Below, piece after piece: positions 1 to 64,000 of a stretch of 64,000 nucleotides of DNA. Location of the stretch: NCBI RefSeq assembly GCF_000720765.1, contig NZ_JODC01000005.1, positions 682,001 to 746,000 of the forward strand. Direction: 5' to 3'. The stretch is from Streptomyces sp. NRRL S-646 (GTDB lineage: Bacteria; Actinomycetota; Actinomycetes; Streptomycetales; Streptomycetaceae). The translations under genes were made by a program, and so were the position numbers. The notes beneath the pieces were generated by a model, which was not told the DNA's origin, searched no databases, and was given only the letters and a program-made list of their open reading frames with translations. Within the stretch, counting starts at the first letter, position 1. Each line of letters opens with the position of its first letter.

Positions 1-1189
1 CGCGGATGACGATCGCGTTCTTGCCCAGCTCCTCCGTCGCCGTGTGGTCGAAGGGGGAGTGCGGGGCCCGCTGGAAGACGACGGCGATCTCGGTGACGCG
101 CCGGCCCAGACGCTTGCCGGTGCGGAGGTAGAACGGCACGCCCGCCCAACGGCGGTTGTCCACCTCCAGCTTGATCGCCGCGTACGTGTCCGTCTTCGAC
201 TTGGCGTCGATGCCCTCCTCCTGGAGGTACCCGACCGCCTTCTCGCCGCCCTGCCAGCCCTCCGCGTACTGCCCGCGCACGGTGGCCCGGCCCAGGTCCT
301 TCGGCAGCCGAACGGCCCCGAGCACCTTGGTCTTCTCGGCGGCCAGCGCGTCCGCGTCGAAGGAGGCGGGCTCCTCCATGGCCGTAAGAGCCATCAGCTG
401 GAGGAGGTGGTTCTGGATGACGTCACGGGCGGCACCGATGCCGTCGTAGTAACCGGCCCGGCCGCCGATGCCGATGTCCTCGGCCATCGTGATCTGCACA
501 TGGTCCACGAAGGACCGGTTCCAGATCGGCTCGAACATCGTGTTGGCGAATCGCAGCGCCAGGATGTTCTGGACGGTCTCCTTGCCCAGGTAGTGGTCGA
601 TGCGGAAGACCTGGTCCGGGGCGAAGACCTCGTGGACGACCTTGTTCAGCTCCTCGGCCGACTTCAGGTCGTGACCGAACGGCTTCTCGATGACCGCACG
701 GCGCCAGGAGCCGCCGGTCTGGTCGGCGAGACCGTGCTTCTTCAGCTGCTGGATGACGACCGGGAAGGAGCGCGGCGGAACGGAGAGGTAGAAGGCGAAG
801 TTGCCGCCCGTGCCCTGTGCCTTGTCGAGCTCCTCGATGGTGCCGCGCAGCCGCTCGAACGCATCGTCGTCGTCGAAGGTGCCCTGCACGAAGCGCATCC
901 CCTGGATGAGCTGCTGCCAGACCTCTTCGCGGAACGGCGTACGGGCGTGCGCCTTGACGGCGTCGTGGACCTCGGCCGCGAAGTCCTCGTGCTGCCACTC
1001 GCGGCGGGCGAACCCGACCAGCGAGAAGCCCGGCGGCAGCAGACCCCGGTTGGCGAGGTCGTACACGGCGGGCATGAGCTTCTTCCGTGACAAATCGCCC
1101 GTGACGCCGAAGATGACCAGGCCCGACGGCCCCGCGATTCGCGGGAGCCGTCGGTCTGCAGGGTCACGCAGCGGGTTGCTGCTCGACAA
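1..1189 (-). CDS. zwf: Glucose-6-phosphate 1-dehydrogenase (3' end outside window)
   Basis: Cytoplasmic enzyme oxidising glucose-6-phosphate to 6-phosphogluconolactone, the NADPH-producing entry to the pentose phosphate pathway. The nucleotide-binding motif GVTGDL lies at residues 28-33 and the active-site segment IDHYLGKE in mid-protein. About 396 of roughly 510 expected codons are present; the C-terminus runs off the window. The start is a TTG at 1189, chosen because a GGAGG lies just upstream inside the end of tal and the frame gives the usual zwf N-terminus (MSSSNPLRDPADRR). Only 4 bases separate it from the tal stop, so it is the third gene of a tkt-tal-zwf operon and probably translationally coupled. 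Confidence 0.95.
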   Translation of the reverse strand, partial: MSSSNPLRDPADRRLPRIAGPSGLVIFGVTGDLSRKKLMPAVYDLANRGLLPPGFSLVGFARREWQHEDFAAEVHDAVKAHARTPFREEVWQQLIQGMRFVQGTFDDDDAFERLRGTIEELDKAQGTGGNFAFYLSVPPRSFPVVIQQLKKHGLADQTGGSWRRAVIEKPFGHDLKSAEELNKVVHEVFAPDQVFRIDHYLGKETVQNILALRFANTMFEPIWNRSFVDHVQITMAEDIGIGGRAGYYDGIGAARDVIQNHLLQLMALTAMEEPASFDADALAAEKTKVLGAVRLPKDLGRATVRGQYAEGWQGGEKAVGYLQEEGIDAKSKTDTYAAIKLEVDNRRWAGVPFYLRTGKRLGRRVTEIAVVFQRAPHSPFDHTATEELGKNAIVIR

Positions 1190-1193
1190 GGTT

Positions 1194-2312
1194 TCAGCCC
1201 TCCGAGGGGGCGAGGCGCTCCAGCTCCGCCTCGGTCGACTTGAGCAGGTCGTTCCAGGACGCCTCGAACTTCTCGACGCCCTCGTCCTCCAGGACCTGGA
1301 CCACGTCGTCGTACGAGATCCCGAGCTTCTCGACGGCGTCGAGGTCGGCGCGGGCCTGCTCGTACGTACCGGCGACGGCGTTGCCGGTGATCGAGCCGTG
1401 CTCCTCGGTGGCCTGCAGGGTGGCCTCCGGCATGGTGTTCACCGTGTTCGGCGCCACCAGGTCGTCGACGTAGAGGGTCGGCTTGTAGGCCGGGTCCTTC
1501 ACGCCGGTGGACGCCCACAGCGGACGCTGCTTGCGGGCGCCCGCGTTCTCCAGCTTGCTCCAGCGGTCGGAGGAGAAGACCTCCTCGTACGCCTGGTAGG
1601 CCAGACGCGCGTTGGCGACGGCGGCCTTGCCGCGCAGCGCCTTGGCGTCGTCGGTGCCGAGCGCGTCGAGCCGCTGGTCGATCTCGGTGTCCACGCGGGA
1701 CACGAAGAAGGACGCGACCGAGCGGATCAGCGAGAGGTCCAGGCCGCGCTCCTTGGCCTTCTCCAGGCCGGAGAGGTAGGCGTCCATGACCTCGCGGTAG
1801 CGCTCCAGCGAGAAGATCAGCGTGACGTTGACGCTGATGCCGAGGCCGATGACCTCGGTGATCGCCGGCAGGCCCGCCTTGGTGGCCGGGATCTTGATGA
1901 GCGTGTTCGGACGGTCGACGAGCCAGGCCAGCTGCTTGGCCTCGGCGACCGTCGCCTTGGTGTTGTGCGCCAGACGCGGGTCGACCTCGATCGACACGCG
2001 GCCGTCCTGGCCCTCGGTGGCGTCGAAGACCGGGCGCAGGATGTCGGCGGCGTCGCGGACGTCCGCCGTCGTGATCATGCGGACGGCCTCTTCGACGGTG
2101 ACCTTGCGGGCGGCGAGGTCCTCGAGCTGCTGCTCGTAACCGTCACCGGACGAGATCGCCTTCTGGAAGATCGTCGGGTTGGTGGTGACGCCCACGACGT
2201 GCTGCTGGTCGATCAGCTCGGCGAGGTTGCCGGACGTGATCCGCTTGCGCGACAGGTCGTCCAGCCAGATCGCGACGCCTTCTTCGGAGAGGCGCTGGAG
2301 TGCGTCTGTCAT
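1194..2312 (-). CDS. tal: Transaldolase
   Basis: Transfers a dihydroxyacetone unit between sedoheptulose-7-phosphate and glyceraldehyde-3-phosphate in the non-oxidative pentose phosphate pathway. The 372-residue protein has the N-terminal GVTTNPTIF motif (41-49) and the Schiff-base lysine in TLIKIPATK (Lys140). The length fits the actinobacterial long transaldolases (TalB subfamily 2). It starts with ATG 33 bases after the tkt stop and ends 4 bases before the zwf TTG, so it is the middle gene of the operon. Confidence 0.96.
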
Positions 2313-2345
2313 GGAATTACATCTCCTACGTGTCGTATGTGAGCG

Positions 2346-4433
2346 TCAGCGCTGGGCGGCGGTGAGGGATTCCCGCGCCTTGGCGGCCACGTTCTCCGCA
2401 GTGAAGCCGAACTCCCGGAAAAGGACCTTGCCGTCGGCCGAAGCACCGAAGTGCTCCAGGGAAACGATGCGACCGGCGTCCCCGACGTACTTGTGCCAAG
2501 TGAGGCCGATGCCCGCCTCCACCGCGACCCGCGCCTTCACCTGCGGCGGCAGAACGCTGTCCCGGTACCCCTGGTCCTGCTCCTCGAACCACTCCACACA
2601 CGGCATGGACACGACCCGCGTCGGCACCCCGTCGGCCTGCAGCTGCTCGCGCGCCTCTACGGCGACGTGCACCTCGGAACCGGTGGCGATCAGGATGACC
2701 TGCGCCTCGCCGCCCTCGGCCTCGAACAGGACGTAACCGCCCTTCGCCGCGTCCTCGTTGGGCTCGTACACCGGTACGCCCTGACGGGTCAGCGCCAGGC
2801 CGTGCGGGGCACCCTTGCCGAAGACCTTGGTGTAGCGCTTGAGGATCTCGCGCCAGGCGATCGCGGTCTCGTTGGCGTCGGCGGGACGCACGACATTGAG
2901 ACCGGGGATGGCGCGCAGGGACGCGAGGTGCTCGATCGGCTGGTGCGTCGGACCGTCCTCGCCGAGACCGATGGAGTCGTGCGTCCACACGTACGTCACC
3001 GGCAGGTGCATCAGCGCCGACAGCCGCACGGCGTTGCGCATGTAGTCGGAGAAGACCAGGAACGTACCGCCGTAGATACGGGTGTGGCCGTGCAGCGCGA
3101 TGCCGTTCATCTCCGCGGCCATGGAGTGCTCGCGGATGCCGAAGTGGATCGTGCGGCCGTACGGGTTCGCCTCCGCCAGCGGGTTGTCCGCCGGCAGGAA
3201 CGAGGAGTTCTTGTCGATGGTCGTGTTGTTCGAGCCGGCCAGGTCGGCGGAGCCGCCCCACAGCTCGGGGATGACCGCACCCAGCGCCTGCAGCACCTTG
3301 CCGGACGCGGCACGCGTCGCGACACCCTTGCCGGGCTCGAAGACGGGGAGCTTCTCCTCCCAGCCGGCGGGCAGCTCACCCGCGTTGATGCGGTCGAACT
3401 CGGCGGCGCGCTCGGGGTTGTTCTGGCGCCACAGCTGGAAGGACTTCTCCCACTCGGCCTTCGCCTCGCGGCCCCGCTCCAGCGCCTGGCGGGTGTGCTT
3501 GATGACGTCGTCGGAGACCTCGAAGGACTGCTCCGGGTCGAAGCCCAGGACGCGCTTGGTGGCCGCGACCTCGTCGTCGCCGAGCGCCGAGCCGTGCGCG
3601 GCCTCGGTGTTCTGCGCGTTCGGGGCGGGCCAGGCGATGATCGAGCGCATCGCGATGAAGGACGGCTTGTCCGTCACCTGCTTCGCGGCCTCGATCGCGT
3701 TGTAGATCGCGTGCGGGTCGAGGTCGCCGTCGGGCTTCGGGGCGATGCGCTGCACATGCCAGCCGTAGGCCTCGTACCGCTTGACGGTGTCCTCGGAGAC
3801 GGCCGTCTCGGTGTCGCCCTCGATCGAGATGTGGTTGTCGTCCCACAGCAGGATCAGGTTGCCCAGCTTCTGGTGGCCGGCCATCGAGGACGCCTCGGCG
3901 GAGATGCCCTCCTGGAGGCAGCCGTCGCCGGCGATCGCGTAGACGAAGTGGTCGAAGGGGGACTCGCCCTGCGGGGTCTCCGGGTCGAACAGGCCGCGCT
4001 CGTAGCGGGCGGCCATCGCCATGCCCACGGCGTTGGCGACACCCTGGCCCAGCGGGCCGGTCGTCGTCTCGACGCCCTTGGTGTGGCCGTACTCCGGGTG
4101 ACCGGGGGTCTTGGAACCCCACGTCCTGAAGGCCTTCAGGTCGTCCAGCTCCAGACCGAAGCCGGCCAGGTAGAGCTGTGTGTAGAGGGTCAGGGACGAG
4201 TGACCGGCGGACAGCACGAAGCGGTCGCGGGCAACCCAGTCCGGGTCGGCCGGGTCATGCCGCATCACCTTCTGGAAGAGGGTGTAGGCGGCGGGCGCCA
4301 GGCTCATCGCCGTACCCGGATGGCCGTTGCCGACCTTCTGTACGGCGTCGGCGGCCAGGACGCGGGCGGTGTCCACGGCCCGCTGGTCCAACTCGGTCCA
4401 CTCGAGGTCTGTGGTGGTCGGCTTGGTGCTCAC
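2346..4433 (-). CDS. tkt: Transketolase
   Basis: Thiamine-diphosphate enzyme that moves two-carbon units between pentose phosphate intermediates. It has 695 residues, the normal length. The ThDP-binding motif begins at GDG (169-171) and ends near Asn200; the pyrimidine-domain segment with FGIREHSMA follows in the C-terminal half. The start is GTG at 4433, preceded by GGAG (in GAGAGGAGCC). First gene of the tkt-tal-zwf operon; its promoter must lie in the 356-base gap shared with the divergent ctaB. Confidence 0.96.
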   Translation of the reverse strand: MSTKPTTTDLEWTELDQRAVDTARVLAADAVQKVGNGHPGTAMSLAPAAYTLFQKVMRHDPADPDWVARDRFVLSAGHSSLTLYTQLYLAGFGLELDDLKAFRTWGSKTPGHPEYGHTKGVETTTGPLGQGVANAVGMAMAARYERGLFDPETPQGESPFDHFVYAIAGDGCLQEGISAEASSMAGHQKLGNLILLWDDNHISIEGDTETAVSEDTVKRYEAYGWHVQRIAPKPDGDLDPHAIYNAIEAAKQVTDKPSFIAMRSIIAWPAPNAQNTEAAHGSALGDDEVAATKRVLGFDPEQSFEVSDDVIKHTRQALERGREAKAEWEKSFQLWRQNNPERAAEFDRINAGELPAGWEEKLPVFEPGKGVATRAASGKVLQALGAVIPELWGGSADLAGSNNTTIDKNSSFLPADNPLAEANPYGRTIHFGIREHSMAAEMNGIALHGHTRIYGGTFLVFSDYMRNAVRLSALMHLPVTYVWTHDSIGLGEDGPTHQPIEHLASLRAIPGLNVVRPADANETAIAWREILKRYTKVFGKGAPHGLALTRQGVPVYEPNEDAAKGGYVLFEAEGGEAQVILIATGSEVHVAVEAREQLQADGVPTRVVSMPCVEWFEEQDQGYRDSVLPPQVKARVAVEAGIGLTWHKYVGDAGRIVSLEHFGASADGKVLFREFGFTAENVAAKARESLTAAQR

Positions 4434-4789
4434 CCTGGGTCAGGGCTCCTCTCCACATGTCACGCATGTCGAATGCCGGCGCACTGGACGCCCACCGGCC
4501 GCTGTCGAGCCTACCCCCGTGAGAACGCGCATTTTTTCGAGTCATTCCAGACTGCCGGGCCCACGGGGGATCCGCCTCCCGACTGGGCAGATCGCATTCG
4601 GCAACTGAATACGGAGCGGCTCATCCGAGTGCTCAATCGAGCTCTCGATCGAGCTTCTGTACGACCCCTCCCAACACGACCCCACCCCCGCGAAGGTCGG
4701 GGTATGGGCAACGTCTACAGTGGCGTGGTACGCGCGAGCCTTTACCGGGACTTCACAGGGACGGGGCTTGCTGGGATGTCTCTGTAGGG
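4434..4789. promoter_or_regulatory. Divergent promoter region, tkt and ctaB
   Basis: A 356-base gap between divergent start codons with no credible gene. It must carry both promoters. The stretch around 4620-4660 has a short repeated TCGAGCT element around CTCGATCGAG. A weak candidate -10 for ctaB (TACAGT) lies near 4715. I could not identify a convincing -35 or a known regulator box. Confidence 0.4.
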
Positions 4790-5743
4790 GTGTGCGTGAC
4801 GGCCGTCGAATCCCGTCCAGCCGGGGTGCTGGGGGAGAGCAGGAGCTCGAGTCACCGGCCGTTCGGGGCCCGTGTCAAGGCGTTCGTGGCGCTCACCAAG
4901 CCGCGGATCATCGAGCTGCTGCTCATCACCACCGTTCCGGTGATGTTCCTGGCCCAGCAGGGCGTGCCGGACCTGACGCTGGTGCTGCTCACCTGCGTCG
5001 GCGGCTACCTCTCGGCGGGCGGCGCCAACGCGCTGAACATGTACATCGACCGTGACATCGACGCCCTCATGGACCGCACCTCGCAGCGCCCGCTGGTCAC
5101 CGGCATGGTCAGCCCGCGCGAGTGCCTCGCCTTCGGCATCACCCTCGCGGTCGTCTCTACGCTCCTGTTCGGCTTCGCCGTCAACTGGCTGAGCGCCTGG
5201 CTCTCCCTCGGTGCACTCCTCTTCTACGTCGTCGTCTACACGATGATCCTCAAGCGCCGTACCTCGCAGAACATCGTGTGGGGCGGCATCGCCGGCTGCC
5301 TCCCGGTCCTCATCGGCTGGTCGTCCGTCACCAACTCCATGTCGTGGGCGCCGGTCATCCTCTTCCTCGTCATGTTCTTCTGGACGCCGCCGCACTACTG
5401 GCCGCTGTCCATGAAGGTCAAGGAGGACTACGCGCGCGTGGGCGTGCCGATGCTGCCGGTCGTCGCCTCCAACAAGGTGGTCGCCAAGCAGATCGTGATC
5501 TACAGCTGGGTGATGGTCGCGGTCTCGCTGCTGCTGACCCCGCTCGGCTACACGGGCTGGTTCTACACGCTCGTGGCCCTGCTGGCCGGCGGCTTCTGGC
5601 TGTGGGAGGCGCACGGCCTGCAGAACCGCGCCAAGGCGGAGGTGACGGGCGCGAAGCTGAAGGAGATGCGCCTGTTCCACTGGTCCATCACCTACGTGTC
5701 GCTCCTGTTCGTGGCGGTCGCCGTGGACCCGTTCCTGCGCTAG
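4790..5743 (+). CDS. ctaB: Protoheme IX farnesyltransferase (heme O synthase)
   Basis: Integral membrane prenyltransferase attaching a farnesyl group to heme B to make heme O, the first step to heme A for aa3 cytochrome oxidase. The 317-residue protein has the UbiA-family allylic diphosphate motif NxxxDxxxD at N83, D87 and D91, a second acidic loop ([15 protein letters not shown]), and about nine hydrophobic segments. The start is GTG at 4790; an in-frame GTG at 4796 is also possible. The product would feed ctaA at 7497-8507. A strong terminator follows 43 bases after the stop. Confidence 0.95.
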
Positions 5744-5786
5744 TCCCTCTCTTTCTCCGTACGTCCTCTTTCTCTGTACGTCGTCC

Positions 5787-5824
5787 CGGGCGGGGTGCGT
5801 GGTCAAGGCCACGCACCCCGCCCG
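5787..5824 (+). terminator. Rho-independent-type terminator after ctaB
   Basis: Perfect 16-bp inverted repeat (left arm 5787-5802, right arm 5809-5824, 6-base loop). There is no U-tract, as is usual in Streptomyces. It is preceded by two near-identical copies of a 17-base unit containing CTCTTTCTC and GTACGTC (5746-5781). Confidence 0.8.
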
Positions 5825-5860
5825 TCGCCGTTTGATCTACTCGTCGGTAGCATCCTGGCC

Positions 5861-6193
5861 ATGGCAGAGACTCAGCAGGTTGACCCGAAGGCCGAGCGCA
5901 AGGTGGCGCGGCTCGCCAAGCAGATCGGCGCCTTCTCCAAGGCGCACGGCGGGGCCGAGGGCCAGGTGGCCTATATCGGCGAGCGCGGTGCGCGCATCGT
6001 CCTCGTCGGCGAGGACGGCGGCTGGGGCGACCTGGTGGCGCCCTCGTACGAGCTGGCCGAGAAGGCCGTGGAGAAGGCTGGCATCACCGTCCACGAGGAC
6101 TTCGACGGCGAGTTCGCGGCCAAGGTGAAGACGGGCCGCTACGAGTGGACGCGCATGGCCGGGATTCAGGTGGGCGGTCCGAGCAACACCTAG
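5861..6193 (+). CDS. Conserved hypothetical protein, small
   Basis: A 110-residue soluble protein with no signal peptide or membrane segment. I do not recognise a named family, but it has the look of a conserved actinobacterial core gene and sits in the conserved ctaB-ctaA neighbourhood. The N-terminus is basic and helical (KAERKVARLAKQIG) and the middle has a predicted beta-rich part (GARIVLVGEDGGWGDLV). Start is ATG at 5861, since the longer frame upstream lies inside the ctaB terminator. Probably monocistronic. Function unknown. Confidence 0.8.
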   Translation: MAETQQVDPKAERKVARLAKQIGAFSKAHGGAEGQVAYIGERGARIVLVGEDGGWGDLVAPSYELAEKAVEKAGITVHEDFDGEFAAKVKTGRYEWTRMAGIQVGGPSNT

Positions 6194-6249
6194 TGCCGGG
6201 TTCACCCGTTAGGCCCTGTGACAACAGGGCCAGCACACGGGGAGTCCGG

Positions 6250-7356
6250 ATGATCGAAACGCCGTCCCTCGTGGACCAGTACTGCCATGGCGTACTGAGG
6301 ACGGAGCTGGGCCTCGGCACCTTCGAGGCCCAGCTGTCCCGCACCGAGGGCCCGCCCGCCGCCGGCACGACCCTCTTCGACACCCAGACCGGTTTCGCCG
6401 TACGGCGCTGGTGCCCTCCGCTGCTCGGCCTGGAACCGCACTGTGCACCCGCCCGCTATCTCGCCCGCCGTCGTGAACTGGGCGTACTGGAAACGGGCCG
6501 CAGACTGCTGCGCGGCAGCGGCATCACGACGTATCTGGTCGACACGGGGCTGCCCGGTGATCTGACCGGCCCCGCCGAGCTGGCGTCCGCCGGGGCCGCC
6601 GAGGCCCGTGAGATCGTCCGCCTGGAGTTACTGGCCGAACAGGTCGCCGACACCTCAGGCACCGTGGAGTCCTTCCTCGCCAACCTCGCCGAGTCGGTGC
6701 ACGCCGCCGCCGCGAACGCCGTGGCCTTCACCTCGGTCGCGGGCCTACGGCACGGTCTGGCACTCGCGCCCGAGCCGCCCGGGCCGGGGGAGGTGCGCGG
6801 CGCCGCCGGCCGGTGGCTGGCCGGCCGCCGGGTGGGCGGCGAGCTGACCGATGCCGTACTCCTACGGCATCTGCTGTGGATCGCCGTCGCCTCCGGCCTG
6901 CCGCTCCAGCTCCACGCGGGCCTCGGTGAAGCGGGCCGGCGCATCGACCGCACCGACCCGGTGCTGCTCACCGACTTCGTCCGCGCGACGGCAGGGCTCG
7001 GCACCGACCTGATCCTGCTGCACGGCTACCCCTACCACCGCCACGCCGCCCACCTGGCCGGCGTCTTCCCGCACGTCTACGCCGACTCGGGCGCCGCCCT
7101 GGTCCGCACCGGTGCCCGCGCCGCAACCGTCCTAGCCGAGATCCTGGAACTGGCCCCCTTCGGCAAGATCCTCTTCTCCAGCGGGGCTCATGGCCTGCCC
7201 GAACTGCATGTCGTGGGAGCGCGACTGTTCCGGGAGGCCCTGGGGCGGGTGCTGGGCGGCTGGGTCGCCGACGGGGCGTGGTCCCTGGGGGACGCGCAGC
7301 GGGTGGCGGGGATGGTGGCGGCGGGCAATGCGCGCAGGGTGTATGGGCTGGGGTGA
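6250..7356 (+). CDS. FluG-like amidohydrolase-family protein with altered metal ligands
   Basis: 368 residues, resembling the amidohydrolase (TIM-barrel) domain of FluG/nodulin-type proteins: LPLQLHAGLGE, then LILLHGYPYHRHAAHLA, then an Asp in VYADSG, then FGKILFSSGAHGLPELHVVGA. In the family the N-terminal metal site is DxHxH-like and the last strand ends in SDA. Here the N-terminal site reads DQYCHG and the last strand reads SSGA, so two usual metal or catalytic positions look changed. It may be a non-hydrolytic member or use another ligand set. Start at ATG 6250, with GGGGAG just upstream; an upstream start at 6145 would overlap the preceding gene. Confidence 0.75.
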   Translation: MIETPSLVDQYCHGVLRTELGLGTFEAQLSRTEGPPAAGTTLFDTQTGFAVRRWCPPLLGLEPHCAPARYLARRRELGVLETGRRLLRGSGITTYLVDTGLPGDLTGPAELASAGAAEAREIVRLELLAEQVADTSGTVESFLANLAESVHAAAANAVAFTSVAGLRHGLALAPEPPGPGEVRGAAGRWLAGRRVGGELTDAVLLRHLLWIAVASGLPLQLHAGLGEAGRRIDRTDPVLLTDFVRATAGLGTDLILLHGYPYHRHAAHLAGVFPHVYADSGAALVRTGARAATVLAEILELAPFGKILFSSGAHGLPELHVVGARLFREALGRVLGGWVADGAWSLGDAQRVAGMVAAGNARRVYGLG

Positions 7357-7380
7357 GCTGTAGCGGGATGCGGCCCGGAG

Positions 7381-7468
7381 GCGCCCCGAAGGGGCCCGGG
7401 GCCGTGACGTCAGCGGCTCCGCGATGGGGCGCGACCAGCCACGACGGTGCCTCAGACGATCGACGGCA
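7381..7468 (+). repeat. Dispersed intergenic repeat, family A, copy 1
   Basis: The gap between the amidohydrolase and ctaA (convergent) holds a sequence that recurs in this window: GCGCCCCGAAGGGGC, then CGGCTCCGCG, then GGGGCGCGACCAGCCACGAC and CAGACGATCGACGGC. Related copies are at 49149-49252 (inverted), 58076-58140 and, degraded, 35139-35210. The GCCCC/GGGGC part can fold as a hairpin and may act as a terminator for both flanking genes. Confidence 0.7.
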
Positions 7469-7496
7469 CGTCCCCGCACTTCTCCCAGCGGAGCGC

Positions 7497-8507
7497 TTAC
7501 GCGCGTGTACCCACCGTCACCTCGGCCGAGGGGCCGGGCAGGTCGGCAACAGCTTCCGGCCGCTCCCGCAGGGCCAGCAGTACCCGCAGCACCCAGATCC
7601 AGATCAGGCCGGAGCCCAGCATGTGCAGCCCGACGAGGATCTCGGGCAGGTGCGTGAAGTACTGGACGTAGCCGATGACACCCTGCGCGAGCAGGACCAG
7701 GAACAGTTCGCGGGTGCGGGCCAGCGGGTCCTTGGGGGCGTCGACCGCCTTGAGGACGAACCACAGGGCGAAGGTCAGCGTGACCACGATCCATGCGAGC
7801 ACCGCATGCAGCTTGGCGACCGTCTCCCAGTCGATCGGGATCCGCTCGACCTCACTGGAGTCACCCGCGTGCGGTCCCGCCCCGGTGACCACCGTGCCCA
7901 CCGCGATCAGCAGCACGGTGGCGAGGACCAGGAACCACACCATCTGCTGCACCGGCTTGCCGACCAGCGGACGGGGCGCCCCGTCGCCCTCGCGGGTGCG
8001 CTGCCACATCACGACGGCGACAGCGATCAGCGCGGAGGCGAGCAGGAAGTGGGCCGCGACCGTGTACGGGTTGAGGCCGACCAGGACCACGATGCCGCCG
8101 AGCACCGCATTGCCCATGACCAGCCAGAACTGCGCCCAGCCCAGATGGGTCAGGCTGCGCCGGTACGGCTTCTCGGAGCGCGCCGCGACGATCGCCCAGC
8201 CGATGGCGGCGCACAGCACATACGTCAGCATGCGGTTGCCGAACTCGATGGCGCTGTGGAAGTTCATCTCGCCCGTCGGCGCGAGCGAGTTCGCGGTGCA
8301 CTTGGGCCAGGTCGGGCAGCCGAGCCCGGAGCCGGTCAGCCGCACCGCACCGCCGGTGACCACGATGACCACCGACATGACGAGCGCGGAAAGAGCCGAC
8401 CGCTGGACCGTCCGGGGCTCGGGGGTCCAGCGTGCGGCGATGAAGGAGAGCGGGTTGCGCAGGGCCGCCACGGCGTCGGCACGGGTCACGTTTGGCACGC
8501 GTTCCAT
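7497..8507 (-). CDS. ctaA: Heme A synthase (COX15/CtaA family)
   Basis: Membrane monooxygenase converting heme O to heme A, the partner of ctaB. 336 residues from ATG 8507 with about eight membrane segments. The first loop after TM1 carries the paired cysteines (GLGCPTWPKC) typical of CtaA; conserved histidines follow in MNFHSAIEFGNR, TLAKLHAVLAW and VGLHMLGSG, positions that bind heme in the family. A GTG at 8528 gives 7 more residues and cannot be excluded; neither start has a strong ribosome-binding site. Confidence 0.93.
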   Translation of the reverse strand: MERVPNVTRADAVAALRNPLSFIAARWTPEPRTVQRSALSALVMSVVIVVTGGAVRLTGSGLGCPTWPKCTANSLAPTGEMNFHSAIEFGNRMLTYVLCAAIGWAIVAARSEKPYRRSLTHLGWAQFWLVMGNAVLGGIVVLVGLNPYTVAAHFLLASALIAVAVVMWQRTREGDGAPRPLVGKPVQQMVWFLVLATVLLIAVGTVVTGAGPHAGDSSEVERIPIDWETVAKLHAVLAWIVVTLTFALWFVLKAVDAPKDPLARTRELFLVLLAQGVIGYVQYFTHLPEILVGLHMLGSGLIWIWVLRVLLALRERPEAVADLPGPSAEVTVGTRA

Positions 8508-8585
8508 CGTAGGGGGCTGCTTGTGCACGCTTTCACGAGGGTCCCTGACGCGCCCGTCCTCCGGACCGCTCCCTGCTGCGCCCGG

Positions 8586-9359
8586 CTACTCCCAGCGGAA
8601 GAACTTCCCGGCCACCGCCAGCCCGACGACCGCCCACACCCCCAGAATCCCCAGGTTCCCCCAGGGCATCCCGGCTCCGTGCTGCAGTACGTCCCGCAGC
8701 CCGTCCGACAGGGCCGAGATGGGCAGCAGCCCCAGCACGTCCTGCGCCCCCTGCGGGAACTTGTCCATCGGCACGATCACGCCGCCGCCCACGAGCAGCA
8801 GCAGGAAGACCAGGTTGGCGGCGGCCAGGGTGGCCTCCGCCTTCAGCGTGCCCGCCATGAGGAGCCCGAGGCCCGAGAAGGCCGCCGTGCCCAGGATGAG
8901 CAGGAGCAGGACGGCTGCCGGGTTGCCGTGCGGGGACCAGCCCAGCGCGAAGGCGATCACCGTCAGGAGGATCACCTGAAGGATCTCCGTGACCAGCACC
9001 GACGCCGTTTTCGCCGTCATCAGGCCCCAGCGGGGGAGCGGCGAGGAGGCCAGGCGCTTCAGGACGCCGTAGCGGCGCTCGAAGCCCGTGGCGATCGCCT
9101 GGCCTGTGAACGCCGTCGACATCACGGCGAGCGCCAGGATGCCGGGGGTAAGGAAGTCGACGGCCTTGCCCGCACCCGTGTCGACGATGTCCACGGAGCT
9201 GAACAGGACCAGCAGGAGGGTCGGGATCACGACCGTCAGGAGGAGCTGTTCGCCGTTGCGCAGCAGCATCTTCGTCTCGAGCGCGGCCTGGGCCGCGATC
9301 ATGCGCGGGAGTGGGGCCGCGCCGGGCTTCGGCGTGTACATACCGGTGGCCGTGGTCAC
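8586..9359 (-). CDS. ABC transporter permease (ABC-2 drug exporter type)
   Basis: 257-residue membrane protein with six hydrophobic segments and the ABC-2 layout: N-terminal cytoplasmic part, then VIPTLLLVLFSSVD, ERRYGVLKRLASSPLPR coupling region, and LLLLLVGGGVIVPMDKFP near the C-terminus. It pairs with the ATPase at 9449-10372 to form an exporter, substrate unknown. Start is GTG 9359, with AAGGAG 8 bases upstream. That site lies in a 30-bp duplicate of the ATPase 3' end (9360-9389), so the two genes were probably once GTGA-overlapped and have been separated by an insertion. Confidence 0.88.
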   Translation of the reverse strand: MTTATGMYTPKPGAAPLPRMIAAQAALETKMLLRNGEQLLLTVVIPTLLLVLFSSVDIVDTGAGKAVDFLTPGILALAVMSTAFTGQAIATGFERRYGVLKRLASSPLPRWGLMTAKTASVLVTEILQVILLTVIAFALGWSPHGNPAAVLLLLILGTAAFSGLGLLMAGTLKAEATLAAANLVFLLLLVGGGVIVPMDKFPQGAQDVLGLLPISALSDGLRDVLQHGAGMPWGNLGILGVWAVVGLAVAGKFFRWE

Positions 9360-9482
9360 GAGCGCAGCTCCTTGCCGGTGAGCTCCAGACTGTGTCTTTC
9401 CGGGGGACCAACCCCCGGACCCCCGGCCGATCTCTGTGTGGGCCGGATTCATGAGCGCAGCTCCTTGCCGGTGAGCTCCAGA
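9360..9482. repeat. 30-bp direct repeat flanking a 63-bp insert
   Basis: The last 30 bases encoding the ATPase C-terminus (LELTGKELR) occur twice, at 9360-9389 and 9453-9482, period 93. The 63 bases between contain TTTCCGGGGG and CCCCCGGACCCCCGG, a G/C-rich inverted element of a kind I know as common in Streptomyces intergenic DNA. The copy next to the permease keeps the AAGGAG ribosome-binding site and a stop overlapping the permease GTG. Confidence 0.85.
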
Positions 9483-10372
9483 AACACGTCTTCGAGGGTG
9501 TGCCGTTCGACCGAGATCTTGTCCGGCATCACCCCGTGCTGCGCGCACCAGGACGCCACCGTCGCCAGCAGCTGCGGGTCGACCTTGCCGACGACGCGGT
9601 ACGAGCCCGGGGTCAGCTCCGCCGCCGAGCAGTCCGCGGGGAGCGCCTTCAGCAGGGAACCCACGTCGAGGCCGGGGCGGCCGGTGAAGCGGAGCGTGTT
9701 CTCGGCGCCACCGCGGCACAGCTCCTCCGGGGAGCCCTGGGCGATGACCCGGCCGGCGTCGATGATCGCGACGTCGTCGGCGAGCTGCTCGGCCTCGTCC
9801 ATGTAGTGCGTGGTGAGGATGACCGAGACGCCGTCGGCGCGCAGGTCGCGGACCAGGTCCCAGGTGGCGTGCCGGGCCTGCGGGTCGAGGCCGGCGGTCG
9901 GTTCGTCCAGGAACACCAGTTCCGGGCGGCCGACGACGGCCATCGCGAGCGCGAGCCGCTGCTGCTGGCCGCCGGAGAGACGGCGGTACGTCGTACGGCC
10001 GCAGGAGCCGAGACCGAGCCGCTCCATCAGGGCGTCCACGTCCAGCGGGTCGGCGTGCAGCTTCGCCACGTGCCGCAGCATCTCGTCCGCCCGCGCGCCC
10101 GAGTAGACGCCGCCGGACTGCAGCATCACGCCGATGCGCGGATGCAGTTGACGCGCCTGCCGTACCGGGTCGAGCCCCAGGACGCGCACGGTGCCGGAGT
10201 CCGGTCTGCGGTATCCCTCGCAGGTCTCGACGGTCGTGGTCTTGCCCGCGCCGTTCGGGCCGAGTACGGCGGTCACGCCCGCCTGGGCCACCAGGTCGAG
10301 GCCGTCCACAGCGGTTTTGGTGCCGTACCGCTTCACCAGGGCCTGAACCTGGACCACGGGCTCACTTCGCAT
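9449..10372 (-). CDS. ABC transporter ATP-binding protein (daunorubicin-type exporter)
   Basis: 307-residue ATPase: Walker A GPNGAGKT (38-45), signature LSGGQQQRLALA, Walker B with VFLDEPTAGLDPQ, H-loop TTHYMDEAEQL, and a C-terminal extension (SVERHTLEDVFLELTGK) typical of the DrrA class. It drives the permease at 8586-9359. Start is ATG 10372; the longer upstream frame overlaps the AAC(3)-like gene, which ends 10 bases upstream on the same strand, so the three genes may be co-transcribed. Confidence 0.92.
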   Translation of the reverse strand: MRSEPVVQVQALVKRYGTKTAVDGLDLVAQAGVTAVLGPNGAGKTTTVETCEGYRRPDSGTVRVLGLDPVRQARQLHPRIGVMLQSGGVYSGARADEMLRHVAKLHADPLDVDALMERLGLGSCGRTTYRRLSGGQQQRLALAMAVVGRPELVFLDEPTAGLDPQARHATWDLVRDLRADGVSVILTTHYMDEAEQLADDVAIIDAGRVIAQGSPEELCRGGAENTLRFTGRPGLDVGSLLKALPADCSAAELTPGSYRVVGKVDPQLLATVASWCAQHGVMPDKISVERHTLEDVFLELTGKELRS

Positions 10373-10382
10373 GGGCCAGAGT

Positions 10383-11243
10383 CTAGGTACGGGTTCCACG
10401 GCCCGGACGGGCGGGTGCAGGATCTCCACTCCCGGGGAGTGCGGGGATCTCGTCCTCACGGGACCGGTGCAGCGCCAGCCACCGCTCCGCGTAGGCCACC
10501 GCATCCGCCACGGGGAACAGCCGGACGTCCGCGGCGCCCACCTTCCCGCGTACGACGGCACGGTCCCGCTCGAAGTCGTGTCCCAGCTCGTCGAACCGGT
10601 CGGAGGTGATCGACACCTCCGTCACCGTCTCCCAGCCGCCACCGGGCGCGGGGCGCCCCACCGCGACGAGCGGCGACGGTATCCGGTACTCGGCGAGGTG
10701 GAAGCTGGTGCACGAGCCGTACCCGGCGCCGAGCAGCAGCACCCGGGCGCCCAGCCCCTCCAGTCGCGCCAGCGGGCTGTGCTCGCCGAGCCGGCAGTCG
10801 GGAGCATGGCCGTCGACGATCTCCGCCGCACGCGGGCCGAGTGCGGCGAAGGACGTCTGCGGGTGCCCGCTGCGCCGGGCGCCCGGCCAGGTGCGCACGG
10901 TCTCCGGGATCACGCCGACCCCGCGCGAGGGTGTGATCAGTGGGTCGTAGGCGGGCATGGTGGCCCGTATCCGCTTCCACCACTCCTCGGGGACCGGCGG
11001 GTTCGCCCACAGCGCCGGGTCCGAGAGGTCGCCGCTCTGGGTCGGGACGACCAATGTGCCCTCCGGACCGAGCGCGTCGAGCAGCCCTTGGACGACTGCG
11101 ACGGCCCCTCCGCAGACCCAGCCCAGCGAGCGGAGCGAGGAGTGCACGAGGAGGATCTCGCCGGGCTCGACGCCCAGTGCTCCCAGCTGTGCGGCGAGTG
11201 TGTCGCGGGTGACAAGAGGGCCGGTCGGAGGGGGTGTCGGCAT
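10383..11243 (-). CDS. AAC(3)-family aminoglycoside N-acetyltransferase-like protein
   Basis: 286 residues fitting the AAC(3)/FrbF antibiotic acetyltransferase family, which uses acetyl-CoA to acetylate the 3-amino group of 2-deoxystreptamine drugs. Visible family elements: ILLVHSSLRSLGWV near the N-terminus, GTLVVPTQS, RGVGVIPETVR, GHPQTSFAALGP and GEHSPLARLEGLGARVLLLG. The C-terminus is Pro/Gly/Arg-rich. Whether it really modifies a drug cannot be read from sequence; many Streptomyces homologues are silent or act on other amines. Start ATG 11243 lacks a clear ribosome-binding site. It lies upstream of and close to the ABC exporter genes. Confidence 0.85.
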   Translation of the reverse strand: MPTPPPTGPLVTRDTLAAQLGALGVEPGEILLVHSSLRSLGWVCGGAVAVVQGLLDALGPEGTLVVPTQSGDLSDPALWANPPVPEEWWKRIRATMPAYDPLITPSRGVGVIPETVRTWPGARRSGHPQTSFAALGPRAAEIVDGHAPDCRLGEHSPLARLEGLGARVLLLGAGYGSCTSFHLAEYRIPSPLVAVGRPAPGGGWETVTEVSITSDRFDELGHDFERDRAVVRGKVGAADVRLFPVADAVAYAERWLALHRSREDEIPALPGSGDPAPARPGRGTRT

Positions 11244-11324
11244 GGTTGGGGAGTGTCCCGGAAGGGGGCTCCGCGCGCCACTGAATTGGCCCGGTTCTGA
11301 TCGATCAAAGATCGTTTCCGCAGG

Positions 11325-11343
11325 TCAGGTTAGGTGTGCCTAA
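11325..11343 (+). promoter_or_regulatory. Iron-box-like (DmdR1/IdeR) site upstream of suf
   Basis: The 19 bases match the actinobacterial iron-box consensus (TTAGGTTAGGCTCACCTAA) at 14 of 19 positions, by my count. Both TTAGG and CCTAA cores are present. It lies 73 bases before the sufR start. Iron control of suf fits the role of the operon, but binding is an inference. Confidence 0.45.
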
Positions 11344-11402
11344 GTGACGCAGGGCACCGTCCAGCAGTCGGGACGCGGGTTGCCCGGCCCTGAGGAATTA
11401 CG

Positions 11403-11416
11403 CAACAATGGCGTTG
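11403..11416 (+). promoter_or_regulatory. Probable SufR operator overlapping the sufR start
   Basis: CAAC-AATGGC-GTTG is an exact fit to the CAAC-N6-GTTG palindrome that I recall being reported as the SufR site in Streptomyces. Its last base is the first base of the sufR GTG. Occupancy would block transcription start or elongation, so this points to direct autorepression of the whole suf operon. Confidence 0.6.
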
Positions 11417-12168
11417 TGAAAAACGTCGGCGAGGCTCTGGAGACCCCCATGGGGACCCAGCAGGACGAGCACGCGACCGGTGAGCGCTCCACGCGCAACC
11501 GGGTCGCGCGGTCGATCCTGGACCACGGCCCGTCGACCGTCACCGAGCTGGCCGGGCGACTGGGGCTCACCCCCGCGGCCGTGCGACGGCATCTGGACGC
11601 GCTGGTCGCGGACGACGTCGTTGAGGCGCGGGAGCAGCGGGTGTACGGCGCGCGCACGCGCGGCCGTCCCGCCAAGGTCTTCGCGCTCACCGACTGCGGC
11701 CGCGATGCCTTCGACCAGTCCTACGACAAGCTCGCCGCGGACGCCCTGCGCTGGATCCAGGAGCGCTTCGGCGGGGACGAGGCAGTGGTGGCCTTCGCGC
11801 GCGCAAGGATCGCGGAGCAGGCCGCCGCCTACCGCGCGGCGATAGAGGCCGCCGCCCCCGAGCAGCGCACCGAAGCCCTGGCCAAGGCCCTGAGCGCGGA
11901 CGGGTACGCTGCTACGGCGCGCAGCGCCCCCCTCCCGCAAAAAGGTGAGCAGCTCTGCCAGCACCACTGCCCGGTGGCCCATGTCGCGGAGAAGTTCCCG
12001 CAGCTGTGCGAGGCGGAGACCGAGATCTTCTCCCAGCTGCTCGGCACTCACGTCCAGCGGCTGGCGACCATCGCGCACGGCGACGGCGTCTGCACGACGT
12101 TCATCCCAAAGATTTCCAAGACCACTGACAACGCAACCGCAAGCACGGCCGGGAGGAACCCCGCATGA
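11416..12168 (+). CDS. sufR: SufR-type Fe-S-binding transcriptional repressor
   Basis: 250-residue DeoR/ArsR-like winged-helix regulator. The helix-turn-helix is in the N-terminal third ([20 protein letters not shown]) followed by the wing ([12 protein letters not shown]). The C-terminal half has the cluster ligands: Cys181, Cys185 and Cys198 in LCQHHCPVA...QLCEAE, with Cys226 further on. In the family the holo form represses suf and cluster loss derepresses it. GTG 11416 is chosen because the operator overlaps it and the segment before it is not conserved-looking; ATG at 11449 is an alternative. The stop overlaps sufB (ATGA). Confidence 0.9.
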
Positions 12169-13586
12169 CTCTCCCCACGGAGACTGCCCACCCTGAGCTC
12201 GAGGGTCTGGGCAACTACGAATACGGCTGGGCCGACTCCGACGAGGCCGGTGCCTCTGCCAAGCGCGGTCTCAGCGAGGACGTCGTCCGGGACATCTCCG
12301 CCAAGAAGAACGAGCCGGAGTGGATGACCAAGCTCCGTCTCAAGGGCCTGCGCCTGTTCGAGAAGAAGCCCATGCCGAACTGGGGCTCCGACCTCTCCGG
12401 CATCGACTTCGACAACATCAAGTACTTCGTGCGCTCCACGGAGAAGCAGGCGGAGTCCTGGGAGGACCTGCCCGAGGACATCAAGAACACGTACGACAAG
12501 CTCGGCATCCCCGAGGCGGAGAAGCAGCGCCTCGTCGCCGGTGTCGCGGCCCAGTACGAGTCCGAGGTCGTCTACCACCAGATCCGCGAGGACCTGGAGG
12601 AGCAGGGCGTCATCTTCCTGGACACCGACACCGCCCTGAAGGAGCACCCCGAGCTCTTCAAGGAGTACTTCGGCACGGTCATCCCGGTCGGCGACAACAA
12701 GTTCGCGTCGCTGAACACCGCCGTGTGGTCCGGCGGCTCCTTCATCTACGTGCCGAAGGGCGTGCACGTGGAGATCCCGCTCCAGGCCTACTTCCGCATC
12801 AACACGGAGAACATGGGCCAGTTCGAGCGGACGCTGATCATCGTCGACGAGGACGCCTACGTCCACTACGTCGAGGGTTGTACGGCCCCGATCTACAAGT
12901 CGGACTCCCTGCACTCCGCGGTCGTCGAGATCATCGTCAAGAAGGGCGCCCGCTGCCGTTACACGACCATCCAGAACTGGTCGAACAACGTCTACAACCT
13001 GGTCACCAAGCGCGCCGTGGCGTACGAGGGCGCGACCATGGAGTGGATCGACGGCAACATCGGCTCCAAGGTCACGATGAAGTACCCGGCCGTCTACCTG
13101 ATGGGCGAGCACGCCAAGGGCGAGACCCTGTCCATCGCCTTCGCGGGCGAGGGCCAGCACCAGGACGCCGGCTCCAAGATGGTCCACATGGCGCCGAACA
13201 CCTCCTCCAACATCGTCTCCAAGTCGGTGGCGCGTGGTGGCGGCCGTACGTCCTACCGCGGTCTCGTCGAGATCGGTGAGGGCGCCGCCGGTTCCAAGTC
13301 GAACGTGCTGTGCGACGCGCTGCTCGTCGACACCATCTCCCGCTCCGACACGTACCCCTACGTGGACGTCCGCGAGGACGACGTGTCCATGGGCCACGAG
13401 GCGACCGTCTCCAAGGTCTCCGAGGACCAGCTCTTCTACCTGATGAGCCGCGGCCTCAGCGAGTTCGAGGCGATGGCCATGATCGTGCGCGGCTTCGTCG
13501 AGCCCATCGCGAAGGAGCTGCCCATGGAGTACGCCCTCGAGCTCAACCGGCTGATCGAGCTGCAGATGGAAGGCGCGGTCGGTTAA
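12165..13586 (+). CDS. sufB: Fe-S cluster assembly protein SufB
   Basis: Scaffold subunit of the SufBC2D complex, 473 residues, the normal SufB length. The C-terminal beta-helix core has [19 protein letters not shown] and the family end segment [27 protein letters not shown] overlaps the sufR stop by 4 bases, so it is co-translated with the repressor. Downstream sufD, sufC, sufS and sufU supply the rest of the machinery. Confidence 0.97.
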
Positions 13587-13645
13587 GACCCGCGCCCGAC
13601 AGCAGCCAGCAATTTCTGACGTAGGAAGAGAGCAGACCGACAGCC

Positions 13646-14827
13646 ATGGCTGAGGCTCAGAACATCCCCGTGGGGTCCACCACCGCGGGCCAGATCGCGG
13701 TGGCCGCCGAGTCGACCGTCGCCACGCGCATGAGCGCGCCCCCGTCCTTCGACGTCGCGGACTTCCCGGTCCCGCACGGCCGCGAGGAGGAGTGGCGGTT
13801 CACCCCGCTGGAGCGCCTGCGCGGGCTGCACGACGGCACCGCCGTCGCGACCGGCGAGGGCGTGAAGGTCGCCGTCGAGGCCCCTGAGGGCGTCACCGTC
13901 GAGCTCGTCGACCGTGACGACGCACGCCTCGGCAAGGCGGGCACCCCCGTGGACCGCATCGCCGCCCAGGCGTACTCGGCGTTCGAGAAGGCCGGCGTGG
14001 TCACCGTCCCCAAGGAGACGGTGCTCACCGAGCCGATCCGCATCGCCGTGCACGGCGAGGGCGGGGTCGCCTACGGCCACCAGGTCGTGGAGCTCGGAGC
14101 CTTCGCCGAGGCCGTCGTCGTCATCGACCACACCGGTGACGCCGTGCTCGCCGCCAACGTCGACTACATCCTGGGCGACGGCGCCAAGCTCACCGTCGTC
14201 TCCGTCCAGGACTGGGACGACAAGGCCGTGCACGTGGCCCAGCACAACGCCCTCATCGGGCGCGACGCCAGCTTCAAGTCGGTCGTGGTGACCTTCGGCG
14301 GCGACGTCGTACGGCTGCACCCGCGCGTCTCCTACGCCGGCACCGGCGGCGAGGCCGAGCTGTTCGGGCTGTACTTCACGGACGCCGGCCAGCACCAGGA
14401 GCACCGCCTCCTGGTCGACCACAACGTCCCGCACTGCAAGTCCAACGTCGTCTACAAGGGCGCGCTGCAGGGCGAGGCCGCCCACGCGGTGTGGATCGGC
14501 GACGTCCTCATCGAGGCCAAGGCCGAGGGCACGGACACGTACGAGATGAACCGGAACCTCGTCCTGACGGACGGCGCCCGGGTCGACTCCGTGCCGAACC
14601 TCGAGATCGAGACCGGCGAGATCGTCGGCGCCGGCCACGCCTCCGCGACCGGCCGCTTCGACGACGAGCAGCTCTTCTACCTCATGGCCCGCGGCATCCC
14701 GGCCGACGAGGCCCGCCGCCTGGTGGTCCGCGGCTTCTTCGCCGAGCTGGTCCAGCAGATCGGCGTCGACGACATCCAGGCGCGGCTGCTCGAGAAGATC
14801 GACGAGGAGCTGGAGGCCACGGTCTGA
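13646..14827 (+). CDS. sufD: Fe-S cluster assembly protein SufD
   Basis: Second scaffold subunit of SufBC2D, 393 residues, paralogous to SufB: it ends with the same type of segment (DEQLFYLMARGIPADEARRLVVRGFFAEL) and has the SufD-type helical N-terminus with FPVPHGREEEWRFTPL. Starts 59 bases after sufB with AGGAAGAG upstream. Its stop overlaps the Rieske ferredoxin start (TGATG). Confidence 0.96.
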   Translation: MAEAQNIPVGSTTAGQIAVAAESTVATRMSAPPSFDVADFPVPHGREEEWRFTPLERLRGLHDGTAVATGEGVKVAVEAPEGVTVELVDRDDARLGKAGTPVDRIAAQAYSAFEKAGVVTVPKETVLTEPIRIAVHGEGGVAYGHQVVELGAFAEAVVVIDHTGDAVLAANVDYILGDGAKLTVVSVQDWDDKAVHVAQHNALIGRDASFKSVVVTFGGDVVRLHPRVSYAGTGGEAELFGLYFTDAGQHQEHRLLVDHNVPHCKSNVVYKGALQGEAAHAVWIGDVLIEAKAEGTDTYEMNRNLVLTDGARVDSVPNLEIETGEIVGAGHASATGRFDDEQLFYLMARGIPADEARRLVVRGFFAELVQQIGVDDIQARLLEKIDEELEATV

Positions 14828-15144
14828 TGACCTTCGTACGCGCCTGCGGGCTGAGCGAGCTGGAGGAGGACACCCCGAAGCGGGTGGAACTCGACGGCAC
14901 GCCCATCTCGGTCGTGCAGACCGAGGGCGAAGTGTTCGCGATCCACGACATCTGCTCGCACGCGAACGTCTCGCTCTCCGAGGGCGAGGTGGAGGACTGC
15001 CAGATCGAGTGCTGGCTGCACGGCTCCAGCTTCGACCTGCGCACCGGCAAGCCGTCCGGCCTCCCCGCGACGCGCCCCGTCCCCGTATACCCCGTAAAGA
15101 TCGAAGGGGACGACGTTCTCGTCTCCCTCAACCAGGAGTCCTGA
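14827..15144 (+). CDS. Rieske-type [2Fe-2S] ferredoxin in the suf operon
   Basis: 105-residue protein with both Rieske ligand boxes: C-S-H in DICSHANVSL and C-x2-H in ECWLHGSSF, spaced as in dioxygenase ferredoxins, followed by RTGKPSGLPATRPVPVYPV. No membrane segment. Such a gene lies between sufD and sufC in the actinobacterial suf operons I know; its exact role (electron donor or assembly accessory) is not settled. ATG 14827 shares a base with the sufD stop, so it is translationally coupled. Confidence 0.93.
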   Translation: MTFVRACGLSELEEDTPKRVELDGTPISVVQTEGEVFAIHDICSHANVSLSEGEVEDCQIECWLHGSSFDLRTGKPSGLPATRPVPVYPVKIEGDDVLVSLNQES

Positions 15145-15151
15145 GGCACCC

Positions 15152-15912
<761 letters not shown>

Positions 15913-15916
<4 letters not shown>

Positions 15917-17169
15917 CACTGCTGCCGGGCCTCCTCGACACTGAGGCGATCCGCAAGGACTTCCCCATCCTGGACCGCCAGGTCCACGACGGGCAGAAGC
16001 TCGTGTACCTGGACAACGCGGCGACCTCGCAGAAGCCGCGCCAGGTGCTGGACGCCCTGAACGAGTACTACGAGCGCTACAACGCCAACGTCCACCGCGG
16101 TGTGCATGTGCTCGCCGAGGAGGCCACGGCGCTGTACGAGGGTGCGCGGGACAAGGTCGCGTCGTTCATCAACGCGCCCAGCCGCGACGAGGTGATCTTC
16201 ACCAAGAACGCCTCCGAGTCGCTCAACCTCGTGGCGAACATGCTGGGCTGGGCCGACGAGCCCTACCGCGTGGACCACGAGACCGAGATCGTCATCACGG
16301 AGATGGAGCACCACTCCAACATCGTCCCGTGGCAGCTGCTCTCGCAGCGCACGGGCGCGAAGCTGAAGTGGTTCGGCCTGACCGACGACGGCCGTCTCGA
16401 CCTGTCGAACATCGACGAGATCATCACGGAGAAGACGAAGATCGTCTCCTTCGTGCTGGTGTCGAACATCCTCGGCACGGTCAACCCGGTCGAGGCGATA
16501 GTCCGCCGTGCCCAGGAGGTCGGTGCGCTGGTCTGCATCGACGCCTCGCAGGCCGCCCCGCACATGCCGCTGGACGTGCAGTCGCTGCAGGCCGACTTCG
16601 TGGCCTTCACCGGCCACAAGATGTGCGGTCCGACCGGCATCGGTGTGCTCTGGGGCCGCCAGGAGCTCCTGGAGGACCTGCCTCCGTTCCTGGGCGGCGG
16701 CGAGATGATCGAGACGGTGTCGATGCACTCCTCGACGTACGCCCCGGCGCCCCACAAGTTCGAGGCGGGTACGCCTCCGATCGCCCAGGCGGTCGGCCTC
16801 GGTGCGGCGATCGACTACCTCCAGTCGATCGGCATGGACAAGATCCTGGCCCATGAGCACGCGCTGACCGAGTACGCGGTGAAGAAGCTGGGCGAGGTCC
16901 CGGACCTGCGGATCATCGGCCCGACCACGGCCGAGGACCGCGGCGCGGCGATCTCCTTCACGCTCGGCGACATCCACCCGCACGACGTGGGCCAGGTCCT
17001 CGACGAGCAGGGCATCGCGGTCCGCGTCGGCCACCACTGCGCGCGGCCCGTCTGCCTCCGCTACGGAATTCCTGCGACCACGCGAGCGTCGTTCTATCTG
17101 TACTCCACGCCGGCCGAGATCGATGCTCTGGTCGAGGGGCTGGAGCACGTACGGAACTTCTTCGGCTGA
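15913..17169 (+). CDS. sufS: Cysteine desulfurase SufS
   Basis: PLP enzyme that takes sulfur from L-cysteine as a persulfide. 418 residues, class V aminotransferase fold. The PLP lysine is in FTGHKMCGPTG and the persulfide cysteine in VGHHCARPVC. The short active-site loop marks it as SufS (group II), which needs an acceptor, here SufU encoded immediately after. GTG start overlaps the sufC stop. Confidence 0.97.
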
Positions 17170-17187
17170 AGGGCGTGAGCTGAGACC

Positions 17188-17655
17188 GTGAAGCTGGACT
17201 CGATGTACCAGGAAGTCATCCTGGACCACTACAAGAACCCGCACGGGCGTGGTCTTCGGGATGGCGACGCCGAGGTGCACCACGTGAACCCGACGTGCGG
17301 CGACGAGATCACCCTGCGCGTGAAGTACGACGGCACGAAGATCGAGGACGTCTCGTACGAGGGCCAGGGCTGCTCGATCAGCCAGGCCTCGGCCTCCGTC
17401 CTGAACGAACTGCTGGTCGGCAAGGACCTGGCGGACGCACAGAAGATCCAGGAGACCTTCCTGGAGCTGATGCAGTCCAAGGGCCGGATCGAACCGGACG
17501 ACGCGATGGAGGAGGTGCTGGAGGACGCGGTCGCGTTCGCCGGTGTCTCCAAGTACCCGGCCCGGGTCAAGTGCGCCCTCCTCAGCTGGATGGCGTGGAA
17601 GGACGCGACGGCCCAGGCCCTGGGCGGAGCCGACGCCGAAAGGAAGACGGCATGA
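17188..17655 (+). CDS. sufU: SufU sulfur transfer protein
   Basis: Zinc-dependent sulfur acceptor for SufS, 155 residues, IscU-like fold. The ligand set is visible: Cys in NPTCGDE, Cys in YEGQGCSISQAS and Cys in RVKCALLSW, with the conserved Asp in TCGDE. GTG start at 17188, 18 bases after sufS. Overlaps sufT by 4 bases. Confidence 0.95.
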   Translation: MKLDSMYQEVILDHYKNPHGRGLRDGDAEVHHVNPTCGDEITLRVKYDGTKIEDVSYEGQGCSISQASASVLNELLVGKDLADAQKIQETFLELMQSKGRIEPDDAMEEVLEDAVAFAGVSKYPARVKCALLSWMAWKDATAQALGGADAERKTA

Positions 17656-17984
17656 GCGAGACCGTTGAGATGAAGCCGGCCTCGGAGGAAGAGGTCCGTG
17701 AGGCGCTGTACGACGTCGTCGACCCCGAGCTGGGCATCGACGTCGTCAACCTCGGCCTGATCTATGGCATCCACATCGACGACGCGAACATCGCGACGCT
17801 CGACATGACCCTGACGTCGGCGGCCTGCCCGCTGACGGACGTCATCGAGGACCAGGCCAAGTCCGCCACGGACGGCCTCGTCAGCGAGCTGCGCATCAAC
17901 TGGGTGTGGATGCCGCCGTGGGGCCCCGACAAGATCACGGACGACGGGCGGGAGCAGCTGCGGGCGCTCGGGTTCAACGTCTGA
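17652..17984 (+). CDS. DUF59/MIP18-family Fe-S maturation protein (SufT-like)
   Basis: 110 residues, whole-length DUF59 domain: EALYDVVDPELGIDVVNLGLIY, then TLTSAACPLTDVIEDQ with the conserved Cys, then VWMPPWGPDKITDDGREQLRALGF. Members of this family help deliver clusters to target proteins. Last gene of the suf operon (ATGA overlap with sufU). A clear terminator follows 22 bases after the stop. Confidence 0.93.
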   Translation: MSETVEMKPASEEEVREALYDVVDPELGIDVVNLGLIYGIHIDDANIATLDMTLTSAACPLTDVIEDQAKSATDGLVSELRINWVWMPPWGPDKITDDGREQLRALGFNV

Positions 17985-18006
17985 GGTCCACCCACCGGTT
18001 GAAGGC

Positions 18007-18045
18007 AACGGCGACGTCCTGAGGGCGTCGCCGTTGTCGTGTTTT
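18007..18045 (+). terminator. Terminator of the suf operon
   Basis: Perfect 10-bp stem: AACGGCGACG at 18007-18016 and CGTCGCCGTT at 18026-18035, 9-base loop, then GTCGTGTTTT. It lies between the convergent suf operon and AbfB-domain gene and may also serve the latter. Confidence 0.85.
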
Positions 18046-18077
18046 CAGGCCAGTCCGGTCTTCAGGCCAGTCCGGCC
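18044..18077. repeat. 17-bp tandem duplication at the AbfB gene stop
   Basis: TTCAGGCCAGTCCGG occurs at 18044 and again at 18061, period 17, with only the second-to-last base of the 17 differing. It duplicates the last codons and stop of the gene at 18062-18889, so a second potential GLA-stop lies just beyond the first. Confidence 0.8.
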
Positions 18078-18889
18078 ACGAACCGGAACGCCGAATCCGC
18101 CCGGTAGAGGTCGTTGTACTGGTAGGAATCCAGCTTCAGCTGGAAGTTCTGATGCCGCAGGAAACGGCCCGGGAAGTTCACCGACTCCAGCATGACCGCT
18201 CCCGGGTAGGCGGAGGCGCGGGGGCAGAACGTGGCGTCCTGCTTGAAGGGGTAGGAGCCGTCGTTCGGTTCGTCGCGGAGCAGGAAGTTGCGGTGGCGCA
18301 GGTACTTGCCGTCGTGCGTGACGAACGAATAACAAGCGCTGTCCGCCAAGCCCTTGGTCACCTTGAAGGTGGAGTCCTGGCGGGACTCCGAGCCGGCCGG
18401 CGGGTCGAGCTTCACGTAGTCGCCGCTCACGTGCCAGTAGCGGTCGGGGTAGTTCACCGACTGCACGGACCTGTAGGTGGCCGACGGTTTCGAGTGGCTC
18501 GGCGAACTCGCATGAGGCCTGGGCGACTTCGACGGCTTGCTGCCGCCGGCCCCCGAGTCGTGCGGGCTGGGCGAGGGGGACGTACTGGTCTGCGCGGACG
18601 ACAGGCCGCTCTTCCCGGCGGGCGTCGTGACGCCGTCCGTGGAGGGGGTGGCGAAGGAGATCAGGCCGGGGGGCGTTTCGGCGACGGACGACGACAGCCC
18701 GGAGGCCTGTGACGGGCGGTCAGAATCCCTGTCCATCACGGCTATCGCCGTCGCGCACGCGACGATCGTCGACAGGGCCAGCGCGCCGGCCAGCCAGAGT
18801 CTTCGGGTTCCCGGCGCTCGGGAGGTGTCGGGGACCCAGCCGTTCTCCCAGGGCTTGTTCCGGGGCGGCTCGGGGGTGGTTTCTGGCAT
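18062..18889 (-). CDS. Membrane-anchored protein with AbfB (arabinofuranose-binding) domain
   Basis: 275 residues: cytoplasmic N-terminus (1-28), one membrane segment around 29-51, a long Ser/Thr/Pro/Gly-rich linker (about 55-138), then an AbfB-like beta-trefoil (about 140-275) with repeats of the type SVNYPDRYWHVSG, FVTHDGKYLRHRNF and SVNFPGRFLRHQNF. AbfB domains bind arabinose side chains of hemicellulose. No catalytic domain is present, so it is probably a cell-surface binding or sensing protein. Start ATG 18889. Confidence 0.8.
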   Translation of the reverse strand: MPETTPEPPRNKPWENGWVPDTSRAPGTRRLWLAGALALSTIVACATAIAVMDRDSDRPSQASGLSSSVAETPPGLISFATPSTDGVTTPAGKSGLSSAQTSTSPSPSPHDSGAGGSKPSKSPRPHASSPSHSKPSATYRSVQSVNYPDRYWHVSGDYVKLDPPAGSESRQDSTFKVTKGLADSACYSFVTHDGKYLRHRNFLLRDEPNDGSYPFKQDATFCPRASAYPGAVMLESVNFPGRFLRHQNFQLKLDSYQYNDLYRADSAFRFVAGLA

Positions 18890-19076
18890 GCGCTGTTCCT
18901 CCAGCGGCGCCCGAGGCGGCGGCCGGGGATGAGGTGAGGGTGGGGTGAGTGAGCGGTGAAACTTTAGTGGAGCGGAGAGATCGCGGGGAGTCGTTTCAGC
19001 GAGCGATTTCTATGAAAGTTGAACCTCCCCATGCGGAATGAGGGGCTACGGATCCTCCGGCGCCGGTGCGCCGTTG

Positions 19077-19113
19077 TGTACGACCGTACGCATCACTGTG
19101 TACGCTCGTACAC
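19077..19113 (+). promoter_or_regulatory. Paired palindromic operators for the SMR/TetR operon
   Basis: Two similar palindromes: TGTACG-AC-CGTACG at 19077-19090 (one mismatch) and GTGTACG-CT-CGTACAC at 19098-19113 (perfect 7-bp arms). Their centres are 22 bp apart, two helical turns, and the second abuts the pump ATG at 19114. They are probably TetR sites. The lack of room for a leader suggests a leaderless transcript. Confidence 0.7.
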
Positions 19114-19434
19114 ATGGCATTCCTGATGCTCCTCGCGGCCATCGCCGCCGAGGTGGGCGGTACCACCGCCATGAAGTTCAGCCACGGCTTCACCAGGCTG
19201 TGGCCGTCCGTGCTGACGCTCGCCGGATACGGCGTCTCGTTCTGGCTGCTCGCCCAGACGCTGAAGACCATCTCCGTCGGCACGGCCTACGCGATCTGGG
19301 CGGGCCTGGGCACCGCGGCCATCGTGGCCATCGGCATCCTCTTCCTCGGCGAGGGGATGACCGTCCCGAAGGCCGTGGGAATCGGGCTGATCATCGTCGG
19401 GGTCGTGGTGCTCAACCTGGGAGGCGCGCACTGA
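19114..19434 (+). CDS. Small multidrug resistance (SMR/EmrE-type) efflux protein
   Basis: 106 residues, four membrane helices, typical SMR length. The essential membrane glutamate is Glu13 (AAIAAEVGGTTAMK). Family motifs follow: GVSFWLLAQTLKTISVGTAYAIWAGLG. Exchanges protons for lipophilic cations as a dimer. Start at ATG 19114, directly behind the paired palindromes; a longer upstream frame would read through them. Overlaps the TetR gene by one base. Confidence 0.92.
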   Translation: MAFLMLLAAIAAEVGGTTAMKFSHGFTRLWPSVLTLAGYGVSFWLLAQTLKTISVGTAYAIWAGLGTAAIVAIGILFLGEGMTVPKAVGIGLIIVGVVVLNLGGAH

Positions 19435-19982
19435 TGCCCCGCCGCTACGACCCCGACCGGCGGCAGCGGATCATCGACGCGGCGATCCGGGTGGTGGGCG
19501 AGAAGGGTCTGACCGGGCTGAGCCACCGCTCCGCCGCCGCCGAGGCCGACGTGCCGCTCGGCTCGACGACGTATCACTTCAAGACCCTCGACGAACTGAT
19601 GGTCGCCGCGCTACGGCAGGCGAGCGAGGGCTTCGCCGAAGTGGTCGCCTCGCGGGGCGGTCTGGAGGATCCGCAGCCCGACCTGGCCGCCGAACTCGCG
19701 GGTTGTCTGGGCGAGTGGCTCGCGGGCGACCGCACCGGCGTCGAGCTGGAGTACGAGCTCTATCTCGCGGCCCTGCGCCGCCCCGCCCTTCGCCCGGTGG
19801 CCGCCGAATGGGCCGAGGGCGTGGCCGAACAGATCGCCCGGCACACCGATCCGGTGACGGCCCGGGCGCTGGTCGCGCTGATGGACGGCATCTGTCTGCA
19901 GGTGCTGCTGACGGGGGCGCCCTACGACGAGAAGTACGCGCGCGAGGTGCTGGCGCGGATGATTCCCCCGCCCCGTTCATGA
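19434..19982 (+). CDS. TetR-family repressor of the SMR pump
   Basis: 182 residues. The N-terminal helix-turn-helix is at about 10-50 (IIDAAIRVVGEKGLTGLSHRS, then VPLGSTTYHFKTLDEL) and the ligand domain follows. It overlaps the pump gene by one base (TGATG), so both are made from one message, and the paired palindromes ahead of the pump are its likely target. Confidence 0.88.
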   Translation: MPRRYDPDRRQRIIDAAIRVVGEKGLTGLSHRSAAAEADVPLGSTTYHFKTLDELMVAALRQASEGFAEVVASRGGLEDPQPDLAAELAGCLGEWLAGDRTGVELEYELYLAALRRPALRPVAAEWAEGVAEQIARHTDPVTARALVALMDGICLQVLLTGAPYDEKYAREVLARMIPPPRS

Positions 19983-20262
19983 GCCGGCGCCGCCCGTGCT
20001 CGTCTGCCGTGCGCATGCCTTCCTGGCACCGTGAACTCTCCGGCACCCCAGGAACCGGCCTCGCTCCACCGTGCCTTCGAGCTCCCACCGGGCGGGAAAC
20101 GCACCGACCATCCGGTCGAGACCGCTGCCGGGCGCTCCCGCCCGTCGTGCCCTCGCCGGGCCGGTCGCGGTTCAAGGCGATCCCCCATGCGTCCGGTCGA
20201 GGGCGACAAGGTCCTCGGCGGCGACTCGCTCCGCGTCACGAGGGGGGCGCGGGCCGCCCGAG
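19983..20262. other. Intergenic gap between convergent TetR and HxlR-peroxiredoxin genes
   Basis: 280 bases. I see no supported gene, repeat or strong hairpin here. Several frames are open only because of base composition. Confidence 0.5.
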
Positions 20263-21150
20263 TCATTCCTCCGAGGTGAGACGCCGGACCGTGGCCAGGG
20301 CGGCCGCCACGCTCCCGGCGATGTCCGTCACCGGATACTGCACCTCCCGCACGACCCGCTCCCGGTCCACGACCAGCGTGAGCCGCTTCAGCCGGCTGGC
20401 CCCCGCCGCGCGGAACGTCGGCAGCCGCAGCGCGGCGATGAGCGACAGGCCGGCGTCCGACAGCAGCGGGAAGTGCAGCCCCTCCTTCTCCGCGAACGCC
20501 CGCTGCTCGTCCGGGCGCTGGGTGGAGACGCCGTGCACGGCGGCGCCCGCGGCGGTGAACTCGGCCAGCCGGTCGCGGTAGGTGCAGGACTCCAGGGTGC
20601 AGCCGGGCGTGCCGGGGATGTCCGTCCAGCCCGGCGGATAGGAGTCGGCGCGGGCATAGGCGCCGGGGAAGCAGTACAGGACGGTGTACGGGCTGTCGAC
20701 GGCGACCGGGTCCAGCAATCCGCCCGTGTGGCCCGGAAGCAGGAGCTCGGGGATCCGGTCGCCGACCAGTTCGTGCACCCGCTGGGCTTCCGCGGACGCC
20801 TCCGCCGTCGTGGCCGTCGTACTCCCGTCGCCCAGGACCCAGGCATCGCCCCAGTCCTGGAGGGCGATCAGGACGGGAAGCAGGGCACGGCCGCGCGGGG
20901 TGAGGCGGTACTCGTGGCGGACCGGGCGCTCCTGGTACGGCACCCGGGTGAGCACGTCCGCCTCGACGAGAAGGCGCAGCCGCTCGGTCAACACCTTTCT
21001 GGACACGCCGAGTTCGGCCTGCAGCGCGTCGAAGCGGTGCACCCCGCGTGCCGCGTCCCGGACGATCAGCAGCGTCCACCAGTCGCCGACCACGTCCAGA
21101 GCCTGTGCGATGGCGCAGGTGGCGTCCTCCAGGCTCGTCCTGCGGGCCAT
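20263..21150 (-). CDS. HxlR-family regulator fused to a peroxiredoxin domain
   Basis: 295 residues in two parts. Residues 1-105 are an HxlR winged helix (ALDVVGDWWTLLIVRDA, VSRKVLTERLRLLVEADVLTR, EYRLTPRGRALLPVL), with Cys12 at the position where redox-sensing HxlR proteins often carry a reactive cysteine. Residues 125-295 are an AhpC/Bcp-like peroxiredoxin: PELLLPG, TVLYCFPGAY, TPGCTLESCTYRDRLAEF with likely peroxidatic Cys184 and Cys189 nearby, GVSTQRPDEQRAFAEK, FPLLSDAG. It is divergent from an MFS pump with a palindrome between them, so it probably regulates that pump in response to peroxide or electrophiles. No frameshift or internal start separates the parts. Confidence 0.85.
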   Translation of the reverse strand: MARRTSLEDATCAIAQALDVVGDWWTLLIVRDAARGVHRFDALQAELGVSRKVLTERLRLLVEADVLTRVPYQERPVRHEYRLTPRGRALLPVLIALQDWGDAWVLGDGSTTATTAEASAEAQRVHELVGDRIPELLLPGHTGGLLDPVAVDSPYTVLYCFPGAYARADSYPPGWTDIPGTPGCTLESCTYRDRLAEFTAAGAAVHGVSTQRPDEQRAFAEKEGLHFPLLSDAGLSLIAALRLPTFRAAGASRLKRLTLVVDRERVVREVQYPVTDIAGSVAAALATVRRLTSEE

Positions 21151-21181
21151 GGCTTCCCGTCCCTTCGTGCACAGGTCGTGG

Positions 21182-21231
21182 TTGACCTGAGATTGTCATG
21201 CCCTCATAGTAAGTTCCTAAAAGGAACTCAC
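21182..21231 (+). promoter_or_regulatory. Promoter and HxlR-type operator between regulator and MFS pump
   Basis: On the plus strand TTGACC (21182-21187), 17-base spacer, CATAGT (21205-21210) forms a housekeeping-type promoter for the pump. A palindrome at 21209-21231 has core arms AGTTCC and GGAACT around TAAAA and overlaps the -10 and the expected start point. TAGTAAGTTCC-type symmetric sites are typical for HxlR proteins. On the minus strand TACTAT in the same region could serve the regulator. Confidence 0.65.
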
Positions 21232-21242
21232 TGGGGGGACGA

Positions 21243-22526
21243 GTGCGAGGTCTGCGAGAGGTGCCGCGGACGGTCTGGCTGCTGGCCTGCGGGACGTTCG
21301 TGAACATGGTCGTGAGCGTGAGCTTCGCCTATACGTTCCTCTATCTGACCGGGCCGCGGGGGCTCAGCACGGGCCAGGCGGGCCTGCTCAGCGGCGTCGC
21401 GGGGGCCGGCCTGGTCGCGGGGAACTTCACCGGCGGCTGGTACGGAGACCGATTCGGGCACCGGCGGGTGCTGCTCGCGGGCGCCGCGGTGTCCGGGCTG
21501 GTCCTGGCCGCCGTACCGCTGCTGCCGACGTCGCTGCTGTTCGCCGCGCTGCCGGTGTCCCAGTACGCGTCCGGTGTGCAGCGCGCGGCCAACTCCGCGC
21601 TCGTCGCGGTCATCGTGCCGGAGGGGGCGCGGCGGCAGGCGTTCGCCGTGGTGCGGGCCGCGGCGAACGGGGGGTTCACGCTGGGGCCGGTGCTCGGGGC
21701 GCTGGTCGCCACGCGCTTCTCGTACGACTGGCTGTACGTCGCGGAGGGGCTCGGGAGCCTGGGACTGGCGTGCTGGACGGCGCGGGTGGTGCCGGCGCGG
21801 GGGGCCGCCGGGCGGGGGCGGGCGGGGCATTCGGAGCCGGGCGGGGTGTGGGCGGCGCTTCGGGCTCGGCCCGCTGTGCTGGTGCTGCTGCCGGCGATCC
21901 TGGTCGTCGACGTCGTGTACCGGCAGCAGTACTCCACGTTTCCCGTCTTTCTCGCCGACCACGGGATGGATGCGCGGGTGTACGGGGCGCTGCTCGCGGT
22001 CAACGGTGGGGTGTTGCTGTGTCTGGAACTGCCGGTGGCGGTGGCACTGCGGCGGCGGTCGCCGTTGCGGATCGTGGGGAGTGGGCTGCTGTTGGTCGGT
22101 GCGGGGTATGGGGTGTTGCTGGTGGGGGCCGGGGTGGGGGCGGCGGTGGTGATGATGGGGCTGCTGACGTTGGGGGAGGTGCTGTACAAGACGACCGCTA
22201 CGGCTTATGTCGCTGATCAGGCACCGGGGCATGTGCTGGGGCGGTTTCAGTCGCTGTATGCCGGGGTGTCGATCAGTGGGGTGGTGTTGGCTGCGCCGTT
22301 GGGTGGGGTGCTGTATGAGGCGGCGCCGGGGGTGTTGTGGCCGGTGTGTGCGGGGGTGGGGGCGGTGGCGGGGGGCGCGGTGCTGCTGGCCGGGGGCCGG
22401 GCCGGTGGCCCTGTCTCCGCCGCCGCAGAGGTTTCTCGCCCCCGCCGCCCCTACCCGTCCCGTCCCAGGGGCGCTGCCCCTTCGGCCCCGCTGGGGGCTG
22501 CGCCCCCAGACCCCCCTTCGGCCTGA
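21243..22526 (+). CDS. MFS transporter; 3' end formed by dispersed repeat B
   Basis: 427 residues, twelve membrane segments, drug/sugar efflux-type MFS with motif A-like GGWYGDRFGHRRVLL between TM2 and TM3. GTG start at 21243 with GGGGGG upstream, directly behind the operator shared with the HxlR-peroxiredoxin gene. After the last membrane segment (about residue 390) the tail SRPRRPYPSRPRGAAPSAP and onward is encoded by the dispersed family B repeat (from about 22437), so the natural C-terminus has been replaced or extended by roughly 30 residues. Confidence 0.85.
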   Translation: MRGLREVPRTVWLLACGTFVNMVVSVSFAYTFLYLTGPRGLSTGQAGLLSGVAGAGLVAGNFTGGWYGDRFGHRRVLLAGAAVSGLVLAAVPLLPTSLLFAALPVSQYASGVQRAANSALVAVIVPEGARRQAFAVVRAAANGGFTLGPVLGALVATRFSYDWLYVAEGLGSLGLACWTARVVPARGAAGRGRAGHSEPGGVWAALRARPAVLVLLPAILVVDVVYRQQYSTFPVFLADHGMDARVYGALLAVNGGVLLCLELPVAVALRRRSPLRIVGSGLLLVGAGYGVLLVGAGVGAAVVMMGLLTLGEVLYKTTATAYVADQAPGHVLGRFQSLYAGVSISGVVLAAPLGGVLYEAAPGVLWPVCAGVGAVAGGAVLLAGGRAGGPVSAAAEVSRPRRPYPSRPRGAAPSAPLGAAPPDPPSA

Positions 22527-22557
22527 ACGGCCTCGTCCTCAAACGCCGGACGGGCTG
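22437..22557 (+). repeat. Dispersed repeat family B, copy 1
   Basis: Begins CGCCCCCGCCGCCCCTACCC, includes the hairpin CTGGGGGCTGCGCCCCCAG, then GGCCTGAACGGCCTCGTCC and AAACGCCGGACGGGCTGG. A near-identical copy in the same orientation is at 43848-43935. Here it covers the last codons and stop of the MFS gene; the CTGGGGGC/GCCCCCAG hairpin could act as its terminator. Confidence 0.85.
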
Positions 22558-22648
22558 GGTGGGGCGTTCGTCCGTTGGCTGGGACAGGCTGGGAGTGCGC
22601 CCGTCCGATAACAGAGATGGGTGGGGAGGGGCTCCGCCCGTTACCCGC

Positions 22649-22900
22649 GACCGGCTGGAAGGGGGGCGCTCGCCGGATGTCCGAGACCGGCTGGGCAGGA
22701 CGCGCCTTCTCGCTGTAGGAGACCGGCTGGGCAGGACGCGCCTTCTCGCTGTGGGGGACCGGCTGGGTTGGGTGTGCGTTCTCGCTGTGGGGGACCGGCT
22801 GGGTTGGGCGCGCCTTCTCGCCCTAAGGGACCGGTTGGATGGGGCACCTGCCCGCTGTCCGAGAGCGACTGGAAGGGGCGCCCGCTCGTTACCTGAGACG
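22649..22900. repeat. 36-bp tandem array upstream of dapD
   Basis: Seven contiguous units starting at 22649, 22685, 22721, 22757, 22793, 22829 and 22865. Unit core GACCGGCTGG, followed by a G-rich stretch, then GCGCCTTCTCGCTGT in the central copies. The units at 22685 and 22721 are nearly identical; outer ones are progressively diverged and further decayed units extend back to about 22560. The period is a multiple of three and no unit carries a stop, which keeps several frames open on both strands without any being a credible gene. Confidence 0.9.
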
Positions 22901-22950
22901 GGGGCCCCATCGGTTGGCCTGGGTGGGGTCTGGGCGGTTAGGTTGCCCTC

Positions 22951-23940
22951 ATGACCGACACGACTGCTCCTCGTACCACCGGCGCCGTGGCCGCCGGGCT
23001 CGCCACGATTGCCGCCGACGGCACTGTTCTCGACACCTGGTTCCCCGCGCCCGCGCTGAGCGAGGAGGCCGGTCCGGCCGGGACCGAGCGGCTGTCCGCG
23101 GAGAAGGCCGTGGAGCTGCTCGGGGACGGTGCGGCGAAGGCGATCGGGACGGACGCCCGCCGGGGTGTCGAGGTCGTCGCGGTGCGCACGGTCATCTCCT
23201 CGCTCGATGAGAAGCCGATCGACACGCACGACGCCTACCTGCGACTGCACCTGCTCTCGCACCGCCTGGTCCAGCCGCACGGCCAGAGCCTGGACGGCAT
23301 CTTCGGCCTGCTGCCCAACGTCGCCTGGACCTCGCTCGGCCCGGTCGCCGTCGACGAGATCGAGAAGGTGCGGCTCAACGCCCGCGCCGAGGGCCTGCAC
23401 CTCCAGGTGACCTCCGTCGACAAGTTCCCGCGCATGACGGACTACGTCGCCCCCAAGGGCGTCCGTATCGCCGACGCCGACCGGGTGCGGCTCGGTGCGC
23501 ACCTCGCCGCGGGCACCACCGTCATGCACGAGGGCTTCGTCAACTTCAACGCCGGCACGCTCGGCACGTCGATGGTCGAGGGCCGTATCTCCGCGGGTGT
23601 CGTGATCGGCGACGGCTCCGACATCGGCGGCGGCGCCTCCACCATGGGCACGCTGTCCGGCGGCGGCAACGTCCGCATCACCATCGGCGAGCGCTGCCTG
23701 ATCGGCGCCGAGGCGGGCGTCGGCATCGCGCTCGGCGACGAGTGCGTCGTCGAGGCCGGGCTGTACGTCACCGCGGGCACCCGCGTGACGATGCCCGACG
23801 GGCAGATCGTCAAGGCCCGTGAACTCTCCGGCGCCTCCAACATCCTCTTCCGCCGCAACTCGGTCACCGGCACGGTCGAGGCCCGCCCGAACAACGCGGT
23901 CTGGGGCGGTCTGAACGAGATCCTGCACAGCCACAACTGA
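22951..23940 (+). CDS. dapD: 2,3,4,5-tetrahydropyridine-2,6-dicarboxylate N-succinyltransferase
   Basis: Succinyl-CoA-dependent step of the succinylase branch of lysine/diaminopimelate synthesis. 329 residues, matching the longer actinobacterial DapD. Residues 1-170 are an N-terminal domain; the rest is a left-handed beta-helix of hexapeptide repeats ([56 protein letters not shown]) and ends with the usual [29 protein letters not shown] tail. Single gene; a terminator follows 40 bases after the stop. dapA lies 3.3 kb downstream on the other strand. Confidence 0.95.
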
Positions 23941-23979
23941 TCACCGGCGGCCATCGCCGCTCGGCTTGCAGACCCCATA

Positions 23980-24010
23980 GGGGGGCGTAGCGTCAGCTAT
24001 GCCCCCCTTA
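23980..24010 (+). terminator. Terminator after dapD
   Basis: 11-bp stem with one G-U pair: GGGGGGCGTAG at 23980-23990, loop CGTCAG, CTATGCCCCCC at 23997-24007, then TTA. Confidence 0.8.
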
Positions 24011-24125
24011 CGGCACTTCCTGGGCCATTCCCGGGACGCCTCCGTCACCCCGAGGCGCTGCCAGGGGAGGTGGCGGACTTGATCGGGAACGGCGTCGCGG
24101 GGCCGGGCACGGGCACCCGCAGGGG

Positions 24126-24154
24126 GACGGCGAGGCTTCTCACGTCTCGCCGTC
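24126..24154. other. 9-bp perfect hairpin in the dapD to secreted-protein gap
   Basis: GACGGCGAG (24126-24134) pairs with CTCGCCGTC (24146-24154), 11-base loop. It lies 134 bases before the secreted protein start, so it may be a leader element or a second terminator. The rest of the 347-base gap (23941-24287) holds the dapD terminator and nothing else I recognise. Confidence 0.5.
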
Positions 24155-24287
24155 TCTTGGTGCCCCGACAGCGCGGTCCGCCGCAGCGCGTGAAGCAGCC
24201 AAGGGCGGGGTTCATCTGGCCGGACATCCGGCGACGCCTTCGGGTACATCCATACTTCGACTCGCGCTGCGAATGAGGCGATTCCCC

Positions 24288-24728
24288 ATGCGACGAAGCA
24301 TGCGACGAAGCGCACTGTTCCTGCTTCCCGCGGCGACGGCGATGACCGCCGTGTCGCTGCTTGCGGGTCCCGCTTATGCGGGCAGCCCGCACTTCATCAG
24401 CTCGGCCACCTCCGCGAGCCGGTCCGGTGACACCCTGACCGTCAGCGGCAAGGAGGCCGGGCTTGGTGATGAGGCACAGGTCCACGACGTCCTGAGCGCC
24501 ACCGCCCTGTGCATCAACGGCGGTGGTCACCACCCGCACGCCGTCAACAAGGAGTCTGTCAGCTCCGAGGGAACCTTCCCGGTGCAGAACGGCAAGGCCG
24601 ACTTCAGCCTGTCGGTGACGGCCACCTTCTCGCCGTCGTGCAGCCCGCCGATGACCGTCGAGTTCACCAACGTCTCGGTCACCGACACCACCAACGGCAT
24701 CACTCTCAACATCCCCGGCACCTTCTGA
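24288..24728 (+). CDS. Small secreted protein of unknown function
   Basis: 146 residues with a Sec signal peptide: basic N-terminus MRRSMRRSA, hydrophobic core LFLLPAATAMTAVSLLAG, cleavage probably after AYA (about residue 31). The mature part is about 115 residues, beta-rich in appearance, with two cysteines (ATALCINGG, SPSCSPP) that could form one disulfide, and a His-rich GGGHHPHAVN. I know similar short secreted proteins in other Streptomyces but no function. Start at ATG 24288, supported by GAGG upstream; ATG 24300 is possible. Confidence 0.8.
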   Translation: MRRSMRRSALFLLPAATAMTAVSLLAGPAYAGSPHFISSATSASRSGDTLTVSGKEAGLGDEAQVHDVLSATALCINGGGHHPHAVNKESVSSEGTFPVQNGKADFSLSVTATFSPSCSPPMTVEFTNVSVTDTTNGITLNIPGTF

Positions 24729-24762
24729 CGGTGCCGCCGGAATGAGGCCGCCCGTCCCGGCT

Positions 24763-25266
24763 TCATGCCCTCATGGCCGCCGCGAACTCCGCCAGCGCGG
24801 CGAAGTCCTCCTCGCGCAGGCCCAGCCGCGGGCTGACATGGTGCAGAAGCGCGGGGCCCGCGTGGTGCCCGGTCACGTACTCCTCGTCCGCCGGGCTCTG
24901 CTCGTCGTCGACCCAGGCGAAGGGGCGGCCGTCGGCGTACGCCACGATCGCCTCCGTCTTCCAGTGCACCCCGTCGGGCCGGAGCGCGAAAAGACCCGCG
25001 CCGAAGTCGACGTACGGCAGCTCGGGCAGGCCGATGACCGGGGCGATCCAGCGGTTGGCGGCGTCCATCCAGGTCGTCGCCCAGCACAGGTCGTAGTCGA
25101 GGGAGAGGAGTGCCGGGCCGTGGGACGGGCTCAGCCAGACCCGCAGGGGCCGGCCGGGGTGCAGGGCCACCCTGATCGTCGTATAGCCCTCGGGGCGGCG
25201 TTCCGGCTGTGCGGCCCATGGGTTGAGCGGGCCGTCGACGTCGAGGAAGAGCAGGGGGCGGCTCAC
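24763..25266 (-). CDS. HAD-like hypothetical protein
   Basis: 167 residues. The N-terminus LLFLDVDGPLNPW matches HAD motif I (DxDG), with both aspartates present. FAWVDDEQ further on resembles the motif IV acidic pair. A clear motif II Ser/Thr and motif III Lys are not obvious, so phosphatase activity is uncertain. Start GTG 25266; a longer frame upstream would overlap the divergent sigma factor gene region. Confidence 0.7.
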   Translation of the reverse strand: MSRPLLFLDVDGPLNPWAAQPERRPEGYTTIRVALHPGRPLRVWLSPSHGPALLSLDYDLCWATTWMDAANRWIAPVIGLPELPYVDFGAGLFALRPDGVHWKTEAIVAYADGRPFAWVDDEQSPADEEYVTGHHAGPALLHHVSPRLGLREEDFAALAEFAAAMRA

Positions 25267-25408
25267 GAGGACAACGTACGGCAGCGGGGGCGGACCCTGC
25301 TGCCGGAAAATTCTCTCGCGGGGCACGCATAGCGGCGGGCGGCCGCACGCGTCACAAGGGTCAGAGGGGCGGACACCGGGTCCGGCCCGGGGGAAAGCGA
25401 AGGTGACG

Positions 25409-25969
25409 ATGGATGCCGAAGCGCAGGACAGCTTCCGGGAGTTCGTGGAGCACCGGTCGTCCGCGCTGCTCAAGACGGCGGTGCTGCTGAGCGGCGGCGA
25501 CCGGCACACCGCCGAGGACCTGCTGCAGAACGCGCTGATCAAGGCCGCCGGCCGCTGGCAACGCATCGACGAACCCGAGGCGTACGTACGGCAGATCCTC
25601 TACCGCCAGCAGGTCAGCCGCTGGCGGCTGAAGTGGCCCGGACGCGAACTGAGCGTCGCCGAGCCGCCGGAGGCCGGCGCAGGAGGGGACGCCTCGTCCG
25701 ACGCCGAACTGCGGCTCCTGATGCGCGGCGCACTGGCCCGGCTCACCGCCCGCCAGCGCACAGTGCTGGTGCTGCGCTACTTCGAGGACCTGCCCGAGGC
25801 CGACGTGGCCCGGATCCTCGGCTGCTCCGTGGGCACCGTACGGTCCACCACCCACCGCTCGCTCGCCCGGCTGCGCGCCCTCGCGCCCGAACTGACCGCC
25901 GTCGGCCCCGCCGACACCGGGCGGCCGCAGCCGTCCCCTGACTACTCGCCCGTGGAGGTACGCCCGTGA
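25409..25969 (+). CDS. SigE-family (ECF/SigE70-like) RNA polymerase sigma factor
   Basis: 186 residues: sigma region 2 (SFREFVEHRSSALLKTAVLLSGGDRHTAEDLLQNALIKA, residues about 8-45) with the RQILYRQQVSRWR stretch, and region 4 (LTARQRTVLVLRYFEDLPEADVARILGCSVGTVRSTTHRSLARLR, about 110-160). This is the Streptomyces SigE70 class, whose members usually lack a classical anti-sigma but sit before a membrane protein gene, as here. ATG 25409 or GTG 25403 are both possible starts. Overlaps the next gene by 4 bases (GTGA). Confidence 0.88.
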   Translation: MDAEAQDSFREFVEHRSSALLKTAVLLSGGDRHTAEDLLQNALIKAAGRWQRIDEPEAYVRQILYRQQVSRWRLKWPGRELSVAEPPEAGAGGDASSDAELRLLMRGALARLTARQRTVLVLRYFEDLPEADVARILGCSVGTVRSTTHRSLARLRALAPELTAVGPADTGRPQPSPDYSPVEVRP

Positions 25970-27204
25970 ACGTCGAGGAACTGGTGCGCGACTCTTTGCG
26001 GGAGCTGGCCGCCGAGGAGCCCGCGGCGGGGCCCGGGTTCGCCGACCGGGTGCTGGCCGTGCGCCGGCGCCGCCGTACCCGCAGGCTGGCCTCCGTCGCC
26101 GCGGCCACCGCGGCCGTGGTCGCCGTCTCGGTGGGGGTGCCACTGCTGGATCACGGCAAGGACGAGGTACGTCCCGCGAACGTCCTGAACCAGGACGGCG
26201 TCCACGCCCACCCGGACCAGTCGCCGCCGAGCGACCTGATCGGCGCCGGGGACACGGTGCTGGCCGCCTACTACACCTCGAAGCCCCACCGGCTGAGCGC
26301 GAAGCGGGCCGTCTCGGAGCGCACCTACTGGCTGCTCGACCAGAAGACCGGGACGTACCGGAAGGACGCGCGCTGGTCCTTCGTCGCCATCGCCCCGGGA
26401 ATGAAGACGGCCGCCGTGCTGGAGCGGAGCCTGCCCGCCCACCGAATCGGCCTCCTCGACCTCGCGACGGGGAAGGTCGAGCGGTGGATCAAGGTCCCGC
26501 ACAGGGTCGGCGGGCTCGCGTTCTCCGGCGACGGCACCAGGCTCGTCGCGACGACGTACGAAGAGAACCCCGATCTGCGGGTCAAGGAGAAGGTGACCCA
26601 GCTCGACAAGACGGAGAAATGGGAGTGGATGGCCCAGTTCGGCGATTCGAGCCGGTCCGGGTTCTACGCCCTCGACGTGGCCTCCGGGCAGGGCTCCTGG
26701 AGCGCGATCGCGCCCGACCGCGATCTCAACTCCCGCCAGGACTTCTCCTTCAGCCGGGCCGGCAACCTGGTGTACTCGCAGTACGTCGGCGGCAAGGACG
26801 GTCTGGAGCAGTTCTTCGACCTCAAGGGCAGCAAGGTCGCCGCGCCTGCCGACGAGAAGTACCTGCGCGCGGACGTCCCCGCGCGACTGTCCCCGAACGG
26901 CAGGCTGGCCGCCCTCGGCCTGACGAAGGAGGTCTCCGGCAACCCCGGAAGGTCGTACTCCTCGATCCGTGATCCCCGTACGGGCAAGGAGATCACCAAG
27001 GTCCGCGGCGGCCATCTGCTCGCCTGGGTGGACGACAAGCGGCTCATCGCCTGGGAGCGGGTCACGAGCCTGAGCGAGGACTACCGGCCGCAGCTCGTGC
27101 TGGTCACCATCGGCAGCGACAAGGTCGTACCGCTGAGTGGTGCCCAGGATCCGAACGAGAGCTTCGACGGGCAGGAGTGGCAGCCCCTGTTCGTGCGCCG
27201 TTGA
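25966..27204 (+). CDS. Membrane-anchored WD40-like protein coupled to the sigma factor
   Basis: 412 residues: cytoplasmic N-terminus with a basic run (RRRRRTRR) up to about residue 40, one membrane segment (LASVAAATAAVVAVSVGVPLL, 41-61), then a large extracytoplasmic domain of repeated beta-strand units (LLDLATGKVERWIK, GLAFSGDGTRLVATTY, FYALDVASGQGSW) that looks like a WD40/TolB-type propeller. The GTGA overlap with the sigma gene suggests it controls or senses for that sigma factor. It ends with no gap at the convergent dapA. Confidence 0.75.
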   Translation: MNVEELVRDSLRELAAEEPAAGPGFADRVLAVRRRRRTRRLASVAAATAAVVAVSVGVPLLDHGKDEVRPANVLNQDGVHAHPDQSPPSDLIGAGDTVLAAYYTSKPHRLSAKRAVSERTYWLLDQKTGTYRKDARWSFVAIAPGMKTAAVLERSLPAHRIGLLDLATGKVERWIKVPHRVGGLAFSGDGTRLVATTYEENPDLRVKEKVTQLDKTEKWEWMAQFGDSSRSGFYALDVASGQGSWSAIAPDRDLNSRQDFSFSRAGNLVYSQYVGGKDGLEQFFDLKGSKVAAPADEKYLRADVPARLSPNGRLAALGLTKEVSGNPGRSYSSIRDPRTGKEITKVRGGHLLAWVDDKRLIAWERVTSLSEDYRPQLVLVTIGSDKVVPLSGAQDPNESFDGQEWQPLFVRR

Positions 27205-28095
27205 TCAGCCGGACACGCACTCCTCGTACACCGCCAGCAGCCCGTCGACCGTCTCGCGGCCGGCGGGCCGCAGCGGGGCGCGGACCGTTCCCGCGGGCAG
27301 GCCGAGCTCGTTGAGGAGCGCCTTCGTGGTGACGGTGCCGGGCAGACCGGCCGACATCATCAACTCGATGAGTGGTGTGGCGCGTTGCTGGAGGCGGGCG
27401 GACACGGGGGTGTCGCCCGCCTCGAACGCGTCCAGCACGGCACGGAGTTCGGACGGTACGACGTTCGCGACGGTGCTGATGTAGCCCGCCCCGCCCACCG
27501 CGTACAGCGCGAGATTGTGCTCGTCGCAGCCTGCGTAGTACGCCAACTCCGTGCGATCCAGGACCTTTTGGGCGGCGAGGAAGTCGTAGGAGCAGTCCTT
27601 GACCGCGACGATCCGGGGGTGCTCGGCGAGCCGCATCATCGTGTCGGACTCGATACGGGTGCCGGTGCGGCCCGGGATGTCGTACAGCACGACCGGCAGC
27701 CCGGACGCGTCCGCGACCGTCCGGAAGTGCTCCTCCAGCGCGTCCTGCGGAGGCCTGCTGTAGTACGGGCTGACCACCAGCACACCGTCCGCGCCCGCCT
27801 TTTCGGCCTCCCGGGCGAGCTTCACGCTGTGCCGGGTGTCGAAGGTGCCGACGCCCGCCACGACCGACGCCCGGCCGCCCACCGCCTCCCGCACCGCCTC
27901 GACCAGCGCCGTCTTCTCGGCGTCCGTGGTGGTCGGCGACTCGCCCGTCGTACCGGAGAGCACCAGACCGTCGCAGCCCCGGGAGACCAGGTGGTCGGCG
28001 AGGTGCTGCGCCCCGTCGAGATCAAGTGCGCCCTCCTCGGTGAAGGGGGTGATCATCGCGCAGAGGGCACGGCCGAAGGGGGCGGTAGTCGTCAT
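27205..28095 (-). CDS. dapA: 4-hydroxy-tetrahydrodipicolinate synthase
   Basis: Condenses pyruvate with aspartate semialdehyde, the first committed step to lysine. 296 residues, TIM barrel. Schiff-base lysine in IVAVKDCSYD, catalytic tyrosine in VVLYDIPGRTG, substrate loop LSGTTGESPTTTDAEK. ATG 28095 is preferred; the frame stays open upstream. DapA paralogues elsewhere in the window (50320-51261, 55431-56342) belong to sugar catabolism. The gap upstream (28096-28272) contains an unusually A/T-rich stretch near 28130-28160 that may hold the promoter. Confidence 0.9.
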   Translation of the reverse strand: MTTTAPFGRALCAMITPFTEEGALDLDGAQHLADHLVSRGCDGLVLSGTTGESPTTTDAEKTALVEAVREAVGGRASVVAGVGTFDTRHSVKLAREAEKAGADGVLVVSPYYSRPPQDALEEHFRTVADASGLPVVLYDIPGRTGTRIESDTMMRLAEHPRIVAVKDCSYDFLAAQKVLDRTELAYYAGCDEHNLALYAVGGAGYISTVANVVPSELRAVLDAFEAGDTPVSARLQQRATPLIELMMSAGLPGTVTTKALLNELGLPAGTVRAPLRPAGRETVDGLLAVYEECVSG

Positions 28096-28272
28096 GCTCT
28101 CAGTCTCGGCAGACCGACAGTGAAGCTCCACTTAATTCTTCTACGAGATATTGATAAGCCTTGCTGTGGTGCGGGCGGCCGGGCGACCCGTCCGTCCAGG
28201 CCCTATGTCCATTTCGCCCGCCATGGGTCAGCATGGTCGTGACGGTCATCGGCATCGGCCCATGGAGGCGTC

Positions 28273-28407
28273 ATGAAGCTCGGCAAGGCACTGGCCACCG
28301 GCGTCGCGGAGGAACAGCCGCAGACCCATGAGGAAGAGCTCGAACTGCCCGAGGAGACCAAGGACGTCGAGGCGTCCGCGCGCGAAGAGGTTCCGGCGGC
28401 CCGATGA
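28273..28407 (+). CDS. Small acidic protein (44 aa)
   Basis: A short gene: ATG 28273 with GGAGG 5 bases upstream, 44 codons, TGA overlapping the next ATG (ATGA at 28404-28407). The peptide starts MKLGKALATGVAEE and continues with an acidic, Glu-rich tail (HEEELELPEETKDVEA). No membrane segment. The good ribosome-binding site and the overlap with the next gene argue that it is real. Function unknown. Confidence 0.65.
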   Translation: MKLGKALATGVAEEQPQTHEEELELPEETKDVEASAREEVPAAR

Positions 28408-29096
28408 GACTGCGGCTTCCGGAGGAACGCCCGACGGAGCCGCCGACCGGATACAAGATCGCCCACCCGGTGCTGTCCCAGGACGGCACCCGGGCCGGGT
28501 TCACCGGTGTGTCGCTGGGCGGCGCGCTGCCGTACGGAGTCCTGGCCGACGCGTCCTGTGTCTACGGTCTGAGCCACCGGGCACCGCACCGCCGCTGCGA
28601 CTGCGGCTTCCACTGCGTGCACGACCGCACGGCGGCCGAGGCGCTGCTGTGCACCGCCGAGCACCGGGCCGCCGTCCTGTTGGAGGTCCTGGTCCTCGGC
28701 CGCTACATCCGCTTCGAGCGCGGCTTCCGCTACGCCCGCCAGCGGGTGCGGACCGCCACGGTCGGCCCCTGCGTGTGCGGCACGGTCGCCGCCGCCCTGG
28801 CCGACGCGGGCTGGGGCCGGCCCGGCTGGCGCGCGCTGGCCCCCTCCTGCGCGGGCTGCGTCCGCGGCCGTACGTCCGTCTCGCTCGCCTCCTTCGCGCG
28901 GCTGGCCGGGGAAGGACTGCGGGTCGTGGCGGGCAGCGGCGCCGCGCTGCCGGCGGCGGACCTCGCGGGGCCCGAAGGGCTCGGGGTGCCCGAACTCGTC
29001 GCCGAGGCAGCCCTGTTGCAGGCCCGCCTCGACTGGTTCCAGACCCAGCTCGGCCGGCTCGGCGAGCGCGGGCCGGGCGGTGGCCGGCAGGGGTAG
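28404..29096 (+). CDS. Cysteine-rich conserved hypothetical protein
   Basis: 230 residues, soluble, not recognised. It has clustered cysteines: RRCDCGFHCVHD (about 63-74), GPCVCGTVA (about 121-129) and APSCAGCVRG (about 146-155). These look like metal-binding pairs, zinc or Fe-S. Between the first two clusters is the basic stretch RYIRFERGFRYARQRVR. Translationally coupled to the 44-aa gene and followed by the holin-like and DUF3618 genes. Confidence 0.75.
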   Translation: MRLRLPEERPTEPPTGYKIAHPVLSQDGTRAGFTGVSLGGALPYGVLADASCVYGLSHRAPHRRCDCGFHCVHDRTAAEALLCTAEHRAAVLLEVLVLGRYIRFERGFRYARQRVRTATVGPCVCGTVAAALADAGWGRPGWRALAPSCAGCVRGRTSVSLASFARLAGEGLRVVAGSGAALPAADLAGPEGLGVPELVAEAALLQARLDWFQTQLGRLGERGPGGGRQG

Positions 29097-29168
29097 CGGA
29101 GGTCGGCAGGGGTACCCGGAGTGTTCCGAACGGAGGAAGCCGAGAGGAACGCGAGAGGAGGCGACCCC

Positions 29169-29588
29169 GTGACCGGGACCATGCACCCCCAGCCGGTGCG
29201 CGACGGACACCGCTCGGTGGGCGAGCTCGTCGGACAGGCCACCGAACAGCTTTCCCTGCTCGTACGACAGGAAGTGGCCCTCGCCAAGGAGGAGCTGTCC
29301 GCCAAGGGCCGGCGCGCCGGGCGCGGCGGCGGACTGCTCGGCGCCGCGGGCGCGTTCGGCTACGCCGGGCTGCTCGCCCTCGCCGGCACGGCTGTCGCCG
29401 CTCTCTCGCTGACGCTGCCGGTCTGGGCGGCGGCGCTGATCGTGACCGCTGTGCTGTTCGTGATCGCGGGCGTGCTGGCCGTGACCGGCCGCGCCCAGCT
29501 GCGCCGCGCGGCGCCGCCGACGCCCGAGGAGACGCTCGTCAGCGTCCGGGCCGATGTCGAGGAGATCAGGGAAAGGGTGCACCGATGA
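29169..29588 (+). CDS. Holin-like (Phage_holin_3_6/Act-holin) membrane protein
   Basis: 139 residues. The N-terminal amphipathic segment (SVGELVGQATEQLSLLVRQEVALAKEELSAKGRRAG) is followed by two membrane helices (about 65-85 and 91-112), the family layout. Despite the family name these are chromosomal, non-lytic proteins widespread in actinobacteria. GTG 29169 is chosen because GAGGAGG lies just upstream; an in-frame GTG at 29121 lacks one. Overlaps the DUF3618 gene by 4 bases. Confidence 0.82.
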   Translation: MTGTMHPQPVRDGHRSVGELVGQATEQLSLLVRQEVALAKEELSAKGRRAGRGGGLLGAAGAFGYAGLLALAGTAVAALSLTLPVWAAALIVTAVLFVIAGVLAVTGRAQLRRAAPPTPEETLVSVRADVEEIRERVHR

Positions 29589-30109
29589 CGGACAGGGCAG
29601 GGCCGACCGGCGCCAAGGGGCCCGATGAGCTGAGGCGGCAGATCGAGCAGACGCGCAGTCAACTCGGCGCGACAGTGGAGGAGTTGGCGGAGAAAATGGA
29701 TGTGAAGGGACGCGCGCGGGCCCGGGCGGCCGACCTGAGGGACAAGGCGGGCGCCATGACCGTGCAACTGCGCAGCACGGCCGCGCACGCCGGCCATGCG
29801 GTCCAGGACCGGGCCACGCAGACGGGGCACAAGGTGCACGACAGGGCCGCGCAGGCGGGCCACCAGGTGCAGGACAGGGCAACGAGGGCCAGTCACCAGG
29901 TGCACGACCGGGCTCTGACGGCGGGCCATGCCGCCCAGGACAGGGCCACCCGGACGGGACACACGCTGCAGCACAGGGCGGAACACGACGTCCCCTGGCC
30001 CGCCGGCCCCGTCGTCAGGGCGGCAGTACGGCATCCGCGGCCCGCGCTGGTCATCGGAGCGGCGCTGGCCTTTGTCGTGGTGGTGGGCTGGAGGTACCCC
30101 AAGCGGTAA
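29585..30109 (+). CDS. DUF3618 protein with 11-residue repeats and C-terminal membrane anchor
   Basis: 174 residues. The N-terminus fits DUF3618 (PDELRRQIEQTRSQLGATVEELAEKMDVKGRARARAAD, about 13-50). Residues 70-135 are six consecutive 11-residue repeats of the type GHxVxDRAxxx. A C-terminal membrane helix (ALVIGAALAFVVVVGW, 154-169) anchors it, facing the cytoplasm or periplasm. The pairing with a holin-like protein is typical of actinobacteria and suggests a role at the membrane. Confidence 0.85.
   Translation: MTDRAGPTGAKGPDELRRQIEQTRSQLGATVEELAEKMDVKGRARARAADLRDKAGAMTVQLRSTAAHAGHAVQDRATQTGHKVHDRAAQAGHQVQDRATRASHQVHDRALTAGHAAQDRATRTGHTLQHRAEHDVPWPAGPVVRAAVRHPRPALVIGAALAFVVVVGWRYPKR
29792..29989 (+). 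repeat. 33-bp coding repeats (six 11-mers) in the DUF3618 gene
   Basis: Six in-register units: GHAVQDRATQT, GHKVHDRAAQA, GHQVQDRATRA, SHQVHDRALTA, GHAAQDRATRT and GHTLQHRAEHD. An 11-residue period with alternating hydrophobic and charged positions is typical of amphipathic 11-mer helices, as in LEA proteins and apolipoproteins. Confidence 0.85.
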
Positions 30110-30133
30110 CAGGACCGTCCTGCCACTGGCCCC

Positions 30134-30183
30134 GTCCCACCGAAAATTTGAGTCTTCTGGACAAAAAAAGTTTTCGGTGGGAC
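30134..30183. promoter_or_regulatory. Long perfect inverted repeat ahead of the ArsR-family gene
   Basis: GTCCCACCGAAAA (30134-30146) and TTTTCGGTGGGAC (30171-30183) are perfect 13-bp arms around a 24-base A/T-rich centre containing TTGAGT and a run of seven A. It ends 9 bases before the likely ATG (30193). It could be an operator and promoter for the ArsR/SRPBCC pair, or a terminator for the DUF3618 operon, or both. Confidence 0.7.
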
Positions 30184-30192
30184 GGTGGACGC

Positions 30193-30789
30193 ATGCTGGA
30201 CGTCACCGTGATCGAGGACCCCGAGGCCGCCGCCGTCTCACTGGACCCCATCAGGGCCAGACTGCTCGCCGAACTGGCGGCCGGACCCGCGTCGGCGGCG
30301 ATGCTGGCCGGCCAGGTCGGCCTGCCGCGGCAGAAGGTGAACTACCACCTCAAGGCGCTGGAGCGGCACGGCCTGGTCGAGCTGGCCGGTGAGCGCCGCA
30401 AGGGCAATGTCACCGAGCGGCTGATGCAGGCGACCGCGGCGTCGTACGTCATCTCACCGCTCGCGCTCGCCGCCGTACAGCCGGACCCGGACCGTTTCCG
30501 GGATCAGCTGTCCGCGCGCTGGCTGCTCGCGCTCGGCGCCCGCCTCGTGCGGGACGTCGGCTCGCTGATCACCGGTGCCGCGAAGGCCCGCAAACGGCTG
30601 GCCACGTATGCGCTGGACGGCGAGGTGCGCTTCGCCTCCGCCGCCGAACGGGCCGCGTTCGTCCAGGAGTTGACGGCCGGCGTCACCGCACTGATCCGCA
30701 AGTACGACGCTCCCGACGCCGAAGGCGGGCGCGATCACCGGATCGTCGTGGCCGTCCATCCCACCCTGAAGGCAACCGAGCAGGACTAG
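30193..30789 (+). CDS. ArsR-family winged-helix regulator
   Basis: 198 residues. The helix-turn-helix lies at about 15-75 (DPIRARLLAELAAGPASAAM, LPRQKVNYHLKALERHGLVELAGER). The C-terminal part has no clear ligand motif. Such regulators often precede an SRPBCC/AHSA1 protein, as here. An in-frame ATG at 30148 lies inside the inverted repeat; ATG 30193 is preferred. 14 bases separate it from the next gene, so they form an operon. Confidence 0.85.
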   Translation: MLDVTVIEDPEAAAVSLDPIRARLLAELAAGPASAAMLAGQVGLPRQKVNYHLKALERHGLVELAGERRKGNVTERLMQATAASYVISPLALAAVQPDPDRFRDQLSARWLLALGARLVRDVGSLITGAAKARKRLATYALDGEVRFASAAERAAFVQELTAGVTALIRKYDAPDAEGGRDHRIVVAVHPTLKATEQD

Positions 30790-30803
30790 GCAGGAGCCCC
30801 ACC

Positions 30804-31538
30804 ATGTCCAAGGAATTCGAGATCGCCCGCGAGTTCGAGGTCGACGCCACTCCGGAGGAGGTGTGGGAGGCGATCACCACCGGGACCGGTGGGTACCTGT
30901 GGCCGATGGAGCCGCCGGAGCCCAGGGTCGGCGGCAAGGGACCCTTCGGGTCCAAGGTCACCGCCTGGGACCCGCCGCACCGCTACACCAACCGCGTCCA
31001 GGACGTCGAGGGCATCTCCGAGCAGACCCTCAACCAGCTCGACTACACCGTGGAACCGCGTGACGAGGGCCGCCGGGCCTGGGTGCGGTACGTGCACAGT
31101 GGCATCTTCGTCGACGACTGGGACAACCAGTACGACGGCGCCGCCAAGCACACCGACTTCTATCTGCACACCCTGCGCGAGTACCTGGTCCACTTCGCGC
31201 CCCGGCCGGCCGCCTTCGCCACCTTCGACGGGCCCGAGGCCTCGAAGGCCGCCGACGCCCTCACTGTCGTCGGGCAGGCGCTCGGTGTCGGCGAGGACGT
31301 GGCCGCCGGCACCCGGGTGACGGTCCGGGGGCCCGACGAGTTCGACGCCGTGGTCGACTTCCGCAACCCGTGCTTCATCGGGCTGCGCACGGACCGCGGC
31401 CTCACCCGCATCTTCGGGCGCAACCACTGGGGCCACCCGGTCGGCATCTCCCTGCACGACTTCACCCCGGGCGCCGACATCAAGGAGTGCGAAGCCGCCT
31501 GGCAGGACTGGCTGAACGGCGTGTTCAGCCAGTCCTGA
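30804..31538 (+). CDS. SRPBCC (AHSA1-like) protein
   Basis: 244 residues. The N-terminal half is a START/Bet v 1-like fold (FEIAREFEVDATPEEVWEAITTG, then LDYTVEPRDEGRRAWVRYVHSG, then HTDFYLHTLREYLVHF), which binds hydrophobic ligands. The second half (about 150-244) looks like a degenerate second copy (DFRNPCFIGLRTDRGLTRIFGRN). Co-transcribed with the ArsR-family regulator. Confidence 0.8.
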   Translation: MSKEFEIAREFEVDATPEEVWEAITTGTGGYLWPMEPPEPRVGGKGPFGSKVTAWDPPHRYTNRVQDVEGISEQTLNQLDYTVEPRDEGRRAWVRYVHSGIFVDDWDNQYDGAAKHTDFYLHTLREYLVHFAPRPAAFATFDGPEASKAADALTVVGQALGVGEDVAAGTRVTVRGPDEFDAVVDFRNPCFIGLRTDRGLTRIFGRNHWGHPVGISLHDFTPGADIKECEAAWQDWLNGVFSQS

Positions 31539-31552
31539 GCAGGGATGGCCCG

Positions 31553-33379
31553 TTACGGGCGGAAGCGGAGCACCTGCGGGTCGTGGTCGCTGATCTGGTC
31601 GTTGAACTCCGAGTTGACGTGCACGCTGTCGTACTCGAATTTGCAGGACCGCCGGATCGACGGGCTGATCAGGATCTGGTCCAGGACCTGCTGGTTGCCC
31701 TGGTAGTCGTAGGTGTAACGCTCGCTCTTCGGCAGCGACTTGATCGCCGACCAGAGCTCGCCGTCACCCTCCAGGATCTTGGCGGTGTCGGAGAACTCGA
31801 AGTCGTTCATGTCGCCGAGCGCGATGACGTCCGCGTTCTTCTGGACGTCCAGGATGCTCTTGACGAACGCGTTGACCAGCGTCGCCTGGGCGTGGCGCTG
31901 GGTCTCCGAGCTGCGCGTCGGGGGCTGGTACTGCGAGGTCAGCCCCTGGTCGCCGCCCTTGGAGTTCAGGTGGTTGGCGATCACGAAGACCGTGCGGCCA
32001 CGGAAGACGAACTCGCCGGCCAGCGGCTTGCGGCTGGACTTCCAGGCCTCGTTCGCCGGGTCGATACGGCCGGGGGAGGCCGTCAGCTGCGCCTTGCCGT
32101 GCACCTTGGTGACGCCCACCGCGGTGGTGGAGTCGCCGCCCGCACGGTCCACGAAGGAGACGCGGTCCGGGTTGAACAGGAACACCTGGCGGATGTTGCC
32201 GCCGGGCTCGCCGCCGTCCTGGTCGTTGACCGGGTTGATCGAGCGCCAGTCGTACTTCGGGCCGCCCGCCGCGACGATCGCGTCGATCAGCTTGTTCACC
32301 GTCGCGTCGGCGGCGACCGTGCCGTCGTCCGTCGCACCGTTGTTGTCCTGGATCTCCTCCAGGGACACGATGTCGGGCGACTGCAGGTTGTTCACGATCG
32401 CGGCGGCGTGCGCGTCGAAGGTCTTGTCGGACGGGTCGAGGTTCTCGACGTTGTACGTCGCGACCGCCAGCTCGCCGTGCGACTGCTTCTGCGTCGTCTC
32501 GCGCTGCAGACCGCCGCTCTTCAGCGTGCCCAGCCGGCTCGCGACCAGGGTGTAGCCGCCGAACTGGTTGAAGTCCAGCGGTCCGGCCGTGGTGCCGGTC
32601 AGCGTGTCGCCGACGTTCGCCTTCGGGAAGTCGGCCGTCGCACCCAGCGACTGGATCTGCAGTCGGCCGGTGTTCTGCGACTCGTAGGAGCCGTACAGCG
32701 TGCCGCCGCTGGGGGTCCGGTGCTCGTGCGGCTTCACCGTGACCCACAGCTCGGAGTACGGGTCGGTGGCCGTCACCACACGGGCGTCGGCGACCTGGAC
32801 GTTCATGCCCTCCAGGGACTCGTAGTAGTCCAGGGCGTACGTCGACGGCTGCAGCGTCAGGCCGTTGATCGAGCCGCTCGCGGCGGTGTCGCCCGCCGGC
32901 GTGTAGCGCGCGGGCACCGACTTCGCGTCGATCACCGTCGGGGCCGGCACCGCGTTGCCGGTCGAGACGGTGGTGATCGTCGGCTTGGTGATCTCGGTGA
33001 CCGACTGGTTGCCGGACGAGGCGCCGCCCGGGACGTACTCGGAGACCGTGCCGGTGACCGTGACGGAGTCACCGACGGCGGCCTTCGGGGTGGAGCTGGT
33101 GAAGACGAATATGCCCTCACTGGTGGCCGGGTTGTCGTCCGGGGTCGGGTCCTGGATCCAGAAACCTCTGGAGGAGCCGTAGGTGCGCACGGCGGTGACA
33201 ATTCCGGCCACGTCCGTGACCTTCTGGCCGGCGTACGGAGAAATGCGCGTACTGCCCTGGATGTCATGGATGCGCACGGAGTCGGCGTGCGCCGGCGAGG
33301 TCAGGGCGACGGCGGACGCCGCGGAACAGACGGCGGCGACAGTGAGCGCGGCGAGACGCGCGGAAGACTTGCTCGGCAA
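31553..33379 (-). CDS. Secreted endonuclease/exonuclease/phosphatase-family nuclease
   Basis: 608 residues. It begins with a TTG at 33379, preceded by GGAGG, and a Sec signal peptide (SARLAALTVAAVCSAASAVAL, cleavage probably after AHA). An N-terminal OB/lamin-tail-like region follows (IHDIQGSTRISPYAG to about 150). The C-terminal EEP domain has AVATYNVENLDP, SLEEIQDN, VIANHLNSKGGD, IALGDMNDFEFSD and SDHDPQVL, the metal and catalytic residues of the DNase I/ExeM superfamily. Probably an extracellular DNase for nucleotide scavenging. Family length normal. No alternative start gives a signal peptide. Confidence 0.88.
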   Translation of the reverse strand: MPSKSSARLAALTVAAVCSAASAVALTSPAHADSVRIHDIQGSTRISPYAGQKVTDVAGIVTAVRTYGSSRGFWIQDPTPDDNPATSEGIFVFTSSTPKAAVGDSVTVTGTVSEYVPGGASSGNQSVTEITKPTITTVSTGNAVPAPTVIDAKSVPARYTPAGDTAASGSINGLTLQPSTYALDYYESLEGMNVQVADARVVTATDPYSELWVTVKPHEHRTPSGGTLYGSYESQNTGRLQIQSLGATADFPKANVGDTLTGTTAGPLDFNQFGGYTLVASRLGTLKSGGLQRETTQKQSHGELAVATYNVENLDPSDKTFDAHAAAIVNNLQSPDIVSLEEIQDNNGATDDGTVAADATVNKLIDAIVAAGGPKYDWRSINPVNDQDGGEPGGNIRQVFLFNPDRVSFVDRAGGDSTTAVGVTKVHGKAQLTASPGRIDPANEAWKSSRKPLAGEFVFRGRTVFVIANHLNSKGGDQGLTSQYQPPTRSSETQRHAQATLVNAFVKSILDVQKNADVIALGDMNDFEFSDTAKILEGDGELWSAIKSLPKSERYTYDYQGNQQVLDQILISPSIRRSCKFEYDSVHVNSEFNDQISDHDPQVLRFRP

Positions 33380-33657
33380 CGGGATCCCTCCGGGGACGTG
33401 CGTGGGCGCCGGGACGAGAGTGGTGCGTGGGACGGTCGGAGGCCGCGACCTGTGGGGCGGTGGCGACGCGCGTAGAAAATACAGTGAACATGTGTCCGCT
33501 TCGTTTCTACGCGCGTCAATCTCCTGTGTGCTCACGCCAGTTGTCAAGGTTTCGGCCATGTACGGACCGGGTCCGGGAGATGAACCGGGCGGCATGGGTG
33601 GAAATCCGTCTAGGCTGAGCGGTTGAGTGGTACGACACGCCCTAGGAGAACCAGCCG

Positions 33658-35103
33658 ATGTCAGACAGCTCCCCCCTGCCGCCGGTGCGGCTGCATCCCG
33701 AAGCGGAGCTGGCGCGGGACGCGTTGGCCACCCCGCTGCTCTCCCGGGCCGCGCGCCTCGCCCGCTGGGCCGGGCCGGACACCCGGATCGACGCCGGGGG
33801 CGGGCTCGTAGAGGAACAGCTGCCGGCCGCCGCCGAGCTGCTCGGGCTGACCGGGGACGACGCCGCGGCCTTCGCGAGCGAGGCCTGGCGGGTCGCCGTG
33901 GACACCGGGCTCGTCGAGATCGCGGACTCCGAAGACGGGGACGAGGGCACCGTCGCACCCGGGCAGGACCTGGCACTGCTCACCCAGGGCTCACCGCACG
34001 AGGTGCTGGCGGTGTGGCAGGAGGCACTGGAGACGGTGCTCGCCGACGCGAGCGTGCCCGACCTCGACGACCTGGAAGGCGCCCTCGACGAGGCCGGCGA
34101 GATCGACTTCTCCCGGCTGGAGTGGGACCCGGAGGCGGAGGCCGAGTTCCTCGACGGCGTCCTCGGCAACCTGTACCTGCTCACCGTCAGCGAGGACGGC
34201 CCCGGCGACGGGCCCGTCCCGCTTCCCGCGCTCGCCGCGTCGATGATCGTCCCCAGCGACATGGGGGAACCCACCAACGACGTCCTGGAGCAGGTCTCCG
34301 ACGCGATGATGCGGCTCGACGACCAGTTCCGGCTGCTGGAGCCGGTGGGACTCGTCGAGTACCAGCCGGTCGACGAGGCACTGATGGCGGAGCCCGAAGA
34401 CGCTGCCGAGGAACCCGCCGCCCGGCCCGACGACACCGACGTCTCGCGCTACGGCATGGTGCGGCTGACCCCCCTCGGGCTGTACGGGCTGCGGGCACGG
34501 CTGCTGGAGGCCGGGCTCACGGCGCCCGCGGTCGGCGACCTCGTGGACAAGGGCGCCGACGCGCTGCTCGACGGCACGGCCACCTTTCCCCAGGCCGCCG
34601 CGCAGGCCGAGACCGAACAGTGGCTGGCCCGCCGCGAACCCCTCGCCGCCGCACGGGAGTTGCTGGCCGCGGCCCGCGGCGCGGACGCCGGCGCGCCCCT
34701 GCGCCGGCTGCGCTGCCAGCAGGCGCTGTCCCTGGTCGGCGCCGAGGCCGAACCCGCCCTGCGTGAAGTCCTCGACGACCCGGAGCTGGGCGGACTCGCC
34801 CGCGTCTGGCTGACCGAGCACGGCGCCTCGGACGTGCCGGCCCCGTCCGAGGCGATGATCTTCTGGCTGACCATCGACACGATCGCCGCCCAGCTGGCCG
34901 CCGAGGGCAACTCCGAGGAACTGCGGGCGCTGGTACAGGGCTTGGCCGCCCAGCACGGCGGCTTCTTCGCGGCGGCCTGGCGGGTCGAGCACCCCGCCAC
35001 GGCGGACGTGCTGGAGGCCATGGGGCGGCTGCACCCCGACAAGCGCATCGCGAAGGAAGCACGGAAGGCTGCCTTCAAGGCGCGTTCGCAGCACGGGAGT
35101 TGA
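33658..35103 (+). CDS. Conserved hypothetical protein, acidic, helical
   Basis: 481 residues, cytoplasmic, strongly acidic and Ala/Leu-rich. I do not recognise a named family. Residues about 20-110 resemble a winged-helix-like start (ARLARWAGPDTRIDAGGGLVEEQLPAAAELLGLTGDDAAA). The C-terminal 130 residues look like HEAT-type helical repeats (EAEPALREVLDDPELGGLARVWLTEHG). Such proteins are, as far as I know, restricted to Streptomyces relatives. ATG 33658 has AGGAGAACC upstream. Function unknown; single gene. Confidence 0.75.
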   Translation: MSDSSPLPPVRLHPEAELARDALATPLLSRAARLARWAGPDTRIDAGGGLVEEQLPAAAELLGLTGDDAAAFASEAWRVAVDTGLVEIADSEDGDEGTVAPGQDLALLTQGSPHEVLAVWQEALETVLADASVPDLDDLEGALDEAGEIDFSRLEWDPEAEAEFLDGVLGNLYLLTVSEDGPGDGPVPLPALAASMIVPSDMGEPTNDVLEQVSDAMMRLDDQFRLLEPVGLVEYQPVDEALMAEPEDAAEEPAARPDDTDVSRYGMVRLTPLGLYGLRARLLEAGLTAPAVGDLVDKGADALLDGTATFPQAAAQAETEQWLARREPLAAARELLAAARGADAGAPLRRLRCQQALSLVGAEAEPALREVLDDPELGGLARVWLTEHGASDVPAPSEAMIFWLTIDTIAAQLAAEGNSEELRALVQGLAAQHGGFFAAAWRVEHPATADVLEAMGRLHPDKRIAKEARKAAFKARSQHGS

Positions 35104-35138
35104 GCCACGCCCTCCACGGGTCGTGTGCCCTCCCCGGG

Positions 35139-35210
35139 TCGTGTCGATGTGCGGCTCCGCCGCGGGGCGCGAAGGGCCGTCGACCGTCTGCGGACCCGTC
35201 GCTGGAGCCG
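35139..35210. repeat. Dispersed repeat family A, degraded copy
   Basis: GTCGTGTCGATGTGCGGCTC, CGCCGCGGGGCGCGA and GTCGACCGTCTGCGGACC resemble parts of the family A element but in scrambled or partly inverted order. It occupies the start of the 385-base gap 35104-35488. Confidence 0.5.
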
Positions 35211-35250
35211 ACGGCACGGTCAAGGCGCCCTGCCTTGAATCATGGGGCTG

Positions 35251-35284
35251 GAGAGGAAAGGGGTCGTGAGAGGAAAAGGGTCGT
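35251..35284. repeat. 17-bp tandem direct repeat
   Basis: GAGAGGAAAGGGGTCGT (35251-35267) followed at once by GAGAGGAAAAGGGTCGT (35268-35284), one difference. It lies 205 bases before the PhoX-like gene; role unknown. Confidence 0.8.
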
Positions 35285-35398
35285 TCTGCCCTCCTTGTGG
35301 GGATTCATCCGACCGATTACCCGGGCACAAGGGTTTTTTGAGTCCCGTGGTCCGCACTAGACGGATTCATGGAAGTGAGCCCGTGGCTGTCGTCCGGT

Positions 35399-35420
35399 GT
35401 TCAACTCACGTTCAGGCGCG
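35399..35420 (+). promoter_or_regulatory. PHO-box-like direct repeat (PhoP site)
   Basis: GTTCAACTCAC and GTTCAGGCGCG are adjacent 11-base units sharing GTTCA, the spacing and core of Streptomyces PhoP direct-repeat units (GTTCACC type). They lie 69 bases before a Tat-secreted PhoX/DUF839 protein, a fitting PhoP target. The second unit is a poor match, so this is a candidate only. Confidence 0.45.
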
Positions 35421-35488
35421 GGCGGGACGGTGACGCCGACCCGAGGTCCGCCACCCTCCACGGCACACCCACCGTCACAGGAGACACC

Positions 35489-36931
35489 ATGTCGCTCACC
35501 CGCAGGGACTTCGCCAGAAAATCCGCGATCACCGGTGCCGGTGTCGCGCTGGCGGGCAGCGTCGGGGCCCTCGCCACCGCCCCGAACGCCCTTGCGTCCA
35601 CGGACACCGAGGAAGCGGGCGAGGAGTCGGCCGGCGCCCACGGCGGCGTCGGCTACGGACCGCTGATCCCCGACCCTGACGGCATCCTCGCCCTCCCCGC
35701 CGGCTTCAAGTACCGGATCATCACCTACAGCGGCAGGACCAAGCTGGAGTCGGGCGAGTTCACCCCCTCCAACCACGACGGCACCTCCACCTTCGACGGC
35801 CCCCGCGGCGCCACGCTCCTCGTCAACAACCACGAGCTGAAGGGCCCGCGCGCCAACTGGCCGCACCCCGTCCCGCTCACCGAGGGCCTCGTCTACGACC
35901 CCGCCGCATCCGGCGGCTGCACGGTCGTCGAGGTGCGCCGCGACCACGTCGCCGAGTGGGTCGGCATCGCCGGCACCTCCACCAACTGCGCGGGCGGCAA
36001 CACCCCTTGGGGCACCTGGCTCACCTGCGAGGAGACCGAGGACAAGGCCGGCCAGAACGGCATGACCAAGGACCACGGCTACGTCTTCGAGGTCGACCCG
36101 TCCGACCGCCGCGCCAACCGCGACCCCAAGCCCATCAAGGCGCTGGGCCGTTACGCCCATGAGGCGGTCGTGGTCGACCCGAAGCGCGGCCACCTCTACC
36201 TCACCGAGGACGCGGCGACCCCCAACGGCCTCCTCTACCGCTGGACCCCGCCGGAGGGCTTCTGCCACGGCCGCGGCAAGCTCCGCACCCTCGCCGACGA
36301 CGCCGGCGTCCTCCAGGCCTTCAAGTGCTTCGACTCCGGCGGCAAGTTCGTCGACGACCTCTCCCGCGCCACGAAGATCGGCACCGTGTACGGCGTCGAC
36401 TGGGTGGACGTCCCCGACCGCGACGCGAGGACGACCTCCGTCCGCAAGCAGTTCACCACCGGCCAGGTCACCCGCGCCCGCAAGCTGGAGGGCATGTGGT
36501 GGGGCGACGGCGGCACCTACATCGTCTCCTCCTACGCCCGTGACGAGAGCCCCGTCCAGCACGACGGCGCCGTCTGGTTCTACGACCCCAAGCGCCGCAC
36601 CCTCACCCTGAAGGTCCTGCTCGGCGTCAACCCCGACCCCTCCGCAGACGGCAACTTCGACGGACCGGACAACATCACCGTCTCCCCGTACGGCGGCCTC
36701 GTCATCGCCGAGGACGGCGAGGGCCTGCAGCACCTGTTCGGCGCAACGGACAGCGGCCGCACCTACCCGATCGCCCGCAACGAACTGAACATCGGCACCG
36801 AAGAGGAGCCGGAATACAGCGAGTTCACCGGCGTCACCTTCTCGCCCGACGGCAGCACCCTGTTCGCCAACATTCAGGAGCCGGGGATCATGCTGGCGAT
36901 CACGGGGCCCTGGAAGCGGCAGAAGCGGTAA
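35489..36931 (+). CDS. Tat-secreted PhoX-like phosphatase (DUF839)
   Basis: 480 residues. Twin-arginine signal TRRDFARKSAITGAG (4-18) with hydrophobic core and a cleavage site near ALA (about 35). The mature domain is DUF839/PhoX-like: LLVNNHELKGPR, GGNTPWGTWLTCEETE, RYAHEAVVVDPKRGHLYLTED, MWWGDGGTYIVSSYAR, DNITVSPYGGLVIAEDGEG, SEFTGVTFSPDGSTLFANIQEPG. These match the Ca/Fe-binding phosphatase layout. Expected to release phosphate from organic esters outside the cell. ATG 35489 with AGGAGA upstream. Confidence 0.88.
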   Translation: MSLTRRDFARKSAITGAGVALAGSVGALATAPNALASTDTEEAGEESAGAHGGVGYGPLIPDPDGILALPAGFKYRIITYSGRTKLESGEFTPSNHDGTSTFDGPRGATLLVNNHELKGPRANWPHPVPLTEGLVYDPAASGGCTVVEVRRDHVAEWVGIAGTSTNCAGGNTPWGTWLTCEETEDKAGQNGMTKDHGYVFEVDPSDRRANRDPKPIKALGRYAHEAVVVDPKRGHLYLTEDAATPNGLLYRWTPPEGFCHGRGKLRTLADDAGVLQAFKCFDSGGKFVDDLSRATKIGTVYGVDWVDVPDRDARTTSVRKQFTTGQVTRARKLEGMWWGDGGTYIVSSYARDESPVQHDGAVWFYDPKRRTLTLKVLLGVNPDPSADGNFDGPDNITVSPYGGLVIAEDGEGLQHLFGATDSGRTYPIARNELNIGTEEEPEYSEFTGVTFSPDGSTLFANIQEPGIMLAITGPWKRQKR

Positions 36932-36948
36932 CCGCCGGCTCTGACCGA

Positions 36949-37016
36949 GCCCGTCGCCCCTCCCGATTGAGTCTCCGGCCGGGCCACCGGCTCCCACCCG
37001 GACAGGGGCGACGGGC
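36949..37016. terminator. Bidirectional terminator between convergent genes
   Basis: Perfect 13-bp arms GCCCGTCGCCCCT (36949-36961) and AGGGGCGACGGGC (37004-37016) with a 42-base loop that itself holds a CCGG-rich hairpin. It separates the PhoX-like gene from the convergent HEPN-like gene. Confidence 0.75.
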
Positions 37017-37022
37017 GAACCC

Positions 37023-38519
37023 TCACAGCCTGCTGGCGGGCGGGAAGAGCCGGTGCTCGGCCGCGATCCTCACCAGGGGTATCTCGCGCCCGAGGAAGAG
37101 CTCGTCCGTGTACGGGCTGTACCGGTCGCCGGACTCCTTGCTGTGGGTGATGGCGCACCGCACCCGGTAGATGCGATCGGCCGCGTGGACCCTGAGCGCG
37201 GCCTCGTCGGCCTGCCCGAAGTCGAGCCGGGACACTTGGGTGAAGGGGACGGTCCCATTGGCGAAGTAGTCGGCCGCGCCGCTGAGGTACCGATCGAGAT
37301 CGGCGGCGAGGGCGCGGACGTCGAGATACCTGTGCAGCACCGCGTGCAGGGCCTTCGCCTCGCTCCAGTCGACGGTGTTCGTCCCGACCCCGAGGAGCGT
37401 CGCCGCGGGCTTGGCGGCTTTCCTGATGTGGCCCGCGGGCCGTTCCAGGACACCGCCCACGCCTGCAACTCGGTCGCGCAGCGCCTGGAACCATTCCTCC
37501 TCCATGCTGTACTCCAGCACGTGGTAGTAGCCCATGAAGGCGGCGAAGGGGTCGCTCGCGGAGATCGCCCGCAGATACCGCTGGGACAGCTCCTCGTCCA
37601 TCTCGTGCGTGTCGCCGAGAAGCCGGTCGCCGATGTGTCCCGTGGGTGTTCCCCGGCCGATGGCGTCGGTGAACTCCGCCGCACGCAGCGACAATTGACG
37701 GACCAGCCTAGGCTGGGTGGACCCTTCGAGGCGGTCGACGTCCAGGACCGGAGCCAGGGCGATGTCGCTTTCGTAGGCCAGCCGCACCCGGAAGGCCGTC
37801 GCCGCCCGCTCCAGCTCGTCCAGGTCCATCCCCTGGGGCCCGTCGAGCCGCAGGGCCAGCAGCCGCGGCTCGGCGGCCACCTGCAGCACGCGCTGCGCCG
37901 AGATCCGCGCGGCACTGCCCTCGGCGATCCCCCTGCGCTTCTCCTGCTCGACGAGGTGGCCGAAGAGGGCCTGCCGGTCGAGTACTCTCAGCCGCTCGAT
38001 GCCGGAGCGTCGCAGCGCCAGGCGCAGCAGCAGGGCTGGTGAGGGCGACCCGACGGTGGCCGTGAGCGGTCCTCGCTCCGTGGGCATGCTGTGGTGCGTG
38101 GCCGTAACGCCCGCGGTGAGCGGGACGGAGTCCTCGGTCTCGTCACGGACCAGCATCTCGAGGCTTGAGGGCCCGACGATCTGTGTGTCGGGACGCCGCC
38201 GGGAGCCGACCAGCGTCTCGGCCAGATCCGTGACCGCGTCGAAGACCGCCTCCACCTCCCATCTGGCGCGGGGCCGGTCGTCGAACCCGAGGTACTTCTC
38301 CCTCAGCGGCTGATCGATCTCGGGGATGCCCGTAGCGCCGCGTTCGATGTCCGCGCTGACGGTGAGGACGACACGCTGGCCGTCCTCGTTTCTGGGGTCG
38401 TGATCGGTGACGAGGTCGCCCAGCACGCGGAAGACGGCATCGACGACCTCCTCCACGTCCGTCAGTTCGATCGGCTCCCCGTAGTCGCCCCGTTCGGTCT
38501 CCCGCGTCCGTTCGTCCAT
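37023..38519 (-). CDS. Uncharacterised protein with C-terminal HEPN-like domain
   Basis: 498 residues, cytoplasmic, no membrane segment. The first 300 residues match nothing I know. The C-terminal part has the pattern of HEPN-type proteins: FAAFMGYYHVLEYSMEEEW, then near the end DRIYRVRCAITHSKES, where Arg454 and His459 form an R-x4-H motif. In HEPN ribonucleases this motif is catalytic, although the residue after Arg is usually Asn, Asp or His and here is Cys. Possible roles include RNase or phage-defence effector. It stands alone between the PhoX-like gene and a GntR gene. Confidence 0.6.
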   Translation of the reverse strand: MDERTRETERGDYGEPIELTDVEEVVDAVFRVLGDLVTDHDPRNEDGQRVVLTVSADIERGATGIPEIDQPLREKYLGFDDRPRARWEVEAVFDAVTDLAETLVGSRRRPDTQIVGPSSLEMLVRDETEDSVPLTAGVTATHHSMPTERGPLTATVGSPSPALLLRLALRRSGIERLRVLDRQALFGHLVEQEKRRGIAEGSAARISAQRVLQVAAEPRLLALRLDGPQGMDLDELERAATAFRVRLAYESDIALAPVLDVDRLEGSTQPRLVRQLSLRAAEFTDAIGRGTPTGHIGDRLLGDTHEMDEELSQRYLRAISASDPFAAFMGYYHVLEYSMEEEWFQALRDRVAGVGGVLERPAGHIRKAAKPAATLLGVGTNTVDWSEAKALHAVLHRYLDVRALAADLDRYLSGAADYFANGTVPFTQVSRLDFGQADEAALRVHAADRIYRVRCAITHSKESGDRYSPYTDELFLGREIPLVRIAAEHRLFPPASRL

Positions 38520-38619
38520 GCGTCCCCCTCGTCGACAGACAGCCGATCAGGATAGCGAGCAAGCGCTGAGCGTACGGAAGCATTGCGGACAGGGAGACTG
38601 ACATCTAACATTTCAGGTC

Positions 38620-39267
38620 GTGGAGGCCATACGACCCGTCCAGCGCACCCTCCTCAGGGACCGCGCCTACGCATCCATCCGGGACGCCATCGTGGCCGGG
38701 GAGCTCGAACCCGGCGCCGTGGTGCGGGACGCCGAGCTCGCCGAGCGGCTCGGGTTGTCCCGGGCACCGGTGCGGCAGGCCTTCTCCCGGCTGGTCGACG
38801 AGGGGCTGCTGGAGAGTAAGCCGCAGAGCTACACGCGGGTCACCCCGCTCGTCACGGCAGAGGTGCGGGACGCCGCCGCCGTGGTCGGCGCCATGCACGA
38901 GCTGGCCACGCGGGTCGCCGTGCCCCGGCTGTTCGCCGCGGACGTCCAGGCGATGCGCGCGGCCAACGAGCGGTTCGCCGCGGCCGTCGGTTCGGGCGAC
39001 GTCGACGGTGCCCTGCGCGCCGACGACGAACTCCACGACGTGCTGGTCCGGGTCGCCGGGAACCAGGCGGCCGCCGCCACCATCGCCCGCTACACCCCCC
39101 TCATCCGCCGACTGGAGCGCCGCCGCTTCGGGGAGAGCACCTGCCGATCGGCCGGCCTGCACGAGCAGCTGATCGACGCCTGCGCGCACGGCCACGTGGC
39201 GGAGGCGGTCCGCGTCACCGCGGAGATCTGGCGCACCCTCGCCGACGACCTCGCCGACGGCGACTGA
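38620..39267 (+). CDS. GntR-family (FCD/FadR type) regulator
   Basis: 215 residues: winged helix at about 10-75 ([51 protein letters not shown]), then an all-helical FCD ligand domain. GTG 38620 has no obvious ribosome-binding site and an AT-rich TCTAACAT lies 19 bases before it, so a leaderless message is possible. It precedes the ACC deaminase gene by 20 bases and probably controls it. Confidence 0.88.
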
Positions 39268-39287
39268 TCCCGACCCCGGGAGGACCC

Positions 39288-40304
39288 ATGTCCCTTTCCT
39301 CGTACGAGCGTTACCCGCTCCTCTTCGGCCCTTCGCCGGTACACCCGCTGGAGCGCCTGACCGCCCATCTGGGCGGTGCCTCCCTGTGGGCCAAGCGCGA
39401 GGACTGCAACTCCGGTGTCGCCTACGGCGGCAACAAGACCCGCAAGCTGGAGTACCTGGTCGCCGACGCGCTCGCCCAGGGCTGCGACACCCTCGTGTCC
39501 ATCGGCGGAGTCCAGTCCAACCACACCCGCCAGGTCGCCGCCTGCGCCGCCCGCGCCGGGCTCAAGTGCGTGCTGATCCAGGAGAGCTGGGTGGAGTGGC
39601 CGGACTCCGTGTACGACAAGGTCGGCAACATCCTGATCAGCCGGCTCGCGGGAGCGGACGTACGGCTGGTGCGGGCCGACTTCGGCATCGGGTTCAAGGA
39701 GAGCTGGGAGCAGGCGCTCAGGGAGGTCGAGGAGTCGGGCGGAAAGCCGTACGCCATTCCGGCCGGGGCGTCCGACCACCCGCTCGGCGGCCTCGGCTTC
39801 GCCGGATGGGCGTACGAAGTCGCAGAGCAGGAGCGGGAGTTGGGGGTCTTCTTCGACACGGTGGTCGTGTGTTCCGTCACCGGCTCGACGCAGGCCGGCA
39901 TGATCGCCGGGTTCGCCGCCCTGGAGGAGGCGGGCGGACGGCCGCGCCGCGTGCTCGGCATCGACGCCTCGGCCAAGCCCGCCGCCACCCGGGAGCAGAT
40001 CGCCAGGATTGCCCGCAACACCGCTCAACTCATCGGGCTCAAGCGCGAGTTGACCGAAGCGGACGTCGAGCTGGACGAGCGGTACCACGCGGGGATCTAC
40101 GGCATCCCCGACGAGACCACCCTGGCCGCGATGCGCCTCGCGGCCCGTACCGAGGGGATGGTCACCGACCCCGTGTACGAGGGGAAGTCGATGGCCGGGA
40201 TGGTGGACCTGGTCGAGCGCGGGGAGATCGGCCGGGAGTCGACGGTGCTGTATGCCCATCTGGGCGGGCAGCCTGCTCTCAATGCGTACAGCGCGCTGTT
40301 CTAG
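39288..40304 (+). CDS. acdS: 1-Aminocyclopropane-1-carboxylate deaminase
   Basis: PLP enzyme converting ACC, the plant ethylene precursor, to ammonia and 2-oxobutyrate. 338 residues, the AcdS length. PLP lysine in [18 protein letters not shown]; nucleophile region [18 protein letters not shown]; tyrosines expected for true deaminases in [10 protein letters not shown] and [13 protein letters not shown]. These favour AcdS over the related D-cysteine desulfhydrase. Good AGGA upstream. It would suit a plant-associated life. Its stop overlaps the convergent MFS gene by 4 bases. Confidence 0.9.
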
Positions 40305-41749
40305 GCAGCTTCAGGCCGGGTGGCTCCCCGCTTCTGTCCGTTGATCACGAACGCCGACACCAGCAGGGCGGTGAGCGCGATCAGCGCGCCGACGCCGAAC
40401 GCGCGCGCCGCCCCCTCGGTGAGGATCTCGGCCGGGGTGCCGGAGGCGTGCCGGGTCGCCGTGCCGAACACTGTGACCAGGACGGACAGTCCGAGGGTGC
40501 CGCCCAGCCACTGCAGGGTCTGCAGGAGCCCGGAGGCGGCGCCCGCCTCGCGAGGTTCGATACGGGCGAGGATCGTCGCGTTGAGCGGCATGAAGCTCAG
40601 GCCGACGCCGATGCCCATCAGCAGTAGTGGGCCGAGCAGACCGGTCGGGTAGCCTTCGCCGGGTTCGAGCCGCCACAGCCAGGCGGCCGCGGCCACGAGC
40701 AGGCCCATGCCGGTGAGCAGGACCGGCTTGACGCCGAACCGGGCCAGCAGCCGCGGCACGAAGCGGACGGTGGTGAACATCGCCAGGGTCATCGGCAGGA
40801 AGGCGAATCCTGCGCGCAACGGGCTGTATTCCAGGACCTGTTGGCTGATCAGGGTGAGGAAGTAGAACGCGCCGAACATCCCGGCCGGCAGCAACAGCAC
40901 GCCTGCGTAGCCGCCCGCACGGTTGCGGTCCGAGAAGAGCCGCAGCGGCATGATCGGCTGGACGGCGCGGGACTCGACGATCGTGAAGGCGGCGAGCAGG
41001 GCGGCGGCCGTACTGAAGCCGAGCAGCGCCTGGGTGTCGCTCCAGCCCGCCTCGGAGACCCGAATGAAGGCGTACACGAGTGAGGTCATGCCCGCGGTGC
41101 CGGTCAGTGCGCCGGCCGCGTCGAACCGGCCTGCGTGGCGCGGGGTTTCGCTGACGAAGCGGGGCAGGGCGAGGGCCACTCCGAGCCCTATCGGGACGTT
41201 GATCAGCAGGGCCCAGCGCCAGGACGCCCAGGAGGTGAGCATGCCGCCCAGGACCAGGCCGATGGAGGCGCCGATGCCCGCCATGGAGGAGTAGATGCCG
41301 AGGGCGTGGTGCCGGCGCGGGCCCTCCGGGAAGTTGGTGGTGATCAGGGCGAGGGTGCTGGGGGCGGTGAGCGCGGCGCCCGCGCCCTGCAGCGCGCGGG
41401 CCGCGAGCAGCCAGGCGCTGTCGGTGGCGAGCCCGCCGAGCAGGGAGGAGCCGGCGAAGAACAGGACGCCGGTGGCGAGCGTGCGGCGGCGGCCGACGAT
41501 GTCCCCGACGCGGCCGCCGAGCAGCAGCAGGCCGCCGAAGGCGAGCGTGTAGGCATTGAGGACCCAGGACAGGCCGGTGCGGCTGTAGTCGAGGTCCTGC
41601 TGGATGTCGGGCAGGGCGACGTTGACGACGGTGGAATCGACGCCGACCATCAGGTAGGCGGTGACGATGACGAAGAGGACGGTGCGGAGCCTGGCGGGGT
41701 GCTGTGGTGAGGCGAGCGGGGTTTCGGTGGTGCTGGACGGGCCGGCCAT
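40301..41749 (-). CDS. DHA2-family (14-TM) MFS drug efflux protein
   Basis: 482 residues, about fourteen membrane segments. The DHA2 N-terminal signature is [17 protein letters not shown]; motif A is [14 protein letters not shown] and motif C is [24 protein letters not shown]. It exports drugs by proton antiport. Divergent from a TetR gene, with a large inverted repeat in the 162-base gap between them. Confidence 0.92.
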
Positions 41750-41842
41750 GGAGTTCTCCCGTTCGATGTCCCCCGGGTGGGATGTGCGCGGGCAGCACTG
41801 AGCAACGGAATGTGGGCAGGCAAGGGTGGCCCGCAGAGATAA

Positions 41843-41893
41843 CCGGGGACTGTCTCCGTTTAACTCTCGCTAAAATACGGAGAGAGTCCCCGG
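41843..41893. promoter_or_regulatory. Large inverted repeat, TetR operator between pump and regulator
   Basis: 17-bp arms CCGGGGACTGTCTCCGT (41843-41859) and ACGGAGAGAGTCCCCGG (41877-41893), one mismatch, 17-base spacer TTAACTCTCGCTAAAAT. Each arm is itself nearly palindromic (CGGGGAC-T-GTCTCCG), so it may hold two TetR dimer sites 34 bp apart. The A/T-rich spacer probably contains promoter elements. Confidence 0.75.
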
Positions 41894-41911
41894 TTCGCAA
41901 GGAGTATCTGA

Positions 41912-42490
41912 ATGGCGCAGGTCAAGCCCATGCGAGCGGACGCTCGTCGCAACTACGAACAGCTGCTGAAGGTCGCGGCGGAAGCCTTCGCCGAGCATGG
42001 GGAGAACGCGTCGCTCGACGACATCGCCAAGCGGGCGGGGGTTGGGTCGGGCACGCTGTACCGGCATTTCCCGACGCGTCAGGCGCTGCTCGAGGCGGTG
42101 TACGTCGATGCCATCGAGGCGATCGCGGCACGCGCCGACGACTTCGCGCGGGAACTGCCGCCGGGCGAGGCGCTGGTGGAGTGGCTGAACGAACTCAGCG
42201 CCGGGATGATCCAGGTCAGGGGGCTCAAGTCCCTGCTCGGCTCGGCCGTCACGGACGGCAGCAATGCCGTGGTCACGGCCTGCGGCAACTCGGTGAAGGG
42301 GGCGGCGGAACGGCTGGTCGGGGCGGCGAAGCGGGAGGGGGCCCTGCGTGAGGACGTCGAGCCGATCGAGATCCTGCGGCTGGCGCACGGTGTGGCCACG
42401 GCGTCCGAGCTGGCGAACGGCGAGGGCACACACATCCGCCGCTACCTGTCGCTGCTGACGGACGGTCTGCGTCCCGCACCCGGGGCGTGA
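41912..42490 (+). CDS. TetR-family regulator of the DHA2 pump
   Basis: 192 residues. Helix-turn-helix at about 15-55 (ADARRNYEQLLKVAAEAFAEHGEN, VGSGTLYRHFPTRQALLEAVY). ATG 41912 with AAGGAG 9 bases upstream. Divergent from the DHA2 pump and next to the large inverted repeat. A terminator lies right after the stop. Confidence 0.9.
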   Translation: MAQVKPMRADARRNYEQLLKVAAEAFAEHGENASLDDIAKRAGVGSGTLYRHFPTRQALLEAVYVDAIEAIAARADDFARELPPGEALVEWLNELSAGMIQVRGLKSLLGSAVTDGSNAVVTACGNSVKGAAERLVGAAKREGALREDVEPIEILRLAHGVATASELANGEGTHIRRYLSLLTDGLRPAPGA

Positions 42491-42495
42491 ACGCC

Positions 42496-42520
42496 GGGCG
42501 CCCCCTGGCCGGGGGCGCCC
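42496..42520. terminator. Terminator between convergent TetR and TerD genes
   Basis: Perfect 10-bp stem GGGCGCCCCC (42496-42505) and GGGGGCGCCC (42511-42520), 5-base loop. Confidence 0.8.
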
Positions 42521-42539
42521 ATGGTCGTCGTACGGCGAA

Positions 42540-43766
42540 CTACAGCGCTTGCGCTGCCGGCTTCACCATGTTCCGTACCGTGCGGGCCTTCACGAACTCG
42601 CCCATTGCTGTCATCTCCCACTCGCCGGAGAACTGGCGGATCAGCTTCGCCATCATCACGCCCGTCTGGGGTTCGGCGTTGGTCAGGTCGAAGCGGACGA
42701 GTTCCTCGCCGGTGGCCGCGTCCAGAAGGCGGCAGTAGGCCTTGGCGACCTCGGTGAACTTCTGGCCGGAGAAGGAGTTGACCGTGAAGACCAGGCCGGT
42801 GGCGTCCTGCGGGATGCGGCCGAGGTCGACCACGATGACCTCGTCGTCGCCTCCGCCCTCGCCCGTGAGGTTGTCACCGGAGTGCTTGATCGCGCCGCCC
42901 AGGATGGACAGCTTGCCGAAGTAGCAGCTGTCGATGTGGTTGCGCTGCGGGCCGTACGCGATGACCGACGCGTCCAGGTCGATGTCCTTGCCGCCGTAGG
43001 CGGGCTCCCAGCCGAGACCCATCTTGACCTGGGAGAGCAGCGGGCGGCCGCCCTTGACGAGGGAGACGGTCTGGTTCTTCTGGAGGCTGACCCGGCCCTT
43101 GTCGAGGTTGATCTTTCCGGTGCCCGGCGCGGGCGGGCCCGCCGCGGGGGCGGGCGTGGCCGGGGGAGGCGGCGGGGTGGTGGACAGGGACGGGGCCGGC
43201 GGGGCCACCGGGGGCTGCATCGTGGGCGTCGGCGGAGCGACCGGCTGGGAAGGGGCGGCGGCCGGCTCCTCCACCGTGACGCCGAAGTCGGTGGCGATGC
43301 CCGCCAGGCCGTTGGCGTAGCCCTGGCCGACCGCGCGGGCCTTCCACTGGCCGTTGCGCAGATAGATCTCGACGACCACCAGTGCCGTCTCGGTGCCGAG
43401 CTGCGGAGGTGTGAACGTGGCCAGGACGGAGTTGTCGTCCGCGCCTCGGATCGTGGCCGTCGGTTCGATGCCCTGGAAGGTCTGGCCCTGGGCGTCCGGG
43501 CTGGCGGTGACCACGATCTTCTCGATGCCCGGCGGGACGGCGGCGGTGTCGACGACGATCGCGTCGGGCGCCGTGCCCCCGCCCGACCGGTATGTCACGC
43601 CCGGGCCGACCGGCTGGTTGTAGAAGATGAAGTCGTCGTCGGAGCGCACCTTGCCGTCGCCGGTGAGCAGCAGGCCCGATACGTCGAGCCGCACCGGGGC
43701 GGCGACGTCCACCGTCACGCGGGCGGTGGAGAGAGGGATGTTCGAGCCGGGGGTCATAGCTGTCAT
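42540..43766 (-). CDS. Double TerD-domain stress protein
   Basis: 408 residues with two TerD-type domains: about 1-165 (SDDDFIFYNQPVGPGV, IEKIVVTASPDAQGQTF, VVEIYLRNGQWKARAVGQGYANGL) and about 219-404 (KGRVSLQKNQTVSLVKGG, DIDLDASVIAYG, GGGDDEVIVVDLGRIP, FTVNSFSGQKFTEV). They are joined by a Pro/Ala linker of about 50 residues. DDD and GDDE-type clusters are the calcium-binding residues of the family. Tellurite or general stress roles are known for TerD proteins. ATG 43766 or 43757 could start it. Confidence 0.88.
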   Translation of the reverse strand: MTAMTPGSNIPLSTARVTVDVAAPVRLDVSGLLLTGDGKVRSDDDFIFYNQPVGPGVTYRSGGGTAPDAIVVDTAAVPPGIEKIVVTASPDAQGQTFQGIEPTATIRGADDNSVLATFTPPQLGTETALVVVEIYLRNGQWKARAVGQGYANGLAGIATDFGVTVEEPAAAPSQPVAPPTPTMQPPVAPPAPSLSTTPPPPPATPAPAAGPPAPGTGKINLDKGRVSLQKNQTVSLVKGGRPLLSQVKMGLGWEPAYGGKDIDLDASVIAYGPQRNHIDSCYFGKLSILGGAIKHSGDNLTGEGGGDDEVIVVDLGRIPQDATGLVFTVNSFSGQKFTEVAKAYCRLLDAATGEELVRFDLTNAEPQTGVMMAKLIRQFSGEWEMTAMGEFVKARTVRNMVKPAAQAL

Positions 43767-43790
43767 GCCGGGTGAACGAGCGGGGGCGCT

Positions 43791-44849
43791 TTACCGTTCC
43801 CTTACCCTCCGCCCAATTGGCCGACCTTTTGTCTCGCCCCCGCCGCCCCTTCCCATTCCCGTCCCTGGGGGCTGCGCCCCCAGACCCCGCTTTTCGGCCT
43901 GAACGGCCTCGTCCTCAAACGCCGGACGGGCTGGAATCCGGTCGCTGATGAAGATCTCGGGATCCAGGACCCCGTTCGCGAACAGCTCCGCCGCTCGTTC
44001 GAAGCTGTGGAGGACGGCCATGGAGCCGGTGATTGTCAGCTCGTGGTTGTAGATCCGATACGGATCGATCGTCACCCGCGTCGCATAGTCCGCCACCCCG
44101 AACTGCAGGAACGTCCCCGCCTTCGCCACCCGCCCCAGCCCGTCCTGGATCGCGGCCGCGTTGCCGGTGGCGTCGACCACGACGTCCCACCCCTGCGGCC
44201 GCTCCAGCTCGTCCGCGTTCGAAGCCGACCCCGAAACCCCCAGCCGCACCGCCGTCTCCAGCCGCGCCGGGTTCAGGTCCACCACGTCCACGCTCGCCGC
44301 CCCGGTGCGCTTGGCGAGCTCCAGCATCATCAGGCCCATCGTCCCCGAGCCGTAGATCAGGACGTGTGCGCCCAGGCGTGACTGCAGTACGTCGTAGCCG
44401 CGGACGGCACAGGAAAGAGGCTCCACCAGGGCCGCGTCCTCGGTGCGCACGTGCTCGGGCAGTTTCACGCAGTTCGCCACCGGCGCCACCGCGAACTGCG
44501 CCGCGCCTCCGGCCGTCGTGACGCCGATCGCCGCCCAGCGTTCGCAGAGGTTGTTGTGGCCGGTACGGCAGTAGCGGCACTCGTAGCAGTAGAGGGACGG
44601 GTCGACCGCCACCCGGTCGCCGACCGCGACCTCCGTGACCTGGGTGCCCACCCCGACGACCCGGCCCGCGAACTCGTGGCCGGGCACGATCGGCAGCTTG
44701 GGTGCGAATTCGCCCTGGAGGATGTGCAGGTCCGTGCCGCACAGGCCGCAGGCGGCGACCTCGACGACGACCTCGCGCGGCCCTGGCGTCGGGTCGGGGA
44801 CCTCGGTGACGACGGCGCGGCCCACGGACTCGATGACGGCGGCCTTCAT
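43791..44849 (-). CDS. Zinc-dependent medium-chain dehydrogenase with repeat-encoded C-terminus
   Basis: 352 residues. Zn-ADH of the sorbitol/threonine dehydrogenase type: catalytic zinc motif CGLCGTDLHILQGE and GHEFAGRVVGVG, structural-zinc cysteines ECRYCRTGHNNLCERW, NAD site IYGSGTMGLMMLEL. Last gene of the DeoR-linked importer operon (ATGA overlap), so it may oxidise the imported polyol or sugar. After DPEIFISDRIP the sequence leaves the family pattern; the last 45 or so residues are encoded by repeat B (43848-43935) and beyond, so the normal C-terminal segment of about 25 residues is lost. It may be inactive. Confidence 0.82.
   Translation of the reverse strand: MKAAVIESVGRAVVTEVPDPTPGPREVVVEVAACGLCGTDLHILQGEFAPKLPIVPGHEFAGRVVGVGTQVTEVAVGDRVAVDPSLYCYECRYCRTGHNNLCERWAAIGVTTAGGAAQFAVAPVANCVKLPEHVRTEDAALVEPLSCAVRGYDVLQSRLGAHVLIYGSGTMGLMMLELAKRTGAASVDVVDLNPARLETAVRLGVSGSASNADELERPQGWDVVVDATGNAAAIQDGLGRVAKAGTFLQFGVADYATRVTIDPYRIYNHELTITGSMAVLHSFERAAELFANGVLDPEIFISDRIPARPAFEDEAVQAEKRGLGAQPPGTGMGRGGGGETKGRPIGRRVRER
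43848..43935 (+). repeat. Dispersed repeat family B, copy 2
   Basis: Same elements as the copy at 22437-22557: CCCATTCCCGTCCCTGGGGG, hairpin CTGGGGGC/GCCCCCAG, GGCCTGAACGGCCTCGTCC and AAACGCCGGACGGGCTGG, in the same plus orientation. Here it lies inside the 3' end of the minus-strand dehydrogenase gene. The shared GGCCTGAAC to GGGCTGG block is identical between copies. Confidence 0.88.
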
Positions 44850-45694
44850 TTGACGGCTCCCAGTGACAGGCCCTGGACCAGCTTGTCCTGGGCGGCGAAC
44901 CCCGCGGCGAGCACCGGCAGGGAGATGACGAGCGACGCGGCGCACACCTTCGCCAGGAACAGGCCCTGGCTGGTGATGAAGCCGGTCAGGAAGACGGGTG
45001 CCGTCTCGGCCACCACGCCGGTCAGGACTCGGGCGAAGAGAAGTTCGTTCCAGCTGAAGATGAAGCAGATCAGGGCTGTTGCGGCGATGCCGGGCAGGGC
45101 GATGGGGGCCACCACGCGCGCGAGGATCGTCGGCAGCTTGGCGCCGTCGATCTGCGCCGCCTCGATCACCGCCACCGGCACCTCGGCGAGGAAGGACTGC
45201 ATCATCCACACCGCGATCGGCAGGTTCATGGAGGTGTAGAGGACGACCAGCAGCCAGATGTTGTCGAGCATGCCGGTGTTCTTGGCGAACAGGTAGATCG
45301 GGAGCAGGCCCGCCACGATCGGCAGCATCTTCGTGGACAGGAAGAAGAACAGGACGTCCGTCCACTTCTTCACCGGGCGGATGGAGAGGGCGTATGCCGC
45401 CGGGAGGGCCAGCAGCAGGACCAGGACCGTCGAACCCAGCGACGCCACCGCGGAGTTGACCAGCGCGGGCCAGGGGCTCGCGCCGCCGCCCGTGCCGAAG
45501 AACTCGCGGTAGCCGTCGAGGGTGAGGGCGGCGCCGAAGGAGGGCGGGTTGGTCGCCGCGTCCGACTCCGAGTGGAAGGACGTCAGCGCCATCCAGGCGA
45601 TGGGCAGGAAGAAGACGACGCCGAGCAGCCAGGCCACCAGGCCGAGTCCGACTCCCTTGCGGCGGGGGCTCGTTCGTACGGCGACCGTGCTCAT
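44846..45694 (-). CDS. Carbohydrate ABC transporter permease (MalG type)
   Basis: 282 residues, six membrane helices, with the EAA loop (EAAQIDGAKLPTILARVVAPIALPG) that contacts the ATPase. Ends in the typical KLVQGLSLGAVK. Third gene of the importer operon: overlaps by 4 bases both the upstream permease and the downstream dehydrogenase gene. No ATPase gene is present, so a shared MsiK-type ATPase is likely. Confidence 0.92.
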   Translation of the reverse strand: MSTVAVRTSPRRKGVGLGLVAWLLGVVFFLPIAWMALTSFHSESDAATNPPSFGAALTLDGYREFFGTGGGASPWPALVNSAVASLGSTVLVLLLALPAAYALSIRPVKKWTDVLFFFLSTKMLPIVAGLLPIYLFAKNTGMLDNIWLLVVLYTSMNLPIAVWMMQSFLAEVPVAVIEAAQIDGAKLPTILARVVAPIALPGIAATALICFIFSWNELLFARVLTGVVAETAPVFLTGFITSQGLFLAKVCAASLVISLPVLAAGFAAQDKLVQGLSLGAVK

Positions 45695-46629
45695 GCGCGG
45701 GACACCTCCTCGCGGAACAGGGACGACACCACGCGCAGGGCGAAGGTCGCGATGATGATCGAGCCGATGACCACCAGGACGCCCGCGGCCGAGGCGAGGC
45801 CGTTCTCGTGGGCCTGGTAGAAGCTCTGGTAGACGGTGTACGGGAGGTTGGCGGTGCCCAGGCCGCCGGAGGTGATGGTGAAGACGGCGTCGAAGTTCTG
45901 GACGATGTAGATCGAGCCGAGCAGGGCGCCCAGCTCCAGATACCTGCGCAGGTGCGGGAGCGTCAGGTGGCGGAAGATCTGCCAGTCGTTCGCGCCGTCC
46001 ACGCGTGCGGCTTCGAGCTGTTGGCTGTCGCGGCTCTGCAGGCCCGCCAGCAGGATCAGCATCATGAACGGCGTCCACTGCCAGATCAGGGAGGCCTCGA
46101 CCGCGAGCAGCGGGGTGTTCGAGATCCAGTCCGGCTGCGGGCCGCCCACGTAGTGCAACAGGCCGTTGAGCAGGCCGTATTCGGGGTTGTAGAGGACGTG
46201 CTTCCACAGCAGGGCCGCTGCTACCGGGACCACCAGGAAGGGCGCGATCAGCAGAGTGCGGACCACTCCTCGGCCCCGGAACCTCCGGTCGAGGAGCAGC
46301 GCGAGCACCAGGCCCAGGACCAGGCTGACCAGGACCACCGTCACCGTCAGCAGGATCGTCGTCCACACCGAGTGGCGCAGGTCGGCGTCGGTCAGCACCT
46401 CCTGGTAGTTGTCGAAGCCGGTGAAGTGGCGGGCCTTGGGGTAGAGGGCGTTCCAGTCGAAGAACGAGATCACCAGGGTGGCCACGAACGGCAGCTGGGT
46501 CACCACGATCATGAAGACCAGGGCGGGCAGCAGCGGGGCCCGCGTGGACCAGGCGCGCAGCCGGGCGGAGGGCCGGCGTGTCATGCGTACGGGAGTTGCG
46601 GTGATGGGGGCGGTTGTCGTGGCGCTCAT
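45691..46629 (-). CDS. Carbohydrate ABC transporter permease (MalF type)
   Basis: 312 residues, six membrane helices after an Arg-rich N-terminus, EAA loop EAARVDGANDWQIFRHLTLPHLRRY. Pairs with the permease at 44846-45694. Overlaps the binding-protein gene by 4 bases. Confidence 0.92.
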   Translation of the reverse strand: MSATTTAPITATPVRMTRRPSARLRAWSTRAPLLPALVFMIVVTQLPFVATLVISFFDWNALYPKARHFTGFDNYQEVLTDADLRHSVWTTILLTVTVVLVSLVLGLVLALLLDRRFRGRGVVRTLLIAPFLVVPVAAALLWKHVLYNPEYGLLNGLLHYVGGPQPDWISNTPLLAVEASLIWQWTPFMMLILLAGLQSRDSQQLEAARVDGANDWQIFRHLTLPHLRRYLELGALLGSIYIVQNFDAVFTITSGGLGTANLPYTVYQSFYQAHENGLASAAGVLVVIGSIIIATFALRVVSSLFREEVSRA

Positions 46630-47999
46630 CGTCCCTCGTACTCCTTCGAGATCTTCTCGGCGAGCTGCTGGGACTTCTTCAGCGCCGAGTCGACGGACTG
46701 ACGTCCGGCGATCGCCGCGCTGATCTCCTGGGAGACCTTGGTGCCGAGATCGGTGAACTCGGGGATGCCGACGAACTGGATGCCGGGCGCGGGGCGCGGC
46801 TGCACTCCCGGGTTGTTGGGCTTGGCGCCCTCGATGGCCTCCCTGGTCATCTCCTGGAAGGCGCCGGCCTCCTTGCGGTAGTCGGCGTTGGTGTACGTCG
46901 ACGCGCGCTTGCCGGCGGGGACGTTGGACCAGCCGCTGGTGTCGCCGACCAGCTGCTCGTACTGCTTGCTGGACGCCCAGGACACGAACTTCCAGGCCTT
47001 GTCGGGGTTGCGGGAGGCCTTCTGGATGCCCCAGGCCCAGGTGTAGAGCCAGCCGGAGGAGTCGGTCTTCTCGACGGGGGCGGGGGCGTAGCCGAGCTTG
47101 CCCTTGACGGGGGAGCCCTTGGCCTCCAGGGAGCCGGCGGCGGACGTGGCGTCGTACCACATGGCGACCTTGCCCTGGGTCATGTTGTTGAGGCACTCGG
47201 CGAAGCCGGACTGGGCGGCGCCGGACTCGCCGTGGCTGCGCACGAGGTCGACGTAGAACTTCGTCGCCTTCTCGAAGGCGGGGGAGTCGAGTTCGGCCTT
47301 CCAGTTCTTGTCGAACCAGGTGCCGCCGAAGGTGTTCACGACGGTGGTGAGCGGTGCCATCAGCTCGCCCCAGCCGGGCAGGCCGCGCAGACAGATGCCG
47401 CGCATCCCGGACTTCGCCCCGTCGACCTCGGCGGCGAGCTTCGCCACCTGGTCCCAGGTGGGGTGGGCCGGCATCGTCAGGCCCTTCTCGGCGAAGATGT
47501 CCTTGCGGTACATCAGGAAGGACGACTCGCCGTAGAAGGGCTGGCCGTAGAGCTTTCCGTCGTCGGCCGTGAGCGATTGGCGCATCGGTTTGAGGACGTC
47601 CTGCTCGTCGTACGCCTGGTCCTTGGCGACGTACGAGTTCATCTCGTGCAGCCAGCTGTTCTTGGCATAGATCGGGATCTCGTAGTTGCTGAGCGTCGCC
47701 ACGTCGTACTGGCCCGCCTGGTTGGCGAAGTCCTGGCTGATCTTGTCGCGGACGTCGTTCTCCGGCAGGACGGTGAAGTTCACCTTGATGCCGGTCTCCT
47801 TGGTGAAGTGCGCGGCGGTGAGTTTCTGCAGCTCCACCATCTGCGGGTTGTTGACCATCAGGACGTTGATCGAGTTGCCGCCGGAACCGGACCCGCCCGC
47901 CCCGACCCAACAGCCGGAGAGCAGCGGGGCGAGCAGCGTCCCTGCGGCGGCCATGGCGAGCGTGGCTCGCGGTGGCCGTCGTCGGCTCTGGGTGCGCAT
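46626..47999 (-). CDS. Sugar/polyol ABC transporter substrate-binding lipoprotein
   Basis: 457 residues, with a lipoprotein signal and lipobox LLSGC (Cys30). The family 1 extracellular solute-binding fold shows as INVLMVNNPQMVELQKLTAAHFTKETGIKV, GIPEFTDLGTKVSQEISAAI and the C-terminal SVDSALKKSQQLAEKI. The overall pattern and adjacent Zn-dehydrogenase and DeoR regulator suggest a polyol such as sorbitol or mannitol, but this is inference. First gene of the operon; AGGAGCG upstream of ATG 47999. Confidence 0.9.
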   Translation of the reverse strand: MRTQSRRRPPRATLAMAAAGTLLAPLLSGCWVGAGGSGSGGNSINVLMVNNPQMVELQKLTAAHFTKETGIKVNFTVLPENDVRDKISQDFANQAGQYDVATLSNYEIPIYAKNSWLHEMNSYVAKDQAYDEQDVLKPMRQSLTADDGKLYGQPFYGESSFLMYRKDIFAEKGLTMPAHPTWDQVAKLAAEVDGAKSGMRGICLRGLPGWGELMAPLTTVVNTFGGTWFDKNWKAELDSPAFEKATKFYVDLVRSHGESGAAQSGFAECLNNMTQGKVAMWYDATSAAGSLEAKGSPVKGKLGYAPAPVEKTDSSGWLYTWAWGIQKASRNPDKAWKFVSWASSKQYEQLVGDTSGWSNVPAGKRASTYTNADYRKEAGAFQEMTREAIEGAKPNNPGVQPRPAPGIQFVGIPEFTDLGTKVSQEISAAIAGRQSVDSALKKSQQLAEKISKEYEGR

Positions 48000-48109
48000 G
48001 GATCGCTCCTGAACATATGGGGAGATAAAGGGCGGTTACGGGCGTGGGAGTGCCCCGGGGAGGGCGAGTTGGGTTTTCAGGCGTGCGGGTGCGGGCGCGT
48101 ACGGATCCT

Positions 48110-48889
48110 CTAGACGCGGATGACCTGTGGGCCCAGCAGTGAGTAGCGGTGGGCCTCGGCCGAGGGGAGCAGGGTGCTCGTGACGATCGTCTCCAGTGCG
48201 CCGATGTCCGCGAACCGGCAGAAGCTGACCGCCCCGAACTTGGTGTGCACGCCCGCGAACACCGTGCGGCGGGCGGCCCGGATGGCCTGCGCCTTGACCT
48301 CGCTGACCGCGGGGTCGGGGGTGGTCAGGCCGTGCTCGCGGGAGATGCCGTTGGCGCCGATGAAGGCGAGGTCGAGGACGAAACCGGCCAGCATCTTCGT
48401 CGTCCAGTGGTCGACGGTGGCCAGCGTGCCGGAGCGGACCCGGCCGCCGAGCAGCAGGACGGAGATGCCGTCGGCCTCGGCAAGTGCGCCCGCGACCGGC
48501 AGGGACGCGGTGACCACAGTCAGCGGCCGGTCCCTGGGCAGTGCCTCGGCGATGAGCTGCGGGGTGAAGCCCTCGTCGACGAAGACCGTCTCGGCGTCCC
48601 CGAGCAGCTCGGCCGCGGCGGCCGCGATCCGGCGCTTCTCGGGTACGTGGCTGGTGGCGCGGAACTCGAGCGTCGTCTCGAAGCCGGCGCTCTCCACGGG
48701 GTAGGCGCCGCCGTGGGTGCGGCGGATCAGGCCGTGGTCCTCCAGGGCGCGCAGATCCCGTCGTACGGTCTCCTTGGCCACGCCCAGTGCGGCGGCGAGC
48801 GCGGTGACGTCGACCGAGCCGGTGGCGCGCGCGGCCCGCACGATCTCCCGCTGGCGCTCTTCTGCGGTCTTCGCAGTGTTCGCCGTCAT
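48110..48889 (-). CDS. DeoR-family sugar regulator
   Basis: 259 residues: N-terminal DeoR helix-turn-helix (ERQREIVRAARATGSVDVTALAAALGVAKETVRRDLRALEDHGLIRRTHGGA, about 10-62) and the DeoR effector domain (FVDEGFTPQLIAEAL, ADGISVLLLGG, DLAFIGANGIS). It lies 110 bases upstream of the importer operon on the same strand and is its likely regulator. ATG 48889 chosen; GTG 48898 is possible. Confidence 0.9.
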   Translation of the reverse strand: MTANTAKTAEERQREIVRAARATGSVDVTALAAALGVAKETVRRDLRALEDHGLIRRTHGGAYPVESAGFETTLEFRATSHVPEKRRIAAAAAELLGDAETVFVDEGFTPQLIAEALPRDRPLTVVTASLPVAGALAEADGISVLLLGGRVRSGTLATVDHWTTKMLAGFVLDLAFIGANGISREHGLTTPDPAVSEVKAQAIRAARRTVFAGVHTKFGAVSFCRFADIGALETIVTSTLLPSAEAHRYSLLGPQVIRV

Positions 48890-49148
48890 CGCCGTCACCT
48901 GCTCTCGTGCCTGCTGCCCGTTCGGGCCCGGTGGGGCCCACGCAGCAAGTTCTACCCTCGGTGTGCGGCACTGACCAGGCCTGTTGCAGGGCCGATGCTG
49001 CCCGTGTGTGCCCGTTTGCAGAGCGGAGTGCCCGCCTCGGACCTGCGTGGCTGTGAGCGGGGGCGTGAGATCGGGCAGGTGCGGTGCCCGAATGCGGGAG
49101 CGGGCGGGCCCGTTCCGTGCCCGGGCGCTCCGCTGGGAGGGCGCGTTG

Positions 49149-49252
49149 GGTCGTCGATCGTCTGCGGCGCCGTCGTGGCTCGTCGCGCCCACGCGGCGGA
49201 GCCGCATATCGACACAGCCCCGCGCCCCTTTGGGGCGCCCTTCAGGGGCGCC
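49149..49252 (-). repeat. Dispersed repeat family A, inverted copy
   Basis: The 386-base gap 48890-49275 contains a well-preserved family A element in reverse: GTCGTCGATCGTCTGCGGCG, CCGTCGTGGCTCGTCGCGCC, CGCGGCGGAGCCGCATATCG, ACACAGCCCCGCGCCCCTTT. Nothing else recognisable lies in the gap; the DeoR promoter should be in its left part. Confidence 0.8.
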
Positions 49253-49275
49253 GCCCGAAACCGGCGCCAGGCACC

Positions 49276-50100
49276 TCAGTACGGCCAGATCGGCGGGTCG
49301 CTCACGAAGTGGCCGCCCAGGTAGGCGTGGGCGATGTTGTCGGGGTCCAGGTCGCCCTGGGCGGCGATCAGCTTTTCCGCGTACGGCTCGGAGTCGTCCT
49401 GCGGCTCGTAGCCGAGCGCCCGTGCCGTGGACAGGTCCCACCACAGGCGCGTGTTGGCGGAGGAGCCGTAGACGACGGTGTGGCCGACGTTCTCGGCGGT
49501 CAGGGCCGCGTGGAAGAGGCGGGCGCCGTCGGCCGGGCTCATCCAGATGGACAGCATGCGCACGCTGGTGGGCTCGGGGAAGCAGGAGCCGATGCGTACC
49601 GACACCGTCTCCAGACCGTGCTTGTCCCAGTAGAGCTGTGCGAGGTCCTCGCCGAAGGACTTGGACAGGCCGTAGAAGGTGTCCGGGCGGCGCGGGGTGT
49701 CGATGGGAATCAGCACGCTTGAATCAAGAGGTATGTCCCCCTGGGGGCGGGGGGTGAAGCCGACGGCGTGGTTGGAGGAGGCGAAGACGATACGGCCCAC
49801 GCCCTCCTCCCGCGCGGCCTCGTACAGGTTGTACGTGCCCTCGATGTTCGCCGAGAGGATCTTCTCGAAGGGGGCTTCCAGGGAGATGCCGGCCAGGTGG
49901 ATGATCGCGTCGACGCCACGCACGGCCTCGCGCAGGGCCTTCTTGTCGGCGAGATCCGCGGTGACGGCGTCCGGGTCGCCCTCGATCGGGCGTACGTCGA
50001 GGAGGCGCAGCTCGTAGCCGAAGGCCGGCAGCAGGTTCCGCATCAGGGTGCCGAGCCCGCCGGCGGCGCCGGTGAGCAGAACGGTGCGGGGGGCTGGCAT
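49276..50100 (-). CDS. Uronate dehydrogenase-like NAD-dependent epimerase/dehydratase-family enzyme
   Basis: 274 residues, short-chain/extended Rossmann fold: NAD motif LLTGAAGGLG, catalytic FASSNHAVGF and YGLSKSFGE (Tyr-x3-Lys). Family-like features of uronate dehydrogenase include IIHLAGISLEAPFEKILSANI, RIGSCFPEPTSVRMLSIW and GSSANTRLWWDLS. It would oxidise D-galacturonate or D-glucuronate to the aldarolactone. Divergent from 5-dehydro-4-deoxyglucarate dehydratase, consistent with the oxidative uronate pathway. ATG 50100 with AAGGAG upstream. Confidence 0.85.
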   Translation of the reverse strand: MPAPRTVLLTGAAGGLGTLMRNLLPAFGYELRLLDVRPIEGDPDAVTADLADKKALREAVRGVDAIIHLAGISLEAPFEKILSANIEGTYNLYEAAREEGVGRIVFASSNHAVGFTPRPQGDIPLDSSVLIPIDTPRRPDTFYGLSKSFGEDLAQLYWDKHGLETVSVRIGSCFPEPTSVRMLSIWMSPADGARLFHAALTAENVGHTVVYGSSANTRLWWDLSTARALGYEPQDDSEPYAEKLIAAQGDLDPDNIAHAYLGGHFVSDPPIWPY

Positions 50101-50201
50101 CCTCGCTTCTCCTTCGATTGGCAGGCGCATGCGTGCACGTTATTCACATCCATGGACACGCTAGGGAGCCGCGCCGTACCCCGTCAAGTGCTCTGCGAAA
50201 T

Positions 50202-50266
50202 GCGGAAATCCGCTGATGTGATGCCGGTGGGCGCGCTTGACCGGCCATAAAGGGGCACCTTAGCGT
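50202..50266 (+). promoter_or_regulatory. Candidate promoter and palindrome ahead of the dehydratase gene
   Basis: TTGACC (50237-50242), 18-base spacer, TAGCGT (50261-50266) is a plausible promoter for 50320-51261. A 12-bp palindrome GCGGA-AA-TCCGC lies at 50202-50213 between the divergent genes and may be a regulator site shared with uronate dehydrogenase. Confidence 0.4.
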
Positions 50267-50319
50267 GGTGGCGTTCAGAAATGTAGACGCAGATCATGAA
50301 CATGGAATCGGGAGTGCCC

Positions 50320-51261
50320 GTGACGCCAGTCCCTCTCGCCGCTCGACTCAGCATCCCCAGCGGGCCGCTGTTCTTCCCGGTCACCGCCTACGGCCCCGAC
50401 GGCTCGGTCGACCTCGACGTGTACCGCGCCCATGTGCGCCGCGGGGTCGAGGCCGGGGCCGCGGCGGTCTTCGCCTGCTGCGGCACCGGCGAGTTCCATG
50501 CGCTCACGCCCGAGGAGTTCGAGGCGTGCGTGCGGGTGGCGGTGGAGGTGGCGGACGGCCGGGTGCCGGTGGTGGCCGGCGCCGGGTACGGCACCGCGCT
50601 CGCCGTCCGGTACGCGCGCGTGGCCGAGGCCGCAGGGGCGGACGGGCTGCTCGCCATGCCGCCGTACCTCGTTCTCGCCGGTCAGGAGGGGCTGGTGCGG
50701 CACTACCGGGAGGTGGCCGCAGCGACCGCGCTGCCCGTGATCGTCTACCAGCGCGACAACGCCGTGTTCACCCCGGAGTCCGTCGTCGAACTGGCCCGCA
50801 CGGACGGCGTCATCGGCTTCAAGGACGGCCTCGGCGACCTCGACCTCATGCAGCGCATCGTCAGCGCCGTCCGCACCGAGGTCCCCGGCGACTTCCTCTA
50901 CTTCAACGGTCTGCCGACCGCCGAACAGACCCAGCTCGCCTACCGCGCGATCGGCGTCCCGCTCTACTCCTCCGCCGTCTTCTGCTTCGCCCCGGAGATC
51001 GCGCTCGCCTTCCACCGGGCGCTGGAGTCGGGCGACATCGCCACCGCGCACCGCCTCCTCGACGGCTTCTACGGGCCGTTCGTCGAGCTGCGCGCACAGG
51101 GGCGCGGTTACGCCGTCGCCCTGGTCAAGGCGGGCGTACGGCTGCGCGGGCTCGACGTCGGGGAGGTCCGGCCGCCGCTGCACGAGCCCACCCAGGAACA
51201 TGTCAAGCAGCTCGCCGAACTGATCGAGCGTGGGTATGCGCTGCTGGAAGAGAACAAGTGA
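50320..51261 (+). CDS. 5-Dehydro-4-deoxyglucarate dehydratase (DapA superfamily)
   Basis: 313 residues, TIM barrel. Schiff-base Lys in GVIGFKDGLGD, Tyr in VIVYQRDNAVF, and the KDG-dehydratase type segments GPLFFPVTAYGPDG, CCGTGEFHALTPEEF and YFNGLPTAEQTQLAYRAIGV. It would form 2-oxoglutarate semialdehyde with release of water and CO2. GTG 50320 preferred because GGGAG precedes it by 5 bases; ATG 50296 gives 8 more residues. It lies 13 bases before the next gene. Confidence 0.85.
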   Translation: MTPVPLAARLSIPSGPLFFPVTAYGPDGSVDLDVYRAHVRRGVEAGAAAVFACCGTGEFHALTPEEFEACVRVAVEVADGRVPVVAGAGYGTALAVRYARVAEAAGADGLLAMPPYLVLAGQEGLVRHYREVAAATALPVIVYQRDNAVFTPESVVELARTDGVIGFKDGLGDLDLMQRIVSAVRTEVPGDFLYFNGLPTAEQTQLAYRAIGVPLYSSAVFCFAPEIALAFHRALESGDIATAHRLLDGFYGPFVELRAQGRGYAVALVKAGVRLRGLDVGEVRPPLHEPTQEHVKQLAELIERGYALLEENK

Positions 51262-51274
51262 AGGCGGAGAGCAA

Positions 51275-52438
51275 GTGAAGGCATCGACTTTCGTCTACCC
51301 CTGGGACGTCAACGGGGACCCGGAGGCCGCGGGCCGCATCGCCGCGCTCGGTGTGCAGCAGGTGACGCTTGCCTCCGCGTACCACTCCACGCGTGCGCTC
51401 TCGCCCCGCCACCCGCGCCACCGCATCGTCACCGCCGAGCACGCGGCCGTGCTGTATCCCACCGACGGCCGCTGGGAAGGACGTGTGCTGCGGCCGTACC
51501 CGGCCGGGGACTGGGCGCCCGGAGACGCCTACGGTGAGGCGGCCGCGGCCCTCACGGACGCCGGCCTGGAGGTGCACACCTGGGTCGTCCTCGCCCACAA
51601 CTCCCGCCTGGGCGCCGATCACCCGGGCACCTCCGTCATCAACGCCTACGGCGACCGCTACCCCTGGGCCCCGTGCATCGCGCAGCCCGCCACGCGCGCG
51701 TACCTCGTCGACCTGGCCGTCGAGGCGGCCGTACGGCCGGGAGCGCGCGGCACCGAGCTGGAGTCGCTGGGCTGGTACGGGCTGCAGCATCTGCACGCCC
51801 ACGACAAGACCGGCGGGGTAGGTCTCGGCGACGCCGGAATGTACCTGATGGCCCTCTGCTTCTGCCCCGCCTGCCGGGCCGGCTACGGCGAACAGGGCTT
51901 GGACGCCGACGAGTTGGCGGCTGCCGTACGCGAAGCGCTGGAGCCGCTGTGGCAGGGTGCGCCCGACGACGGAGGCTGGGCCGGGGTCGAGAAGCTGCTC
52001 GGGGAGGCGAGGGCGGCCGCCACGCGCGCGTGGCGCGACGACACCGCCCGCACGCTCCAGGAGACCGCGGTCCGCGCGGTGCGCGCGGCGGCCCCCGACG
52101 GCTTCCAGATCCTTCTGCACGCCGACCCCGTGACGTACCACGTCGGCGCCAACCCGGGCGTGGACCCCGCCCACATCCTGTCCGTCGCGGACGGCGTGGT
52201 CGTACCGTGCGTCGGCGGTACGGCCCTGCTGACACCCTTCACCGAGCAGGGCCGGGAAGGCGCGGTCATCGCCGCCAACTTCCCCGTGGTCGCGGGAATG
52301 GGCGGCAGCCCGGAGGCACTGTCCGCGAACGCCGTACAGGCAGGCCGACGGGGAGCGACCGAACTGCGCTTGTATCACGCCGGGTTGGCGTCGGACGGGG
52401 ACTTGGAGGCGGTGCGGTCGGCGCTCGCCGGGCTTTGA
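51275..52438 (+). CDS. Predicted TIM-barrel protein in the uronate cluster
   Basis: 387 residues, no signal peptide. I do not recognise the family. It starts STFVYPWDVNGDPEAAGRIAALGV and shows (beta/alpha)-type order with conserved-looking motifs (ASAYHSTRALSPRHPRHR, WVVLAHNSRLG, CFCPACRAGYG with a CxCPxC pair). It may be glycoside hydrolase-like. Co-transcribed with the dehydratase gene (13 bases apart). GTG 51275 with GGAG upstream. The last 60 bases are perfectly duplicated 200 bp downstream, and its 3' end overlaps the convergent MFS gene by 173 bases. Confidence 0.7.
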   Translation: MKASTFVYPWDVNGDPEAAGRIAALGVQQVTLASAYHSTRALSPRHPRHRIVTAEHAAVLYPTDGRWEGRVLRPYPAGDWAPGDAYGEAAAALTDAGLEVHTWVVLAHNSRLGADHPGTSVINAYGDRYPWAPCIAQPATRAYLVDLAVEAAVRPGARGTELESLGWYGLQHLHAHDKTGGVGLGDAGMYLMALCFCPACRAGYGEQGLDADELAAAVREALEPLWQGAPDDGGWAGVEKLLGEARAAATRAWRDDTARTLQETAVRAVRAAAPDGFQILLHADPVTYHVGANPGVDPAHILSVADGVVVPCVGGTALLTPFTEQGREGAVIAANFPVVAGMGGSPEALSANAVQAGRRGATELRLYHAGLASDGDLEAVRSALAGL

Positions 52439-53810
52439 GGGGCCCCGGGGTGGCGGTGGTCGGCAGGGCTGTGCCGGGGGCCTGCTGGCGGTATTCGCCG
52501 GGGATGGCCGGTAGCCCGGATGCGCTGGCCGCGGGGGCGGGCGCGGTGGCGAGGGCGGGTGAACTGCGGTTGTGTGAGGCCGGGTTGGCGTCGGACGGGG
52601 ACTTGGAGGCGGTGCGGTCGGCGCTCGCCGGGCTTTGAAGGAGCCGGGCTGTCGTGGTCACTAGGACAGCGCCGAGGGTGAGCAGCAGGGGGCGGTGGTC
52701 GGTGAGTTCGACCAGGGCCGCCCCCGCGGCCAGCCCGAGCACGTTCGGTGTGAAGAGCAGTGTGTTGGCCGTGGCGGCCGTACGGCCCAGCAGGTCGTTC
52801 GGTGTCCCGCGTTGCACGGCGGTCAGTGCGGTGATCAGGACGCAGGGCAGCCCGGCCCCGATCGCCGCGCTGCACACCAGGGCCACCGGGTCCCAGGGGA
52901 CGGCTCGCGCGGCGATCGCGACGCCCGTGAGGGCGATTCCGCAGGCCGCGAAGCGGTGTCCGCCCAGGCGGCGCAGGGCCGGTCCGGAGGCCAGACCGAT
53001 CGTGACCGAGCCGAGGCCCTGGACGGCGTACAGGACACCGGCGTAGGCGGGGGAGTGCCCGAGGCCGTCGATGACGGCGTAGAGCAGGGCCCCGGACAGC
53101 CCCGCGCAGAACATCGTGGTGCCGCCCGCCAGGACGAGGGGGCGCAGCCGGGCGTGGTTCCACAGGTATCCGATGCCCTCCACGGCCCGTGCCCGCCGGC
53201 CGCTCGTGGGCGGCTGCGGCCTTTCCTCGCGGACGCGCAGCAGGGCGTACACGCCGGTGGCCAGCACGAACGTGACGGCATCCAGCAGGGCGACGCTCGG
53301 GCCGCCGTACGCCGCGAAGAGGGCCGCACCCGCGAGCGGGGCGACCAGCTTCATGCCCTCGGTCGCCGTCATGCGCAGCCCGTTGAAGTCGCCCAGCAGC
53401 GACCGGTCGACCGCGGCCGCGACAAGGGCCGACTCGGCCGCGTCATGGACGACGCCCGCGGCGCCGTACACGAACAGGACCGTGTAGAGCAGCCACAGCC
53501 GGCTCGGGGAATCGACGGCGAAGAGGGTGAGCAGGAGGGCGGCCAGGAGGAGGTTCGCGCCGATGAGAAGGGGTTTGCGGCGGACCCGGTCGGCGAGGGT
53601 GCCGAGCAGAGGGCCGGCGAGCGTGGGCGCCCACATGGCGAGCAGGCACAGCGCGGCCAGTCCGTCCGAGCCGGTCAGCTCCTTGACCCACACGCCGGAC
53701 GCCAGCCACAACGCCGACGTCCCGAAGCCGGAGATCACCACGCCCGCCAGATACAGCCCCGCGTTGCGGTCCCGCAGAACCCGCACCACTGCCCATGTCG
53801 ATGTCGTCAT
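52266..53810 (-). CDS. MFS transporter with repeat-encoded antisense tail
   Basis: 514 residues. Residues 1-400 are a normal 12-TM MFS efflux protein (SGFGTSALWLASGVWVKELTG, LADRVRRKPLLIGANLLLAA). After VTTTARLLQSPASADRTAS the frame runs antisense through the 60-bp duplicated block twice and into the convergent gene, giving a 110-residue tail rich in Pro, Ser, Arg and Thr that is unlike the family. The original stop was probably lost with the duplication. ATG 53810. Confidence 0.78.
   Translation of the reverse strand: MTTSTWAVVRVLRDRNAGLYLAGVVISGFGTSALWLASGVWVKELTGSDGLAALCLLAMWAPTLAGPLLGTLADRVRRKPLLIGANLLLAALLLTLFAVDSPSRLWLLYTVLFVYGAAGVVHDAAESALVAAAVDRSLLGDFNGLRMTATEGMKLVAPLAGAALFAAYGGPSVALLDAVTFVLATGVYALLRVREERPQPPTSGRRARAVEGIGYLWNHARLRPLVLAGGTTMFCAGLSGALLYAVIDGLGHSPAYAGVLYAVQGLGSVTIGLASGPALRRLGGHRFAACGIALTGVAIAARAVPWDPVALVCSAAIGAGLPCVLITALTAVQRGTPNDLLGRTAATANTLLFTPNVLGLAAGAALVELTDHRPLLLTLGAVLVTTTARLLQSPASADRTASKSPSDANPASHNRSSPALATAPAPAASASGLPAIPGEYRQQAPGTALPTTATPGPLKARRAPTAPPPSPRPTPTRRDTSAVRSLPVGLPVRRSRTVPPGCRPFPRPRGSWRR
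52499..52638 (+). pseudogene. C-terminal remnant of a second copy of the TIM-barrel gene
   Basis: The last 60 bases of the gene at 51275-52438 recur exactly at a 200-base offset (52379-52438 and 52579-52638). Before the identical block the copies have diverged but align: MGGSPEALSANAVQAG against MAGSPDALAAGAGAVARAG. So this is the end of a paralogue whose final part was homogenised with its neighbour. Confidence 0.8.
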
Positions 53811-53965
53811 GCCTGGCCATCGTGGGTCTAAGGCCCCCGGCGGGGGATGAGGCAAGTGCCTTATGAGCGAGTCCGTGCGGGCCGGACGGGTGGAGACCGG
53901 GCTGCGATGAGTTTCGGGGGCACGGTCGGTCCACATCCAGGAGACACAACCGTGAGGAGCAGTGC

Positions 53966-54553
53966 ATGACTGACACGACCCTCGACCTCGGACCCCAGAC
54001 CCGCGTCATCGCACGGCTTGCGGAGGGCGTGAGCGACGAGCAGCTGGCGGACGCGACGCCCTGTCCGGGCTGCGCGGTGCGCAACATGCTGGGCCATCTG
54101 CTAGGACTGTCCGTCGCCTTCCGCGACGCGGCCCGCAAGGACCTGGGCGTCACGACGAACACCGCCCCGGAAGCCGCCGCACCCGACATCGGCCCCGGCT
54201 GGCGCGTGGAGCTCCCGAAGGTCCTGGACGAACTCGCCGACGCCTGGCGGGACCCGGCCGCCTGGACCGGCATGACCCGCGCGGGCGGCGTGGATCTCCC
54301 CGGCGAGGTCGCCGCTGTCGTCGCCGTCGACGAGCTCGTGATCCACGGCTGGGACCTGGCCCGCGCCACCGGCCAGGACTACACCCCCGACCCGGCCGCG
54401 CTGCAGGCCTCGCACGACTTCCTGCTGGCCGCGGCGAACGACCCGAGCCGGGGCGGCGGCATCTTCGGGCCCGTGGTGCCGGTACCGCCGCAGGCTCCGC
54501 TGCTCGAACGGGCGGTGGGGCTGAGCGGGCGCGACCCCGGCTGGACGCCGTAG
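53966..54553 (+). CDS. TIGR03086-type metal-binding protein (DinB/MDMPI-like)
   Basis: 195 residues, four-helix DinB-like fold with N-terminal mycothiol-dependent maleylpyruvate isomerase features: TPCPGCAVRNMLGHLLGL (metal-site His) and AVDELVIHGWDLARATGQ (second His). This family is common in mycothiol-producing actinobacteria; members are mostly uncharacterised thiol-dependent enzymes. ATG 53966 with GAGGAGC upstream. Followed by a strong terminator. Confidence 0.82.
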   Translation: MTDTTLDLGPQTRVIARLAEGVSDEQLADATPCPGCAVRNMLGHLLGLSVAFRDAARKDLGVTTNTAPEAAAPDIGPGWRVELPKVLDELADAWRDPAAWTGMTRAGGVDLPGEVAAVVAVDELVIHGWDLARATGQDYTPDPAALQASHDFLLAAANDPSRGGGIFGPVVPVPPQAPLLERAVGLSGRDPGWTP

Positions 54554-54570
54554 AGGACGTGGCATCGGTG

Positions 54571-54608
54571 CCGGGGGCGTCCAGCGCAACCCGCTGAACC
54601 GCCCCCGG
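54571..54608 (+). terminator. Terminator after the DinB-like gene
   Basis: Stem CCGGGGGCG (54571-54579) with CGCCCCCGG (54600-54608), extended inside by CAGCG (54582-54586) and CGCTG (54592-54596). Confidence 0.8.
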
Positions 54609-54712
54609 TCGCCACCTGGGCAACCCCAACTTCCTTTGTCAGAAGCATTGACGAAACATGCGCCCACTCCTACCTTCAACGCGTCGTACTTCGTACGTCA
54701 TATATGAGACGC

Positions 54713-54754
54713 GATACGCGAGATCAGATACCCGAGATCTGATACGTGACTTCC
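54713..54754 (+). promoter_or_regulatory. Three 14-bp direct repeats ahead of GntR gene
   Basis: GATACGCGAGATCA, GATACCCGAGATCT and GATACGTGACTTCC follow head to tail (54713, 54727, 54741). Within them ATCAGAT (54723-54729) and ATCTGAT (54737-54743) form a palindrome, and TCATATATGA (54698-54707) is a perfect palindrome just upstream. Probably the binding array of the GntR regulator that starts at 54766. Confidence 0.6.
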
Positions 54755-54765
54755 GAGAGGCGCGC

Positions 54766-55434
54766 ATGACCTCTGTGCCCACCCCGATCCCGTCCCGCAC
54801 GCAGTACGTGCTGGACGCGATCAAACACCGCATCCTCACCGGCCAGTTGACGCCGGGCCAGGCCCTGGTCGAGACCGAGCTCGCCGCACAGTTCGGGGTG
54901 TCCAAGACCCCCGTGCGCGAGGCGCTCAAGACCCTGGCCGGCACCGGGCTCGTCGTGATGAGCCAGTACAAGGGCGTCACGGTGCGCATGGTGGACGCGG
55001 ACATGGCGCGCGAGGTGTACGACGTGCGGCTGCTGCTGGAGCCCGAGGCGCTCAGGCGGGCGGTGCGGCGAGGAGCCTCACTCGACTCCGCACGCACCGC
55101 GCTGACCAGGGCCGACGACGCCACCGACACCGCCGAACGGTCCCTCGCCAACCGGGAGTTCCACCGCGCCCTGTACCTGCCCTGCGGCAACCCGCTGCTC
55201 GGCCGCATGCTCGACGAGGTCCGCGACCAGGCGGCCCTCGTCTCCGCCGTGGCCTGGGCTGCCTCACCCTCCTGGGAGCGGGAGGCCGGCGAGCACCGGG
55301 AGATCCTGCGTCTCGCCCTGGAGGGCGACGCCGACGGTGCGGCACGCGCCCTGCACGCCCATATCGCGTCCTTCGTCGAGCGAGCGTTCCCCCAGGCAAC
55401 CGACCAGGCAGCGAACCAGGAAGGCACCGCATGA
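54766..55434 (+). CDS. GntR-family (FCD type) regulator of the sugar-acid genes
   Basis: 222 residues: winged helix (YVLDAIKHRILTGQLTPGQALVETELAAQFGVSKTPVREALKTLAGTGLVV, about 14-64), then a helical FCD domain with metal-type His (NREFHRALY, EHREIL). It overlaps the next gene by 4 bases, so it is first gene of the sugar-acid operon and probably regulates itself. ATG 54766 with GAGAGG upstream. Confidence 0.88.
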   Translation: MTSVPTPIPSRTQYVLDAIKHRILTGQLTPGQALVETELAAQFGVSKTPVREALKTLAGTGLVVMSQYKGVTVRMVDADMAREVYDVRLLLEPEALRRAVRRGASLDSARTALTRADDATDTAERSLANREFHRALYLPCGNPLLGRMLDEVRDQAALVSAVAWAASPSWEREAGEHREILRLALEGDADGAARALHAHIASFVERAFPQATDQAANQEGTA

Positions 55435-56342
55435 GCAGCGTGGCGTTCGAGACCCAACGGGCGGCCCTGGCCGACGTGGTGGCGATCCCGGTGACCCCGT
55501 TCGCCGAGGACGGCACCGTCGACCAGGACGCCCACCGGGCCCTGCTGCGTCGGCTGGTCGAGGGCGGTATCGGCATCCTCACCCCCAACGGAAACACCGG
55601 CGAGTTCTACGCCCTCGCCCCCGAAGAGCGCCGTCTCGTCACGGAATTGACCATCGAGGAGACCGGCGACCGCGCCGCGATCCTCGTCGGCGTCGGCCAC
55701 GACCTGCCCACCGCCATCGCCTCCGCACGGCACGCCCGCGAGCACGGCGCCCAGATGGTGATGGTCCATCAGCCCGTCCACCCGTACGTCTCCCAGGGCG
55801 GCTGGGCCGACTACCACCGCGCCATCGCCGAGGCCGTCCCCGAACTGGGCGTCGTCCCCTACATCCGCAACGCCCAGCTGGCCGGCGCCCGCCTCGCCGA
55901 ACTCGCCGACGCCTGCCCGAACGTCATCGGCGTCAAGTACGCCGTCCCGGACGCCGCCAGGTTCGCCGCCTTCGCACGGGACGCGGGGCTCGACCGCTTC
56001 GTGTGGGTCGCCGGTCTCGCCGAGCCCTACGCGCCCTCCTACTTCTCCGGGGGCGCCACCGGCTTCACCTCCGGACTCGTGAACGTCGCCCCGTCCGTCT
56101 CGCTGAACATGATCGAAGCGCTTCGATTCGGCGACTACCCGGCCGCCATGAAGGTCTGGGAGCAGATCCGCCGCTTCGAGGAACTCCGCGCGGCGCACGG
56201 CTCCGCCAACAACGTCACCGTCGTCAAGGAGGCCCTCGCCTCCCTCGGCCTGTGCCGCCGCGACGTCCGCCCGCCGAGCAGCACCCTTTCCGAGGACGAG
56301 CGCGCCGAGGTCGCCGCCATAGCCGCCGGATGGTCGATATGA
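55431..56342 (+). CDS. DapA-superfamily 2-keto-3-deoxy sugar acid dehydratase/aldolase
   Basis: 303 residues, TIM barrel of the dihydrodipicolinate synthase superfamily: VAIPVTPFAEDGTVD, LTPNGNTGEFYAL, Tyr in GVVPYIRNAQ and Schiff-base Lys in NVIGVKYAVPD. Not DapA itself, which is at 27205-28095. Next to an IlvD/Edd dehydratase, it is most likely a 2-keto-3-deoxy-pentonate dehydratase or KDG/KDPG-type aldolase. ATGA overlaps on both sides. Confidence 0.85.
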   Translation: MSSVAFETQRAALADVVAIPVTPFAEDGTVDQDAHRALLRRLVEGGIGILTPNGNTGEFYALAPEERRLVTELTIEETGDRAAILVGVGHDLPTAIASARHAREHGAQMVMVHQPVHPYVSQGGWADYHRAIAEAVPELGVVPYIRNAQLAGARLAELADACPNVIGVKYAVPDAARFAAFARDAGLDRFVWVAGLAEPYAPSYFSGGATGFTSGLVNVAPSVSLNMIEALRFGDYPAAMKVWEQIRRFEELRAAHGSANNVTVVKEALASLGLCRRDVRPPSSTLSEDERAEVAAIAAGWSI

Positions 56343-58069
56343 CCGACAGAATGCGTCCCGAGGAACTCAGAAGCCATCAGTGGTACGGCACCGAGGGCCG
56401 GCTGCGCACCTGGTCGCACAACGCCCGTATGCGCCAGCTGGGTTACGAGGGGGAGGAGTACCGGGGCCGCCCGGCGATCGCCGTCCTCAACACCTGGTCC
56501 GACATCAACCCCTGCCATGTCCATCTGCGCGAGCGGGCCGAGGCGGTCAAGCGGGGCGTGTGGCAGGCCGGTGGCTTCCCGCTCGAGTTCCCCGTCGCCA
56601 CGCTCTCGGAGACCTACCAGAAGCCCACCCCGATGCTCTACCGCAACCTCCTCGCGATGGAGACGGAGGAGCTGCTGCGGTCGTATCCGGTGGACGCCGC
56701 GGTGCTGCTCGGCGGCTGCGACAAGTCGACGCCGGCTTTGCTCATGGGCGCGGCCTCGGCCGACGTGCCGTCGGTCTTCGTGCCCGCGGGACCTATGCTG
56801 CCGGGGCACTGGCGCGGTGAGACCCTCGGGTCCGGCACCGACATGTGGAAGTACTGGGACGAGCACCGCGCGGGCAACATCACGGACTGCGAACTGCGGG
56901 AGCTGCAGGGCGGGTTGGCGCGATCGCCCGGTCACTGCATGACCATGGGGACGGCGTCCACGATGACCGCGGCCGCCGAAGTCCTCGGTATGACGCTGCC
57001 GGGCGCCTCCTCGGTCCCCGCCGTCGACTCCGGGCACGAGCGGATGGCCGCCGCCTCCGGCCGCCGCGCCGTGGACCTCGCCTGGACCGGGCTAAAGCCG
57101 TCCGGGATCCTCACCCGTGAGGCCTTCGAGGACGCCGTCACCACGGTGCTCGGGCTCGGCGGCTCCACCAACGCGGTCATCCATCTGATCGCGATGGCGG
57201 GCCGCTGCCAAGTCCCGCTCACCCTCGACGACTTCGACCGCATCGCGCGTACCGTGCCGGTGCTGGCCAACGTCCGTCCCGGCGGACAGACGTACCTCAT
57301 GGAGGACTTCTACTTCGCCGGCGGCCTGCCCGCCTTCCTCTCGCGGATCACCGACCTGCTGCACCTGGACCGGCCGACGGTCAACGGCACCCTGGGCGAA
57401 CAGATCGAGGGCGCCGTCGTCCACGACGACGACGTCATCCGCACCCGCGAGAACCCCGTCGCCGCCGAGGGCGGAGTCGCCGTCCTGCGCGGCAACCTCT
57501 GCCCCGACGGCGCCGTCATCAAGCACATCTCCGCCGAACAGCACCTGCTCAAGCACACCGGCCCCGCGGTCGTCTTCGACGACTACAAGTCCATGCAACG
57601 CACCATCAACGACCCGGAGTTGCACATCACCGCCGACAGCGTGCTGGTGCTGCGCAACGCCGGACCCAAGGGCGGCCCGGGCATGCCCGAGTACGGCATG
57701 CTGCCCATCCCGGACCGCCTGCTCAAGCAGGGCGTGCGGGACATGGTCCGCATCTCCGACGCACGGATGAGCGGCACGAGTTACGGCGCGTGCGCGCTGC
57801 ACGTCGCGCCCGAGTCGTACGTCGGCGGACCTCTTGCACTCGTGCGGACGGGGGACTCGATCACCCTCGACGTCGAAGCGCGATCCCTCCAACTCAACGT
57901 CGACGACGAGGAGTTGGAGCGGCGCAGGGCGGAGTGGACGCCACCGCCCACCCGTTACGAGCGCGGCTACGGGGCGCTCTACAACGAACAGATCACCCAG
58001 GCAGACACAGGCTGCGACTTCAAGTTCCTGGCCAGGCAAGGCAAGGCCCCAGCCCCGTACGCCGGTTGA
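56339..58069 (+). CDS. IlvD/Edd-family sugar-acid dehydratase
   Basis: 576 residues. The start MRPEELRSHQWYGTEGRLR is like L-arabinonate/D-xylonate dehydratases rather than IlvD. Fe-S ligands are visible: Cys in DINPCHVHL, GGCDKSTPALLMG and SPGHCMTMGTASTM; also PDGAVIK and the C-terminal RISDARMSGTSYGACALHV. It dehydrates an aldonate to the 2-keto-3-deoxy acid used by the preceding enzyme. The substrate is not fixed by sequence. It is a client of the suf Fe-S machinery. Confidence 0.87.
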   Translation: MTDRMRPEELRSHQWYGTEGRLRTWSHNARMRQLGYEGEEYRGRPAIAVLNTWSDINPCHVHLRERAEAVKRGVWQAGGFPLEFPVATLSETYQKPTPMLYRNLLAMETEELLRSYPVDAAVLLGGCDKSTPALLMGAASADVPSVFVPAGPMLPGHWRGETLGSGTDMWKYWDEHRAGNITDCELRELQGGLARSPGHCMTMGTASTMTAAAEVLGMTLPGASSVPAVDSGHERMAAASGRRAVDLAWTGLKPSGILTREAFEDAVTTVLGLGGSTNAVIHLIAMAGRCQVPLTLDDFDRIARTVPVLANVRPGGQTYLMEDFYFAGGLPAFLSRITDLLHLDRPTVNGTLGEQIEGAVVHDDDVIRTRENPVAAEGGVAVLRGNLCPDGAVIKHISAEQHLLKHTGPAVVFDDYKSMQRTINDPELHITADSVLVLRNAGPKGGPGMPEYGMLPIPDRLLKQGVRDMVRISDARMSGTSYGACALHVAPESYVGGPLALVRTGDSITLDVEARSLQLNVDDEELERRRAEWTPPPTRYERGYGALYNEQITQADTGCDFKFLARQGKAPAPYAG

Positions 58070-58075
58070 CAGCAG

Positions 58076-58140
58076 CCCCGTAAGGGGCGCGGGGCTGTAT
58101 CGATATGCAGCTCCGCCGCGTGGGCGCGACAAGCCACATC
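58076..58140 (+). repeat. Dispersed repeat family A, copy 3, and a LacI-type palindrome downstream
   Basis: Family A elements GCCCCGTAAGGGGCGCGGGG, CTGTATCGATATGCAGCTCC and GCCGCGTGGGCGCGACAAGC lie 7 bases after the dehydratase stop. In the remaining gap (to 58267) GAAAGCGCTTC at 58213-58223 is a LacI/GalR-like palindrome about 45 bases before the permease gene. Confidence 0.75.
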
Positions 58141-58267
58141 ACACCCGCACTCGCCACACAACAGCAAGAGGCACCCTGTACCGCGAAATCCAGGCGGACC
58201 CCTGCACAACGAGAAAGCGCTTCCTGCACGCAGGAGCAAGGCCGCACCGAGAAACGGAGACCCGCTC

Positions 58268-59203
58268 ATGGCCCAAGCCGCAGCCGTGGCGAAACCGCCC
58301 GCGCCACCCCGGCGGCGCCGTGCCTCCGCCACCCCGCGCAGGCTGCCGTATCTGCTGATCGCCCCGGCGGCCCTGCTCATGCTGGGCTTCATCGCCTACC
58401 CGGTGATCAGCGTCTTCTACTACAGCCTGCAGAACTTCAACCCCACCAAGCCATGGCGGAACGGCTACGCGGGCTTCGACAACTTCGTCCAGATCTTCAC
58501 CAAGGACACCCAGTTCTGGGACACGCTGACCTTCAGCGCCAAGTGGGTCGTCGTCGAGGTGGGCCTGCAGCTGCTGTTCGGTCTCGCACTCGCCCTCATC
58601 GTCAACCAGACCTTCGTGGGGCGGGCGGTTGGCCGTGCGCTCGTCTTCTCCCCGTGGGCCGTGTCCGGTGTGCTGACCTCCGCGATCTGGGTGCTGCTCT
58701 ACAACTCCCAGACGGGCGTCACCCGTTACCTCGCCGACATGGGCATCGGCTCGTACGGCACCAGCTGGCTCTCGGACACCTCAACTGTCTTCCCGGCAGC
58801 GGTGGTTGCCGATCTCTGGCGCGGTGTCCCCTTCTTCGCGATCCTCATCCTCGCCGACCTGCAGTCCGTCTCGAAGGACCTTTACGAGGCCGCCGAGGTC
58901 GACGGCGCCAGCCGTGTCAAACAGTTCTGGCACATCACGCTGCCGCATCTGAAGGACGCGATCGTGCTGTCGACGCTGCTGCGCGCGGTGTGGGAGTTCA
59001 ACAACGTCGACCTGCTCTACACCCTCACCGGTGGCGGACCGGCGGGAGAGACCACCACCCTGCCCCTCTACATCGCCAACACCAGCGTGGACGCCCACAA
59101 CTTCGGCTACGCATCGGCCCTGACCACGGTGGCCTTCGTGATTCTGCTCTTCTGCTCGATCGTCTATCTGCGCCTGAGCAAGTTCGGAGGTGAGGAGAAG
59201 TGA
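58268..59203 (+). CDS. Sugar ABC transporter permease (MalF type)
   Basis: 311 residues, six membrane helices after a basic N-terminus (PRRRRASATPRRLPYLLIAPAA). EAA loop EAAEVDGASRVKQFWHITLPHLKD. No binding-protein gene lies nearby; one would be expected just upstream, where instead a family A repeat sits. GGAGA precedes ATG 58268. Overlaps the next gene by 4 bases. Confidence 0.92.
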   Translation: MAQAAAVAKPPAPPRRRRASATPRRLPYLLIAPAALLMLGFIAYPVISVFYYSLQNFNPTKPWRNGYAGFDNFVQIFTKDTQFWDTLTFSAKWVVVEVGLQLLFGLALALIVNQTFVGRAVGRALVFSPWAVSGVLTSAIWVLLYNSQTGVTRYLADMGIGSYGTSWLSDTSTVFPAAVVADLWRGVPFFAILILADLQSVSKDLYEAAEVDGASRVKQFWHITLPHLKDAIVLSTLLRAVWEFNNVDLLYTLTGGGPAGETTTLPLYIANTSVDAHNFGYASALTTVAFVILLFCSIVYLRLSKFGGEEK

Positions 59204-60084
59204 TCACCGAGATCGCACCCGCGCCGGAGCGCGTGGCCGCCGAGCCCGCCCGGCCGAGGAGGAAGCGCCGCGCCTGGGACGAGGTCCCCCGCCGGCAGAT
59301 CTACGTCCCCCTGTCGATCTACCTCCTCTTCACCCTGATCCCCTTCTACTGGATCCTCCTCTTCGCTCTGCGCCGGCCCGGCTCGACCTCGCTCGTGCCC
59401 TGGCCGATGACCTTCGAACACTTCGAGAAGGTCTGGAACGAGCGGGCCTTCGGCACCTACTTCCAGAACAGCGTGCTCGTCGGCATCGCCACCCTGGTGA
59501 TGACGACCTTGGTCGCGCTGGCCGGCGGCTACGCCCTCGCCCGGTTCAACTTCCGGATCAAGAAGGCCTTCATGCTGGCCCTGCTCTGCACGCAGTTCGT
59601 GCCGGGCGCGCTGCTCCTGGTGCCGCTGTTCGAGATCTTCGCCAACCTGCGGATGATCAACTCCCTCGTCAGTGTCATCATCGCCGAGACCGTCTTCCAG
59701 CTGCCGCTGTCGATGATCCTGATCAGCGGGTTCATCCGGAACGTGCCGTACTCGCTCGAAGAGGCCGCCTGGGTCGACGGCTGCGACCGGTTCACCGCCT
59801 TCCGTATTGTCGTACTCCCGCTGCTGCGGCCCGGGTTGATCGCCGTCGGCTCCTTCGCCTTCGTGCACGCCTGGAACCACTTCCTGTTCGCCCTGATGTT
59901 CCTGAGCGACCAGAGCAAGCAGACCATCCCTGTCGGTCTCAACACGCTGATGAGCGCGGACAGTGTCGACCTCGGCGCGCTCGCCGCGGGCGGCATCATC
60001 GCGGCCGTCCCCGTCGTGATCGTGTTCGCCTTCATCCAGAAGTGGCTGATCACTGGGTTCAGTGCGGGGGCGGTGAAGGGGTAA
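59200..60084 (+). CDS. Sugar ABC transporter permease (MalG type)
   Basis: 294 residues, six membrane helices, EAA loop EEAAWVDGCDRFTAFRIVVLPLLRPG, and the typical end WLITGFSAGAVKG. GTG 59200 overlaps the first permease. Its own stop (TAATG at 60082-60086) is immediately followed by the TnpB remnant, a probable deletion junction. Confidence 0.92.
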   Translation: MITEIAPAPERVAAEPARPRRKRRAWDEVPRRQIYVPLSIYLLFTLIPFYWILLFALRRPGSTSLVPWPMTFEHFEKVWNERAFGTYFQNSVLVGIATLVMTTLVALAGGYALARFNFRIKKAFMLALLCTQFVPGALLLVPLFEIFANLRMINSLVSVIIAETVFQLPLSMILISGFIRNVPYSLEEAAWVDGCDRFTAFRIVVLPLLRPGLIAVGSFAFVHAWNHFLFALMFLSDQSKQTIPVGLNTLMSADSVDLGALAAGGIIAAVPVVIVFAFIQKWLITGFSAGAVKG

Positions 60085-60353
60085 TGCGTCAACTCGTCGC
60101 ACCGCACATCGCACTTCAGGGTGGATTTGGGGACTGGGCCAGCGGTAGCCGAACCGTCGTCGCAAACGTGGCATCGTCCGACAACCTGTTTGCCGGTCCT
60201 ACTGCCGGGTGGGCGGGAAGTAACGCCTGTGGAGGCCCACGTAAGACCGCTCACTTCGGTGGGTGGCGAGGGCCTGCGAAGCAGGAACCCGCGGTGGTGC
60301 CACGTAGCGGCACGGACCAGAATCCACGGCTCCAGAGCCGCGGAGGACACCAA
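60084..60353 (+). mobile_element. IS200/IS605-family remnant: TnpB C-terminus and right end
   Basis: Translated from 60084 the frame gives SDNLFAGPTAGWAGSNACGG and PAKQEPAVVPRSGTDQNP, which resemble the extreme C-terminus of actinobacterial TnpB proteins (RNLLAAG-type helix, ACGG, then KQEP). It is followed by a right-end hairpin: GAATCC, stem CGGCTC (60327-60332), loop CA, GAGCCG (60335-60340), then GGAGGACACCAA, the layout of IS605-type right ends. The catalytic RuvC part and any TnpA are absent, so the element is dead. Confidence 0.65.
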
Positions 60354-60419
60354 AGGCTCAAGAAGTACCTGGCTGCGACTGGCCCGCGTACTCGGGACTC
60401 GGCAGAGTCCCACGGCAAA

Positions 60420-60448
60420 CCGGAGGAGGCCCGCGGGGCTTCCTCCGG
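60420..60448. other. Strong hairpin between IS remnant and pectate lyase fragment
   Basis: 13-bp stem with one G-U pair: CCGGAGGAGGCCC (60420-60432), loop GCG, GGGCTTCCTCCGG (60436-60448). It may be a terminator or part of a second element end. The region 60354-60465 holds nothing else recognisable. Confidence 0.6.
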
Positions 60449-60468
60449 GCAGGCCGAGCGCGTCACTC

Positions 60469-61058
60469 TGCCGGTCACCTACTTCGCCCGCAACTGCCTG
60501 CGCCACGACGGCCTGCTGGACATCACAGGCGGCTCCGACCTGGTCACCGTCTCCTGGAGCCGGTTCGCCGACCACGACAAGGCGATGCTGATCGGCAACA
60601 GCGACTCGGCGACCGGGGACCGCGGCAAACTGCGCGTGACCCTGCACCACAACCAGTTCGAGTCGATCGTCCAGCGTGCGCCCCGAGTCCGCTTCGGGCA
60701 GGTGCACGTCTACGACAACCGGTACGTCGTCCCCGAGGGGAGCGAATACCGCTACTCCCTCGGCGTCTCCACCGAGTCCGGCATCCACGCCGAGAACAAC
60801 GCCTTCCACACCCCGAGCCATGTCGAGGTCGCCGACCTCGTGAAGAGCTGGAACGGCACCGCCCTGCACCAGACCGGCACCCTCTTCAACGGCTACCCGG
60901 TGGACCTCCTGGCGATCTACAACGCCTACAACTCCGGCAGCGAGCGCGACCTCACGGCCGACGTCGGCTGGACGCCTACCCTGCACACAAAGTTCGACAG
61001 CGCCGAGGCGGCCGACCGAGAGGTGGCGCGCGGCGCGGGCGCGGGGAGGATCCCATGA
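60469..61058 (+). pseudogene. Pectate lyase (family 1), 5'-truncated
   Basis: About 195 residues of a family 1 pectate lyase (Pel/Amb superfamily): TYFARNCLRHDGLLDITGG, DLVTVSWSRFADHDKAMLIG, TLHHNQFESIVQRAPRVRFG with the conserved vWxD-derived RxPR core (Arg at RAPRVR catalytic), and VHVYDNRY. The N-terminal half, signal peptide and Ca-site aspartates are missing. It starts abruptly after the IS605 remnant. Its stop still overlaps the next gene by 4 bases, so translational coupling is retained. Almost certainly inactive. Confidence 0.85.
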
Positions 61059-62200
61059 GCACCGTAGACATCGTCCTGGCGGGCGCGCGCGGCCACGGCC
61101 GCTGGCACCTGGACAACATCCGCCGCCTCCAGGACAAGGGGATCGTACGGCTGGCAGGCATCTGCGAGCTGACCCCGCTGACCGGGGACGAGATCCCGGA
61201 CGGCCTCGGCACGCCCGAGCAGTCCGCGGACTTCGGCGCGCTCCTGGACTCCACCCGCGCCCGGATCGCCGTCGTCTGCACACCGATCCCCACCCACACC
61301 GACCTCGCGCTCACGGCCGCCGGCAAGGGCGTGCACCTGCTGTTGGAGAAGCCGCCCGCGCCGTCGTACGCCGAGTTCCGGCGGATGGCCGACGGGGTCG
61401 CCGAGGCGGGCGTGGTCTGCCAGATCGGCTTCCAGTCGCTGGGCTCGCACGCCGTCCCGGCGATCCTCGCGATGGTCGCCGAGGGCGCCGTCGGCGAGGT
61501 CGTCGGGGTCGGCGGGGCCGGTGCCTGGGTGCGGGCCGAGTCCTACTACCGGCGGGCTCCCTGGGCGGGCAAACGGCGCCTGAACGGCGTCGACGTGATC
61601 GACGGCGTGCTCACCAACCCCCTGGCGCACGCCGTGGCCACCGCGCTCGCCGTCAACGGCACCACACTCGCCGAGGACGTCACCGGCATCGAGCTCGAGC
61701 TGCTGCGCGCCAACGACATCGAGTCCGACGACACCTCCTGCGTCCGTGTCACCACCGCACAGGGCCGAAAGGTCACCGTCGCCGCGACCCTGTGCGCCGA
61801 GCGGGACGACGAGCCGTACGTCGTCGTGCACGGCACCCGCGGCCGGATCACCTTCTGGTACAAGCAGGACCGCGTCCTGCTCCAGCGCGCCGACCACGGC
61901 CCCGAGGAGTACGAGTACGGCCGCACCGACCTGCTGGAGAACCTGGTCGACCACCTCACCGACGGCGCCGACCTCCTGGTCACCCCGGACGCAACGGGCG
62001 CCTTCATGAAGGTCGTTGAAGCGATTCGGCAGGCCCCCGACCCGACCCCGCTGCCGGCCGGCGCCTGGCATCTGGTCCCCGACGAGGGCCGCAGGGTCGT
62101 GGACGGCATCGACGGACTCGTCGCGGCCGCCGCCGACACCCTCTCCCTCTACTCCGAGCTCGGCGCCACCTGGGCCCCACCGAAAGAGGTGAGCACCTGA
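61055..62200 (+). CDS. Gfo/Idh/MocA-family oxidoreductase
   Basis: 381 residues. Rossmann N-terminus (VDIVLAGARGHGRWHLDNIRRL), the EKPPAPS motif (the EKP of the family) and a C-terminal beta-sheet domain with the catalytic-type HAVATALAV. It would oxidise or epimerise a sugar using NAD(P). ATG 61055 overlaps the pectate lyase remnant. Part of the pectin/hemicellulose operon; could supply the missing sugar oxidation step. Confidence 0.85.
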   Translation: MSTVDIVLAGARGHGRWHLDNIRRLQDKGIVRLAGICELTPLTGDEIPDGLGTPEQSADFGALLDSTRARIAVVCTPIPTHTDLALTAAGKGVHLLLEKPPAPSYAEFRRMADGVAEAGVVCQIGFQSLGSHAVPAILAMVAEGAVGEVVGVGGAGAWVRAESYYRRAPWAGKRRLNGVDVIDGVLTNPLAHAVATALAVNGTTLAEDVTGIELELLRANDIESDDTSCVRVTTAQGRKVTVAATLCAERDDEPYVVVHGTRGRITFWYKQDRVLLQRADHGPEEYEYGRTDLLENLVDHLTDGADLLVTPDATGAFMKVVEAIRQAPDPTPLPAGAWHLVPDEGRRVVDGIDGLVAAAADTLSLYSELGATWAPPKEVST

Positions 62201-63045
62201 TGACGACCACCGACTCGCCCGTCCTGCGCGTCGCGGGCCGCCCGGTCGGCCGCTACGTCACCCGGCCCGAACTGCCGGCCCGGCTCTCCCCGCGCCCCTA
62301 TCTGCACCCCGTCACCACCCTGGCCGGCACGGCGGTCACGGAGCTGAGCCCCGCCGACCACATCCACCACCTCGGCGTCGGTGTCGCGGTTCCCGACGTC
62401 GAGGGGCACAACTTCTGGGGCGGGCGGACCTACGTCCCAGGCCAGGGGCCGACCGAGCTGGACAACCACGGCGCCCAGCGCCACACCTCCTTCCAGCTGC
62501 GCGACCCCGACGGCTTCGTGGAGGAACTGCGCTGGGTGGCATCCGGCGGCGAACTGCTGCGCGAGCGCCGTACGGTCGCCGCCACCGAACTCACGGGCTC
62601 CGCCTGGGCGTTGGACTTCACGTTCTCGCTCACGAACGTCACCGACAGGCCCTTGTCGATCGGCAGTCCGGCCACCAACGGACGCCCCGGCGCGGCCTAC
62701 GGCGGCTTCTTCTGGCGCGCCCGCAAGGAGCACGACACCGCGCACGTCTTCACCGCCGGCCGCGAGGGCGAACCGCAGGTGCACGGAGCCCGCGCCGACT
62801 GGCTCGCCCTCGCGGGCAGCACCTGGACCCTGGTCTTCGCCGGTGCCACGGCCGCCACCCGCTGCGACCCGTGGTTCGTGCGCACTGCCGAGTACCCCGG
62901 CGTGGGCTCGTCCCTGGCGCACACCGAACGGCTCCCGATCCCGCCCGGCGAGACCGTCGTGCGGCGCATCGTCACCGTCGTCGCCGACGGCCGCCTCAGC
63001 CGGAACGAGGCTGCGGCACTGGTCCGGAAGGCGGTGAGCCAGTGA
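62200..63045 (+). CDS. DUF6807 (PmoA-like) protein
   Basis: 281 residues, cytoplasmic. Family traits: YLHPVTTLAGTAVTE, SPADHIHHLGVGVAVP (HxHH), NFWGGRTY, NHGAQRHTSF and GGFFWRARKEH. The family is often mislabelled as methane monooxygenase PmoA; it has no relation to it and its function is unknown, but it keeps company with Gfo/Idh/MocA oxidoreductases. One-base overlap on the 5' side and GTGA overlap with the GH43 gene. Confidence 0.82.
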   Translation: MTTTDSPVLRVAGRPVGRYVTRPELPARLSPRPYLHPVTTLAGTAVTELSPADHIHHLGVGVAVPDVEGHNFWGGRTYVPGQGPTELDNHGAQRHTSFQLRDPDGFVEELRWVASGGELLRERRTVAATELTGSAWALDFTFSLTNVTDRPLSIGSPATNGRPGAAYGGFFWRARKEHDTAHVFTAGREGEPQVHGARADWLALAGSTWTLVFAGATAATRCDPWFVRTAEYPGVGSSLAHTERLPIPPGETVVRRIVTVVADGRLSRNEAAALVRKAVSQ

Positions 63046-64000
63046 CGAACGACGCCAACACGAATCCGGCCGTCGACTCCCATCCGGTTGTCGACACCGG
63101 CTCGGTCGTCGACACCTGCCCCGTCGTCGACATCGGCCCGGTCGTCGACTCGAATCCGGCCGTCGACACCGATCCGGTCGTCGACTCCCATCCGGTTGCC
63201 GACACGGGCCTGGTCGTCCGCACCGACCCGGTCGTCGACTCGAATCCGGTCGTCGACACCGGCCCGGTTGTCCGCACCGACCCGGCCGTCGATTCCCATC
63301 CGGTTGTCCGCACCGGCCCGGTCGTCGACACCGACCCGACCGTCTACACCAACCCGGTCGTCCGCACCGACCCGACGGTCTACACCAACCCGATCCTCAA
63401 CGCCGACTGGTCCGACCCGGACGTCGTCCGCGTAGGCGACGACTTCTACCTCACCGCCTCCAGCTTCGGCCGCGTCCCCGGCCTGCCCCTCCTGCACTCC
63501 CGCGACCTGGTCGACTGGACGCTGGTCGGCCACGCGCTGGAACGCCTCGAACCTGCCGCCGAGTTCAGGACCCCGCGCCACGACTGCGGCGTCTGGGCGC
63601 CTTCGCTGCGCCATCACGACGACCGCTTCTGGATCTTCTGGGGCGACCCCGACCAGGGCATCTTCCAGATCAACGCGCCACAGATACGCGGCCCGTGGAC
63701 CCGCCCGTACCTGGTGAAGGCCGGCAAGGGGCTCATCGACCCCTGCCCCCTGTGGGACGAGGAGACCGGTGAGGCCCATCTCGTCCACGCCTGGGCCAAG
63801 TCCCGCTCCGGCGTCAAGAACCGCCTCACCGGCCACCGTATGCACCCCCACGGCACCGAACTCCTCGACGAGGGCAAGCTGATCGTCGACGGCGACCGCA
63901 TCCCCGGCTGGTTCACCCTCGAAGGCCCCAAGCTCTACCGGCACGACGGCTGGTTCTGGATCCTCGCCCCCGCCGGGGGAGTGGAGACCGGCTGGCAGGG
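63042..64000 (+). CDS. Glycoside hydrolase family 43 protein with N-terminal hexapeptide repeat (3' end outside window)
   Basis: About 319 codons are present; the frame is open at the window end. Residues 8-115 are eighteen hexapeptides of the type NPVVDT. The GH43 domain follows: YTNPILNADWSDPDVVRVGDDFYLTASSF with the general-base Asp, CGVWAPSLRHHDDRFWIFW, LIDPCPLWDEETGEAHLVHAW with the second Asp, and FTLEGPKLYRHDGWFWI with the catalytic Glu. Likely a beta-xylosidase or arabinofuranosidase. No signal peptide, so cytoplasmic. GTG 63042 overlaps the DUF6807 stop. In relatives the protein normally begins just before YTNPIL. Confidence 0.85.
   Translation, partial: MTNDANTNPAVDSHPVVDTGSVVDTCPVVDIGPVVDSNPAVDTDPVVDSHPVADTGLVVRTDPVVDSNPVVDTGPVVRTDPAVDSHPVVRTGPVVDTDPTVYTNPVVRTDPTVYTNPILNADWSDPDVVRVGDDFYLTASSFGRVPGLPLLHSRDLVDWTLVGHALERLEPAAEFRTPRHDCGVWAPSLRHHDDRFWIFWGDPDQGIFQINAPQIRGPWTRPYLVKAGKGLIDPCPLWDEETGEAHLVHAWAKSRSGVKNRLTGHRMHPHGTELLDEGKLIVDGDRIPGWFTLEGPKLYRHDGWFWILAPAGGVETGWQ
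63063..63386 (+). repeat. 18-bp minisatellite (18 units) in the GH43 gene
   Basis: Eighteen contiguous 18-base units, core CCGGTCGTCGACACC after a variable first triplet (aat, cat, ggc, gac). They encode [N/H/G/D]-P-[V/A]-V-[D/R]-[T/S]. Units differ at few positions and alternate in a higher-order pattern. The next unit (63387) is the genuine domain start NPILNA. Confidence 0.95.

Follow-up and report, generated by a model that had tools for sequence, protein, structure and literature searches.

The window, by which we mean the whole 64-kb stretch of DNA analyzed, carries on its minus strand an open reading frame of 295 aa with an ATG start (20263..21150), which encodes a fusion of an HxlR winged-helix domain with a peroxiredoxin domain (HxlR-Prx). 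The first-pass annotation had proposed such a fusion, and a Pfam domain search of the 295-aa protein found both parts above their cut-offs. The HxlR domain covers residues 20-105 (20836..21093, minus strand) and scores 85.5 bits against the curated PF01638 cut-off of 20.8, which places the protein within the HxlR family; it does not reach the NCBIfam cut-offs for RrpB (63.6 of 175) or RrpA (36.5 of 185). The peroxiredoxin domain covers residues 124-293 (20272..20781, minus strand), with matches to AhpC-TSA at residues 181-269 (58.7 bits, cut-off 26) and to Redoxin at residues 180-274 (39.9 bits, cut-off 26.6), and both the Pfam scores and the fold assign it to the peroxiredoxin superfamily. 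Its scores stay below the cut-offs of the NCBIfam PrxQ equivalogs NF053650 (46.8 of 260) and NF006960 (42.2 of 140), and judged by these matches the Prx part is PrxQ-like and lies outside both equivalogs. An AF2 model of the fusion, built as a monomer, gave a pLDDT of 92.6 and a pTM of 0.88. The HxlR assignment rests on sequence matches, because the Foldseek and VIA rows were all taken by the Prx part.

A frameshift or two-gene artefact was ruled out, as the gene is a single open frame and its relatives share both length and domain order. Both domains appear in JGI product names (“DNA-binding HxlR family transcriptional regulator/peroxiredoxin”), and usually one in those from NCBI. The description of the fusion as little studied holds as far as our open-access literature search reached, since no paper about an HxlR- or MerR-peroxiredoxin fusion was found among the matches listed. 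The peroxiredoxin-nitroreductase 4EO3 is also a fused Prx fold but, by its title, one that joins enzyme to enzyme, with no DNA-binding domain named.

Divergently from the fusion, on the plus strand, lies a gene for an MFS exporter of 427 aa (21243..22526; PF07690, 125.3 bits), in agreement with the efflux pump that had been read at this position; a PDB sequence search with the pump protein returned no match. We confirmed 261 relatives of the fusion (one genome per species), and the best 80, a set biased to near relatives, are all titled Streptomyces or “Actinobacteria bacterium”; among the listed relatives is an S. venezuelae protein with 80% identity. The neighbourhood of fusion and MFS gene recurs among them: a homologue of the window MFS gene lies upstream and divergent in 73 of the best 80 of the 261 relatives, and none was found in the other 7, three of which were scanned for neighbours (dapD-like in L073 and L077, a sigma factor in L040). 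Across the genus, a search with the Prx domain matched 106 of 295 genomes at E 1e-20 or better, and identity together with the retrieved loci divided these into a MerR-Prx group and three HxlR-Prx groups, A, B and C, of which A usually has the pump. Of 12 group B loci, 5 have a divergent gene from an ABC-2 permease cluster and 3 have one from an MFS_3 cluster, labels that derive from one scanned member of each cluster. Across the phylum, 45 of 396 genomes matched, and an HxlR domain in frame was found at none of the 27 loci retrieved there from other families (L123-L149). Fusions are also listed in other actinobacteria, including Nocardioides and Terrabacter, which the neighbour and palindrome counts leave out.

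Between the two divergent genes lies a palindrome, AGTAAGTTCCTAAAAGGAACTCACT (21208..21232, common to both strands), with the arms AGTAAGTTCC and GGAACTCACT around a TAAAA spacer, which we consider a putative operator. It had been placed at 21209-21231 over the pump promoter, and that position is borne out by its conservation and by its overlap with the second hexamer. The promoter in question, TTGACC-N17-CATAGT (21182..21210, plus strand), reads toward the pump and is the sole sigma-70-like match in 20900-21400 (shuffles gave a mean of 0.0, sd 0.1); its second hexamer (21205-21210) is the part that overlaps the palindrome. The core GTTCC-N5-GGAAC occurs once in the window and 72 times in the 827 kb of the 80 related loci, 70 of which have one at this site. 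In the 10.7-Mb genome, AGTTCC-N5-GGAACT is found at one place, that of the fusion. This rarity by itself proves nothing, because the backward control pattern also occurs once; the palindrome is supported by comparison across loci, not by rarity.

A 17-base core within 5 mismatches is present at 79 of the 80 loci and the exact 15-base core at 70, and locus L072 has both fusion and pump but lacks the palindrome. When 79 loci were aligned on the core, its 15 columns carried 1.2-2.0 bits, values inflated by the anchoring, which took the best-matching core with up to 5 mismatches, and the 26 columns on the pump side carried 0.1-0.6 bit. The promoter columns, which were not used for anchoring, peaked at 2.0 bits around the second hexamer and carried 0.7-1.8 bits over the first. 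Within 150 bases upstream of the HxlR-Prx paralogues, the exact core was found at 6 of 12 loci in group B and at 4 of 9 in group C. Of the 5 group-A loci checked in which a pump homologue was not detected, 4 still have it ahead of the fusion gene, which agrees with autoregulation, since this would need an upstream site.

A looser form of the palindrome pattern occurs at five places in this genome, and its backward control at none. Besides the fusion site, one place lies 27 bases before an O-methyltransferase gene (PF01596), and the three others lie inside a called frame (L194), between frames, with a long one starting 137 bases further on (L195), and in a longer GC-rich inverted repeat (L197). 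The best PDB matches of the O-methyltransferase are bacterial O-methyltransferases, with catechol O-methyltransferases lower in the list. Orthologues with at least 70% identity, a line set after the scores were seen, were found in 15 of 40 group-A fusion genomes versus 0 of 40 genomes without the fusion; the sample comprised 40 of the 47 group-A genomes plus 40 from the genus that gave no Prx match at E 1e-20, a status that for some was taken from their absence from the match list, and such co-occurrence counts ignore phylogeny. A site with at most two mismatches lies in the 120 bases upstream of 14 of the 15 orthologues (L227 has none), compared with 1 of 21 more distant homologues (L230), these being the part of 34 covered by upstream stretches, and 4 of 7200 shuffled stretches. 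No fusion was found in the genome of L230. The sequence GTTCCNTWWNGGAAC is present in 35 of the 40 fusion genomes, their own fusion site included, versus 6 of the 40 others, and its backward control in 4 of 80. At one group C locus (L163), the fusion itself is divergent from an O-methyltransferase. We regard the operator and the targets proposed here, pump and O-methyltransferase, as very probable.

Turning to the peroxiredoxin part, the three cysteines read earlier lie where they had been placed (Cys12, Cys184 within TPGCT, and Cys189), and a fourth is found at residue 160. Residue counts derive from 537 aligned rows that overlap between sources and were not thinned, so the 310 HxlR-Prx rows are redundant. 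The peroxidatic Cys184 (20599..20601, minus strand) is Cys in 310/310 HxlR-Prx and 94/94 MerR-Prx rows, and Arg256 is retained in 308 of 309 HxlR-Prx rows; both align with the peroxidatic Cys and active-site Arg of 5epf, as in the peroxiredoxin superfamily. Cys189 (20584..20586, minus strand), a PrxQ-type resolving cysteine five residues past Cys184 as in 2-Cys PrxQ/BCP proteins, is Cys in 244/310 HxlR-Prx and 93/93 MerR-Prx rows, with Arg in 50 of the HxlR-Prx rows and Met, Leu, Ser, Val, Thr or Ala in the remainder. The “Prx alone” class of 133 rows has 37 without the resolving Cys, many of which we presume to be truncated HxlR fusions. At the catalytic Thr position, the 310 HxlR-Prx rows have Ala (221), Thr (55), Gly (30) or Ser (4), and all 94 MerR-Prx rows have Ala. 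The window protein, with Thr181, Cys184, Cys189 and Arg256 together, could thus be a working peroxidase whose HTH has ceased to regulate its neighbours, but the palindrome is conserved beside the fusion, including at most of the checked loci without a detected pump homologue, and before a second gene, which makes this explanation highly improbable.

The peroxiredoxin active-site motif is P-x-x-x-T/S-x-x-C, and its exact spacing is not kept in the fusion, where residue 177 is Asp and the active-site loop has gained a 15-residue insertion after Pro162 (20620..20664, minus strand; about residues 163-177, with approximate borders). The insertion is seen as a 15-residue gap in the aligned PrxQ-like stretch of the same genome (L190 row). 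The domain had been called intact-looking, which is correct for the Prx fold, the peroxidatic Cys, the Thr and the Arg but not for the loop, where the insertion breaks the PxxxTxxC spacing. Given this insertion, and given that most relatives have Ala or Gly in place of the catalytic Thr, the family as a whole should not be presumed to have an intact peroxidase; such replacements may mean weak peroxidase activity. Compared with PrxQ/BCP proteins such as M. tuberculosis BcpB (5EPF), the HxlR fusions differ in having an HTH and the loop insertion, in often having Ala for Thr and in often lacking the resolving Cys, and the scores of the window protein against the NCBIfam PrxQ models fall well short of their cut-offs.

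Regulators of exporters commonly bind the drug that is exported, and the Prx fold could accordingly be a binding pocket for the pump substrate with no redox chemistry, a pocket that the loop insertion and the replacement of the catalytic Thr by Ala or Gly in 251/310 rows could shape. A plain pocket, however, needs neither Cys184 nor Arg256, and both are conserved almost without exception, so we consider a ligand sensor unlikely. On a quick tree of 98 rows (96 hand-chosen from the 537 and 2 long-branched PrxQ pieces as outgroup; no AU test), Cys189 shows 7 changes of state, and all rows without it are HxlR fusions. A domain in which Cys184 is always kept and Cys189 is repeatedly absent matches a sensor as well as, or better than, a turnover scavenger; the absence of Cys189 is also compatible with a 1-Cys peroxidase reduced by mycothiol.

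The same kind of Prx domain is found behind a second regulator family. In the MerR-Prx protein scanned, the MerR and Prx models are both above cut-off, and such proteins are listed in Streptomyces, Kitasatospora, Catenulispora, Actinomadura, Micromonospora and Saccharopolyspora. Their MerR part keeps two cysteines (89/94 and 93/94 rows). Like the MerR-type regulators SoxR and NmlR, they have a MerR HTH and a dyad in their own promoter spacer, but they differ by the C-terminal Prx domain and by scores below all listed NCBIfam MerR-type cut-offs. Twelve MerR-Prx upstream stretches (L170-L176, L178, L179, L183, L184 and L188) share a promoter-like stretch with a spacer dyad of approximately CTTGACCTTGCCCC-GGGGCAAGGTTTAGCGT, with variations, as in MerR-type control, which suggests autoregulation. 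Among the MerR-Prx neighbours scanned, no shared partner was found except an FMN-binding-like gene at two loci. An in-frame ATG just ahead of the Prx part occurs in 6 of the 12 genes (L170, L171, L175, L178, L179 and L188), preceded in four (L170, L171, L175 and L179) by a Shine-Dalgarno-like AAGGAGA, and free Prx may also be produced from the MerR-Prx gene by this route.

On the tree, which has many weak branches and a distant outgroup, 16 MerR rows group with stand-alone proteins (support 98), and a separate branch holds all 59 HxlR rows and 3 stand-alone proteins (support 83). These placements suggest that the same Prx domain was joined to two different kinds of transcription factor. Since HxlR and MerR families share the same C-terminal Prx subfamily, the domain appears to be an input rather than cargo, and we hold it somewhat probable that it provides the signal input of the fusion. 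A more tentative, and rather doubtful, extension is that the long-loop Prx subfamily is a portable sensory domain captured independently by actinobacterial HxlR and MerR regulators, with the resolving role in the HxlR line passing from Cys189 to Cys12 to give an intramolecular relay. Three proteins listed without an HxlR domain (P0124, P0135 and P0146) lie inside the HxlR-A branch, perhaps through secondary HTH loss or a late start call.

Cys12, the N-terminal HxlR/DUF24 cysteine (21115..21117, minus strand), is Cys in 276/276 fusion rows that reach it; the remaining 34 of the 310 rows have a gap there, and all start downstream of the position. It lies ahead of the HTH, where HxlR/DUF24 redox sensors have their conserved cysteine. 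Of 20 unfused HxlR proteins that could be aligned from this genome, 16 also have this Cys (22 other HxlR places, of which L258 and L259 yielded no aligned row). The presence of Cys12 in the HxlR part, as first read, therefore stands, but the residue is a family trait and not special to the fusion, and its conservation was rejected as proof of a relay. To our knowledge, the known HxlR/DUF24 redox repressors are single-domain proteins. Like the fusion, YodB, CatR and HypR of B. subtilis and QsrR combine a winged helix with an N-terminal Cys; they put detoxification genes under redox-sensed control, as the fusion would, and the DUF24 regulators HypR, YodB and CatR use that Cys to sense HOCl, quinones and diamide; unlike for the fusion, the portion of the source available mentions no peroxiredoxin domain for these repressors (PMC6943732). 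By this precedent, the fusion could switch by Cys12 only, as a YodB/CatR-like electrophile or quinone sensor with the Prx merely a tethered scavenger or dimerization part. The strict conservation of Cys12 agrees with such a switch, and an exporter and an O-methyltransferase whose distant solved relatives include catechol O-methyltransferases would suit aromatic or quinone stress. Nevertheless, Cys184 and Arg256 are conserved as strictly as Cys12, a 2-Cys scavenger would be expected to retain the Cys189 that is absent in 66/310 rows, and a second transcription factor family has the same Prx subfamily; we consider a Cys12-only switch a minority possibility.

Our proposal is that the fusion acts as a one-component, autoregulated redox repressor, a reading to which, taken as a whole, we give about even chances. 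The domains, the conserved palindrome, its overlap with the promoter, the co-occurring second target and the invariant Cys12, Cys184 and Arg256 are supported by the sequence comparisons. From these we infer that the fusion binds DNA, represses and is released, that peroxide is the signal, which thiol is the disulfide partner, and by what route the oxidizing equivalents travel. The reduced HxlR part would bind AGTnAGTTCC-N5-GGAACTnACT, both across the -10/+1 region of the MFS pump promoter and upstream of its own gene; in some species it would also bind the promoter of the unlinked O-methyltransferase. With the Prx domain as input, which could bring reactivity toward hydroperoxides to the regulator, Cys184 would be oxidized by a hydroperoxide or another thiol oxidant from redox-active phenols or quinones and would form a disulfide with Cys189 or, in proteins that lack Cys189, with a different thiol, for instance Cys12 or mycothiol. 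This disulfide would alter the HTH, DNA would be released, and the export and O-methylation genes would be turned on until thiol reductants reset the repressor. A relay from Cys184 to Cys12 in particular we consider possible but rather unlikely. An output of exporter and O-methyltransferase would fit defence against, or self-resistance to, redox-active aromatic compounds.

Gpx3-Yap1 is a two-protein peroxiredoxin relay. In the Prx2-STAT3 relay, the nearest published idea found, a peroxide-reactive thiol enzyme hands oxidation to a transcription factor, and how a peroxiredoxin meets the factor it oxidizes is described, in the part of the source available, as an open question in redox relays (PMC7481202). 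Compared with such two-protein relays, the fusion would hold both partners of a putative relay in one polypeptide. A natural fusion, present at no fewer than 80 Streptomyces-type loci and equipped with a candidate operator and two candidate targets, brings the relay idea within reach of a single protein and three point mutants, and points to a possible redox trigger for small-molecule export and O-methylation in antibiotic producers. What goes beyond the first-pass annotation is the conservation of the palindrome, its second target, and the two putative Prx captures.

Some further features were observed around these genes. Next to the fusion, a small multidrug resistance gene (PF00893) beside a TetR-like regulator (19120-19434 and 19425-19982) forms a second efflux system adjoining the locus. 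A suf-like Fe-S cluster assembly operon, with an ABC ATPase, a class-V aminotransferase and a NifU-like gene, lies nearby (13646-17984), and past the pump gene there is a tandem array of a 36-bp unit in 4.5 copies (22685-22845). At 16 loci of deep actinobacterial genomes (L137, and similar ones within L127-L149), a gene of one cluster precedes a stand-alone Prx, often with 0-9 bases between them or with an overlap; in L137 this preceding gene is ketoacyl-synthase-like, and QueC/NAD-synthase-like and DUF456 genes follow.
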